Assembly: GCA_023260695.1 (NCBI GenBank)
Contig: JALQUR010000710.1
Span: forward strand, 1-45,719
From: Planctomycetaceae bacterium
Lineage (GTDB): Bacteria > Planctomycetota > Planctomycetia > Planctomycetales > Planctomycetaceae
Direction of reading: 5' to 3'
DNA: 45,719 nt
In this document: positions 1-45,719 of the stretch, in pieces
How the letters are laid out: every line of letters starts with the position of its first letter
Numbering within the stretch: the stretch's first letter is position 1
Position numbers and translations under genes: made by a program
The notes under the pieces: model-generated
Database searches by the model: none
The model's input: the letters and a program-made list of their open reading frames with translations, nothing else
Told to the model about the DNA's origin: nothing

Positions 1-112
1 ATCTATTTATTGCTGATTGCCTTGCTTTCTCGTCAGGTCTTTTTTTATGCGCTGTTTTTATAGCTAATAATGTATACATTGCTCTACGTTTCTGTTCTGC
101 GGCCCCCCCCAG
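1..112. other. AT-rich window edge unlike the rest
   Basis: These bases are strikingly AT-rich, with T runs and TATA-like words, whereas the rest of the window is clearly GC-rich. The change to normal composition coincides with a C8 run at 103-110 and with the point where homology to the dehydroquinate-synthase family begins. No gene is seen here. It could be a contig-end artefact or a real breakpoint. Confidence 0.5.
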
Positions 113-1024
113 TTGCTCACCGGTGGTGAAGCGATCAAGAATGACATTGATGCCCTGCGTGAGATGCTGCGGAGAATGAACAGCGACGACCTCGATCGCC
201 GCAGCTATGTCGTCGTGATCGGCGGCGGTGCTGTGCTCGATGCTGTTGGATTTGCCACAGCAGTTGCCCACCGCGGGCTCCGACTTATCCGCATTCCCAC
301 CACCACACTGGCACAGTCAGATTCCGGCGTTGGCGTAAAGAATGGCGTCAATCTGTTCAGCAAGAAGAACTGGCTGGGCGCATTCGCAGTGCCCTGGGGA
401 GTCATCAACGATCAGAGGCTGCTTAGCTCGCTCCCCGACCGTGACTTTCGCTGCGGCTTTTCAGAGGCGATCAAAGTCTCTCTTCTTAAGGATGCTCCGT
501 TCTTCAGCTGGCTGCATGCCAACGCTGAACAGATCGCAGTTCGTGGACCGCAGGCATGGAATGCAATTCGCAGGTCTGCAGAATGGCACCTGCAGCATAT
601 CACCGAGGGTGGTGACCCGTTTGAAATGCTGGAAGCACGTCCACTTGACTTCGGTCACTGGTCGGCCCACAAACTGGAATCAATGACCAGCTTTGAACTC
701 CGACACGGTGAAGCCGTCGCCATTGGCGTCGCGATCGATACCATTTATTCCAGTCTTCGTCATGGTCTGTCTGAAGACGCAGCCGGGCTGGTACTGGAGG
801 CGTTGCAGCGTCTGGGTCTGCTCACCTCCCATCCGGCACTGCAGCGAACTGAGGAGCTGTTTGCCGGGCTTGAGGAATTCCGGCAGCATCTGGGTGGCCG
901 TCTTACGGTGACAATGCTGGAAGACATCGGGCGGCCCATCAATGTCCACAGGATTGACCATGCGGCCATGCTGGATGCAATACACCATGTCCAGGAGCGA
1001 GTCCGTTCCGCAGCCACGGCATAA
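113..1024 (+). CDS. 3-dehydroquinate synthase-like protein (EboD-type), N-terminally truncated
   Basis: This is a sugar-phosphate cyclase of the dehydroquinate synthase fold, an NAD- and metal-dependent family. Visible are the glycine-rich NAD loop [19 protein letters not shown], the [14 protein letters not shown] stretch, and the three probable metal ligands in FSEAIK (Glu), DFGHWSAH (His) and LRHGEAV (His). The PGGE-like opening ([10 protein letters not shown]) is closest to the version found in eboABCDEF clusters, so an Ebo-type role is more likely than the shikimate pathway. Family members are about 350-400 residues long; this one has 303 and lacks roughly the first 70-90 residues, including the first NAD-binding half-domain. 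The frame is open back only to position 71, after a TAA at 68-70, and a run of eight C lies at 103-110 just before the first usable codon (TTG at 113). The start is therefore not real: the gene is either broken or misassembled here. Fold assignment is firm, the exact reaction is not. Confidence 0.8.
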
Positions 1025-1290
1025 TCGCCTGCAGACGGGATGTTCCTTGCACCCGGTTTCTGATCAATCCGTTATTCGGGAATCCCGCCCCTCAGCCATT
1101 GAGAGTGGCGATTATTCTCTGCAGATGCTATCTTTTCTGACTCGGTTATGCTCCAGAGTTCCAGGCTTCGTCGCGGCAGATCACTGAAAGCTGCACACTG
1201 AATAGCCTGAAGATTGCCCACCCCCCTTCGGCATCCCGAATGGGGACTGCAATTACTTTTTTCTCACATCCCATCTCTTTGGTAGTGACA

Positions 1291-1809
1291 ATGGCGAAAA
1301 GTCGACAGGCACTGCGTCGCGAAGTTGAAGCAGCAGAAGCGCAGGCAGAAACAAAAAAAACTGCCAGCAAGACGAAAAAGACCGCTGCAACAAAGGCCAC
1401 CAAGAAGCGAAAAGCTGCCAAGCCGCGCACCAAACGTGCTCGGGAACAGATGCAGCGACGACGACTGGTCTGGGTTGTCTACAGCAGCACAATGCGTGAA
1501 GAAGGCCGTTTCCTGTTCTATGAAAAAGAGAAGGCTGAGGAACTGCTGGAAACCCTGCTCGCAAAGGGAAAACGCAAGTACTTCATGCAGCCACTCAAGG
1601 AGGCCCTGAATTCCGACGGCACCCCCGTTATTCAGGTTGCCAGCCCGGCACCGGAAGTCGACGACGAAGACGATGCTGCAGCAGGGGCTGATGTGGAAAA
1701 CGCCGACGACTTGGATGTCGACGCCGAACTCGATCTTGACGATGACGGTGGCGACGATCTCGACTCGGACGGTGACTCTGACTCCGCTGAACCACCAGCA
1801 GACTCCTGA
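1291..1809 (+). CDS. Lys/Ala-rich basic protein with acidic tail, nucleoid-type, unknown
   Basis: This 172-residue protein has three parts. Residues 1-55 are rich in Lys, Ala, Arg and Thr (repeated KKTA/TKK words like histone H1 or bacterial HU tails). Residues 55-110 form a compact region with LVWVVYSSTMREEGRFLFYEKEKAEELL and probably fold. Residues 125-172 are almost all Asp, Glu and Ser. I chose the ATG at 1291 (MAKSRQ) because the residues encoded from an earlier ATG at 1240 look non-coding. The basic head suggests nucleic-acid binding and the acidic tail could act as a competitor or chaperone-like arm; both are inferences from composition. It stands alone and is followed by a strong hairpin terminator. 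I do not recognise a named family. Confidence 0.75.
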   Translation: MAKSRQALRREVEAAEAQAETKKTASKTKKTAATKATKKRKAAKPRTKRAREQMQRRRLVWVVYSSTMREEGRFLFYEKEKAEELLETLLAKGKRKYFMQPLKEALNSDGTPVIQVASPAPEVDDEDDAAAGADVENADDLDVDAELDLDDDGGDDLDSDGDSDSAEPPADS

Positions 1810-1837
1810 GCAGCACCCTGTTAACAACGAATTGTCG

Positions 1838-1868
1838 CACCCCCGGTCTGTAAAGGTCGGGGGTGTTT
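1838..1868 (+). terminator. Rho-independent terminator
   Basis: A perfect 8-bp stem CACCCCCG (1838-1845) pairs with CGGGGGTG (1858-1865) across a 12-base loop and is followed by TTTGCTTT. It lies 29 bases after the stop of the Lys-rich protein gene and separates it from mfnB. Confidence 0.75.
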
Positions 1869-1974
1869 GCTTTGGACCATGTCCTGTCTGGCGGGCATTC
1901 AGATCAGACATGCCGCTGACGAATTCCATTACGGTCGGCCATGGCAGTCATGAACCACGATCAGGACTCCACCA

Positions 1975-2700
1975 GTGAAACTGCTCGTTTCTGTTCAGAA
2001 TGCTGACGAAGTTACTGCCGCTCTGCAGGGTGGAGCAGATATCCTGGATGTGAAGCAGCCGGCCGCAGGACCGCTGGGGATGGCCACTACCGAGACGCTG
2101 CAGCTCATTGCTCAGCGAGCTCGCGAACTGAATCCAGCCATTCCACTCAGCGCTGCACTTGGTGAACTCCGCGACTGGTGCACAACAAACGCGACCATCC
2201 CGAATCTGATCCCCCCTGAGTTCTGCTACCTGAAGACCGGCCTCTCAGAAACGGCAGGCTGGGACGGCTGGGAGCAGCGGTGGCTGGACCTCGCTGGTCA
2301 ATTACAGCCATGCCGCAACTGGGTCACAGTGGCCTACGCGGATTCTCAGCGAAGTCATTCTCCGGATCCACTTGTGCTGGTGGAGGCTGCAATCCGAGCC
2401 CACTCACCTGTGTTCCTGATCGATACGTGGCAGAAAGACTCAACCTGTCTGCTTGACTGGTGCTCTGCTGATCTGCTGCAACTGATCCGCCGAAAGACTG
2501 CGGCCGCCGGTATTCAGCTGGCCCTGGCTGGACAACTGCGGGCGAACCACCTGGCGGAAATCGCTCAGTCAGCACCGGATATCATTGCCGTCCGCGGAGC
2601 CGTCTGTGAGGCTGGCAGTCGCTCTGCTCAGATTTGCGCAGAACGCGTGCGTGAGTTGTCTGATCGCCTGCTTGTTCTGCAGCAGCAGTGTCCGTCATGA
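1975..2700 (+). CDS. mfnB: (5-formylfuran-3-yl)methyl phosphate synthase MfnB-like
   Basis: MfnB (formerly DUF556/UPF0264) makes the furan precursor of methanofuran from two triose phosphates. The gene shows the family opening MKLLVSVQNADEVTAALQGGADILDVKQPAAGPLG, in which the Lys of the DVK motif corresponds to the catalytic Schiff-base lysine described for the archaeal enzyme, and a later DIIAVRGAVCE strand of the TIM barrel. The length, 241 residues, is normal. It starts with GTG at 1975. Planctomycetes are known to carry tetrahydromethanopterin/methanofuran-linked C1 genes, which supports the call; no other gene of that pathway is in the window. It is preceded by a terminator and so is probably transcribed on its own. 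Confidence 0.8.
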   Translation: MKLLVSVQNADEVTAALQGGADILDVKQPAAGPLGMATTETLQLIAQRARELNPAIPLSAALGELRDWCTTNATIPNLIPPEFCYLKTGLSETAGWDGWEQRWLDLAGQLQPCRNWVTVAYADSQRSHSPDPLVLVEAAIRAHSPVFLIDTWQKDSTCLLDWCSADLLQLIRRKTAAAGIQLALAGQLRANHLAEIAQSAPDIIAVRGAVCEAGSRSAQICAERVRELSDRLLVLQQQCPS

Positions 2701-2776
2701 ATCCGCTCGCTGCTGATTGCCGCAGGCAGCGGACCGTCCGTGGGAATGAGAGCGGTTGCTGCGAAACAAGAACCCG

Positions 2777-3106
2777 TCAGTGATGCCCCGGATTCCCCTG
2801 CATCATTCGTGCCTTTGCCATCGCCTCTTCGGCCTCGAAGATCTTTCCGCATCGCATGTAGATCACTGACAGCTGAGTGAACGAGAACGGGTCCGACGGT
2901 TCAATCTCAGTCACTCGAACAGCATGTCGGATCGCTTCCTCAGGGCGGCCCTGCTTCTGCTGATAGACAGCAAGCGCCATATGAGTCTGCACATGATCCG
3001 GATGTGACTCGAGCAACTGGAGCAGCTTGTCAATACAGCCATCCATATCTGTGGACTTGAGTTTCTGAGCTTCGTCATACAGACGTGCGGCTTCTGACTG
3101 GGCCAT
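2777..3106 (-). CDS. Small tetratricopeptide-repeat protein
   Basis: This is a 109-residue soluble protein made of about three TPR-like helix pairs, visible as LYDEAQKLKSTD, LLQLLESHPDHVQTHMALAVYQQKQGRPEEAIRHAVRVTEIEPSDPFSFTQLS and KIFEAEEAMAKA. TPRs mediate protein-protein contacts. I chose the ATG at 3106 because AGGTGA lies six bases in front of it; the longer reading up to 3181 adds an unlikely N-terminus. Its promoter side faces the parS cluster. Partners cannot be told from the sequence. Confidence 0.8.
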   Translation of the reverse strand: MAQSEAARLYDEAQKLKSTDMDGCIDKLLQLLESHPDHVQTHMALAVYQQKQGRPEEAIRHAVRVTEIEPSDPFSFTQLSVIYMRCGKIFEAEEAMAKARMMQGNPGHH

Positions 3107-3363
3107 CTTGTTCACCTGCATCAGCATGCAACGCAATACTGATCTGAAAGAAACGTACTGGGCTGATCTGATACCCGGCATTGTTTCAGCTGGTGTATCC
3201 GCTCACTCTCCCGGAATTATTGAACTTCGCCGCAGATGTCACAACCGCACCAACCCTGTTTCAGTGAGCACCGATCAGGTTTCCCGAATTTCCATATCGT
3301 TCAGCCGGCAGCATCGCAGAGCATCTCAGCTGCAGCCCTGCTGCGTGAACTGACTGCAGATTC

Positions 3364-3377
3364 GTTTCACGTGAAAC
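3364..3377. promoter_or_regulatory. parS site 1 (perfect palindrome)
   Basis: GTTTCACGTGAAAC is the 14-bp core of the ParB-binding centromere site parS, here a perfect palindrome flanked by C and A. It is the first of five sites between 3364 and 4671. Confidence 0.9.
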
Positions 3378-3404
3378 ACAGCTGCCGTCGCGTGGCAGAA
3401 TCTC

Positions 3405-3418
3405 GTTTCACGTGGAAC
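3405..3418. promoter_or_regulatory. parS site 2 (one-base variant)
   Basis: GTTTCACGTGGAAC differs from the perfect palindrome by one base, a variant accepted in known parS sets. It begins 41 bases after site 1. Confidence 0.88.
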
Positions 3419-3482
3419 GAAATCCATCACGACAATGGTCGCCAGTACTCCCGACTGCGGCAGCAGTTCAGCCGGCAATTTC

Positions 3483-3496
3483 GTTTCACGTGAAAC
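3483..3496. promoter_or_regulatory. parS site 3 (perfect palindrome)
   Basis: GTTTCACGTGAAAC, identical to site 1 and preceded by ATTTC. It begins 78 bases after site 2 and 119 after site 1. Confidence 0.9.
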
Positions 3497-3523
3497 AGCA
3501 CGGTCGCGGGACAAGGAGATTTC

Positions 3524-3537
3524 GTTTCACGTGGAAC
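3524..3537. promoter_or_regulatory. parS site 4 (one-base variant)
   Basis: GTTTCACGTGGAAC, identical to site 2. The flanks ATTTC and GAAAT extend the symmetry so that 3519-3542 form a near-perfect 24-bp palindrome. It begins 41 bases after site 3, repeating the site 1-2 spacing. Confidence 0.9.
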
Positions 3538-3542
3538 GAAAT

Positions 3543-3768
3543 GAATCTGTTGCCTCTCTGCGACTCTGACCAATTCAGAAAACTCCCGACTGCACGAAGG
3601 CGGTAGATCTACAAAAGACTCCCTCGGGGTTACATTGTGTGACCTGTGGTGCAACTACATCAGCAGCAGATGCCAGAACACGCGGCCTTACTCCCGGCAG
3701 CGGTGAATGCTCGCCGTGCCCGCATGCTGAAATACGGCACGGTCTGACCTCTGCCCCGACACTGGCAA
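3543..3768. other. Non-coding stretch after the parS cluster
   Basis: No convincing gene, DnaA-box cluster or AT-rich unwinding element is visible. With the parS-bearing part it makes a gene-free interval of over 650 bases between the TPR gene and the glycosyltransferase gene, and must contain the promoter of the latter. Confidence 0.5.
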
Positions 3769-5769
3769 ATGAAAGCAGCATTGTTCATGTCGCGTACAAC
3801 CCGCAACATTGAGTATCTGTTGCTTGCTGCGATCGTCACTGCAGGAGTCCTGCTGCGAATTGCCTCGCCGGATCACGAGGCAGTGGATCACTTTGATGAA
3901 GGTGTCTACGCGTCTGTACTGTGGCTGGATCCACTCACCGGAAGTGCATGGCCATCACGAGAGTTCTTCGGTCCGCCGGGACTGCCATTGCTCATTGAAC
4001 TCTGCGCTCTGCTGCCAGTCTCACGCTCTCTGGTTCCGTTCCTTCCGGCCATGCTGGCTGGAAGTGTGTTCCCGATTGTCGTGTGGTGGTTCAACCGACA
4101 GTGGTTCGGCATGGCAGCAGGACTCATCGGAGCGGGGATTGTGGCAGGCAGTGACCTCCACGTTCTGTTTTCCAGAATGGCCATGACTGACGTGCCGGCG
4201 CTACTGCTCATGCTGCTGGCTATTGGCACAGGCACCGGAGCCGTCCACCAGCGCAGCCTCCTGCGCAGTGCCATGGCCGGAGTCCTGACGGGACTTGCCT
4301 GGTGGTTGAAGTACACCGGCTGGCTCGCATTTGCGGTAGTCGCTTCCGGTTCACTTGCGTGGTGGGTGATCAGTGGTCGTCGATCGCATCCACTGCTGTC
4401 GGTGCTGCGCAGTCTGCTGCTCCAGGCAGCCTGTGCGCTGTGTGTGTTTTCCCCCTTTCTGCTCAGCCTGCAGCAACAGGGAGGATACTCTGCGATCGTT
4501 CAGCACCACCTGAATTATTCGCAGGGCCTGGCTGGCTGGCTGGACCATCTGCTGGAACAACTGCAGCTGCAGTACTACCTTGAAGGGATCACTGGCGCCG
4601 TCGCTTTATCGGCTGTTCTGATTCTGGTGGCTGCGTTCCGCTGGTGTTCTTCATTTCGTTTCACGTGGAACGCGGACTCTGCAGCGCACCGCATGTGCCT
4701 GCTCCGATTCACTCTGGCAGCGTTGTTTCTGCTGCTTATCGGGATGCGTGCGGGAGCGACTCGCGTGCTGCTTTGCGTGGCAGCCGGGGGCATAGTCGGG
4801 CTGCTCCGCTGGCCCATGCGTTACCGCGGACAGAAACACCTCTCTGTCTCCGCTGGTGAAGAGTCTGACAATGCAGCGCTGGATTTTTGTCCGTCGCGTC
4901 CCTCCACAATCTGGCTGTGGACCCTGCTGGCCTGGCTCGGCGGTCTGCTCCTGACCGTGCCTCTCTACACACCCTACCCAAGATTGTTCCTCAACCTGAT
5001 CTGCCCGGTCTGGCTGCTGGCAGCCGGAGGCCTTTCATGGTGGCTGGAGGCGGGAATCCGCACCGCTCACAGACTCGCCGCGCAGAAACGACTGCCGGTT
5101 TCCGGGACATCGAAGCAGCTGGTTTCTTCCCTGTCGATGCTGGCGTGTGTCGCGGTTGGCGCAGCGGTCACAGGCGTGGACGAAATGGGCCAGCTGTACA
5201 TGCTTGATCGGGATCAGCTGATTCGCTGCCGACTGATGTCGGACCGCACCACAATTCAGGCGGCTGCAGCTCGAATAGCGGACGTCTGCTGTGCCAGTCT
5301 GGCAGGTACTGATGTTAACCCTCCTCGAACTGTCACGGGGAAACTGATTATTCCCGACGAACTGGAACGGCATTCCGGTCCTGCAGTTTCCATCCCGGAG
5401 CTGACCCCTGCTGAACGCGCTGCATCCGGAGCGGTTGTGTACGCTTTTGCAGAACCACCATTGTTGTTTCATCTGCATCAGGCCGGGGTGACAGGTCTTC
5501 CTGTCGGACATCTGAACAGCCGACAGTTGCAGCAGCAGGGGCCCGTCTTTCTGGTGCTCGGACCAAATGCGCGCCGTAGTCCGGGCTTCTGGGAAACCTG
5601 GTTTCAGGAAGAACGGAACTTTCGCTGGCTGGGAGATTTTCCCTATGTCGTCGGGCCCGTGACCACCACCAATCTGTACCCCTCAACCTATCTGGATGAT
5701 CACCCGGAAGCATCGTTGCAGCGATTTGAACTGTTCTTGCTGCCGGGCAGAACTCCAGAGGAGGATTGA
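3769..5769 (+). CDS. Membrane glycosyltransferase, GT-C fold (ArnT/PMT/GT39-83 type)
   Basis: This 666-residue polytopic membrane protein is of the family that transfers sugars from polyprenyl-phosphate donors to lipids or proteins on the outer face of the membrane. Around residues 40-47 the first extracytoplasmic loop carries DHFDEGVYAS, whose Asp-Glu is the expected catalytic/metal acidic motif of GT-C enzymes, and SRMAMTDVPALLLMLLAIGTG provides the second conserved loop. About ten to twelve hydrophobic segments follow (for example GVLLRIAS, LIGAGIVAGS, ALFLLLIGM, LTVPLYTPYPRLFLNLICPVWLLAAGGL), then a soluble C-terminal domain from about residue 470. A fifth parS site is embedded in its codons at 4658-4671. 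The start at 3769 (MKAALFMSR) could also be the ATG at 3787. The acceptor is unknown. Confidence 0.8.
   Translation: MKAALFMSRTTRNIEYLLLAAIVTAGVLLRIASPDHEAVDHFDEGVYASVLWLDPLTGSAWPSREFFGPPGLPLLIELCALLPVSRSLVPFLPAMLAGSVFPIVVWWFNRQWFGMAAGLIGAGIVAGSDLHVLFSRMAMTDVPALLLMLLAIGTGTGAVHQRSLLRSAMAGVLTGLAWWLKYTGWLAFAVVASGSLAWWVISGRRSHPLLSVLRSLLLQAACALCVFSPFLLSLQQQGGYSAIVQHHLNYSQGLAGWLDHLLEQLQLQYYLEGITGAVALSAVLILVAAFRWCSSFRFTWNADSAAHRMCLLRFTLAALFLLLIGMRAGATRVLLCVAAGGIVGLLRWPMRYRGQKHLSVSAGEESDNAALDFCPSRPSTIWLWTLLAWLGGLLLTVPLYTPYPRLFLNLICPVWLLAAGGLSWWLEAGIRTAHRLAAQKRLPVSGTSKQLVSSLSMLACVAVGAAVTGVDEMGQLYMLDRDQLIRCRLMSDRTTIQAAAARIADVCCASLAGTDVNPPRTVTGKLIIPDELERHSGPAVSIPELTPAERAASGAVVYAFAEPPLLFHLHQAGVTGLPVGHLNSRQLQQQGPVFLVLGPNARRSPGFWETWFQEERNFRWLGDFPYVVGPVTTTNLYPSTYLDDHPEASLQRFELFLLPGRTPEED
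4658..4671. promoter_or_regulatory. parS site 5, inside the glycosyltransferase gene
   Basis: GTTTCACGTGGAAC preceded by ATTTC, identical to site 4 on the left side, lies within codons for FRFTWN. Keeping a full parS core plus flank inside a reading frame argues for selection on the DNA site. Confidence 0.85.
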
Positions 5770-5935
5770 GCAGCAGGCAGCAAGTCCCCGTTTCGAGACG
5801 AGCTCCTGATTCCTCATCAATGCCGCTCTGTTTGCTCGCATTTTCTGCGACGTCTGACAGGATACCGGTCTCCGGCTTTTCTCCCTGATTGCCACGAAAT
5901 ACTGAAAATGCCGGGTACTTCAGGAGACCACAGCG

Positions 5936-6778
5936 GTGGAGTCCACTTCCAGGTTCAGCATCCTGCCCGACAACGCTACGCTGGACGATCTGCAGCGACA
6001 GTTCGCGTTCCGTCCGGCAGACCCGCACCACTCTGTCACACTGACCGAAAGACAGATCAGCCACTACAACAGTCAGGGCTTCATCAGCCCGCTGCAGATC
6101 CTCACACCGCATGAGGCCGCAGATCTGCGTGGATACTTCGATAATCTGCTGGAGCAGACTCTGGCAGCCGGCCGCAGCAGCTATTCCATCAGCACAGCGC
6201 ACCTGAAGCATGGTCGCGTCTACGATGTCCTGACTGACTCAAGAATCATCAACGTTGTTGCAGACCTGCTGGGAGACAACGTTGTCGCCTGGGGATCACA
6301 CTTTTTCTGCAAGCTTCCCGGCGACTCGGCCGCCGTGGCATGGCATCAGGATTCCAGCTACTGGCCGCTGAGTCCTTCTCACGCTGTCACGGTCTGGCTT
6401 GCCATCGATGATGCAGATGTGGATAACGGCTGTATGCGTTTCATCCCGGGCTCCCATCACAGCGGTCACCTGACATGGCGGGAAAGCACGCCGGAAGAAC
6501 ATAACGTCCTGAATCAGACTGTTGAGAACGCTGAGTCTTACGGGACGGGGCCGATTGTTGACAATATTCTGCGTGCCGGACAGGCTTCACTCCACAGCGA
6601 TCTGCTGCTGCACGGTTCCGCAGCCAACTGCTCCACTCGCAGACGCTGCGGACTGACCCTTCGCTATACGACGACTGCCGTTCGCGCCGGGATGAACTGG
6701 AATGAAAAAGGCATCGTCGTCCGGGGCAGCGATGCCTCCGGGCACTGGAAAAATCCACAACGCCCGACAGCAGATTAG
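5936..6778 (+). CDS. Phytanoyl-CoA dioxygenase (PhyH) family protein
   Basis: This is a non-heme Fe(II)/2-oxoglutarate-dependent oxygenase of the PhyH family, 280 residues. The facial triad is visible: His137 and Asp139 in AWHQDSSYW and the distal His226 in SDLLLHGSAANCS, followed by RRRCGLTLRYT, where the arginine should bind 2-oxoglutarate. PDNGCMRFIPGSHHSGHL-like sequence (DNGCMRFIPGSH) is also typical. The substrate cannot be named; bacterial members hydroxylate many small molecules. A GTG at 5936 is the likely start. The gene lies 70 bases before purC on the same strand, so shared transcription is possible but no functional link is evident. Confidence 0.88.
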   Translation: MESTSRFSILPDNATLDDLQRQFAFRPADPHHSVTLTERQISHYNSQGFISPLQILTPHEAADLRGYFDNLLEQTLAAGRSSYSISTAHLKHGRVYDVLTDSRIINVVADLLGDNVVAWGSHFFCKLPGDSAAVAWHQDSSYWPLSPSHAVTVWLAIDDADVDNGCMRFIPGSHHSGHLTWRESTPEEHNVLNQTVENAESYGTGPIVDNILRAGQASLHSDLLLHGSAANCSTRRRCGLTLRYTTTAVRAGMNWNEKGIVVRGSDASGHWKNPQRPTAD

Positions 6779-6848
6779 ACGTCTCATCCGCTCACAGAAC
6801 CATCAGTCTCAGCAGTCATGAGCGGACTCTCGTAATTCTCTTTTTGTA

Positions 6849-7736
6849 ATGGTGCAACTCAGGATGACCCTGCTCTCCAGCCGGATCCCCGGCATTGAAC
6901 CCAGACGTGGCAAGGTTCGGGACGTCTATGAATTTGGCGATCGGCTGCTGTTTGTGGCCACTGACAGAATCAGTGCCTTTGACTGGATTCTGCCAGCCGG
7001 CATTCCACGCAAGGGCGAACTACTCACTCGTATGAGTCGTTTCTGGTTTGATCAACTTGATGTGCCGAATCATTTCATCAGCGCAGACCCCCGGGATGCC
7101 GGACTTCCTGATGGCACAGACATTGCCGCTCTCGAAGGACGCAGCATGGTGGTCCGCCGCTCTGAGGTAATCCCGATTGAGTGCGTGGCACGGGGCTGGC
7201 TGTCAGGTTCCGGCTGGAAGGAATACCAGCAGCACGGCACTGTCTGCGGAATCAGCCTTCCCCCGGGTCTGCTGGAGAGTGATCAGCTGCCGGAGCCGAT
7301 CTTTACGCCGGCCACAAAAGCCGAAACGGGACACGATGAGAACATCAGCTTCAGCCAGATGGCTGACCAGATCGGCAGTCACCTCGCTGAACGGCTGCGT
7401 GAACTGACACTGCAGATCTACTCACATGGACGCGACTATGCTGCTCAACGCGGTATTATCATCGCCGATACGAAATTCGAATTCGGTCTGATTGATGATC
7501 AGATCATCCTGATCGATGAAGTTATGACCCCGGACAGCTCACGTTTCTGGCCCGCAGATCTGTGGGAACCGGGACACGGCCAGCCGTCGTTTGACAAACA
7601 ATTCGTTCGCGACTGGCTGGAACAGTCAGGCTGGGACAAGAACAGTCCACCACCGGAACTGCCAGCGGATATTATTCAGCGAACAGCGGAACGCTATTGT
7701 GAAGCATGGGACCGGCTGACTGGAACGCCCTTCTGA
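6849..7736 (+). CDS. purC: Phosphoribosylaminoimidazole-succinocarboxamide synthase
   Basis: SAICAR synthetase joins CAIR and aspartate with ATP in de novo purine synthesis in the cytoplasm. All hallmark blocks are present: [26 protein letters not shown] near the N-terminus, [29 protein letters not shown], the DTKFEFG strand and [14 protein letters not shown]. At 295 residues it matches the longer, yeast/plant-like SAICAR synthetases found in many non-enteric bacteria. The ATG at 6849 is used; an internal ATG at 6864 with CAGG before it is a possible alternative. It is followed after 64 bases by ilvD on the same strand. Confidence 0.95.
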
Positions 7737-7800
7737 ATGCTCACTTCAATCTGCACACTTTCCCTGCCAACTCCCGGATCCATATCGGACAAGCAAAGTC

Positions 7801-9495
7801 ATGAACAACTGGAACAGTAATCAGCTCACCCACGGCTGGCAAAAAGGCATCACCGCATTCTATTACGCTCTGGGTATGGATGAACAGGACTTCAGTCGAC
7901 CGCAGGTCGGCATTGGCGTTCCGCTGCTGGAAGGCAATACCTGCAATGTTCATGCGTATCAGCTGGCGCAGGAAATCGCCGCCGGCTGTCGCGAAGCCGG
8001 ACTGCTTGGCTTTCCATTCGGCACACCCGGTGTCAGCGATAATATTTCTCAGGGACATGAAGGCGGCAATGCCAGCCTTCCTTCACGGAACCTGATTGCC
8101 AACAGCGCCGAATGCGTCATCACCGCGCACTGTTACGATGCCATGGTCGGGCTTCACAACTGCGACAAGAATGGTCCCGGTTTTGCAATGGCACTCGCCC
8201 GCACCAACTTCCCGGGGCTGATTGTCAGTGGCGGCAGCATTCTGCCCGGCTGCTACCAGGATCGGGACATCACTATCCTCGATGTTTACGACTCACAGGC
8301 CCAGGCATCAGTTGGCGAAATTACCCACGAAGAGTCCGCAGAAATCATTCGCCGCGCCTGCCCCGGACCCGGTGGCTGTGGAATTGCCGCATCCTTCAAT
8401 ACCTGGGGGATCGCAATGGAAGCCATCGGACTGATGCTGCCGGCAAGCAGTTCCATTCCCGCCGTTGATCCGGACAAGCAGACGGAATGTCGACAGGTTG
8501 GTGCCGCCGTCGCAAAACTGCTCGAACGCAATCTGCGACCACGGGATATCCTCACCCGAGCAGCATTCACCAACGCTGCCGTAGCTGTCGCTGCGGCGGG
8601 TGGCTCCACCAATGGAGTGCTGCACATTCTTGCCCTGGCACGTGAGGCTGGCGTCGATTTCGGTCTGCGGGACCTGCAGGAAATCTTCCGCCGTACACCT
8701 GTCCTGTGCAGCTTCGCTCCCCGTGGAAAACGGACTATGGTTGATCTCCACCGAATTGGCGGAACACCAGTGCTGCTGAAGCATCTGCTGGATCATGGTC
8801 TGCTGGATGGCTCCTGCATGACGGTCACTGGGGAGACAATGGAATATAACCTACGGGATACTCCAGCGCCACCCGAAGACCAGGACCTGATTGTTGCGCC
8901 GCAAGAGTGCTTCAAGGAATTCGCCGACATGCAGGTGTGCTTCGGAAATCTGGCTCCGGAGGGCATCGTTTTCAAGGTTTCCAGCATGAAGCAGCCGCAT
9001 TTCACCGGCTCTGCCGTCTGCTTTGACGATCCCCGGGAAATTGTGAAGGCCGTCGAACAGAAACGGATTGTTCCCGGCAGCGTAATTGTGCTGCGTCATC
9101 TTGGTCCCGTCGCCAGCGGGATGCCGGAAGTGCTGGTCGCCTCAGCTGCACTCGCCGTACCGGAACTGGACGGTCGTATTGCACTCATTTCGGACGCCCG
9201 AGTTTCCGGAGTTTCTCACGGAGCAATCGGGGTGCATTGCTCTCCGGAAGCCGCTGTCGGTGGTCCGATCGCCTGCGTGAAGGACGGTGATCAGATCAGC
9301 TTCAGTCTGCTGGAAGGCACCATTCACCTGGACGTCGATGATGCGGAACTGCAGCGACGAAGAGAGTCCCTGCAGCCTCAGACATCCGCCAGTCCGAAAC
9401 GCGGTTATCTGGCGGACTGGTCGGCAACCGTGGCTCAGGCCAGTCATGGGTGCGTCAGCCTTGCCCTTTACCCGGAATGCCGTTCGCAGTTGTGA
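7801..9495 (+). CDS. ilvD: IlvD/Edd-family dehydratase, dihydroxy-acid dehydratase-like
   Basis: The protein (564 residues) belongs to the Fe-S dehydratases that convert dihydroxy-isovalerate to the keto acid in valine/isoleucine synthesis, or aldonic acids to 2-keto-3-deoxy acids. Three cluster cysteines sit where dihydroxy-acid dehydratases have them: Cys48 (NTCNVH), Cys121 (HNCDKNGPG) and Cys193 (GPGGCGIAASFNT), consistent with a [2Fe-2S] enzyme. The Lys of CDKN is the usual carbamylated ligand, and DARVSGVSHGAIG holds the catalytic serine region. Several blocks are more divergent than in typical IlvD, for example GHEGGNASLPSRNLI. A sugar-acid dehydratase is therefore possible; I favour IlvD. 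It lies between purC and nth. Confidence 0.85.
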   Translation: MNNWNSNQLTHGWQKGITAFYYALGMDEQDFSRPQVGIGVPLLEGNTCNVHAYQLAQEIAAGCREAGLLGFPFGTPGVSDNISQGHEGGNASLPSRNLIANSAECVITAHCYDAMVGLHNCDKNGPGFAMALARTNFPGLIVSGGSILPGCYQDRDITILDVYDSQAQASVGEITHEESAEIIRRACPGPGGCGIAASFNTWGIAMEAIGLMLPASSSIPAVDPDKQTECRQVGAAVAKLLERNLRPRDILTRAAFTNAAVAVAAAGGSTNGVLHILALAREAGVDFGLRDLQEIFRRTPVLCSFAPRGKRTMVDLHRIGGTPVLLKHLLDHGLLDGSCMTVTGETMEYNLRDTPAPPEDQDLIVAPQECFKEFADMQVCFGNLAPEGIVFKVSSMKQPHFTGSAVCFDDPREIVKAVEQKRIVPGSVIVLRHLGPVASGMPEVLVASAALAVPELDGRIALISDARVSGVSHGAIGVHCSPEAAVGGPIACVKDGDQISFSLLEGTIHLDVDDAELQRRRESLQPQTSASPKRGYLADWSATVAQASHGCVSLALYPECRSQL

Positions 9496-9574
9496 CCTCT
9501 GCAGCAGCTGTTGCTTCCCGCAGCAACCAGTCCCGGGAACGCTCCGGATCTGCCGCTCTGCACACTCAATTGAC

Positions 9575-9580
9575 AAGGAG
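9575..9580 (+). promoter_or_regulatory. Shine-Dalgarno site fixing the nth start
   Basis: AAGGAG lies seven bases before the GTG at 9588 and decides between that start and the longer open frame that begins inside ilvD. Confidence 0.75.
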
Positions 9581-9587
9581 AAGTGTC

Positions 9588-10316
9588 GTGCCGGAAAAAA
9601 TGCCGCAGCGACGCCCGGCTGCCCGCAGGAAAGTCAACCGGCGTATTCGTGAAAGCCGTCCGGTACTGACGGCTCGTACCGCCGAGATCATCGCTGCTCT
9701 GCGCAGCTTATACCCGGTTGCTGAGTGCGCCCTGCATCATGAATCTGCATTTCAGCTGCTGGCCGCGACGATTCTCTCTGCTCAATGCACGGATGAACGT
9801 GTCAATCAGGCCACGCCTGAGCTTTTTCGGCGATACCCCACTCCGCAGGACCTCGCGGAGGCAACTCAGGATGATGTGGAGTCCATCATTCGCTCACTCG
9901 GCTTCTTTCGGAGCAAGGCCACAAACCTGCGCGGTATGGCCCAGGCTCTCGTACAGGAGCATGGTGGTGAAGTCCCCACCGAACTGGATCAGCTGGTCAG
10001 GCTGCCCGGCGTCGGCCGCAAGACCGCCAGCGTGGTGCTCGGCACCTGGTTTGGCATCCCGTCCGGTATCGTGGTTGATACTCATGTCAGACGTCTCACC
10101 AACCTGCTTGGGCTGGTTGCTTCAGCAAACCCGGAAATCATCGAGCGTGAACTGATGCAGATTGTTCCTCAGGACGAGTGGATCAATTTCTCACATCGTC
10201 TGATCCACCACGGACGCGGAGTCTGCATAGCGCGGCGACCGAATTGTTCGGGCTGTCAGTTATCCGCCCTGTGTCAGCGGGCAGGGCTGCCTGCAGACGC
10301 AGATCCAGTCGATTGA
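9588..10316 (+). CDS. nth: Endonuclease III, DNA glycosylase/AP lyase
   Basis: Endonuclease III removes oxidised pyrimidines and cuts the resulting abasic site in base-excision repair. From the GTG start the protein has 242 residues. The helix-hairpin-helix reads LPGVGRKTASVV with the catalytic Lys145, and IVVDTHVRR holds the catalytic Asp164. The C-terminal [4Fe-4S] motif is perfect: Cys213, Cys220, Cys223 and Cys229 with spacings 6, 2 and 5. The N-terminal 25 residues are basic and Pro/Arg-rich, an extension relative to the enteric enzyme. The gene is 92 bases downstream of ilvD on the same strand and has a strong ribosome-binding site. Confidence 0.95.
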   Translation: MPEKMPQRRPAARRKVNRRIRESRPVLTARTAEIIAALRSLYPVAECALHHESAFQLLAATILSAQCTDERVNQATPELFRRYPTPQDLAEATQDDVESIIRSLGFFRSKATNLRGMAQALVQEHGGEVPTELDQLVRLPGVGRKTASVVLGTWFGIPSGIVVDTHVRRLTNLLGLVASANPEIIERELMQIVPQDEWINFSHRLIHHGRGVCIARRPNCSGCQLSALCQRAGLPADADPVD

Positions 10317-10321
10317 TCAGC

Positions 10322-10840
10322 TCAGCTGAGTATCTCGCTCAGTACTCGTGCCGGCTCCACTCCCGTGAGTCGAGCATCCAGCCCCTGGAAGCGGAACGAG
10401 AATTGTTCAAGTTCGATGCCCAGCTGATGCAGCATCGTCGCGTGCAGATTGCGAACAGTACAGATGTCCTCCGTAGTCGCATAACCCAGTTCCTCAGTCG
10501 CTCTGTACACCATACCACCACGAACACCACCGCCAGCCATCAACTTTCACATCGACCGGTCCTGGTGATCCCTGCCAGCTGGTCCCTGATTGGACTGAAA
10601 CACTGGTGATCTGCCGAATTACCCGGACCAGACAATTAGTTTCTCGTAGTACATTCCGAGTTCCTTCAGGTCAGTGATCAGCGCCGTTGAAGCCGGGTGC
10701 ACTTCCCGTGCTCGCAATGGAAGTTCTTCCTTCAGCAGGCTGTGATGGTCCCGGTCGCGCCACGACCAGACATTGCCCGGCAAGTCAATGTGACAGCCAA
10801 CCGTATCAGCAAAGCGGACGACATCCAGCCGCAGATCCAC
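10322..10840 (-). pseudogene. Remnant of a DUF1501 gene (C-terminal part)
   Basis: Translating the minus strand in pieces gives the C-terminal third of a DUF1501 protein, a sulfatase-like family common in planctomycetes. 10840-10619 yields HPASTALITDLKELGMYYEKLIVWSG, where intact relatives continue with EFGR. Here the Glu codon has become TAA and the next codons still read FGRSP and GRDH. After a further stop and frame change, 10543-10322 yields MAGGGVRGGMVYRATEELGY, then VRNLHATMLHQLGIE and the FRFQGLDARLT ending. At least one nonsense change and one frameshift are therefore visible, and about 300 N-terminal residues are missing. It sits just downstream of a sulfatase operon and is probably a decaying member of that group. 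Confidence 0.8.
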
Positions 10841-11044
10841 CTTACAATGTTCAGCATTCGGACCATGACCGAAGAAGCATCAATCTGCCAGCAATGGACG
10901 AAGCTGAGCATTGAACGAGATCTCGTTGGCTGCTGAAACTCAAATTGCCGACGCCAGGCAGAGCAGTATCAAACCCGCGATCCGTTGCCAGATCAGGTAT
11001 TATGTTCTCCCCCGGCGCATCAGATTCTGCCGGAAAGAAACGAG
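10841..11044. other. Non-coding stretch between sulfatase stop and DUF1501 remnant
   Basis: No convincing gene is seen. Together with the remnant, the interval between nth and the sulfatase is gene-free for over 700 bases. It may hold more decayed DUF1501 sequence that can no longer be recognised by eye. Confidence 0.45.
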
Positions 11045-12640
11045 TCATTTCGTCGAGACCGGATTATACCGTCGAACCCGGACGTCATTCTGCCGGAGTG
11101 CTCCCTCGTTACTGCGTCCTCGGGTGATCAGATGTTCCAGCAGCTGTTGCATTTCATGGACTTTTTCCGGGAGCTGCTTTGCCAGGTTGTTACGTTCACC
11201 GGGATCCTGATCCAGATCATACAGCTGTACCGGCTCTGATGCGTCACCACCAGCCGTCCAGCCACCTGACCCGGATACCGGCAGATACTTCCAGTTCCCG
11301 GACCTGAGTGCAGGAACACCCTGGATGGAACAACTGACAGCATGCTCGCGAATTGCCACATCCTTTCCGTGCAGTAACGGCACCATGCTGAAGCTGTCCT
11401 CAGCACAGTCAGCCGCAAGCGTCTGCTGCAGGACTTCGGCGATGGTCACCATCACGTCAGCCTGATGAATCAATCTTGCAGACGTACTACCCGCCTGCAC
11501 CACACCCGGCCAGCGGACAATGAACGGAACACGGTGCCCGCCCTCCCAGGCGTCGGACTTGTAGCCACGGAAGTCACCGCTGGGAAAATGGCCCTGACGC
11601 TCGAGTCCGGCCGTATCGATGTAATGAGCACACCCGTTGTCACTTGTGAAAATCACCAGCGTGCTTTGCGCCAGTTCAAGCCGCTGCAGAGTCTCGAGGA
11701 TTGTGCCCACAGCAGCATCCGTTTCCATCACCAGATCCGCATATGCATTCAGCCCGCTCCTGCCCCGCCACTCAGAATTGACCGCCAGTGGTGTGTGGGG
11801 CGAAGTGAAGGGAACATACAGCAGAAACGGCTGCCGCTGCTCAGCGGACTCGCTGAGAAACCTGCAGGCCCGATCTGTCAGCGCAGGCAGAATCTGTTCC
11901 AGATTCCAGTCAGGCAACGCCGGCCCCTGCTGACTTGCCTGGTTGTTCCCCAGCAGCCCGGAGTCCAGAACCGTGGACGGCACTCCAACGGTGCGATCAC
12001 CTTCAATAAAACAATAAGGAGGCCAGTTGGGAACGTCAGTCCCGAAGTACTCGTCAAACCCGCGTGTGATCGGTCCCCCGTCAATCTGTTGCGAAAACAC
12101 ACGGCTCCAGATCTGCTGCAATTCTGCCGATGCATCTCCGCCTTTGGGGATCGCACGCGTGAACATCGCGCGATCCGCCTCTGCAACCGGCCAGTCCCAG
12201 CCCAGATGCCATTTCCCGACACAGGCAGTGCGATAGCCCGCGTTCTGCGCCAGTCCACCAATCGTCAGCCGATCTGCAGCAATCAGTGGTGGTCCCCAAA
12301 GTCCCACAATCCCACTCTGCAGGCGCGTCCTCCAGTGGTACCGTCCAGTCAGCAGTGTATATCGCGATGGCGAGCAGACTCCGGACGAGGAATGAGCGTC
12401 AGTAAACGACATCCCTTCAGCAGCCAGCCGATCAATGGCGGGCGTGGGAATCAGACCACGCTCCGGGTTGTAACTCTGTACGTCACCGTAACCGAGGTCA
12501 TCGGCGTACAGAATGACAATGTTCGGACGATCCGCAGCCGGACACCAGCGGCCGATCCAAAGCACACAAATCAGCGCGGCCCGGAGTTTGCAGGAGTCCA
12601 TGATCGTCATCCTCAACGACTGCATCCCGTTGCCTTTCAT
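11045..12640 (-). CDS. Secreted sulfatase (arylsulfatase type)
   Basis: A type I sulfatase of 531 residues, expected to hydrolyse sulfate esters of polysaccharides outside the cytoplasm. A basic N-terminus and hydrophobic stretch LRAALICVLWIG ending before AADRPN form a signal peptide. The metal site begins with ILYADDLGYGD (Asp-Asp). Cys89 in SGVCSPSR is the residue converted to formylglycine, and CVGKWHLG and the later FTSDNG strand complete the active site. Its ATG at 12640 overlaps the stop of the upstream sulfatase by four bases (ATGA), so the two are translationally coupled. Substrate specificity cannot be read. The DUF1501 remnant lies downstream. Confidence 0.93.
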   Translation of the reverse strand: MKGNGMQSLRMTIMDSCKLRAALICVLWIGRWCPAADRPNIVILYADDLGYGDVQSYNPERGLIPTPAIDRLAAEGMSFTDAHSSSGVCSPSRYTLLTGRYHWRTRLQSGIVGLWGPPLIAADRLTIGGLAQNAGYRTACVGKWHLGWDWPVAEADRAMFTRAIPKGGDASAELQQIWSRVFSQQIDGGPITRGFDEYFGTDVPNWPPYCFIEGDRTVGVPSTVLDSGLLGNNQASQQGPALPDWNLEQILPALTDRACRFLSESAEQRQPFLLYVPFTSPHTPLAVNSEWRGRSGLNAYADLVMETDAAVGTILETLQRLELAQSTLVIFTSDNGCAHYIDTAGLERQGHFPSGDFRGYKSDAWEGGHRVPFIVRWPGVVQAGSTSARLIHQADVMVTIAEVLQQTLAADCAEDSFSMVPLLHGKDVAIREHAVSCSIQGVPALRSGNWKYLPVSGSGGWTAGGDASEPVQLYDLDQDPGERNNLAKQLPEKVHEMQQLLEHLITRGRSNEGALRQNDVRVRRYNPVSTK

Positions 12641-14535
12641 TCCGCAGAAATGACTCCAAGCTCTGCAAGGCTGGCATGTCCTCCTCCGGTCTGTTCCGTG
12701 AGGATCTGGAACACGATGAAGCGAGCTTTCGTCGCTGCAAAAGTGATCGACTGTGGCCGACGGGTCTTTTGCAGCTCTGCTTCCACCACCGGTTGTTCAG
12801 AATCTCCCGCCGCTGCCTGCTGGCGCAGAAAGACGCGCACATTCTGAGGCGTTCCATTCCAGCTCTGATCCTGCCGTGCCACCGCCACGACCCCCTTGAT
12901 CATCCGCTCACGACCAAGATCCAGTATCAGTTCATGCGGAGGTTCCGCCTTGTCCGGCGCAAACCGAGAATGCCAGTGAGTCAGCCCGTTCCCATCAAGG
13001 ACATGTGCAGCCACTTTCGAATTCCCGGCATTCTGACTGCTGAAGCCATGCAACCGGATCTGTTCCCGCGGGATCACCGAATCCGGCATCCTGACTGCCT
13101 TGAATTCCGACTCATCCGGCTGATCATGCCGCCCCATCTTGGCGCGGCGATCTCGTTCGTGGCGATCAGTGCGGGAAAATGTCCCTTCCTGTGCCGGCTC
13201 ATGAGCCTCGTCGGCCAGCTGTCCGAGTCGCTTGACGACGTCCGGGTGCGCCGCCGAAATGTCAGTGGTCTCTGCAGGATCATCCGCAACGTTATAGAGT
13301 TCCCAGTCCGACTCGCCGCGTCGATGGATTCTCCAGTCACCCTGACGCAGTGCAAACGAGCCACCGATCTCCCAGTAAAGGTAGTCATGCTGGCGCTGCG
13401 TGCCCTGCCCCAGAAGTTCGGGAACCAGCGACACACCGTCCGTCCGTCCGGCTACACTCACACCCGCCAGTTCCGCAAATGTCGGCAGGAAATCCGGGAA
13501 GTAGAATAAGCCGTTGCTGATTCTTCCCGATTCTATTTTTCCCGGCCAGCAGGCCACTGCCGGGATCCTCAACCCGCCTTCGTACAGTTGCCCCTTGCTT
13601 CCCCGGTACTCCAGACCTGATTCCGGATGACGATTGGCAGAATGAAAACCACGGGGATGTTCCTTTGAGGAGAAGTAGTCAGCCCCGCCGTTATCACCAC
13701 TGAAAATGACCAGAGTGTTGTCTTCCAGTCCCAGTTCACGAAGCAGCGACCGTACTTCCCCCACCTGGCGGTCCACCATCGTCACCATCGCCGCATATCT
13801 GCGAACGTCCTCAGGCCATGGGTTGTCCCGGTACAGTTCCCATGCAGGATCTTCATCCGGAATATCAAACAGTCCGTGCGGGGGAGTATACGGCAGATAG
13901 GCGAAGAACGGGCGTTCCGCGTTCTCCCTGATGAAGTCCATGGCAGCGGCATGAATCAGGTAGTGCGAATAAGTCTGCCCGGAACCGCCCCCGTTATTGC
14001 CCTGCAAAGGGACTTCTTCGCTGTTGCGAATCAGATAGGGAGGGAAATAGGTGTGCGCATGGACCTGATCGTAATAACCCAGAAAGACATCAAAGCCGTG
14101 TTGTTCAGGTACTCCTGTTGAATCGCGGCCACCACATCCCCATTTGCCAAATCCTCCTGTGGCATACCCCAGCGGTTTCAGCATGGATGCAATCGTCTGC
14201 TCATCCGCGCGCAGCGGAGTTCCTCCGCCGTTGACTCGCACGGAGGTATGGCCACTGTGCAGACCGGTCAGAAAACAGCAGCGAGTGGGAGCACAGACGG
14301 AAGAACCAGCGAAGAGATTGCGGAACTGCAGACCATCGGCTGCCATCTGGTCGATATGTGGCGTCTGAATCGTCTTCCCACCGTTGTATCCCGTCTCAAA
14401 ATAGCCCAGTTCATCGGCCATGATGTAGACGATGTTCGGCAGCTTTGCAGCAGAAGCTGAACGTTCATCAGCGCCTGCGAACAGAGGCTGCAGGCAGAAA
14501 AACGACAGCACCAGATAAGTGACTAAGGACCTCAT
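12637..14535 (-). CDS. Secreted sulfatase with C-terminal discoidin-like domain
   Basis: A second type I sulfatase, 632 residues. Residues 1-22 form a signal peptide (LVTYLVLSFFCLQPLFAGA). The metal-binding start is YIMADELGYFETG, with Asp-Glu in place of the usual Asp-Asp. Cys81 in SSVCAPTR is the formylglycine precursor, and FGKWGCGG and FSGDNGGADYFS are further active-site blocks. From about residue 490 an extra domain (LHGFSSQNAGNSKVAAHVLDG, HELILDLGRERMIKGVVAVAR, FLRQQA) looks like an F5/8 type C carbohydrate-binding module. It is the first gene of a two-gene operon, overlapping the next sulfatase by ATGA. A divergent secreted esterase starts 157 bases away. Confidence 0.93.
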   Translation of the reverse strand: MRSLVTYLVLSFFCLQPLFAGADERSASAAKLPNIVYIMADELGYFETGYNGGKTIQTPHIDQMAADGLQFRNLFAGSSVCAPTRCCFLTGLHSGHTSVRVNGGGTPLRADEQTIASMLKPLGYATGGFGKWGCGGRDSTGVPEQHGFDVFLGYYDQVHAHTYFPPYLIRNSEEVPLQGNNGGGSGQTYSHYLIHAAAMDFIRENAERPFFAYLPYTPPHGLFDIPDEDPAWELYRDNPWPEDVRRYAAMVTMVDRQVGEVRSLLRELGLEDNTLVIFSGDNGGADYFSSKEHPRGFHSANRHPESGLEYRGSKGQLYEGGLRIPAVACWPGKIESGRISNGLFYFPDFLPTFAELAGVSVAGRTDGVSLVPELLGQGTQRQHDYLYWEIGGSFALRQGDWRIHRRGESDWELYNVADDPAETTDISAAHPDVVKRLGQLADEAHEPAQEGTFSRTDRHERDRRAKMGRHDQPDESEFKAVRMPDSVIPREQIRLHGFSSQNAGNSKVAAHVLDGNGLTHWHSRFAPDKAEPPHELILDLGRERMIKGVVAVARQDQSWNGTPQNVRVFLRQQAAAGDSEQPVVEAELQKTRRPQSITFAATKARFIVFQILTEQTGGGHASLAELGVISAE

Positions 14536-14692
14536 TGGCTTCTCCGCGGTTCAATTGCAGTTGGCAGCAGTCAGCTGCAGTCTCAGGCTTCACCGGACTG
14601 CGGTCAAGTCCCCGGAATCCTGTGCAGCAGTGAGAACTCTGTTAAACTCCCGGAACACAACACTTCACTTGCTCCGTCTGCAGGAGAGTCAC

Positions 14693-15580
14693 ATGCGTTG
14701 CAAATCAGCTGCGGCCCCGATTTATCTGCACACACTGATCGCCGTGCTGCTGCTGCTCCGCACAAGTGTACTTGCTTCAGAACCGGAACAGATTCGCTTA
14801 TGGGAAGGAACGGCGCCGGGTGAAACAACGCAGTCAACAGGTACGCCGTTGCCGCGTCGGCCCGCAGAAGACCCGCCGGTGGTGCGAGTCACCGGAATCA
14901 CAGCTCCCTCAATCACCGTTTATCCGGCAGAGAAACCCAACGGAAGCAGCGTCCTGATCCTGCCGGGAGGAGCATTTCGTTACGTTGTCACCAACAAGGA
15001 AGGATCCGAGTTTGCTCAGCTGCTGAACCGCGAAGGCATTACCGCCTTCGTACTCAACTATCGCACCAGCGAAGCAGGTAACCCTGATGCCTGGAAGAAA
15101 CCTCTTCAGGACGCCCAACAGGCACTTGATGTAATTCGCACGCGTGCCTCGGACTGGAATCTGGACGTGAACGAAATTGGCATTGCGGGTTTTTCTGCAG
15201 GCGGACAGGTCGCTGCCCGGCTGCTGTGTCTGAATTCCGAATCTCGATCTGTGCAGCCGGCATATGGTCTGCTGATCTATCCCTGGAATCTCTATGACCA
15301 TGAGCAGTCCTCTCTGCCCCCGGAATTTCGCCCGTCGTCGAACTGCCCGCCGGTCTTTCTGGTCCATACCAGCGATGACAGCTCCACATCACTTGGATCC
15401 GTGCTGTTCTACGCAGAACTGAAGAAACATGACATCCCGGCGGAACTGCACGTTTTTGATCGCGGTGGTCACGGCTATGGACTGCGTGTTGCCAGTGATT
15501 CTCGTGTCCATACCTGGGCCGAAATGTCAACGTACTGGCTGCGGACAACTCGCGCATCCAAAGGCCGGAAGCCGAACTGA
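14693..15580 (+). CDS. Secreted alpha/beta-hydrolase, BD-FAE/acetyl-xylan-esterase type
   Basis: A 295-residue serine esterase with a signal peptide (LHTLIAVLLLLRTSVLASE). The oxyanion loop is LILPGGAFRYV, the nucleophile is Ser168 in GIAGFSAGGQ, the acid is in HTSDDSS near residue 233 and the His is in DRGGHGYGL near residue 266. This matches the BD-FAE/carbohydrate esterases that remove acetyl or feruloyl groups from polysaccharides. I chose the ATG at 14693 because GGAGAG lies before it and the signal peptide follows. The gene is divergent from two sulfatases, so a joint role in stripping substituents from a sulfated, acylated polysaccharide is a reasonable inference. Confidence 0.88.
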   Translation: MRCKSAAAPIYLHTLIAVLLLLRTSVLASEPEQIRLWEGTAPGETTQSTGTPLPRRPAEDPPVVRVTGITAPSITVYPAEKPNGSSVLILPGGAFRYVVTNKEGSEFAQLLNREGITAFVLNYRTSEAGNPDAWKKPLQDAQQALDVIRTRASDWNLDVNEIGIAGFSAGGQVAARLLCLNSESRSVQPAYGLLIYPWNLYDHEQSSLPPEFRPSSNCPPVFLVHTSDDSSTSLGSVLFYAELKKHDIPAELHVFDRGGHGYGLRVASDSRVHTWAEMSTYWLRTTRASKGRKPN

Positions 15581-15800
15581 TCCTGATCAGCAGTTGCCGC
15601 TTCAGCTGCTCTCCTGCTGCTCCTGAGCGTCGCCCATCATCCGCTTCTTTTCTGGGCTCCGTTTACAGACTGCTTCCGTTCGCAATCTCCGAAAGTACGC
15701 CGCTGTACACATCAGAATGCTGAATCAGCCGTCTCTGCGCAGCTGACTGACCTGTCGATGTTGCTGATTATCAACGCTCAGATGTTGCCGGATATTTTCA

Positions 15801-15814
15801 GCAACACGTGTTGC
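15801..15814. promoter_or_regulatory. 14-bp perfect palindrome, possible operator
   Basis: GCAACACGTGTTGC is a perfect palindrome about 80 bases upstream of the candidate sigma-54 promoter, a typical distance for an activator site. It shares CACGTG with parS but differs outside it, so it is not counted as parS. Confidence 0.4.
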
Positions 15815-15889
15815 CGTAACACAACGTGACTGACATGTAAGATTTCGTTGCGCGAGTGTTTTCACTTGTCAAAAACAATTATCACAGTT

Positions 15890-15906
15890 TCGGCACGGCT
15901 ACTGCT
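15890..15906 (+). promoter_or_regulatory. Candidate sigma-54 promoter
   Basis: TCGGCACGGCTACTGCT has the invariant GG (15892-15893) and GC (15904-15905) with exactly ten bases between them, and matches the consensus GGCACG element. Two other consensus positions are changed. It would start transcription near 15917, in front of a sigma-54-type regulator gene. Confidence 0.4.
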
Positions 15907-16037
15907 TTCCTGACGAGGAGAAACAAAACAACGCAGTCCGACCCCGGAAACCAGTGCCACGCCACTGGTCTCGCTGTCGGAAGATACCGTTTCCCTCGAT
16001 TAGTATTGCCTGCAAGACCCTCACAGGAATCAAAGAC

Positions 16038-17534
16038 GTGTCCAAAGAAACCGCACTACTCTGCAGCAGCTCTCCTGGTTTTCTTCGCAACCTCGGCAAT
16101 CTGATCATCGGAAACTGCCGGATGATGGAATGCTACTCCATCGTGGAAATTGAGGGCATGGCAAGAAATCAGCAGATCAACATCCTTGCTCTCGATGCTC
16201 GTCACCTCGATGCACAGCAACTGCTGCGGGTGTACGACATGGGCGAACGTCTGCACATCGATCGAATCATTGTTGTGGCGGCTCCGGAGCAGCATCGGAA
16301 GGTTTTGGTACCAGCCAGCAGCGGTCCGAAGATCATCGTCACGGAGGCAGCAGTTCACAACACGGACTGGCAGAGCATTGCCAGCCGAATCATCAATCAC
16401 TCAGAAGAATCCGCCGAAGATGCGGGAAGGGAGCCGGCGACAACCAGCAAGCCAGCAGCAACAACTGCTGTCTTTGGCGTGCGTCATGCTGATCCGGCTG
16501 CCACTGCAAGAGCGGGAACCGGCGACAAACTGCAGACCAACGAGCAGCCGCTTCAGATCGCAGACCAGTTCCGTACCCGAACACCTGAATTGCGGCGAAT
16601 GCTGCAGCGACTTGAGGTGGCAGCCAGACATCCGGTGACGATGCTGCTCATCGGCGAAACCGGAGCAGGCAAGACGCACCTTGCCAGTCTGATTCACTCA
16701 GTCTCGCCACAGTCGCAGCACCCGTTTATTCATGTTGCCTGTGGGGCATTGCCCGGTGAACTGATTGAGAGTGAGCTGTTCGGCCATAAGAAAGGATCCT
16801 TCACCAGTGCTCATGCAGACAAGGATGGAAAGTTCCTGGCTGCCGGCCGCGGCACCATTCTGCTTGACGAAATCGACGTGATGACACCAGATCAGCAGGT
16901 CAAACTGCTCCGCGTCATTGAGAAGGGTGAGTTTGAGGCTGTCGGGTCCAACCAGACTCTGCACGTGGAGGCCAGAATCATCGCGGCCAGTAACCTGCCG
17001 CTGCAGCCTCTGGTGGATAAAGGCAAGTTCCGCCCCGACCTGTATTACCGCCTCAACACCCTGAGCTTCATCATCCCGCCGCTGCGACAGCGTCTGCCGG
17101 ACGTGGAGCCACTGGCTCGACACTTCATTGAGCACCATGCGTCGCAACTGGGTATGCAGGTCAGGGAAATCGCTGACGACTTCATCGAAGCACTGCTGCA
17201 GTACCCCTGGCCCGGCAACGTGCGTGAACTGGAAAATGCCGTACGCAGTGCTGTGATCTACAGCACGGACGGAGTGATCTCACCAGCGTCCCTGCCGGGG
17301 CACATTCTTTCCGGAACTGCTGAACCAGGCTCTGACCCCTCGTCCTCCGGCTTCTTTGCTGTCCGTCGTGGTGAGTCTCTGGAGAACCGCATGGAACTCA
17401 CAGAAAAGGAAGTGATCGAACAGGCCCTGCTGAAGAATAACTTCAGTCGCACCAACACCGCTCGTAACCTCGGCATCAGTCGTGTGACGCTCTACAACAA
17501 AATGCGAAAGTACGGAATGCTGCGGAAGGAATGA
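16038..17534 (+). CDS. Sigma-54-dependent-type AAA+ transcription regulator with Fis HTH
   Basis: An enhancer-binding-protein-like regulator of about 498 residues. The N-terminal ~150 residues (INILALDARHLDAQQLLRVYDMGERLHIDRIIVV) look like a small sensory or receiver-like domain, followed by a Thr/Ala-rich linker. The AAA+ domain has Walker A GETGAGKT and Walker B TILLDEID, then the RPDLYYRLN and WPGNVRELENAV blocks. A Fis-type HTH ends the protein (NTARNLGISRVTLYNKM). The sigma-54-contacting loop, normally GAFTGA, reads GSFTSA (16794-16811), so sigma-54 activation is not certain. The start is uncertain: GTG at 16038 has AGGA nine bases before it; 15954 (GTG), 16122 and 16158 (ATG) are alternatives. 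Confidence 0.85.
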   Translation: MSKETALLCSSSPGFLRNLGNLIIGNCRMMECYSIVEIEGMARNQQINILALDARHLDAQQLLRVYDMGERLHIDRIIVVAAPEQHRKVLVPASSGPKIIVTEAAVHNTDWQSIASRIINHSEESAEDAGREPATTSKPAATTAVFGVRHADPAATARAGTGDKLQTNEQPLQIADQFRTRTPELRRMLQRLEVAARHPVTMLLIGETGAGKTHLASLIHSVSPQSQHPFIHVACGALPGELIESELFGHKKGSFTSAHADKDGKFLAAGRGTILLDEIDVMTPDQQVKLLRVIEKGEFEAVGSNQTLHVEARIIAASNLPLQPLVDKGKFRPDLYYRLNTLSFIIPPLRQRLPDVEPLARHFIEHHASQLGMQVREIADDFIEALLQYPWPGNVRELENAVRSAVIYSTDGVISPASLPGHILSGTAEPGSDPSSSGFFAVRRGESLENRMELTEKEVIEQALLKNNFSRTNTARNLGISRVTLYNKMRKYGMLRKE

Positions 17535-17556
17535 ACGATGCTGGCCTGTGAGACTG

Positions 17557-17976
17557 TCACCGTGCCAGTTCAAGATGGCCGCTGCAATGCAGACATGACA
17601 CCTTGCTGCCAAGGTACTTCAGACTTGCCCGAAGTTCACGCTGGCAGTGCGGGCAGGGCATGTACACCGCCGTAACAGCTGATTGTGGACCAAAAAGAAA
17701 TGTACGTTCACAATGCTTGCACTGCACCTTGAGGCCCTGATATTTCCTGTGAATTCGCAGTTCCTCACTGCAGCCGGGACAGGTCACATAACTCCCGCGC
17801 GGACGGGCGACCGGCAATTCGCTCACTTCCGGAAGTGGGAAGAACTCCGGGATCACAATGCTGTCGTCTGACAATTCGCTGTTCAGCATCGCTCTGCATG
17901 ACCTGCAGTGGACAAGCCGAGCCGGCATGTCATCTCCGCATTGAGGACAGGGACCTCCCTCCCACGCTCCGTTCAT
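17557..17976 (-). CDS. Small triple zinc-ribbon protein
   Basis: A 139-residue protein with three Cys4 zinc-ribbon units: CPQCG with CRSCRAML near the N-terminus, CPGC with CKHCERTF in the middle, and CPHCQRELRASLKYLGSKVSCLHC at the C-terminus. The units are separated by a Pro/acidic linker (EFFPLPEVSELPVARPRG). The repeated pattern of YQGLKVQCKHC and YLGSKVSCLHC resembles the MJ0042-type finger widespread in planctomycetes. Function is unknown; it could bind nucleic acid or proteins. It is convergent with the regulator gene, with 22 bases between the stops, and lacks membrane segments. Confidence 0.8.
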   Translation of the reverse strand: MNGAWEGGPCPQCGDDMPARLVHCRSCRAMLNSELSDDSIVIPEFFPLPEVSELPVARPRGSYVTCPGCSEELRIHRKYQGLKVQCKHCERTFLFGPQSAVTAVYMPCPHCQRELRASLKYLGSKVSCLHCSGHLELAR

Positions 17977-18062
17977 TAGTATTTCCCCCCGTTGAGCAGA
18001 AAGTGTGGCGTTCTGCAGTCACTGCAGGCCGAATGCAGTGCAGGATCCGCCAGCCAGCCACA

Positions 18063-19283
18063 TCATTTTGCCTTGACCGCAATCAGGCTGTTAAATGTAT
18101 GAACATAGAGATGACCGTTGGCAACTGCCGGGGTTGAGTGGCAAAAATCCCCCAACGGGGTGCGGCCGAGTTCCTCAAATTGCTCACCCACTCGCAGCAC
18201 GACCATCTCCCCTTCTTCTGAAGCACAGTAGATTCGATCTTCAATGAGGATCGGAGACCCGCTGAATGCACCATCAATCCGCTCCATCCAGACCTCTTCC
18301 CCCGTTTCCTGACGCAGACAGACGATAATCCCCTTGTCTCCCCACAGGTAAAGCAGTCCCTTGTCAGCAATCAGACAGGGAACGTAGGGCAGAGTTGTCC
18401 GGCGCTCAAAAACAATCCGCTCACTGTCGCTCACACCAGCCCCCGTCCGCACGGCCGCAAGATATTTGCCGTTCCCCCCGGATCCACATGTCACAAATGT
18501 CATCCCATCCACCACAACCGGTGAAGCAACGCTGCGCATCGGCAGTTCCGGAGTTCGCCAGAGCTGCTTTCCGGTGCGAAAATCCAGTCCTGCTACACCG
18601 GAAGACTGACTGATGCAGATGATCTGCAGACCACCTCTGCCATCCTCCACAAGCGCTGGCGTCGAATACGACGTCGTCCCCGAAAGCCGCTCTGAAACCC
18701 AGATTGACTTTCCGGTTCTTGAGTCCATGGCCTCCAGTGTGCTGGGGCCAAGCTGATCATTGGCGACCAGCAGCACCCCTTCGTGAAGAACCGGAGAAAC
18801 TCCCAGCCCATGCTGGCTTTCAAAAGTCCCCAGATCTCTGACCCACAGTTCCTTGCCTGAAAAGTCCCACGCCCCCACTCGCTGGCCTTCCGCATCTGCC
18901 ATCATCATGCAGATCACGTTACCATCTGTAACCGGGGTACTCGAAGCCCAGCTGTTTTTCTGGTGCTTTGGACTGTCACTCATTGTGATCGTAGCAACCC
19001 AGTTCTGTTCCCCCGTGTCAGCATTGAAGGAATGCAGAAATCGTTTCCCCCCACCTTCAGTCGCTGTCGTGATCAGCAGCGTCTTGCCCCAGATCACTGG
19101 TGATGAATGCCCGACATGCTCCAGCTGCACCTTCCATGCAATTTCGGATTCCTCCCATGACACTGGAATTCCCGGCTGCAGACTGACACCAGAGCCGTTT
19201 TCTCCCCGAAATCGGGCCCAGTTCTCCTGAGCGGAAAGTGGCGCAAGAAATACTGCCAGATATACAACAATTGAAAACCGCAT
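18063..19283 (-). CDS. Secreted PQQ-like beta-propeller protein
   Basis: A 406-residue protein with a signal peptide (MRFSIVVYLAVFLAPLSAQE) followed by PQQ/WD-like blades. The opening ENWARFRGENGSGVS and the repeated patterns GKELWVRDLG, TGKSIWVSERL, TGKQLWRTPEL and TGEEVWMERIDG are typical of the planctomycete outer-membrane-assembly-BamB-like family. These proteins are scaffold or binding proteins; an enzyme activity cannot be claimed. I chose ATG 19283 because the signal peptide begins there and GGGGAT lies before it; the frame upstream does not look coding. A second protein of the same kind lies at 23765-25117. Confidence 0.85.
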   Translation of the reverse strand: MRFSIVVYLAVFLAPLSAQENWARFRGENGSGVSLQPGIPVSWEESEIAWKVQLEHVGHSSPVIWGKTLLITTATEGGGKRFLHSFNADTGEQNWVATITMSDSPKHQKNSWASSTPVTDGNVICMMMADAEGQRVGAWDFSGKELWVRDLGTFESQHGLGVSPVLHEGVLLVANDQLGPSTLEAMDSRTGKSIWVSERLSGTTSYSTPALVEDGRGGLQIICISQSSGVAGLDFRTGKQLWRTPELPMRSVASPVVVDGMTFVTCGSGGNGKYLAAVRTGAGVSDSERIVFERRTTLPYVPCLIADKGLLYLWGDKGIIVCLRQETGEEVWMERIDGAFSGSPILIEDRIYCASEEGEMVVLRVGEQFEELGRTPLGDFCHSTPAVANGHLYVHTFNSLIAVKAK

Positions 19284-19812
19284 TTTTCTTATCCCCAGGC
19301 AGGCCAGTAAATGAAGTGGCAGTTCCAAAGCGATTATTGAATCATGACGATCACACCACATGCTCTCGGGAAACCATCACGCAGCAGATCATGGCACTCG
19401 ATTCCACATAATCTGCGGCCGGTCTGAATCTGACCTGATCTGACCAACTTCTAGAACTGCAGCCAGACAACCTGCATCCCCGGAATACCACGCAGTTGAT
19501 GCTGGGAAACATACTCGGTCGACAGGAATCTGCCCACCCTGAGAGCCTCGACCGGGGGGCAGCAGACTCAGATTCTGACCGCGAACCGATCTCAATACGG
19601 CGCCAAGCAACCGGCAGATTACAGCTCTGCGGTATCCAGAAACGCAAAATCTGCCCCTTTTCCGCACTGCTCCTCGATTCGCGGCAGAAAATACTCAGCA
19701 TGCAACCGCTCCAATCCCCCCGGTACAATGAAATCCAGCTTCAAGATTCCAGTAAATTTCCACGGGATTCTCATCTTTCTCTGTGGTGTTTTGTAATCCG
19801 GCTGCGATACTG
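19284..19812. other. Intergenic stretch between PQQ-propeller and feoA genes
   Basis: More than 500 bases without a gene I can support. A 77-codon minus-strand frame at 19619-19852 has a protein-like stretch but no recognisable family and is interrupted on both sides; it might be a gene relic. The 12-base word CAGCAAGTGACT occurs twice near the feoA end, at 19835-19846 and 19910-19921. Confidence 0.45.
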
Positions 19813-19827
19813 TGAGACTGAGTCTCA
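19813..19827. promoter_or_regulatory. Candidate Fur-type operator upstream of feoA
   Basis: TGAGACTGAGTCTCA is a perfect 7-1-7 inverted repeat, the geometry of the Fur box (TGATAAT-N-ATTATCA) with the two AT positions changed to GC-rich ones. It lies about 100 bases before feoA, the expected target of iron repression. Confidence 0.55.
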
Positions 19828-19927
19828 GGTTCAACAGCAAGTGACTCATCACAACGGTCTTACCCCCGTTTCATCCACCAGCCGCTGTCTCAGATGACAG
19901 CAGCACGATCAGCAAGTGACTGATATC

Positions 19928-20242
19928 ATGCATCTTGCCAACTTGAATCCTGGTACGAAAGCTGTCATCACCGACGTCACAGCGTCGACCGCCGGGTCGG
20001 CTCGACTGATGGAACTGGGCTTTTTACCGGGTTCTGCCGTCACAGTAATTCGTCGCGCCCCATTTGGCGGCCCGTTGCTCTGCCGCATCCGCAATGCCTC
20101 CATCGCCCTGCGTCAGGCAGATGCGGGTTTGATCTGCGTGCAGCAGGAAAGCTGCTGCACTCATTCCGATGCCTGTTCCTCTGTCGCTCAGGAAACGATG
20201 TCTTCTGTTGTTGTCCCGGTTGCAGAACTGGCTGCTCACTGA
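19928..20242 (+). CDS. feoA: FeoA-domain protein
   Basis: A small cytoplasmic SH3-like protein that assists the ferrous iron transporter FeoB. The FeoA domain is clear: HLANLNPGTKAVITDV, then ARLMELGFLPGSAVTVIRRAPFGGPLLCRIRNASIALRQADAGLICVQ. About 30 further residues carry a CCTHSDAC cluster that is not part of the classical domain and could bind metal, an inference only. The start is ATG 19928 with AAGTGA eight bases before it; GTG 19916 is an alternative. It is followed by feoB on the same strand after a gap of 138 bases. Confidence 0.9.
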   Translation: MHLANLNPGTKAVITDVTASTAGSARLMELGFLPGSAVTVIRRAPFGGPLLCRIRNASIALRQADAGLICVQQESCCTHSDACSSVAQETMSSVVVPVAELAAH

Positions 20243-20380
20243 AAGCAACAACCGCAGGGCAGCAACTGCAGCGCAAATCCAGGTGATGCTGCTGACTCGA
20301 CAACCTGTCTCGGATTTACCGCAGCTTCATTTGCCATCCACACTTTCCAGCACCCTGGCTCAGCTTCACGGAGTCACAAG

Positions 20381-22600
20381 TTGTCGCCCAGCAGCCCTAC
20401 GGAGAATTCTGCTGACCGCCCATTCAGGGTGGCTCTGATTGGTAATCCGAATACGGGCAAGAGCACTCTGTTCAATGCTCTTTCCGGGATGCGTGCCCGG
20501 ACCGGGAATTACCCCGGCGTCACCGTCGAAAAACGCTCTGCAGACCTGACCTGGCAGAACCTCAGAATCGAACTGATTGACCTGCCTGGCACTTACAGTC
20601 TTGCTCCACGTTCTCCCGATGAAATGCTGGCGGTTCACACTCTGGCGGGTACTGCCGACGTGCCGGCTCCCGATCTGGTGATCTGCGTCTGCAGTTCTCG
20701 AGCACTGGAACGCAGTCTGTATCTTTCCACGCAGGTGATGGAATCTCCGGTTCCCACGATTGTCTGCATCAACATGTGGGATGAACTCGCCTCGACAGAA
20801 GCGGCGCCGGATCCCGCAGAACTTGGGCGTCTGCTGGGAGCAGCGGTGGTGACAACTTCAGCCCGCCGCCTGCAGGGGCTGGACGAACTCCGTGCGGCAG
20901 CTGTGCGAATCCTCAATGGTTCGGCAGCAACAGCATCCGAAAGACAAGCGTTTCTGTCTCCACAGCTCCAGGAGGCAGCTGCCGAACTGCGGATGATCGT
21001 CAGCAGAGACGTACCCCATGCAGAAGACGCTGCGGAGTTTCTTGCTCTGCGTGCACTCGTTGATCCGGAAGGTCAGGTTGAGCAATACCTGTCAAAACTC
21101 TGTGGAGCAGATTTCCGCCAGAGACTCAGCGAAATCCGCTCATCACTGGAAACCAGCGGCCAGTCGTTGCCGCGTTCAGAAGCAGTGCAGCGGTACGGCT
21201 GGATCAATCGCGTGCTCCAGCAGGTGCTCCGCACAACCGACGATTCCCCGCATCGGCTCACCCAGACGCTGGATTCGGTACTGCTGCATCGAGTCGTCGG
21301 ACTGGCGATATTTCTCGCCATCTTTCTGCTGATCTTCTCCACAATCTACTGGTTCTCGGCTCCGCTGAGCGACGGCGTGGAGACGATTCTCGGCATGATC
21401 TCAGAGTTCATCCTGTCGCGAATGGCCCCGGGGTCCTTTCGCAGCCTGCTGGTTGACGGGGTTGTCGCCGGAACTGGTGCATTCCTGGTCTTCCTGCCGC
21501 AAATCTGCCTGCTCTTCTTTTTCATCGCCCTGCTCGAGGACTGCGGCTACATGGCTCGTGCGGCATGGCTGGTCGACAGGCTGATGTCGATCGCCGGACT
21601 GAGCGGGCGTTCATTTCTGCCGCTGATGTCGTCCTTTGCCTGTGCCGTCCCGGGGATCATGGCCACCCGCACGATTGAAAACCGCCGCGAAAGAATGGTG
21701 ACCATTCTGATCGCACCACTGATGAGCTGTTCTGCACGCCTGCCGGTGTACGTGCTGCTGATTGGTACTTTTGTGCCGGACCAGAGCCTGTTTGCAGGGC
21801 TGCTTTCCCTCCGGGGACTGACGCTGTTTCTGATTTCTTCACTCGGACTGCTGCTGGCAATCCCGTTCGCATTGCTGCTCAGACGCACCATTTTTCGTGG
21901 AGACAGCTCCAGCTTTCTGCTTGAGCTTCCGGACTATCGTCTGCCCCGTATGCGGGTCGTAATTCAGAGAATCGTGGAGAGCGCGTGGGACTTCGTGTCC
22001 AACGCCGGAACCCTCATTTTTGCCACCTCAATCCTGATCTGGGCAGCTGGATCGTTCCCGGGAGACCGCGTTGAACGCGACCAGTTGCTGACCGAATATG
22101 AGCAGCTGGAGGCAGTCGGCGACACTGACTCTGCCGAACATGAACGTATCGCTCAGCGACTGAATGAGCTCAATGCAGACCTGCTGCGTGGCAGTCTGCT
22201 GGGACAGGCAGGAGAGCTGACAGAACCGTTGTTCCGCCCGCTGGGCTGGGACTGGAAAATCAGTGTCGGTGTGCTGTCCTCATTTCCGGCACGCGAAGTC
22301 ATTATTGCCACGCTTGGTACCATTTACAGCCTTGGATCCGACGTCGACGAAACGGACGACGGGCTGCGGTCCGCCATGCAGGCTTCCGTCCATGCCGACG
22401 GCACCCCCGTTTTTCAGCTTCCGGCCGTTCTGTCTCTGCTTGTCTTCTTCGCATTGTGCGCCCAATGCGTTTCTACGCTGGTGGTCATCAAACGGGAAAC
22501 TTCTTCCTGGACCTGGCCCGTCTTCAGTTTCACCTCCATGACGGTGCTGGCATGGGTAGCGGCATTTTTGACCTACCGTATCAGCAGCCTTCTGCTCTGA
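20381..22600 (+). CDS. feoB: Ferrous iron transporter FeoB
   Basis: FeoB imports Fe(II) across the inner membrane using an N-terminal G domain. The protein has 739 residues. G1 is GNPNTGKS at residues 21-28, G2 is in TGNYPGVTVEK, G3 is DLPG at 67-70 and G4 is NMWD at 131-134. A linker domain follows, then the membrane part from about residue 300 with the conserved LLFFFIALLEDCGYMARAAWLVDRLM and SFACAVPGIMATRTIENRRERMVTILIAPLMSCSARLPVY blocks in two Gate domains. An insertion rich in Glu (residues about 560-605) separates late helices. A TTG at 20381 is the likely start. With feoA and the Fur-type palindrome upstream it forms an iron-uptake unit. Confidence 0.95.
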   Translation: MSPSSPTENSADRPFRVALIGNPNTGKSTLFNALSGMRARTGNYPGVTVEKRSADLTWQNLRIELIDLPGTYSLAPRSPDEMLAVHTLAGTADVPAPDLVICVCSSRALERSLYLSTQVMESPVPTIVCINMWDELASTEAAPDPAELGRLLGAAVVTTSARRLQGLDELRAAAVRILNGSAATASERQAFLSPQLQEAAAELRMIVSRDVPHAEDAAEFLALRALVDPEGQVEQYLSKLCGADFRQRLSEIRSSLETSGQSLPRSEAVQRYGWINRVLQQVLRTTDDSPHRLTQTLDSVLLHRVVGLAIFLAIFLLIFSTIYWFSAPLSDGVETILGMISEFILSRMAPGSFRSLLVDGVVAGTGAFLVFLPQICLLFFFIALLEDCGYMARAAWLVDRLMSIAGLSGRSFLPLMSSFACAVPGIMATRTIENRRERMVTILIAPLMSCSARLPVYVLLIGTFVPDQSLFAGLLSLRGLTLFLISSLGLLLAIPFALLLRRTIFRGDSSSFLLELPDYRLPRMRVVIQRIVESAWDFVSNAGTLIFATSILIWAAGSFPGDRVERDQLLTEYEQLEAVGDTDSAEHERIAQRLNELNADLLRGSLLGQAGELTEPLFRPLGWDWKISVGVLSSFPAREVIIATLGTIYSLGSDVDETDDGLRSAMQASVHADGTPVFQLPAVLSLLVFFALCAQCVSTLVVIKRETSSWTWPVFSFTSMTVLAWVAAFLTYRISSLLL

Positions 22601-22707
22601 TCAGCCCGCTGGCACAGCTGACGGCAGCCGCATCTCCGTTTCCGGCAGATCCTGCAAAGATTTTACCCGCCACACAGTGGAAAACTGTGAGCTCTGGGTA
22701 ATATCGT

Positions 22708-22792
22708 TGGGTTTCGACACGCGCGAACCGCGTTTTTCTGACGACTTACAACAGGCACTCCGGGGAACTCTTCTCGAAGTGGTCGAAACCCA
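22708..22792. repeat. Inverted repeat in front of the kinase gene
   Basis: TGGGTTTCGAC (22708-22718) and GTCGAAACCCA (22782-22792) are an 11-bp perfect inverted pair 63 bases apart, ending 52 bases before the kinase start. They could form a long hairpin in the leader RNA or be two half-sites for one protein. Confidence 0.5.
22719..22737 (+). terminator. Weak candidate terminator after feoB
   Basis: ACGCG (22719-22723) can pair with CGCGT (22729-22733), followed by four more T. The stem is only five pairs. It lies about 120 bases after the feoB stop, inside the loop of a larger inverted repeat. Confidence 0.35.
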
Positions 22793-22844
22793 GAGAGTCA
22801 ATGGAAACATTGTAAACGTCTGACAAAGCAACCTGCGTGAAATT

Positions 22845-23711
22845 ATGACCAGAGGATCCAGTGCCAAAAACGACCTGCGAGTCAGACAGAAGCTTGGCAA
22901 GTATCGCATCGAACGCAAACTGGGCTCCGGTGGGTTTGCCAGTGTTTACCAGGCAATGGACACGATCCAGGGCATCCGCGTTGCCCTGAAGATACCGTAC
23001 GCTCAATACGTCACAGACTCCGTGCTGAGTGATTTCCGCAAGGAGATCCGCACAACGGCAGGTCTGGAGCATCCGAATATCCTGATGATCAAGGATGCCA
23101 GTATCATCGATGACCGTCTGGTTGTCGTCTTGCCACTTGGGCTCGAAACACTGCAGGAACGAATGACTCGTCGCTTCTGCCTCGAAACTGCCATTCTGAT
23201 CTCAGAACAGGTGCTGCAGGCGACAGCAGCAGCTCACTCTCAGAATGTTATTCACTGCGACATCAAGCCTGAAAATGTGATCCTGTTTCCCGGTAACCAT
23301 GTCCGCCTTGCCGACTTCGGCATTGCCAAGGTTTCGCAGAGAACGATTCAGGGGGGCGGCACGGGAACAGTGGGCTATATGGCGCCTGAACAGGCAATGG
23401 GACGTCCTTCATTTCGCTCCGACGTCTTCTCACTGGGACTGATCATCTGGCGACTCACTTCCGGTTGCTGGCCGGAGTGGCCATTTGAATGGCCTTTTGC
23501 CGGTCACAATCGTCTGCGGGGTCGTCTCCACCCGGACTTCATCCAGTTCATGCGGCGGGCGATCTACCTCAATCCGCGACATCGGTATCGAGATGCGCAG
23601 CAGATGCTGTCTGCATTTGCGCGTCTGAAGAGCCGCACACTGCGATTTGCGGAACAACACCGAGCACAGCAGCGCACTCGCACCAGCAGCAAACGACGAC
23701 GCAGCGCCTGA
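22845..23711 (+). CDS. Ser/Thr protein kinase, cytoplasmic, non-RD
   Basis: A compact Hanks-type kinase of 288 residues consisting of little more than the catalytic domain. The Gly loop is GSGGFASV, the ATP-binding Lys49 is in VALK, the catalytic loop is HCDIKPEN with Asp139 and Asn144, and the metal motif is DFG with Asp157; GTVGYMAPEQA is the P+1 region. The residue before the catalytic Asp is Cys instead of Arg, so it is a non-RD kinase that should not depend on activation-loop phosphorylation in the usual way. No membrane segment or sensor domain is present. The C-terminal 30 residues are strongly basic (RAQQRTRTSSKRRRSA) and could bind nucleic acid. Its partner is unknown. Confidence 0.9.
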   Translation: MTRGSSAKNDLRVRQKLGKYRIERKLGSGGFASVYQAMDTIQGIRVALKIPYAQYVTDSVLSDFRKEIRTTAGLEHPNILMIKDASIIDDRLVVVLPLGLETLQERMTRRFCLETAILISEQVLQATAAAHSQNVIHCDIKPENVILFPGNHVRLADFGIAKVSQRTIQGGGTGTVGYMAPEQAMGRPSFRSDVFSLGLIIWRLTSGCWPEWPFEWPFAGHNRLRGRLHPDFIQFMRRAIYLNPRHRYRDAQQMLSAFARLKSRTLRFAEQHRAQQRTRTSSKRRRSA

Positions 23712-23764
23712 ATCGAATCTGCCATTCGCCCGCTCGACTGTGCCGCTCCAATTCTGCTCGCGGC

Positions 23765-25117
23765 TCACTGACGGCGAAAACTGTAAAGAACGTCCCAGCT
23801 TCTCAGAAGCAGTTGATCTGCAACGGCAACCGGAGATGCATCAAAGTTTCCCGTCAGCCGATTCGTCTGCACAATCCTGAACGGCGGCTGATCCTCAATC
23901 ACGACCGCCGTGCCGTCTCGACCGCAGATGTACACATGCCCGTCAGCCACCAGTGGTGAAGCGTAACAGTCGTCTATCCCGTCCAGACGAATTCGTTCGG
24001 CGACTGGCTCGCCGGTCTCCGAATTCAGCACCGTCAGAATTCCGTTTCTGCCAGCCGTGAAATACAGACGGTTGTCGGAAAGTGCAGGCGATGGCACGTA
24101 TGGAGTCCCACGCGAATGCACCCAGCGAATCTGATCGCTCCCGGTGATGTTCCCTCGACTCTCCAGCGGAATCCCGATCGCCGCAGCACCTCGATAACCG
24201 CTCATGCAGATCACCAGATCTCCTGAGCGAACTGGTGACGGGATCGCATTGGTCGTCTGACCACCACATTCCCAGATCACCTCGCCGGTCTCAGTGTCAT
24301 AAGCACGCGCCAGCCCACTTCCATTGACGACAGCCGCAGTCCGCTGTCCGATCCGAGTCACCAGCGGAGTATTCCACGATGTCAGCTCACCGGGACGCTC
24401 CTGACGCCAGACCGCATGCCCATCCTGCGTGTTCAAGGCAGTAATGAACGATCCCTCTTCGGCATCCCAGTTGACGATCAGACGATCGCCGGCAAGAGCC
24501 GGAGTCACGCATTCGCCCCAGCCGAATCGTGTTCGCATGTCTCCAGGGTCGGTCTCCCACAGCAGTTCTCCATCCAATGTCAGACAGAAAATCCCGCGTG
24601 ACCCAAACGAAACATAAAGACGGTCTCCATCCGTTACCGGCGATGCTGCGGCATAGGTGTGAGTCGGATGTCGACCTTCATGAGGCACCTGCTCCGCCAG
24701 ATCCTTCTGCCAGATTACTCGGCCACTGAGCCTGTCGACAGCCGTGGCGATGAACCGGAAATAACTGGCCGGTGGCTGAGTCTTTGCGTCCGGGTGAGGC
24801 TGTGGCAGATGCTCCGCTGTACGTTCGGTCTGTTGAGCTGAAACGACAAAGATCCTGTCTTCCCACACGATCGGTGTTGCAGAACCGGTACCCGGCAGTT
24901 CCAGCTTCCATGACCCGGCACAACCGTCTGACCAGCGGCGTGGCGGCAGTGCCGTCGGCGCGGCACTGCCATTCTGATATGGCCCCCGCCAGCTGCCCCA
25001 TTGGACCGGCTCCGACGCAGCCGCACATAACGGAAAAAGTGACAGCAGAAAGCAGACCATCAGAAACGACGGAATGATCGGCTTGTGTCGTATGCAGATT
25101 TCTGAAACTCTGGTCAC
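23765..25117 (-). CDS. Secreted PQQ-like beta-propeller protein
   Basis: A 450-residue protein of the same kind as the one at 18063-19283. It has a signal sequence (IIPSFLMVCFLLSLFPLCAAASEP), then WGSWRGPYQNGSA and blade motifs such as SGRVIWQKDLA, DGELLWETDPGD, DGHAVWRQERPG and TGEVIWECGGQ. These are repeats that build an eight-bladed propeller; family members mostly have unknown binding roles. The start is the GTG at 25117, set by the very strong GGAGGTGATT just before it; ATG 25060 would cut the basic part off the signal sequence. It is convergent with the kinase gene. Confidence 0.85.
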   Translation of the reverse strand: MTRVSEICIRHKPIIPSFLMVCFLLSLFPLCAAASEPVQWGSWRGPYQNGSAAPTALPPRRWSDGCAGSWKLELPGTGSATPIVWEDRIFVVSAQQTERTAEHLPQPHPDAKTQPPASYFRFIATAVDRLSGRVIWQKDLAEQVPHEGRHPTHTYAAASPVTDGDRLYVSFGSRGIFCLTLDGELLWETDPGDMRTRFGWGECVTPALAGDRLIVNWDAEEGSFITALNTQDGHAVWRQERPGELTSWNTPLVTRIGQRTAAVVNGSGLARAYDTETGEVIWECGGQTTNAIPSPVRSGDLVICMSGYRGAAAIGIPLESRGNITGSDQIRWVHSRGTPYVPSPALSDNRLYFTAGRNGILTVLNSETGEPVAERIRLDGIDDCYASPLVADGHVYICGRDGTAVVIEDQPPFRIVQTNRLTGNFDASPVAVADQLLLRSWDVLYSFRRQ

Positions 25118-25127
25118 AATCACCTCC
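25118..25127 (-). promoter_or_regulatory. Near-perfect Shine-Dalgarno sequence
   Basis: GGAGGTGATT, on the minus strand, is an almost full complement of the 16S rRNA 3' end and directly precedes the GTG at 25117. Such a strong site suggests high translation of this propeller protein. Confidence 0.75.
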
Positions 25128-25376
25128 ACAGGAAATACGACCATGAATTACCTGAAACTGCTCCGTACGAAGTCTATCGCGACAATTCGGCTTCTGCCAG
25201 AATCCATGTCAGGTGAGCAACCAGCCTTTCCGCACATTTCCAGCTTCTCCTGCCGCAGATTCTGACTTCAATAAGGGATTCTGAGGATCTATGCGGACGA
25301 TTTGTTGTCCGCTTTTGGTTAAGGACTCTTCGAAACCACGCCCCTCCCAGACGATGGCGAAACCCGAACATTCCCG

Positions 25377-26201
25377 ATGAATGCGACTGCAGCGACAATC
25401 CCTTCAGATTCTGGGCCACTGGTTGTTGTCAACGACCTGGTAAGAATCTTTGCAGCTGAACCGCAGCCGGTCGTTGCAGTGGATCACCTTTCCATTCAGG
25501 TCTGCGCTGGTGAAGTTTTCGGACTGCTGGGACCAAATGGCGCCGGAAAGACAACCACACTGCGAATCATGCTGGGACTGCAGTCGCCCGATGCCGGCAG
25601 TGTACACATCGCCGGTATCGACGTCACCGAAAACCCTCTGGAGGTGAAGCGACAGGTCTCACTCGTCTCCGCCTCTTCCGGCCTTTACCAGTGGCTGACT
25701 CCCCGCGAATTAATGTGGTATTTCGCAGATCTCTACGACATTCCCGACGAGGTCGCCGCAGCCCGTGTCGAATATCTCGCCGACCTTTTTGAAATCCGTG
25801 GTTTTCTGGATCGTCGCTGCGCAGGAATGAGTACCGGACAGCAGCAGCGAGTCAATCTGGCCAGATCGCTCATGCATGATCCACCCGTAGTTCTTCTGGA
25901 TGAACCGACACGCGGCCTTGATATCGTCGGCAGCAGCCGCATTTTTGAGTTCACCGGCCTGCTGCGAGATCAGGGGAAGGCTGTCGTCTTCTGCACACAT
26001 CGACTCGATGAAGCAGAACGCCTCTGTACCCGCTTTGGAATCATGAATCACGGCAGGCTGCATCTCGCAGGTACACTCGAAGAACTCCGCAGCAAGACAG
26101 GACTCCGACATCTTGCTGAGATGTTTCTGCAACTGGTGAATTCCTCGTCTGATCCCGCACCAGGCGTAATCGCTTCTCCCCAGTGGGAGGCAGACGCGTG
26201 A
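25377..26201 (+). CDS. ABC transporter ATP-binding protein, NatA-like
   Basis: The 274-residue ATPase subunit of an ABC-2-type exporter. Walker A is GPNGAGKTT at residues 52-60, the signature is MSTGQQQR at 151-158 (Thr replaces the second Ser/Gly of LSGGQ), Walker B is VVLLDEP at 171-177, the D-loop GLD follows and the switch His is in FCTHRLDEAE. The sequence is closest to NatA-type ATPases of the Na+ exporter NatAB. Its stop overlaps the start of the permease-protease gene (GTGA at 26198-26201), so the two are co-translated and almost certainly form one complex. Confidence 0.9.
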   Translation: MNATAATIPSDSGPLVVVNDLVRIFAAEPQPVVAVDHLSIQVCAGEVFGLLGPNGAGKTTTLRIMLGLQSPDAGSVHIAGIDVTENPLEVKRQVSLVSASSGLYQWLTPRELMWYFADLYDIPDEVAAARVEYLADLFEIRGFLDRRCAGMSTGQQQRVNLARSLMHDPPVVLLDEPTRGLDIVGSSRIFEFTGLLRDQGKAVVFCTHRLDEAERLCTRFGIMNHGRLHLAGTLEELRSKTGLRHLAEMFLQLVNSSSDPAPGVIASPQWEADA

Positions 26202-28429
26202 ATAATCCGGATCCTGCCCCTGTTCATCTGCCCTCCGGCAGACGCTCCCGCAGCAATCGAATTCTGCGACTCGCTCGCAAGGAACTGCGAGAATCGCTGC
26301 GGGATCGCCGCACGCTGGTCACACTGATCTTCATGCCTGTCCTGGTCTACCCACTACTCGGAATTGTGATCCAGCGATTCAGTATGTCCGGGTTTGACCC
26401 ATCTGCCCCGGCGTCAGTCGTTTTGCTGGATCAGACGATTTCCAGGTCAGATGCGGAACTGCTGCTGCGAGAAATCCCGGAACCGGAGCAGACCACTGCA
26501 GGGGCTGAGCCAACGGGGAATGATCCCTCCGCAACGGCACTGAATCCCGATGTACTGCAGCAGACACTTCTGAAACAGATCCGCCCCGATCGCCCGCGGA
26601 TCAGAATTGACGAAAATCGCTTTCCCCCGGAATTACTGAGGTCAGCGGTGCGTGAAGGCTATGCCGACGCCGCAGTTATTCTGGAACCCAGGACCACTGC
26701 ATCACTCGATTCACCGACATTCCGAATTGTGACCCGAGAGAGTGATCGCATCGGCAACGCCGTCGCCGATGAACTGACCCGCCGGATTACACTCAATCGG
26801 GATCAGAGTCTTCGGAATCTGCTGCGTCGTACACGCTTTGGACCGGAGCCGGTACTGTACATCGAACAGTCACGCATTCCTGCAGCTGGCCCTCCGGAGT
26901 CTCCCCTGAGCGCATTCGTGCCGCTGATGTTGTTGCTGATGACAATGACTGGCGCAGTGTACCCATCAATCGATCTGACTGCCGGAGAACGTGAGCGAGG
27001 CACACTGGAAATGCTGCTGGCCGCTCCAGTGTGTCGTCGTGATCTGCTGCTCGCAAAATTCTTCACTGTTCTTGTAGTTGCGGTACTGACGGCAATCGTA
27101 AACCTGATTGCTATGGTACTGACCCTGATCGCCTCCGGCTTTGATCAGGTTGTCTTCGGAGGTGGAATTGCACTGCTGACCATTCTTCAGCTGCTTCTGC
27201 TGCTCGTGGTCTTTGCCGCATTCTTCTCCGCTGTCCTGCTGTCAATTACCAGTCTGGCACGCAGTTTTCGTGAAGCGCAGGCGTGGCTTATCCCGCTGAT
27301 GCTGATTTCACTTGCCCCCGGAGTTCTCAGCCTGCTGCCCGGGATTCGATTAACAATACCGCTTGCCGTCACACCACTGATCAATATCGTGCTGCTCGCC
27401 AGAGACCTGCTGCAGGGGCGTGCTGGTTTTCCCGTGTTTCTGCTGACTCTTTCGTCCACCGCGGTCTGGGCAGTGGCGGCCGTCAATATCGCGGCCGGTA
27501 TTTTTGATCGCGATCTGCTGGCCACAGCCAGAGTATCTCGACATGCTGCTGGAAACCCCGACGCCGCCGCATCGCAGAACAGCCTGCCGACAATCGTCAT
27601 CTGGAAGTGCCTCGCGGTGCTGATTCCGTTTTTCGTGGTGCTCCCGGGACTTCGAGGAAGACTCGTCTCTCCAGAGAATATCACCGGTCAACTTCTGCTC
27701 TCCGCCGGAATCCTCATTCTGACCCTTGCTGTGATCCCGGCCTTTTTTATCCGCCGCTCCAAAGCAGACCTGAGAACAGGTTTTGCTCTGAACAGCACCC
27801 GACTCTCGAGTCTGCTGGCCGGGCTACTGATGGGACTTGGAGCCTGGACAATTGTGTATGAAGTTCTGATCTTCAATTCAGATCTGCGACTCTGGCAGCA
27901 ATTGCTGGAGAACTCCGAACTGCAGAACACGCTTGAGCGACTGATGAACACTGCGTCACTGCCGGTGAAGCTGCTGTGCCTTGCAGCGGTCCCGGCAGTC
28001 TGCGAAGAACTGTTCTTCCGCGGATTTCTGTTCAGCAGCCTCCGCAGTGCCTGGAATTCTCCGTTGCGAGCACTGGCGTTCACCTCCCTGCTGTTCGCCG
28101 CCGCACATGTCGTCACGGACGCATCACTCACGCTGGAGCGATTTCCGGGAACTCTGATGCTGGGGCTGTTGCTCGGGCTGGTCCGTATTCAGTCCGGCAG
28201 CATCCTGCCCGGAATTGTTCTGCACGCAGCAAACAATGCCTTTTTGCTCAGTCTTCCGCAGATCTCTCCATTTCTTGAAAAGCTGGGGATCTCACTGCAA
28301 CTTGAGGGGCAGGCACACCTGCCACCAGCACTCCTCGCAATTTCAGTCCCGCTGGTCTTCATTGGCTGGATTCTGCTTTCGGCCGGCCGGAAGCAACGCC
28401 GTGCAACCGACGAATCTCCCCAGCCCTGA
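26198..28429 (+). CDS. ABC-2 permease fused to CPBP intramembrane protease
   Basis: A 743-residue membrane protein with two parts. The first ~480 residues are an ABC-2 permease of NatB type: one N-terminal helix (LIFMPVLVYPLLGIVIQRF), a large external domain, then several helices around the block SIDLTAGERERGTLEMLLAAPVCRRDLLLAKF. The last ~250 residues are a CPBP (CAAX/bacteriocin-processing, Abi) protease with EELFFRG at about residue 602, FAAAHV and LHAANNAF as its Glu, His and His/Asn metal-site motifs. Fusions of this kind are known from planctomycete annotations, but the biological role is not. GTG 26198 overlaps the previous stop. Export of a peptide or lipid coupled to its cleavage is an inference. 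Confidence 0.88.
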   Translation: MNNPDPAPVHLPSGRRSRSNRILRLARKELRESLRDRRTLVTLIFMPVLVYPLLGIVIQRFSMSGFDPSAPASVVLLDQTISRSDAELLLREIPEPEQTTAGAEPTGNDPSATALNPDVLQQTLLKQIRPDRPRIRIDENRFPPELLRSAVREGYADAAVILEPRTTASLDSPTFRIVTRESDRIGNAVADELTRRITLNRDQSLRNLLRRTRFGPEPVLYIEQSRIPAAGPPESPLSAFVPLMLLLMTMTGAVYPSIDLTAGERERGTLEMLLAAPVCRRDLLLAKFFTVLVVAVLTAIVNLIAMVLTLIASGFDQVVFGGGIALLTILQLLLLLVVFAAFFSAVLLSITSLARSFREAQAWLIPLMLISLAPGVLSLLPGIRLTIPLAVTPLINIVLLARDLLQGRAGFPVFLLTLSSTAVWAVAAVNIAAGIFDRDLLATARVSRHAAGNPDAAASQNSLPTIVIWKCLAVLIPFFVVLPGLRGRLVSPENITGQLLLSAGILILTLAVIPAFFIRRSKADLRTGFALNSTRLSSLLAGLLMGLGAWTIVYEVLIFNSDLRLWQQLLENSELQNTLERLMNTASLPVKLLCLAAVPAVCEELFFRGFLFSSLRSAWNSPLRALAFTSLLFAAAHVVTDASLTLERFPGTLMLGLLLGLVRIQSGSILPGIVLHAANNAFLLSLPQISPFLEKLGISLQLEGQAHLPPALLAISVPLVFIGWILLSAGRKQRRATDESPQP

Positions 28430-28658
28430 TTCTGTCAGCACGGCCTTGCCGCAGCTTTTTGCACTGTTTTCCTGCGAATCCTTTCGTCTGCAGCCTCACT
28501 TCAGCCACTTCACGGCCCGGGCGCATCGCGCCGCAATTCGCAGCGTTCTTCAACGATCTGGCTGATTTCCAGCACATTTTCACCTGGTAATACGCGTTAG
28601 AATCCCGGGGCTGACTGCCATGTGAGCCTCCCCACCTGAATTCCCCGACAGGTCACTA

Positions 28659-29168
28659 TTGCGAATCGCCGGCCTGTATCCTGCTGTTGCGGATGCAGTC
28701 ACAGGCAAGTGGAAAGCTCGTTTGATGCGAAGTGCGGCAGGAATACGGCTCAGCGATTCGGACGTCCGAAAGCTGCAGGAAGGACTTTCCAGGAATGACT
28801 TTTCCCCACGGGTCCACCAGCGAATCCGGATTGCACTCGCCGCAAATCAGGGAATGAAAAATCAATCAATTGCATCAATGCTGAACTGCTCGCGGCGAAC
28901 TGTCGGCATCTGGCGCCAACGCATCGCTGAAAATGGTATCGACAGGATCCTCGCTGCATCGTCCCGACCGGGACGACGCCCCGTTCGCAGAATGCAGGTG
29001 GAGCAGACTGTCCTGAAACTCTGTCAGAATCAGCAGCCCAGGATCGGACGGCGCTGGACAGTCAGATCTCTCGCGGCAGCAGTTAATGTCAGTAAGGATA
29101 CCGTCCTGCGGATTCTCCAGAGCCACGAGATTGACCTGAGAGATCCTGAGACAACGCGATCTGCATGA
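28659..29168 (+). CDS. Transposase-derived helix-turn-helix protein (IS630 N-terminal type), no catalytic domain
   Basis: A 169-residue basic protein. From about residue 30 it follows the N-terminal DNA-binding half of IS630-type transposases: LSDSDVRKLQEGLSRNDFSPRVHQRIRIALAANQGMKNQSIASMLNCSRRTVGIWRQRIAENGIDRIL, the SRPGRRP linker, and a second HTH (WTVRSLAAAVNVSKDTVLRILQ). It stops where the DDE catalytic domain should begin, and no DDE sequence follows. No terminal inverted repeats were seen. It is thus either an insertion-sequence relic or a domesticated DNA-binding protein; the intact two-HTH frame favours the second. The start (TTG 28659 or the ATG near 28722) is uncertain. Confidence 0.65.
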   Translation: MRIAGLYPAVADAVTGKWKARLMRSAAGIRLSDSDVRKLQEGLSRNDFSPRVHQRIRIALAANQGMKNQSIASMLNCSRRTVGIWRQRIAENGIDRILAASSRPGRRPVRRMQVEQTVLKLCQNQQPRIGRRWTVRSLAAAVNVSKDTVLRILQSHEIDLRDPETTRSA

Positions 29169-29267
29169 ACCATGCACCTGCCGCACGAGTACAGCACTCA
29201 ATGACGCCGATGAGGACTGGATTCACACAAGTCCTGGCCGCTCAGCTCACCAGCCCTCGCACCCCGG

Positions 29268-29645
29268 TCAACTGTCGCCCTTGTCCCCCAGCACAGCGGC
29301 AATCTTTTCTCGCGTCGCAGCCGAGTTCAGTTCTGCCTTGCCAAAACCGTCTGCTGCCCCGACCGCCACAGCTCGTTGCTGCCAGTCCGGGTAATTGGAC
29401 ACAAGCATTACCGGTGTGTCGCTGTATTCAGATCTGCAGAGTCGCTCGATCAGTGCCAGTCCATCACTCCCATCCGCATCCAGCACCCGATTGACAAGGA
29501 TCAGACGGTACGTGCCGGCCTGCAGATACTGCAACGCTTCCGACTCTGTTGCGGCAGCATCAACATCAGCAGCAAAACTACTCTTCAGGTAGAAAGAGAT
29601 CCCCGCATGATCGGGGCGACACTGGCCAATACTCAGCACTCGCAT
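29268..29645 (-). CDS. Stand-alone receiver-domain protein lacking the phospho-acceptor Asp
   Basis: A 125-residue single-domain protein with the alternating beta/alpha pattern of response-regulator receivers (MRVLSIGQ, YRLILVNRVLDADGSDGLALIERL, TPVMLVSNYPD, AVAVGAADGFGKAEL). The conserved Lys of strand five (Lys103) and the Ser of strand four (Ser83) are present. The phospho-acceptor position at the end of strand three is Asn52 in place of Asp, and the acidic pair after strand one is missing. It is probably a pseudo-receiver acting by protein contact, not by phosphorylation. No kinase or output gene adjoins it. Confidence 0.75.
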   Translation of the reverse strand: MRVLSIGQCRPDHAGISFYLKSSFAADVDAAATESEALQYLQAGTYRLILVNRVLDADGSDGLALIERLCRSEYSDTPVMLVSNYPDWQQRAVAVGAADGFGKAELNSAATREKIAAVLGDKGDS

Positions 29646-29730
29646 AACAGGACCTTCTCAAGTCAGACAGAGATCAACAGCGGGATCGGACGCCCTGAAC
29701 CTGAACGTGCCGGCAATGCCCATACGCAGA

Positions 29731-29771
29731 CAAAAGAAAAAGCCCCGGCGGCTTTCGCACGCCGGAGCTTT
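29731..29771 (-). terminator. Rho-independent terminator of the metalloprotease gene
   Basis: On the minus strand a 12-bp stem with one mismatch (29760-29771 with 29739-29750) encloses a 9-base loop and runs into TTTTCTTTTG. It lies about 50 bases after the metalloprotease stop. Confidence 0.85.
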
Positions 29772-29822
29772 CCAGTGTTCACTGCGGGAAGCTGCTGCCT
29801 TCCGCAGAGTCCCATCGGCCGA

Positions 29823-32651
29823 TCATGGATTCAGAATATAATCTGCATCCAGCGCCTTGGCGACCCGAGCAGCTGCCTGATTCAGGTGAGCTGTGGTGTA
29901 CGGATCATGACGATCGGCAGCAGCCGCCTGAGCAGCCTCAATCTTCTGTCCGATCGAACGCAGCTGTTCGGCAGCAAGCATTGAAATTGCCCGCCCTGCT
30001 GCACTCTGCGAACGCCCAGGCAGCGTCAGGTCAATCAATCGATCCAGATGCTCTGCCTGCAGGTTGCGACGCAGACTGGAAATCAGCGGCTTGCGAGCTG
30101 AATACTGCCCTTCAGCCTGAACGCCAAGCTCTGTCCAGACTGCATCCGAAACAGTATTGAGCATCTCAGGCAGAGTGAGCATATCGGCGTCGGTCGCGAC
30201 ACGAAACTCGTTGTCGTAAACTCGCCCAAGCGTTGTGGGATTCATCAGACCCGTCAGAGCTGATGCCTGAATTCCGACAATCGTGTCATGGATCGGCCAC
30301 GTGCTGTCAGAACTCATTGAAGCACGATCATCAAACCACTTGTCCAGACCCATTGCTGTCGTCAGCTCCGGAGTCAGGCCGAATGATGCGTCTTCAAAGG
30401 CTGTCTTCAGCACGAAATTGAGAGCAGCACGCTGTGTCTCTGCAGGAACCACCTCAATCGGCTTGCGGCCGTTCGGGTCGCCCTTGCGATCACGATTCAC
30501 GTGAGCACCACCGACCCAGTTTGCCATCATTGAAATGGCTCTGGTCTGCATGCTCAGCGTCAGATCATAACCATACCGCACGCGATCCCAGCTGTCTCCG
30601 TCCTTGATGAAGCTGTCGAGCAGTCGAGCACGATGAAAGTTTGCCAGCTTGATGTTCTCCTCGGCGAAATCCAGCGGATTCTTCGAGAAGTCATAGCGAC
30701 GAGCCAGCGGATCAGGTCCACCGGTGTCCTCGTCGGTCGCAAACACAAGCTCAGGCTCGGCCACGCGCTTCAGGACCTCTTTTGTGTCACCAAAGGTGTA
30801 ACCATACTCGATTGCCCACATGTCATAAGGACCAACTCCCGTCATGGAGTAGTCCCCCTGCATCTGACCGGATTCGAGTCGGTAGTTGACGCCGATGTAG
30901 TCCATCACCGAGCCTGCCAGTTGCTTCTTGCCACTGACTTCTTCACTGTTGATCTGATCCAGTGTGTAAACACTGGATGCCTTGAAGTTGTGTCGCAGGC
31001 CCAGCGTGTGTCCCACTTCATGAGCCACCAGGTGTGAAATCAGCGGACCAACGAATGACTCCGGCATACCGTCCAGCATCTGACCGGGATCTTCTTTCTT
31101 TTCTTCTTCCTTCTTTTCTTCACCTTCTGCAGCAGCCGGCTTTTCGCCACCTTCATCGGCCAGAGTCGCCAGCATGTCGAAAGTCATCCGAGCAACGGCA
31201 ACATCCATGGACAGGCCGTCCGCTGCAAGACACAACCCGTTGACCTGACTGCTTCGCTGCAGACCATCGAACTCCTGGTCACCCAGAATTGTCGGGTCAG
31301 CGCTGAAGAGTGGATGTCCAGCGTAGGGCTGAGCACTCTGAGCCCGAATCTGCTCCGCAATCGTGGCTCGCATCGACGGACTGGCCAGCCGTACGCGAGG
31401 GTCCCACTGAGGATTCTGAGCCAGCCACGCCAGCGTGTCAGGACCGTAACCTTCCATCGCAATCTTAGGCAACAGTTCTGAAAACTGCTTGCGGTAATGT
31501 CGAATCCAGCCATCCGTCAGAATGATGTCTGCATCCAGAATCTGACCAGTCAGCGGATGCACTCGGCTGGGACCAATCGCAGTACCAATGTCATTGTTCA
31601 GCCAGCGAACAAAATTGTACTGCACGTTTTCAGGATCCTTGTCCATGTGAGCCCCGGACGCAGCATCCTGATAGTAGACCTCAATTGCGTTGGTCAGCCC
31701 CACGTTCTCGAAGGCCTTGTTCCACGCCAGAATTCCATCCCGCACCCAGCGGCGATAACGGATCGGTGTCGTGTGCTCAATGTAGAATACGATGGGATTC
31801 TTCGGGGGACTGACCTTCAGACGCGGATCCGCCTTCTCAAGGAACCAGCGATTTGCATAGCGAACCCTGGTTTCGCGATCGTCATAGCGAGCCAGATCTG
31901 AATAGGACGTTGTGAAGAATCCAACACGCGAATCGGCAACTCGAGGTTTATAACCGGTGTTGTCAGGAATGTTGCTGATGGAGAAATGCAGAATCTTCAG
32001 CGTGCCACCTTCAGTCGATGGCACTTCAAAGGAAATCTCAACGTTGTCCCTGAAAGCCTTCGCTGTGCGAATGGACATGATTCCTCGCTGAGTCATTGCG
32101 GCGTTGAACTGCGCCGGACCAATGCTGTAGCGGGCATCCGGGTTGAGCAGCATCGCGTCCAGATCGATTACCGGTCCGCCATTTGCCCCCATCGAAACAA
32201 TTGGAACTTCCATGAGCACACGGTCTGTGAACAGACGCTTCACACTCTCCTTTGCCTCACGCTCTCCTTCGGCCCGAGTTTCAATCTCAGGGCCCATCAG
32301 AGCCAGACGCTTGTCATAACGACGCCAGTACACGTAGTACTCAGCTGCATGCAGACCAGCGTACGTCTCACCACTGGCAACGGTCGTCGCAATGAAATAC
32401 TTCCTGCTGGCGTAATCGCGAGGCAGTTCGGCCAGAACCTGGGAGTCCTTGCTGTTGACGTACAGCGTGTACATCGGCTGCACACCCGGCTCCGTGACCA
32501 CCTTCTCGTAGCCGTTGCTCACAGTTGCAAACGGAGGAAACTCCGGTTGCGGTGGAGCTGGCGTTGCCTGTTGTGCAGTTGCAGTTACGGTGGAAACTGC
32601 AAGTCCCGCCGCTACAGCCGTCTGCATCACACGAAACCATGCCTTGTGCAT
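29823..32651 (-). CDS. Large secreted zinc metalloprotease (DUF5117/DUF4953 type)
   Basis: A 942-residue secreted protein with a signal peptide (MQTAVAAGLAVSTVTATAQQ). The active site near residue 545 is HEVGHTLGLRH, the extended HExxHxxGxxH zinc motif of metzincin-like proteases, followed by NFKASSVYTLDQIN as in the DUF4953 family. The upstream part (YTLYVNSKDSQVLAELPRDY, YVYWRRYDKRLALMGPEIETR) corresponds to DUF5117. Just before the active-site domain lies a low-complexity Glu/Lys insert (GEEKKEEEKKEDPGQ). The C-terminal part is largely helical. Substrates are unknown. It has its own terminator downstream and a non-coding minisatellite region upstream, so it is probably transcribed alone. 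Confidence 0.9.
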   Translation of the reverse strand: MHKAWFRVMQTAVAAGLAVSTVTATAQQATPAPPQPEFPPFATVSNGYEKVVTEPGVQPMYTLYVNSKDSQVLAELPRDYASRKYFIATTVASGETYAGLHAAEYYVYWRRYDKRLALMGPEIETRAEGEREAKESVKRLFTDRVLMEVPIVSMGANGGPVIDLDAMLLNPDARYSIGPAQFNAAMTQRGIMSIRTAKAFRDNVEISFEVPSTEGGTLKILHFSISNIPDNTGYKPRVADSRVGFFTTSYSDLARYDDRETRVRYANRWFLEKADPRLKVSPPKNPIVFYIEHTTPIRYRRWVRDGILAWNKAFENVGLTNAIEVYYQDAASGAHMDKDPENVQYNFVRWLNNDIGTAIGPSRVHPLTGQILDADIILTDGWIRHYRKQFSELLPKIAMEGYGPDTLAWLAQNPQWDPRVRLASPSMRATIAEQIRAQSAQPYAGHPLFSADPTILGDQEFDGLQRSSQVNGLCLAADGLSMDVAVARMTFDMLATLADEGGEKPAAAEGEEKKEEEKKEDPGQMLDGMPESFVGPLISHLVAHEVGHTLGLRHNFKASSVYTLDQINSEEVSGKKQLAGSVMDYIGVNYRLESGQMQGDYSMTGVGPYDMWAIEYGYTFGDTKEVLKRVAEPELVFATDEDTGGPDPLARRYDFSKNPLDFAEENIKLANFHRARLLDSFIKDGDSWDRVRYGYDLTLSMQTRAISMMANWVGGAHVNRDRKGDPNGRKPIEVVPAETQRAALNFVLKTAFEDASFGLTPELTTAMGLDKWFDDRASMSSDSTWPIHDTIVGIQASALTGLMNPTTLGRVYDNEFRVATDADMLTLPEMLNTVSDAVWTELGVQAEGQYSARKPLISSLRRNLQAEHLDRLIDLTLPGRSQSAAGRAISMLAAEQLRSIGQKIEAAQAAAADRHDPYTTAHLNQAAARVAKALDADYILNP

Positions 32652-32870
32652 TGGCAGCCTTCCTTCTGATCGAATAAAAATGTACAGGAAGATCCGAAAT
32701 CAGTGGTCACGAATGACTGCTCTGGCAACTTGCTGCCAACACTGACGTTTCTCCTGCTGAATCAGTTTCACCTGTTGAGTCAATTGACCAGTCTGCCCGG
32801 CAACCAACGCCCTGTTTCGATTCCATGGCGCAGTTCAATGCCGGACCCGCATGAAAATCCCGATGCTGCA

Positions 32871-32942
32871 GGACCACAGTCAGCCACTGGACCACAGTCA
32901 GCCACTGGACCACAGTCAGCCACTGGACCACAGTCAGCCACT
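32871..32942. repeat. 18-bp tandem repeat, four perfect copies
   Basis: GGACCACAGTCAGCCACT is repeated four times without a mismatch, followed by a partial copy. There are no spacers, so this is a minisatellite and not a CRISPR. Confidence 0.95.
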
Positions 32943-32990
32943 GGCGACTTCAAACCAGAAATCGTCCAGAACCAGCAAGCGGTCCACCGC

Positions 32991-33088
32991 CAGCCCGCAG
33001 TCGCCAGCCCGCAGTCGCCACCCTGCAGTCGCCAGCCCGCAGTCGCCCCCCTGCAGTCGCCACCCTGCAGTCGCCACCCTGCACGCCG
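32991..33088. repeat. 14-bp tandem repeat, about seven degenerate copies
   Basis: Units of the type CAGCCCGCAGTCGC or CACCCTGCAGTCGC follow head to tail; the last is degraded. The unit length is not a multiple of three, which argues against coding. It begins 48 bases after the 18-bp array. Confidence 0.92.
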
Positions 33089-33285
33089 GAAAACAGCGAA
33101 CTGTCCGCCGGCGTTCTGCAGACTGGAGCGTGCACGTTGCAGCCTGCACACTCTGCCACAGGCCCCCTCCCGAGTCCTGTGTTATTCGGAAAATCACATG
33201 ATGCTTGGCTGGATGCCATTGATGGCCCCGAGCCACAAACACCCAGATCTCCGCCTGAGCCCCGTCGCAGCAAACCCCGAATTCT

Positions 33286-33349
33286 ACCCGGCCACCCTGA
33301 ACTAACAAACGCTGTGAGCCCTGAACGACACAAGTTGGCCGGGTTTTTT
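33286..33349 (+). terminator. Possible terminator with long loop
   Basis: ACCCGGCCA (33286-33294) and TGGCCGGGT (33336-33344) are a perfect 9-bp inverted pair and the second arm runs into six T. The 41-base loop is long. No plus-strand gene precedes it, so if real it would end an unannotated RNA crossing the repeat arrays. Confidence 0.35.
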
Positions 33350-33498
33350 GAACTGTTCTGGCAACAGTGGAGCGAAACGAAAACATGCGCCAGACAATAA
33401 ACACAACCTAATGCGAATCTTCCTCGCTCGAGATCACCACCGCCACAGCCGCTCGATTTTCACCCGCAAGTGCCTGCTTTGCCGCAAAATTGCCGCTT

Positions 33499-34056
33499 TC
33501 AGTCAGTGGACAGGGTGCCAATTTCCTTCCCCGAGACCGGATCCAGTCGCTTCGCCCGATCAAGCATCCAACGGTCTCCCTCTTTGAGCCAGTGTGTGCT
33601 CCAGCGCGTCGCCACGTGCTGTGTGCCCATCCCCGGGATCGTGATCTCGCTGTTTCGAGGAGTCACTCCGCCGTTTGCACGAAAGTTCACATCTGCACTC
33701 TGTCCGTCTGCCGAAACCTGAGCCTCATAGCTGCGAATCGACATCGTCGGTGCGATCCGAACCAGATCCAGAGCCTGCTCCGCCAATACCCGCAGCTCTT
33801 CGCTGTCCCGCGCTACAAATGTCTGCACCAGCTCAATGTCGTCCGCCACAAACGCACTGCGGAGACCCTGTAGACGCCCCTCCAGCTGCTCCGCCGGAGA
33901 TTCCACTGCTGCATCGAGGAACCAGACCAGGCCGGCCGCAAGAATCAGTCCGCCCCCAATCAGCTTTCCCCGGGGCACTCGCAGGATCAGAACAACGGCC
34001 GCAGCACCGACCAGAAGAATCAGCGTGACCAGAGAATTCTCTGTAATCCCATTCAT
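33499..34056 (-). CDS. Small membrane-anchored protein with NTF2-like soluble domain
   Basis: A 185-residue protein. Two N-terminal membrane segments (LVTLILLVGAAAVVLILRV and LIGGGLILAAGLVWFLDAAV) are followed by a soluble domain of about 125 residues (GLRSAFVADDIELVQTFVARDSEEL, then VNFRANGGVTPRNSEITIPGM, THWLKEGDRWMLDRAKRLDPVSG) that resembles the NTF2/SnoaL-like cone fold. I chose ATG 34056, with AGGAGG before it; the longer open frame overlaps the upstream amidohydrolase gene. It is the last gene of the minus-strand cluster. Function is unknown. Confidence 0.75.
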   Translation of the reverse strand: MNGITENSLVTLILLVGAAAVVLILRVPRGKLIGGGLILAAGLVWFLDAAVESPAEQLEGRLQGLRSAFVADDIELVQTFVARDSEELRVLAEQALDLVRIAPTMSIRSYEAQVSADGQSADVNFRANGGVTPRNSEITIPGMGTQHVATRWSTHWLKEGDRWMLDRAKRLDPVSGKEIGTLSTD

Positions 34057-34108
34057 CTTGCCCCCCTCCTGCCGCGATTGGTTCTGATTGACAACACACT
34101 GTGCCGCA

Positions 34109-35377
34109 CTACAGCTCCAGTCTGCCAACGGCAGACATCGCTCCGGTCGCCAGTAACTGCCGCGACGACTGATCATCGCACTCGGCACTCAACAGCGTAC
34201 CGATCGCTGCACAGCCCGCATGAAAGTCCGTGGCAGAGTTGCGACACCCCAGAGCAGCCGCTGCCTGCTGAGTAATCATACTCACGGCATCCTCCGTTTT
34301 TAACCACTTATTCTGCTGCATTACAAACGCCAGTTCCTGCATCAGATTCAGGTCCGGATTTGAGGCGCGGCTGTCCGTTCCCAGCACAACCCGAATGCCC
34401 GACGCCAGCATCGCCTGCAGTGGATAATCATCATGACGGAACCACGCATGTGTCCGAGGACAGTACACGACTGTCATCCGGGGATGCTGCTGCAGAAACT
34501 TGAGTTCTGCCGGCCCCAGATAATTGCCATGAACCACCAGAGCACGCGGGGCCGCTGCCAGAATCTCAAGCAGCTCACAAATTGTACGTCCACCAGGGAA
34601 CAACCTGGCACTGAACAGCCCCATCCGCTGCAGCATCTCCGCCAGTTCACCGTTGCCGCGTTCCAGCAACTGCATTTCCGCACGTGTCTCCGCCAGGTGC
34701 ATCGCCACCGTCAGCCCGTACTCCGTACTCAGCGCTGTCAGCCGCTGCAACAGATCGGGATGCACGGTGTATGATGCGTGCGGACTCAGGCCTGCCAGCA
34801 GATCCTGCCGACCGCTGGCACGAATCTGCTGCACCCGCGCAACAGCCATGCTGTACTGTTCGTCAATCCGTGAGTCCGTAAGACCGATCACTTCCTGAAA
34901 CATCACCTTCTGCAGTGCCTGCGATTCCGGGTACTCTGAAATCTCCGAGCCCGTCACGATCTCTCCGACGGTGTGCAGAAAGTTGCATTCACATTCCCAC
35001 AGGCCCTTGCTGATTTCAACCGCTGAATCGCGTTCCGGATGATTCCGCTGCTGCAGCACGGTTCCGATCCAGCCGGCAAAGGAATCGCGTGGTCCCAGCG
35101 GTTCGGAAAGCCCGGAAAACTCCAGATGCGTATGCGAGTTGACCAGCGGCGGCATCAGCATCAGCGGAGCGGCAGACTGACGTTCGGAATCCGGAATCGG
35201 ACGTACGTCGCTGATGACACCCGCAGATTCTGTCAGACGCATATACTCCAGCGGCACCTCCGTGCCCGAAACCAGCCAGCGAACATCAAGAACGCGTTCT
35301 GAGCCGGCAGACGACCGCCAGTGATCCAGCGCAGCCAGACAGGCTTGTTTCCCCGAACTCCGCTGCTGCTTGCTCAT
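34109..35377 (-). CDS. Amidohydrolase-superfamily deaminase (aminofutalosine/guanine-deaminase-like)
   Basis: A 422-residue cytoplasmic metal-dependent hydrolase. The metal ligands are visible: His82 and His84 (NSHTHLEF), His227 (AMHLAET, with Glu230 as the proton shuttle), His283 (VVHGNYL) and Asp335 (LGTDSRASN). GLSPHASYTVH and CPRTHAWF are blocks shared with aminodeoxyfutalosine and cytosine/guanine deaminase-type enzymes. A futalosine-pathway role in menaquinone synthesis (MqnX) is possible but unproven. The gene starts three bases after the flippase stop and so is in the same operon, though no link to glycan assembly is obvious. Confidence 0.8.
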   Translation of the reverse strand: MSKQQRSSGKQACLAALDHWRSSAGSERVLDVRWLVSGTEVPLEYMRLTESAGVISDVRPIPDSERQSAAPLMLMPPLVNSHTHLEFSGLSEPLGPRDSFAGWIGTVLQQRNHPERDSAVEISKGLWECECNFLHTVGEIVTGSEISEYPESQALQKVMFQEVIGLTDSRIDEQYSMAVARVQQIRASGRQDLLAGLSPHASYTVHPDLLQRLTALSTEYGLTVAMHLAETRAEMQLLERGNGELAEMLQRMGLFSARLFPGGRTICELLEILAAAPRALVVHGNYLGPAELKFLQQHPRMTVVYCPRTHAWFRHDDYPLQAMLASGIRVVLGTDSRASNPDLNLMQELAFVMQQNKWLKTEDAVSMITQQAAAALGCRNSATDFHAGCAAIGTLLSAECDDQSSRQLLATGAMSAVGRLEL

Positions 35378-35380
35378 AAT

Positions 35381-36838
35381 TCAGGCCGCCCGGTTTTCGG
35401 GAGCAGTCATCTCGGTGTCGCCGCCGCACCCTGCCGTACGAAGTTCAGACCTCATCCGCAGGACCGCTATTCCTCGTTGAATACTGTCCAGCGCAGGCAG
35501 CAACACCATCCCTCGGCGCCTTGCAATCAGACTGAAAATGGCCACATTCCAGAGACCCCGCCCGATGAGATATGCGGCGGCGGCGCCGAGCAAAGACCAC
35601 TCCACACTGCACCAGTACATCAGTCCCAGCTGGATTGGTGTATGCAGCAGGAGCAGTCGTCCATAGTCGCGTTCCAGCCCCATCGTCTGCATCACCGGCA
35701 CGGTCGGCCCAGTCAGACAATCGAGCAGGACCGCCGCCAGCAGCCACGGCAGCAACGCCGTGACAGGCGCATAATCAGGGCCAATAAACACGAGCAGAAC
35801 GGGCCAGCACAGCCAGATCAGCGTCGCGAAAAACGCACCGGCAAAAAAAATAATCGCTGCAGAATCCCGTGCCAGTCGGTCCGCATCCTGCAGCAGCCTG
35901 TTCTGCCACAGTCTCGCAAAGCGCGGCACCAGAGCAATATTCAGAACACCCAGCGGAAGCGTTGCCGCACCAGCCACCATCATGCCATAGGAAAATGCCG
36001 CAACCGCAGCAAAATCCGTCCCGGCAGCTACAACCAGAGGCATGCTTCGCTGACAGAGTATTCCGCCAATTGCCACCAGCAGAAACGGAAGCCCCCCTGC
36101 TGCGTATTGACGCAGCTCCGCCGGCCGTAATTCGGAAACCACCTGTCGCAGCAGCCCCCCATACACAGCCTGCAGGTGCCGCGAGCGAGTTGTGGCCAGC
36201 CACAGACAGACCATCAGCCCAGCATGCAGCAGAGCCATCTCCACCGCTCCGGCAGCTCCTCCACCAGCACGGATTGCCAGCAGCCCCGTCACCAGCCCCA
36301 GCGGAATCAGAATCTGCTCAGGTACAAGTGCCTGAAACGAACCCACCAGCGGCAGGGCCACCCACTGTCGCAGCCACAACAGTCCGAGCGGGGGAAACAA
36401 CAAACCGGAAAGCAGCACAGTCTTCTGCCATTCCGGAAATCCCAGCCGTCCCAGCACCAGACCAGAGGGAATCACCAGAGCGAGCAGAGCAAGCATTGCC
36501 AGCAGGAGGCAGCGATGCGTAATAATCACCTCATGACGCTGTTGCTGCACATCGTCCCGCACGGACAGATTTCGGACCAGCACACGATCCGTCCCAAGTG
36601 GTGCCAGCGCGGCCAGCAGCATCGCCAGCCCCAGTGCCGAATGATATTCCCCGAACTGCAGGTCCCCCAGAACCCGAGCAGTGATGGTCGTGGAACCATA
36701 CACGAACAGGATCCCTGCCGCGCGCATGATCGTCGTCTTCAGTGCATCACGATTCGCAGCAGCACCAGATACAGCAGAAGCACCGCTTGCTGACGGTCGC
36801 TGACCGCCTGCCCCCGACGGCCCCCCGCCAATACTCAT
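35381..36838 (-). CDS. Polysaccharide/lipid flippase, Wzx/MATE-like
   Basis: A membrane protein of 485 residues with about twelve to fourteen hydrophobic helices and no large soluble domain, of the type that flips polyprenyl-linked glycans across the inner membrane. The N-terminal ITARVLGDLQFGEYHSALGLAMLLAALAPLGTDRVLVRNLS block, with Gly-Tyr-like motif in helix one-two, is characteristic of Wzx/MurJ-like oligosaccharide flippases. About 35 Gly/Ser/Ala-rich residues precede the first helix. Its ATG (36838) overlaps the stop of the CapD-type dehydratase by ATGA, so sugar-nucleotide modification and flipping are co-translated. Confidence 0.85.
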   Translation of the reverse strand: MSIGGGPSGAGGQRPSASGASAVSGAAANRDALKTTIMRAAGILFVYGSTTITARVLGDLQFGEYHSALGLAMLLAALAPLGTDRVLVRNLSVRDDVQQQRHEVIITHRCLLLAMLALLALVIPSGLVLGRLGFPEWQKTVLLSGLLFPPLGLLWLRQWVALPLVGSFQALVPEQILIPLGLVTGLLAIRAGGGAAGAVEMALLHAGLMVCLWLATTRSRHLQAVYGGLLRQVVSELRPAELRQYAAGGLPFLLVAIGGILCQRSMPLVVAAGTDFAAVAAFSYGMMVAGAATLPLGVLNIALVPRFARLWQNRLLQDADRLARDSAAIIFFAGAFFATLIWLCWPVLLVFIGPDYAPVTALLPWLLAAVLLDCLTGPTVPVMQTMGLERDYGRLLLLHTPIQLGLMYWCSVEWSLLGAAAAYLIGRGLWNVAIFSLIARRRGMVLLPALDSIQRGIAVLRMRSELRTAGCGGDTEMTAPENRAA

Positions 36839-37959
36839 GCTGCACACCTTTCCTCCGAGTCTTCCTGCGGGCGGGCAATTGGAATCACTGCCGGCACTGA
36901 TGCCCAGGGTGACAGCAGCTCGTGCTGCACACAGTACCGGGACAGGTCGTCCTGACTCATCGCATTTTCAGGACTGCTGACATAGGCCTCATACAGCTGA
37001 TGGCTGACGATGTCGTCATATTCATAGCTGATTTCTTCATACACACTGCGAAACGCCGGCAACACAGCAAACATCTCCTTCAGTTCGATGGTGCGTCGCG
37101 TCTCCTCTTCGCTCATCAGCTCTTCGTACAGCTTTTCACCGGGCTTGGCGCCAATCTCGCTCGTTGCAATCTGGTCCGGCGAAAACCCATACTGACCACT
37201 CAATGCCTGAATCATCACTTCCGCCAGATCAGCGATCTGAATCACCGGCATCTTCGTTACGAAAACTTCACCGCCCCGAGCTTTTTCGGCCGCTGAAAGC
37301 ACCAGCCGACAACTCTCCTGCAGCGTCATGATAAAGCGAGTCATCCGGCGATCTGTCAGAGTGACAGGACCACCCTGCTCAATCTGCCTCGCGAAGATCG
37401 GAATCACCGACCCTCGTGACCCCAGCACGTTGCCAAACCGCGTTGAGCTGAAGATTGTACGGCCCTGCAGACGCAGACTGTTTGCCGCCGTGATCAGTCG
37501 CTCACCCATCAGTTTGGATGTACCCATCACGTTGGTCGGATTCACAGCCTTGTCGGAACTGGTAAAGATCACTCGCTCCACATCGTTATTAAGCGCCGCT
37601 TCAATCACATTGCGGACGCCCAGAATGTTCGTCTGCACGGCGTCAAACGGAGCTCGTTCACACAGAATCACGTGCTTCAGTGCAGCAGTGTGCAGCACAA
37701 TATCCACACCGGCAAACATGCGATTCAGCTTGTCGGCATCCCGTACGTCTCCCAGCTGACAAAGACTGTTCACCTGACACTGCGGATTCAGACGACTGTG
37801 CTGCAGTAGTTCCTGCTCCAGAAAAAACACTTCCGATTCATTTGTATCAACAACACGAATCTCTCGAGGCTGCAGGTCCAGCAACTGGCGAACCAGTTCC
37901 CGCCCGACAGTTCCGCAGCCACCCGTTACCAGTACCGTCTTCCCGGAAAAGAAACTCAT
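36835..37959 (-). CDS. UDP-sugar 4,6-dehydratase, CapD/PseB-type
   Basis: A 374-residue extended short-chain dehydrogenase. The NAD loop is VLVTGGCGTVGRELVRQLL, LHTAALKHVILCE and TNILGVRNVIEAAL follow, and the active site reads FTSSDKAVNPTNVMGTSKLMGE, where the CapD/PseB type replaces the usual Tyr motif with Ser-Asp-Lys / Met..Lys. RFGNVLGSRGSVIPIFARQI and EELMSEEETRRT are further family blocks. It should make a 4-keto-6-deoxy sugar nucleotide from a UDP-HexNAc. ATG 37959 (MSFFSG) is preferred over an earlier start because the Rossmann strand begins directly after it. It overlaps the flippase gene. Confidence 0.9.
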   Translation of the reverse strand: MSFFSGKTVLVTGGCGTVGRELVRQLLDLQPREIRVVDTNESEVFFLEQELLQHSRLNPQCQVNSLCQLGDVRDADKLNRMFAGVDIVLHTAALKHVILCERAPFDAVQTNILGVRNVIEAALNNDVERVIFTSSDKAVNPTNVMGTSKLMGERLITAANSLRLQGRTIFSSTRFGNVLGSRGSVIPIFARQIEQGGPVTLTDRRMTRFIMTLQESCRLVLSAAEKARGGEVFVTKMPVIQIADLAEVMIQALSGQYGFSPDQIATSEIGAKPGEKLYEELMSEEETRRTIELKEMFAVLPAFRSVYEEISYEYDDIVSHQLYEAYVSSPENAMSQDDLSRYCVQHELLSPWASVPAVIPIARPQEDSEERCAA

Positions 37960-38057
37960 ACTGCACCCTGTCCTGAATTGATGAATCAACAGCAGTCGAA
38001 ATCACCCACCGAATTTTCGAATTCTGTCCCCTGCCAGATCACAGCCAGACCACTGAA

Positions 38058-38990
38058 TCAGGCCGCTCGCTGCCGATACAACGATGGATCAATGACGTTG
38101 ACCATCGCCTCACAGTCGAGTTCCCCGCCCAGATGCCGATTGATCTGTCGAACAACCTGCTGCGGATCTGCAATCAGTTCGTTGTAACTGACATTCACCG
38201 CCTGCAGGTGTTCCTGCTGCGGCAGCCATGAATAAAAACTCAGCAGCTCGCGACGATACATTTCCTGCATCTGCTCATCTGCAATCTCTGTCACCACGCC
38301 ACTACGCTCCAGCATCGCTCGCTGTGATCGCAGAATCTCATCCACATCACGACGCATCAGCACAACCCGGTACTTCCGATCAGCAGGCAGATGCCGCAGC
38401 AGTCGAAATACCATCTTCACCGACGAACCAGCAGCTGTCTCAGTCCAGGCCGCGTCATGATCCGTCTGTTTGACGGCTTCCAGCTCGTAATATCCATTCG
38501 GATTGTCTGCATCAGCACGCCGCACGCTGTCTGTCAGCGCCGGAATCCCCCCGGCCTCCAGCATCCGCATCATCAGTGATGTCCCTGAACGGGGCAGCCC
38601 CGACACAACCGTAATCCAGTCCCGTCCGCAATCCACCGCAGTACTGCTCCGAGGATCACTCGCTGCAGCCCGCATCGCTGCCTCACCTGCCTCCAGCAGC
38701 TGCAGCAACTGTCCCTCCGTCAGCGCACCCGTCTTCTGAGCCACGAGCTGGCCATTTGCCCATACGGCAAATGTGGGAACTCCACTGATCTTGTACTCGG
38801 CAGCCAGATCCGGCTGACGATCAATGTTCACCGAGCAGATGTCGACGCGGTCGCTCACCTTCGCAGCCAGACGCTCCAGCACCGGCTGCATCATGCGACA
38901 GGGCGGACACCACGTCGCCCAGAAATCCACCAGCACCGGGCGAGTGTTCTCAAGGACACGTTCGCGGAATTCCCCGCTTTGAAGTTCCAT
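38058..38990 (-). CDS. Thioredoxin-sulfotransferase fusion protein
   Basis: One uninterrupted frame of 310 residues encodes two domains. Residues 1-105 are a complete thioredoxin: FWATWCPPCRMM with Cys28 and Cys31 (Pro-Pro between them, not the usual Gly-Pro), and the cis-Pro in SGVPTF at 70-74. Residues 125-310 are a PAPS-dependent sulfotransferase: P-loop VVSGLPRSGTSLMM at 128-141 for the 5'-phosphosulfate and YRVVLMRRDVDEILRSQ for the 3'-phosphate, plus NPNGYYELE typical of this bacterial subfamily. No signal peptide is present, so it acts in the cytoplasm. It stands between an SQD1-like epimerase and a CapD-type dehydratase, which points to sulfation of a glycan or glycolipid precursor. 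The fusion is unusual. Confidence 0.88.
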   Translation of the reverse strand: MELQSGEFRERVLENTRPVLVDFWATWCPPCRMMQPVLERLAAKVSDRVDICSVNIDRQPDLAAEYKISGVPTFAVWANGQLVAQKTGALTEGQLLQLLEAGEAAMRAAASDPRSSTAVDCGRDWITVVSGLPRSGTSLMMRMLEAGGIPALTDSVRRADADNPNGYYELEAVKQTDHDAAWTETAAGSSVKMVFRLLRHLPADRKYRVVLMRRDVDEILRSQRAMLERSGVVTEIADEQMQEMYRRELLSFYSWLPQQEHLQAVNVSYNELIADPQQVVRQINRHLGGELDCEAMVNVIDPSLYRQRAA

Positions 38991-39047
38991 AATGTTGTTC
39001 CTGCCATCCCTGACTACCGAACATCAGCCTTCCACCTGTCACCAGTT

Positions 39048-40526
39048 TCAGGCTGCCGGCTTCCATGTTTCCAGAACTTCCAGTTCACCGTGCTCGCCGG
39101 ACCACTTCGTTCTGGGAAATAACGTGTCCTGCTGCTTCAGAATTCGTGCTTTCACTTCCGGCTGCAGCAGTACTCGAAACAGATGCCGTACCTCGTCAGC
39201 AAATGCCGATTCCGATTCAAAGCCAAATCGATCCGCCAGCTTCTCGTGAATCACCTCGTAGGGATGTTCCTCTGATTCCACGCGTGGATTCTCAATTCGC
39301 TGCACTTCCACTTCCAGGTCGAATTCGCGTGCAATCGTTGCCACCATCTGAGCAATCTCGCGGACGCTGAAAACATCCGTCACCTGATTGACAACGTCGT
39401 ACTGACCCGGTTCCGGCGGTGCTGCAATCAATCGCGTAATGCACTGCATCGCATCTCGCAGAGTGATGTAACCACGCTTCTGCGAACCACTGCCATAAAT
39501 CGTCAGCGGCATGCCAATCACTGCCTGAGCAACAAAACGGTTGACCACCGTGCCCCACCATTCATCAATGTCGAAGCGAGTATTCAGCGCCGGATCCAGA
39601 TCCAGCTCGGCCGAACTGCTGCCATATATCACTCCCTGCATCACGTCATAGCTTCGCAACCACCAGTACTTGCAGGCTTCATAGACACTGAACGTCCCCT
39701 GCACCTTGCTGACATGATAAAAGCTCACCGGATCCCGCGGCGTAAGTTCCCCGCCCAGACTCCATTCCTGACCCTGATACTGCAGCACTGCATCGCCCGG
39801 AAACAGCCCCTCGAACAACGGCCGACCCGTCAACGGACTGCCATATTCACCCATCGTTCCGAGCTTGATGATGGACGCATCCGGAGCGTGGTCACGCACT
39901 GCAAACAACAGTCCCAGCGTACCCACAACATTGTTCTCCACCGTCTTCACGGCACGCTCCACATCCGCCATGCTGTAGGGTGCACTCGGTATCTCGGCAA
40001 ACTGCACGATCGATTCCGGCTGGAATTCCTCCAGCAACGCCGCCAACGCCGGGCGATCCATCAGGTCCATTTCACGAAACTCAATCTCCACGCCCAGCTT
40101 CTCGCGAGCTGCTGCGACTCGCTCCTCCATGCTGCCAATCGGAGTAATCGAATCAGCTCCACGTTCGGCGACCAGCTCACGCCGCATCAGATTGTCAATC
40201 CCAAGCACGCGACAACCCTGCTTTGCCAGCTTGAGCGCCATCGGCCAGCCCAGATAACCATCCATCCCCAGAATGAGCACTCGCATGTCCCTGAGCAGAT
40301 AGCCGTCGGGCGTCTCCTGCCACTCGCTGCAGCTCTCAAACGTAATTGAATTGGGATCGAAATACCCAATCTCCGGACGACGCCGACACTCCACCACCAG
40401 CTGCCCCTGAGCCGCCTTGCGAAATGCAGCCTGACCACAGGCTCGAAAATCCACATGACCCTTGAATTCCACTGCCGGACAACTCCAGCATGTCTGGCCA
40501 GCGTTATGGCATCCTGATTCCGTCAT
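39048..40526 (-). CDS. SQD1-like NAD-dependent epimerase with Cys-rich N-terminal extension
   Basis: Residues 81-492 form an extended SDR related to UDP-sulfoquinovose synthase (SQD1): MRVLILGMDGYLGWPMALKLAKQG, QFAEIPSAPYSM, LGTMGEYGSP, FYHVSKVQGTFSVYEACK (catalytic Tyr-Lys) and IYGSGSQKRGYITLRDAMQCI are all close to SQD1 blocks. SQD1 adds sulfite to a 4-keto UDP-glucose intermediate; whether this enzyme does so is not known. Residues 1-80 are an extra region with six cysteines (CHNAGQTCWSC, FRACG, VVEC, SCSEW) and an RPEIGYFDPNSITFE stretch that does not resemble the SDR family. It is in frame without a stop; a start at ATG 40286 would remove it. Cluster neighbours are a sulfotransferase fusion and a phosphatase-superfamily enzyme. 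Confidence 0.82.
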   Translation of the reverse strand: MTESGCHNAGQTCWSCPAVEFKGHVDFRACGQAAFRKAAQGQLVVECRRRPEIGYFDPNSITFESCSEWQETPDGYLLRDMRVLILGMDGYLGWPMALKLAKQGCRVLGIDNLMRRELVAERGADSITPIGSMEERVAAAREKLGVEIEFREMDLMDRPALAALLEEFQPESIVQFAEIPSAPYSMADVERAVKTVENNVVGTLGLLFAVRDHAPDASIIKLGTMGEYGSPLTGRPLFEGLFPGDAVLQYQGQEWSLGGELTPRDPVSFYHVSKVQGTFSVYEACKYWWLRSYDVMQGVIYGSSSAELDLDPALNTRFDIDEWWGTVVNRFVAQAVIGMPLTIYGSGSQKRGYITLRDAMQCITRLIAAPPEPGQYDVVNQVTDVFSVREIAQMVATIAREFDLEVEVQRIENPRVESEEHPYEVIHEKLADRFGFESESAFADEVRHLFRVLLQPEVKARILKQQDTLFPRTKWSGEHGELEVLETWKPAA

Positions 40527-40640
40527 TGCTGTTCCAATTCTCGTTTGTCTGTTCAGTCTCTTAAGCCCGTTCAGTCTGTACCGTATCTCTTTCAGCCACA
40601 GCGAACTGCCTGCCGCTGCAGCCGACTGACCACTACGCCC

Positions 40641-41933
40641 TCAGGCTGCCCGCCGCAACTCCTGCTGCTGTGCCGGAAGTATCACCTCCAGCACGTGCTC
40701 CACCTTCATGTCCTCGGGAATCTCACCATGCTGGTTTCCACGCACAAAGAAGGAAGACTCTTCATAGGTATGGCGTCCATTGATCAGTGTGGGTTCAATC
40801 AGATCGGTCAGATTCATGCGCCCCGAAAGTGCCACATCGTCTGCCGGCATGGCAATCAGATCCGGTGCACGATGTGAAAACGGACCACTGTAAGCGTCTT
40901 CCCCCCGCACCACCTGAGCAGTAACACCGGCACCTTCCACCGCAACTGTCTGCAGCCATTGTGTTAACTGCTGCATCAGCTCTTCTGCTTCCTCTTCCGT
41001 CACCCGTCCGTTGGGATACCGCCCCGCTCGATGCAGATAGATTCGCCCCGGATCCATCGCAAATGCCTTCGTCTCAGGCAGCATGTCACCATAGGAAGGT
41101 CGATCCGATGGCTTCAGACGCAGATAACCGGCTTCCGCCAGCAGACAGTTCAGATTCACACTCCGCCGCTGCCGAGCAAACCCATGATCGGAGACGGCTG
41201 CCAGCAGCGTGCTGTCATCCAGTCGCTGCAGAATTCGACCAATCTCCCGATCCACTTCGTGATAGAAATCCAGAAACTCCTGATGATGCGGAGAACTGCA
41301 GTCCTCCCAGTCTTCCCACAGATAGTGGTTGAGACGATCCGTGCCGGTGAAGACATACATCACATTCCGCCACGGCTCCGCATCCCAGTAATGATGCAGC
41401 GCTTCGCAGCGAGTCTTCATCACGCTCCGAAGTTCCTGAACGAACCGTGACTTGCCCTTCTGCACCAGAGACATGTCCGCATCAACCGCATACTTCTGGT
41501 CGTTCAGCCAGCCAAAGTGTTCACCCGGGTAAACTGCCCGCTTCAGATCAAGCGCAACGAATCCGGAAACCAGCATTCCGTTCAGGGCCTGCGCGGGATA
41601 CGTCTGGGGAACGTTCAGAATCAGACTCGGACCAGCGTCCGGACGCATCCAGAACGGCGTCGCTCGAAATGTTCGTGAAGACGTGAAACCCAGCGTATAA
41701 CTGCCGTCCAGCAGATCCGTGAAACCGAACACATTATGACCGCCGGAGTTTTCGCCGGTGACAATCGAGGCCCAGGCTGCTGAAGACACCTCCGGCAATG
41801 CTGATTTCATCGGGACCAGTGTCCCCGTCTGCAGCAAGGCCGCACTGTGCGGCATCACACCGCTGTCAGCAAGCTGCTGCCACATCCATCGCGGCAGTCC
41901 GTCAATTCCAAGCAGAAACAGATCCATCTGCAT
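40641..41933 (-). CDS. Alkaline-phosphatase-superfamily phosphodiesterase/transferase
   Basis: A 430-residue enzyme of the type I phosphodiesterase/nucleotide pyrophosphatase group. The metal site begins with FLLGIDGLPRWMW; ALPEVSSAAWASIVTGENSGGHNVFGF carries the Ser nucleophile; TGTDRLNHYLWED and VSDHGFARQ hold the remaining metal ligands; PDLIAMP and INGRHTYEESSFFVRG close the fold. Family members cleave or transfer phosphoryl (or sulfuryl) groups. No signal peptide is visible, so it is probably cytoplasmic. ATG 41933 or 41927 is the likely start, just before the first strand. It is upstream of the SQD1-like gene on the same strand, which suggests it acts on a sugar-nucleotide or lipid-linked intermediate. 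Confidence 0.85.
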   Translation of the reverse strand: MQMDLFLLGIDGLPRWMWQQLADSGVMPHSAALLQTGTLVPMKSALPEVSSAAWASIVTGENSGGHNVFGFTDLLDGSYTLGFTSSRTFRATPFWMRPDAGPSLILNVPQTYPAQALNGMLVSGFVALDLKRAVYPGEHFGWLNDQKYAVDADMSLVQKGKSRFVQELRSVMKTRCEALHHYWDAEPWRNVMYVFTGTDRLNHYLWEDWEDCSSPHHQEFLDFYHEVDREIGRILQRLDDSTLLAAVSDHGFARQRRSVNLNCLLAEAGYLRLKPSDRPSYGDMLPETKAFAMDPGRIYLHRAGRYPNGRVTEEEAEELMQQLTQWLQTVAVEGAGVTAQVVRGEDAYSGPFSHRAPDLIAMPADDVALSGRMNLTDLIEPTLINGRHTYEESSFFVRGNQHGEIPEDMKVEHVLEVILPAQQQELRRAA

Positions 41934-41985
41934 TCTCCAGTCCATCCTCAGACCCGGGGCGCCCCACTCGCCGTTCTGCAGTCAC

Positions 41986-42396
41986 TCACAGATAACCCAG
42001 CTGCCGCAGTCGCTCCGAAACCGCCTCGGCGTCTTCCTCATCCATGAATGCACTCGCATCGCACGCCTCCGACACACGCACCAGCAGAAAGGAAATCTGT
42101 GCGGCAGTCAGCGCCGCCCGGGCCGCAACGGCCTGGGAACAGTCTGAGTCGCATACCAGTACCACGCGACTGTATTGGTGCTCCCCGAGCACATCCCTGA
42201 CGGCAACTGCGTACGAATCCTGCCAGAGCACTCGGGCAGGCTGTAATGTCACGCTCAGTTCCCCGTCAACCGCGGCAAAATAGGGAACGCCCGGCAGCGT
42301 GTTCAGAACCTGGGAGGAAAGATTCAGGATCACATCCCCCGCCAGCAGCAATTCAGAAATTGCCAGCGGATTTGCAGTACATTCAGTACTCATCAC
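41986..42396 (-). CDS. Unknown protein with a Toprim-like C-terminal half
   Basis: A 136-residue soluble protein that I do not recognise. The N-terminal half is mostly hydrophobic strands (DVILNLSSQVLNTLPGVPYFAAVDGELSVTL). The C-terminal half reads SRVVLVCDSDCSQAVAARAALTAAQISFLLVRV followed by CDASAFMDEEDAEAVSERL, a pattern reminiscent of a Toprim or small Rossmann fold (strand, Asp-x-Asp, helix, strand, acidic run). It lacks enough detail for a function. It is the first gene of the minus-strand cluster that continues with the phosphatase-superfamily enzyme. The start may be the second Met (42393). Confidence 0.65.
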   Translation of the reverse strand: MMSTECTANPLAISELLLAGDVILNLSSQVLNTLPGVPYFAAVDGELSVTLQPARVLWQDSYAVAVRDVLGEHQYSRVVLVCDSDCSQAVAARAALTAAQISFLLVRVSEACDASAFMDEEDAEAVSERLRQLGYL

Positions 42397-42662
42397 TCAC
42401 CATCCATGGCGTAGTCAAGTGTTGATTGCAGCTCGCCCTGTCCGTGGCGAAACTTACCGTCAATGCGCAGAATCCTCCGCGCAATAACGTACCGCCGGAA
42501 CTGTAGCCTCCGGCTGATTCTGACACAACATCGGATTCTGCAGCAGTTTCTGCCGGTCTCTGCGGCACCTCCGACACCTCACTCTATCCCCGGTCTCTTC
42601 CGCATCCGCTGCTCAGACTTTCCGCAACTTCCCGCGGGTGCCGCTTGCCCACGGGAAAAAAA
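42397..42662. other. Divergent intergenic region before the methyltransferase gene
   Basis: About 270 bases with no gene. A small hairpin (GCCGGA at 42494-42499 with TCCGGC at 42509-42514) is visible. The region must contain promoters for the minus-strand cluster and for the methyltransferase gene. Confidence 0.45.
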
Positions 42663-42677
42663 TGGTCAAAATGACCA
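42663..42677. promoter_or_regulatory. 15-bp inverted repeat, probable operator of the methyltransferase gene
   Basis: TGGTCAAAATGACCA is a perfect 6-3-6 inverted repeat 35 bases upstream of the start codon of a methyltransferase that carries its own HTH. Length and position are like the operators bound by M.SsoII/M.EcoRII-type methyltransferases. Confidence 0.6.
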
Positions 42678-42712
42678 CCCCCCGCACCCTCGAATAGAGA
42701 ATCTACCAGCTG

Positions 42713-43972
42713 ATGCCGACGGAATTTGCTTCTCTCAGGCAGCGCACCGGTCTGTCGCTGCAGGAACTCGCTACCCCCCTCGGGATCTCACCGCGGACGC
42801 TGCGGCGGTACGAATCGGGCGACAGTACTCCCCGACCACCGGTACTGGAACTGCTGCGAACTCTGGCACGGACTGCTCCAGTTCGACCAGGGCGACATAC
42901 CTTCCGCATGATTGATCTGTTCGCAGGCATCGGAGGACTGCGGAGGGGGTTCGAAAGTATTGGCGGGCACTGTGTCTTCACCAGCGAATGGAACAAGATG
43001 GCTCAGCGCACCTACGCAGCCAACTTCCAGGACAAGGACGACCATCAGTTTGCCGGCGACATTACTTCCGTCGACGTCGCAGATATTCCGGCATTCGATG
43101 TGCTGCTGGCAGGGTTTCCCTGCCAGCCGTTTTCGATCGCTGGTGTCAGCAAGAAGAATTCACTCGGCCGCAGTCACGGTTTTAAATGCGAGGCCCAGGG
43201 AACCCTCTTCTTTGATGTGGCGCGAATCCTCGAACACCACCGGCCGGCGGCGTTCCTGCTGGAGAATGTGAAGAATCTGGTCAGCCACGATCGCGGCAAT
43301 ACATTTCGCGTCATTCATCGCACGCTCACGGAAGAACTTGGCTACACCAACCTGCACTGGAAGGTCATTGACGCAAAGTCCTTTGTTCCGCAGCACCGGG
43401 AACGCATCTTCATTGTCGGCTTTCGCGATCAGAACGATTTCAGTTTTGACGACATGCTGATCCCTGATGTCAAGGCCGGCCCGCGACTGCACACCATCCT
43501 GCACGCTGAAGACGGTTCAGAACAACCGGAGGGACACTTCACCGCAGGCCCCCTGGCCGCGGTCAGCGAGCGTTACACATTGTCCGACAAACTCTGGAAA
43601 TACCTGCAGGACTATGCAGAGAAGCACCGTCGCAGGGGAAACGGCTTTGGTTTCGGACTGGTGAACGGGGACGACGTCGCTCGCACACTGTCCGCACGCT
43701 ATCACAAGGACGGCTCTGAAATCCTGATTCAGCGACCGCAGGGAAATCCACGACGACTGACGCCGCGAGAATGTGCCCGCCTGATGGGATTTGACCGACC
43801 GGGGCAACCACCATTTCGCATCCCCGTTTCCGACACTCAGGCCTACCGACAGTTCGGCAACGCAGTTGTGGTGGACGTTGTGGAAGCAGTCGCTCGGCAA
43901 ATGCAACCGTGGCTCCCCGTCAATGACCAGTCCAGCCTGCAGCGGGAACTGCAGTTTCGTGGAGTACTCTGA
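42713..43972 (+). CDS. dcm: Dcm-type DNA cytosine-5 methyltransferase with N-terminal HTH
   Basis: A 419-residue C5 methyltransferase. Residues 5-45 are an XRE-type HTH ([27 protein letters not shown]). The catalytic domain has motif [16 protein letters not shown], motif IV GFPCQPF with Cys137, motif VI ENV at 184-186, motif VIII QHRER at 227-231, and FGNAVVV at the end. The recognition region reads [12 protein letters not shown] and [16 protein letters not shown], very like E. coli Dcm and M.EcoRII, so CCWGG is the predicted target. No restriction enzyme or vsr gene adjoins it, so it looks solitary. The HTH and the upstream palindrome suggest autoregulation. Confidence 0.93.
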
Positions 43973-43992
43973 TCAGGCGTCCTGAACACGGA

Positions 43993-44448
43993 TCACTCAG
44001 AACTGCGTCGGTTGTCGACATCTGCTGAGTGGTTGCTTGCAGCAGCATCCGTCACATAGGGGTTAGCAGGATCAACTGAGCCAGTCATGCCGCCTTGATG
44101 CTGCCGGCGTTGAACACGACCTGGCGTCCAGTTAAGCAGTCCGCCGAAGATTCGACCGCAGACAAACACGATCACACAGAACACTGTGCCCGGAATCCAG
44201 CCCATGAACAGGGCACCTGCGGGCATGGAATCAGCAAACGCTGCCTTTGGTGGATTCGGAACTGACTGCCACGCGCGATAGCCCAGATCTGCACCAAGAA
44301 ACAGGCTGAACCAGAAGATCCCGATTGCCGCCGAAAGAATCGCAACGGCTTTAAGCCCGCGGCGACCTGCAGCAATCAGCGACACAACCGTCGCCAGCAG
44401 GCACCCGCCGCCGAAGATCGTTCGAAAGTAGAGGTCAAAGGGCGTCAT
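43993..44448 (-). CDS. Small membrane protein, paralogue A
   Basis: A 151-residue protein with about four hydrophobic segments (IFGGGCLLATVVSLIAAG, AVAILSAAIGIFWFSLFLGA, FADSMPAGALFMGWIPGTVFCVIVFVCGRIFGG) and a soluble tail ending in DPANPYVTDAAA. It starts MTPFDLYFRTIFG and is clearly related to the next upstream gene (MTPFDESFRPIFG). I chose ATG 44448 because that alignment begins exactly there; the longer frame to 44529 is not shared. No known family is recognised. It is convergent with the methyltransferase gene, 20 bases apart. Confidence 0.75.
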   Translation of the reverse strand: MTPFDLYFRTIFGGGCLLATVVSLIAAGRRGLKAVAILSAAIGIFWFSLFLGADLGYRAWQSVPNPPKAAFADSMPAGALFMGWIPGTVFCVIVFVCGRIFGGLLNWTPGRVQRRQHQGGMTGSVDPANPYVTDAAASNHSADVDNRRSSE

Positions 44449-44626
44449 GGAATCAGGCTTCACGAACACTAACGACAGGCCTGCGGACACCAGCATCCAT
44501 GAAACGCGACAGCCCGCACCTGAGCACAAGATACGCGCTGGATGCGATTGACATCCAGCGGCCTCCGCTGCCTGAACTCAGCCTCTGACACAAATTCCGC
44601 GATTGCACTTCCCCGCAGGCAGACTT

Positions 44627-45034
44627 TCAGTCGTCGAACTCCATCGATGGCAAAAAGTACGGATTGGCCGAACCAAACGACGATGCCGCCCTCGGCCGCC
44701 GCCAGTTTTCCTGCCGTCCTGTCAGCCGCAGCACGATTCGCCCCAGCAGATAAATGACACCGCTGAATGCAGCACCCGGAAGCCATCCCAGCAGCATCAC
44801 CACAGCCACCATTGTATCCGCAAATGCCTGCGGTGGCGGTTCGCTGATCGACTGCCAGGCAGCGTAGCCCTGATCCAGCCCCAGAAACAGGCCGCCCCAG
44901 AACACACCACCTGCCAGTGCCAGCAACAGGATCCTCATCACATCACGGCGACCGGCAGCAGTCATTGCGAGCAGAAATGCAAGGCCACAGGCTGTTCCGA
45001 AAATCGGACGAAAGGACTCGTCAAATGGCGTCAT
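44627..45034 (-). CDS. Small membrane protein, paralogue B
   Basis: A 135-residue membrane protein that matches paralogue A along its whole length: MTPFD..FR.IFG, AAGRR, ..FW..LFLG.D.GY.AWQS, PP.AFADTM, GW.PG..F and the SANPY motif near the end. Four hydrophobic segments are visible (LAFLLAMTAAG, ILLLALAGGVFWGGLFLG, VAVVMLLGWLPGAAFSGVIYLLG). The two genes are adjacent and co-oriented, so they arose by tandem duplication. Function is unknown; nothing catalytic is apparent. Confidence 0.8.
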   Translation of the reverse strand: MTPFDESFRPIFGTACGLAFLLAMTAAGRRDVMRILLLALAGGVFWGGLFLGLDQGYAAWQSISEPPPQAFADTMVAVVMLLGWLPGAAFSGVIYLLGRIVLRLTGRQENWRRPRAASSFGSANPYFLPSMEFDD

Positions 45035-45277
45035 CTCTTACCCTCATTGGTTGGAATTCACGTTGTGTTCTGCCACCACAAGTTACTGCAGCAGCACCTG
45101 GCCGGGCCGCGCAACCCGCCCCCCCAGCCACTGTGTCACCGGCACGTTCCCTCATGCCCCCGGGAACGTTATATTCCATTGCTGGTCTGCAGAATCTGCT
45201 GACCGACAATCTGCGTCAAAACCGATCCGCAATCAGCACTTCAATTTGCGACAGAACCAGACAGCCTGAGGCAACTG
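45035..45277. other. Intergenic region before the third sulfatase
   Basis: About 240 bases with no gene. It must contain the divergent promoters of the small membrane protein and the sulfatase. No clear operator was seen. Confidence 0.4.
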
Positions 45278-45719
45278 ATGACTCTTCTTTCACCACAGCC
45301 ATGGCGAAGCCGATTCCTCTGCTTTGCTGTGCTGCATGCCATTGTGTTGCTCGCGGACGTTACGCAGGCTGATGCACAGTCCCGGCAACGACCAAATATT
45401 CTCTGGATCGTGGCGGAGAACTTCTCCAACGACTTCGGCTGTTATGGACAGCAGAACGTCGCCACTCCGAATATCGATGCACTTGCTGAAGCAGGCGTTC
45501 GCTATACCAACGCCTTTTCAACCTCGCCCGTTTGTGCCCCCAGCCGCTCCTGTTTCATGCTGGGGATGTACCAGACCACAACCGGGACGCATCACATGCG
45601 TTCTCACCGAGACGACGATTTTCGTCTGCCGGAAGGAATCCGCCCCTTAACTCATCGTCTTCGCGACGCGGGCTACTTTACTGCCAATCTCACGCACATC
45701 GGGGAGGAGCAGATTGGGA
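45278..45719 (+). CDS. Secreted sulfatase, 3' part outside the window
   Basis: The first 147 residues of a type I sulfatase run off the end of the window. A signal peptide (FLCFAVLHAIVLLADVTQADAQ) is followed by RPNILWIVAENFSNDFGCYG, TPNIDALAEAGVRYTNAF and SPVCAPSRSCFMLGMYQT, where Cys86 is the residue converted to formylglycine. The first metal-binding pair reads Glu-Asn, where most sulfatases have Asp-Asp; planctomycete relatives with Glu-Asp (EDISPDLGCYG-like) exist, so this may be a subfamily feature. It is the third sulfatase of the window and unrelated in position to the other two. Confidence 0.9.
   Translation, partial: MTLLSPQPWRSRFLCFAVLHAIVLLADVTQADAQSRQRPNILWIVAENFSNDFGCYGQQNVATPNIDALAEAGVRYTNAFSTSPVCAPSRSCFMLGMYQTTTGTHHMRSHRDDDFRLPEGIRPLTHRLRDAGYFTANLTHIGEEQIG

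Follow-up and report, generated by a model that had tools for sequence, protein, structure and literature searches.

In a Planctomycetaceae bacterium, a canonical thioredoxin (Trx) is joined in a single frame to a small PAPS-type sulfotransferase (ST). Our main result is that this Trx appears, from gene order in three phyla, to track the cysteine-rich N-terminal extension of a neighbouring UDP-sulfoquinovose synthase-like (SQD1-like) enzyme and not the ST, because a Trx adjoins every Cys-rich SQD1-like gene seen, including those of Latescibacterota G503 and Chloroflexota G1020, and none was found beside 24 SQD1-like loci without the extension (flanks mostly 1.5 kb, four of 13-18 kb).

Gene block and probable partner of the thioredoxin

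The window, by which we mean the whole stretch of 45,719 nucleotides analysed (contig JALQUR010000710.1, assembly GCA_023260695.1), carries the fusion gene in a block of minus-strand genes, the order of which is a 136-aa protein, a phosphodiesterase, the SQD1-like enzyme, Trx and ST (fused or separate), a PseB-like dehydratase and a flippase. The 136-aa protein at the head of the block (41986..42396) has no Pfam or NCBIfam match and is conserved in the block loci, and the alkaline-phosphatase-superfamily phosphodiesterase (Pfam PF01663; 40641..41945) is found in each block whose sequence extends far enough. In the block loci, Trx-ST is followed immediately downstream by a PseB/CapD-like UDP-GlcNAc 4,6-dehydratase (PF02719, E 7e-102; 36835..37989), after which many blocks carry the Wzx-like flippase (PF01943, E 3e-9; 35381..36847). 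This gene content points to a surface-glycan pathway. Neighbouring PseB and SQD1 genes without Trx or ST were also found in other planctomycetes and in Pseudomonadota (several genomes, L167-L173).

In the block of G358, the PseB-like gene is followed immediately downstream by a second sulfotransferase (L145:3788-4714), and this by an O-antigen-ligase-like (Wzy-like ligase) protein and then a flippase. Adjoining the block in the window, positions 42713-43972 (+) read as a gene for a DNA cytosine methyltransferase whose N-terminal region is of the helix-turn-helix type; a homologue of this protein also flanks the block in L064. The window further contains a PRK06203-type 3-dehydroquinate synthase-like protein (113-1024, +; above cut-off) and an MfnB-like (5-formylfuran-3-yl)methyl phosphate synthase (1975-2700, +; below cut-off).

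In all 40 block records, which represent about 27 distinct assemblies as several records repeat one genome, and many loci of which come from metagenome-assembled genomes (MAGs), the Trx lies directly downstream of the Cys-rich SQD1-like gene on the same strand, at 20-363 bp; in G358, the stop codon of the SQD1-like gene overlaps the start codon of Trx. The Chloroflexota genome G1020 has the order phosphodiesterase, Cys-rich SQD1-like enzyme and WCPPC-type Trx, with Trx 6 bp behind the SQD1-like gene, and nothing in the whole genome matched the ST at E <= 1e-5. In Latescibacterota G503 the Trx again stands beside the SQD1-like gene, and the ST is found upstream, past the phosphodiesterase and an epimerase. 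These arrangements suggest that the SQD1-like enzyme is the older partner of Trx and that the ST joined later. The link to the SQD1-like neighbour that the initial annotation had drawn is strongly supported, and this neighbour is probably the real context of the Trx.

The SQD1-like enzyme and its cysteine-rich extension

The neighbour is a protein of 492 aa (39048..40526, minus strand), which aligns over residues 79-477 with SQD1 structures (E 1e-143). Its score of 424 bits against the UDP-sulfoquinovose synthase equivalog NF041015 is under the cut-off of 575, and we therefore call it SQD1-like only. Like SQD1/SqdB it retains Thr224, Tyr270, His271, and Lys274, which are at least 90% conserved when aligned together with SQD1-like proteins devoid of the extension. 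Besides the sub-cut-off NCBIfam score, it differs from SQD1/SqdB by an N-terminal Cys-rich extension of about 80 aa (40287..40526, minus strand), by inserts near the active site and by the adjacent Trx. Alignments place the cysteines of the extension at positions 13, 16, 30, 47, and 66, and all five are invariant across three phyla. Between Planctomycetota and Latescibacterota the 80-residue extension hardly differs, and it can still be recognised in Chloroflexota G1020, where all five cysteines are present. Searches with it returned no Pfam match at E <= 1 and no PDB sequence match at E <= 10, and AlphaFold2 modelled it at a pLDDT of 37-61, at which the model is unreliable for fold or cysteine pairing. 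SQD1-like hits on plasmids of Rhizobiaceae and haloarchaea added nothing on the extension.

Domain architecture of the fusion protein

The fusion gene is one ATG-initiated open reading frame of 310 aa without internal stop (38058-38990, minus strand). Its Trx domain (residues 1-100; 38691..38990, minus strand) was assigned from PF00085 (residues 3-100, E 1.9e-28, 98.9 bits against a cut-off of 23.5), TIGR01068 (101 bits for the 310-aa protein, above the cut-off of 96.8), conserved residues and PDB thioredoxins. A linker (residues 101-124; 38619..38690, minus strand) leads to the ST domain (residues 125-310; 38061..38618, minus strand), which is recognised by Sulfotransfer_3 (PF13469, E 1.2e-12, 49 bits against a gathering cut-off of 27) and by Sulfotransfer_1 (PF00685, residues 128-301, 25.9 bits against a cut-off of 22), as well as by its P-loop, Arg214, and Ser222. 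The motifs lie at residues 27-31 (WCPPC), 72 (cis-Pro) and 131-138 (P-loop GLPRSGTS), while PF01507 (PAPS_reduct) is absent from the 310-aa protein in Pfam. AlphaFold2 predicted two confident domains with a weak linker (mean pLDDT 92, pTM 0.65, low pLDDT at residues 116-121), and the protein is probably cytosolic. The top Foldseek match, spanning both domains, is the engineered Trx-3-OST5 crystallisation construct 7scd, where Trx likewise precedes a sulfotransferase, but as an artificial tag and not as part of a natural gene. VIA-align with Trx-ST listed only thioredoxins (PDB thioredoxins at Z ~19), and for this reason a sequence profile was used for the fold comparison of the ST. Taken together with the recurrence of the fusion described below, Pfam, NCBIfam, and AlphaFold2 confirm the initial description of a full thioredoxin and a PAPS-type sulfotransferase in one frame.

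Disulfide reductase activity of the Trx domain is predicted from profile and motif. WCPPC is invariant in 27/27 aligned Trx of this locus type, and Asp22, Trp27, Cys28, Pro29, Pro30, Cys31, and Pro72, among them the buried Asp and the cis-Pro, are kept in at least 26 of the 27. The WCPPC site had been regarded as atypical; this is true in so far as two other thioredoxins of the same genome have WCGPC, but the motif is the rule at this locus, occurs in thioredoxin L036 as well and is known in other thioredoxins, such as some plant Trx h.

Fused and split forms among relatives

About 18 independent assemblies, comprising most congeners and a second genus, carry the same fusion at this locus. Within the genus (g1), Trx-ST is matched there over its full length in 10 of the 17 congeners, and in 3 others a single open frame holds the two domains; in the remaining ones it is split across contig ends or the match is absent. 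Genus g304 also has the fusion, and the genome contigs L051 and L052 (~50% identity) are likewise fused. In the Fuerstiella-like relatives of genus g45 (L049, L053, L071, L072, L077, and G358), Trx and ST are encoded next to each other by separate genes, each with its own start and stop codon, and the same holds for a Pirellulaceae MAG (L070) and for one from Latescibacterota (L075). For the initial annotation, separate genes in the closest relatives or a stop codon lost between the domains would have spoken against its reading, and the first of these applies in part: the closest relatives (g1 and g304) are fused, and it is the next closest that encode two adjacent genes. A lost stop codon or an assembly artefact is ruled out, because assemblies made independently show the fusion in the same position. 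Since these next relatives keep Trx and ST as separate neighbours, the fusion most likely arose by the joining of operon neighbours. A tree of the two domains preferred two changes of state but did not reject a single fused clade (p-AU 0.29; long branches). The fusion is found in two genera and possibly in a third, uncertain lineage.

The sulfotransferase domain

The ST profile aligns with human SULT structures across the P-loop and the R...S motif. The 5'-phosphosulfate P-loop PRSGTS (residues 133-138) is nearly invariant among 91 ST sequences, and Arg214 and Ser222, the 3'-phosphate R...S motif with a spacing of 8, are kept in 91/91. The domain shares this PAPS-site pattern with the cytosolic SULTs (Sulfotransfer_1/3) but has only ~190 aa and no clear counterpart of their catalytic His: in a weak alignment with SULT1C3, Lys192 stands opposite a Lys, and Val/Ile occupies the expected position of the catalytic His (His108 of estrogen sulfotransferase). 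The conserved Glu169 and Glu171 are candidate alternatives to this His.

No cysteine column is conserved among 25 block and 66 stand-alone ST domains, which makes a dithiol switch on the ST unlikely. Redox control through the ST's own cysteines was rejected on this evidence, and the earlier ideas of a redox-gated sulfotransfer or of disulfide recycling on the ST found no support, the Trx also being present without any ST of the family in one Chloroflexota genome.

Stand-alone relatives of ~200 aa are spread over many phyla, about one third of them lying no more than 6 kb from a PF01663-type phosphodiesterase gene, and a Trx match was seen near only one of the stand-alone loci (L091), on the opposite strand and 4.5 kb off. 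The family also occurs fused to phosphodiesterases. The phosphodiesterase is a recurrent partner of the ST, as the genome of the bacterium itself encodes on contig C177 a 941-aa protein that unites a PF01663 phosphodiesterase, TPR repeats and a paralogous ST (L149:4565-7390), which suggests that the two activities act together. Frames of this kind with 957-991 aa were observed in the congeners G002, G003, G009, and G010.

Proposed role and alternative explanations

With a probability of no more than about 0.5, and judging from conservation and gene order, we propose that the Cys-rich SQD1-like enzyme of a sulfoglycan cluster has a dedicated Trx, to which the ST was fused later. The WCPPC pair would reduce the conserved cysteines of the N-terminal extension, and this may either keep them in the reduced state or free sulfite or another sulfur nucleophile near the SQD1 active site, whereupon the SQD1-like enzyme would produce a UDP-sulfosugar. 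Independently, the ST domain would move sulfate from PAPS onto an acceptor, a sugar or a lipid, that belongs to the same pathway, and fusion of the neighbours would fix the ratio and the location of Trx and ST. Sulfite and PAPS could be supplied by the CysH and APS kinase of the bacterium. The fusion, the domain identities and the gene order are observed, whereas we infer that Trx and the SQD1-like enzyme form a redox pair, by what chemistry they do so, and what the ST sulfates. Against the redox pair it can be said that the five-Cys extension might just bind zinc or an iron-sulfur cluster and need no thioredoxin, and the Trx could serve CysH or another protein of the cluster, such as the phosphodiesterase, which keeps two cysteines in 19/21 sequences. 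We also consider it possible, though rather unlikely, that the block encodes a sulfur delivery device, in which the WCPPC Trx and the five-Cys domain would carry and release sulfite or persulfide and the fused PAPS-binding domain would couple activated sulfate to it.

Several other readings deserve to be weighed against a Trx dedicated to the SQD1-like enzyme. CysH, the PAPS/APS reductase, belongs to a thioredoxin-using family, and the Trx might reduce it, the fusion gathering PAPS, CysH, and the SQD1-like enzyme for a local supply of sulfite to the sulfosugar. CysH and APS kinase are encoded separately in the same genome, PAPS_reduct matches occur in 16 of the 18 genomes of the genus, and the covalent PAPS reductase-Trx complex 2o8v is among the fold matches of Trx-ST; however, CysH lies outside the cluster, other thioredoxins, of the WCGPC type, are present, and it would not be clear why Trx goes with the Cys-rich extension, so we think this reading improbable. 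Trx-ST as the sole PAPS reductase was rejected in view of these same CysH and PAPS_reduct findings, and because CysH and APS kinase are encoded separately the fusion is not needed in this capacity. Sulfur channelling from PAPS, as raised initially, may take place, although these separate enzymes exist. In a convergent counterpart of the plant enzyme discussed below, the sulfonate of ST-bound PAPS could be passed to a Trx cysteine and the second cysteine could free sulfite for the SQD1-like enzyme, the gene of which Trx-ST adjoins. That the PAPS-site residues are retained and that the classic SULT catalytic His is not seen in the weak alignment would fit such a PAPS-to-sulfite reaction; we nevertheless hold it to be very unlikely, given that in many phyla members of this ST family stand by themselves or are joined to phosphodiesterases, with neither Trx nor SQD1, that Trx and the SQD1-like enzyme exist without ST, and that a genuine CysH is present.

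The physical fusion in two genera and the possible third lineage could also mean that Trx regulates or stabilises the ST, as a redox gate or as a folding and solubility module. This is quite unlikely in the light of the missing ST cysteine, of a linker that varies from 13 to 107 aa among relatives, and of Trx genes that are split from ST in sister lineages or occur without it, and the invariant redox residues are not what would be expected of a pure solubility tag. Neighbouring genes in sister lineages and the weak, variable linker are what a neutral accident among operon neighbours would leave, with the two domains acting separately and Trx serving as a general reductant. The retention of Trx by Cys-rich SQD1-like genes in three phyla, and an invariant WCPPC that differs from the WCGPC of the other thioredoxins in the genome, argue against such an accident, which we judge unlikely.

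Relation to known systems and significance

We found no description of a Trx-ST fusion or of a Cys-rich SQD1-like form in the open-licence literature searched. The nearest parallel is the APS reductase (APR) of plants and algae, in which a reductase domain is fused to a C-terminal thioredoxin (PMC2275785). Trx-ST resembles APR in that a thioredoxin is fused to a domain handling activated sulfate and is tied to sulfite supply, whereas the catalytic domain of APR is PAPS_reduct and its Trx is C-terminal; here the domain has a sulfotransferase fold, Trx is N-terminal, and CysH is a separate gene.

If the sulfur delivery device were real, it would be new for sulfosugar synthesis, and the five-cysteine N-terminal domain would be a previously undescribed one. 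To our knowledge, the sulfite source of bacterial SQD1-type enzymes is poorly understood. A Trx beside every Cys-rich SQD1-like gene seen, in three phyla, offers a concrete and testable candidate for the sulfite supply of SQD1, and the block pairs predicted sulfonation by the SQD1-like enzyme with predicted sulfation by the ST within one bacterial glycan cluster.
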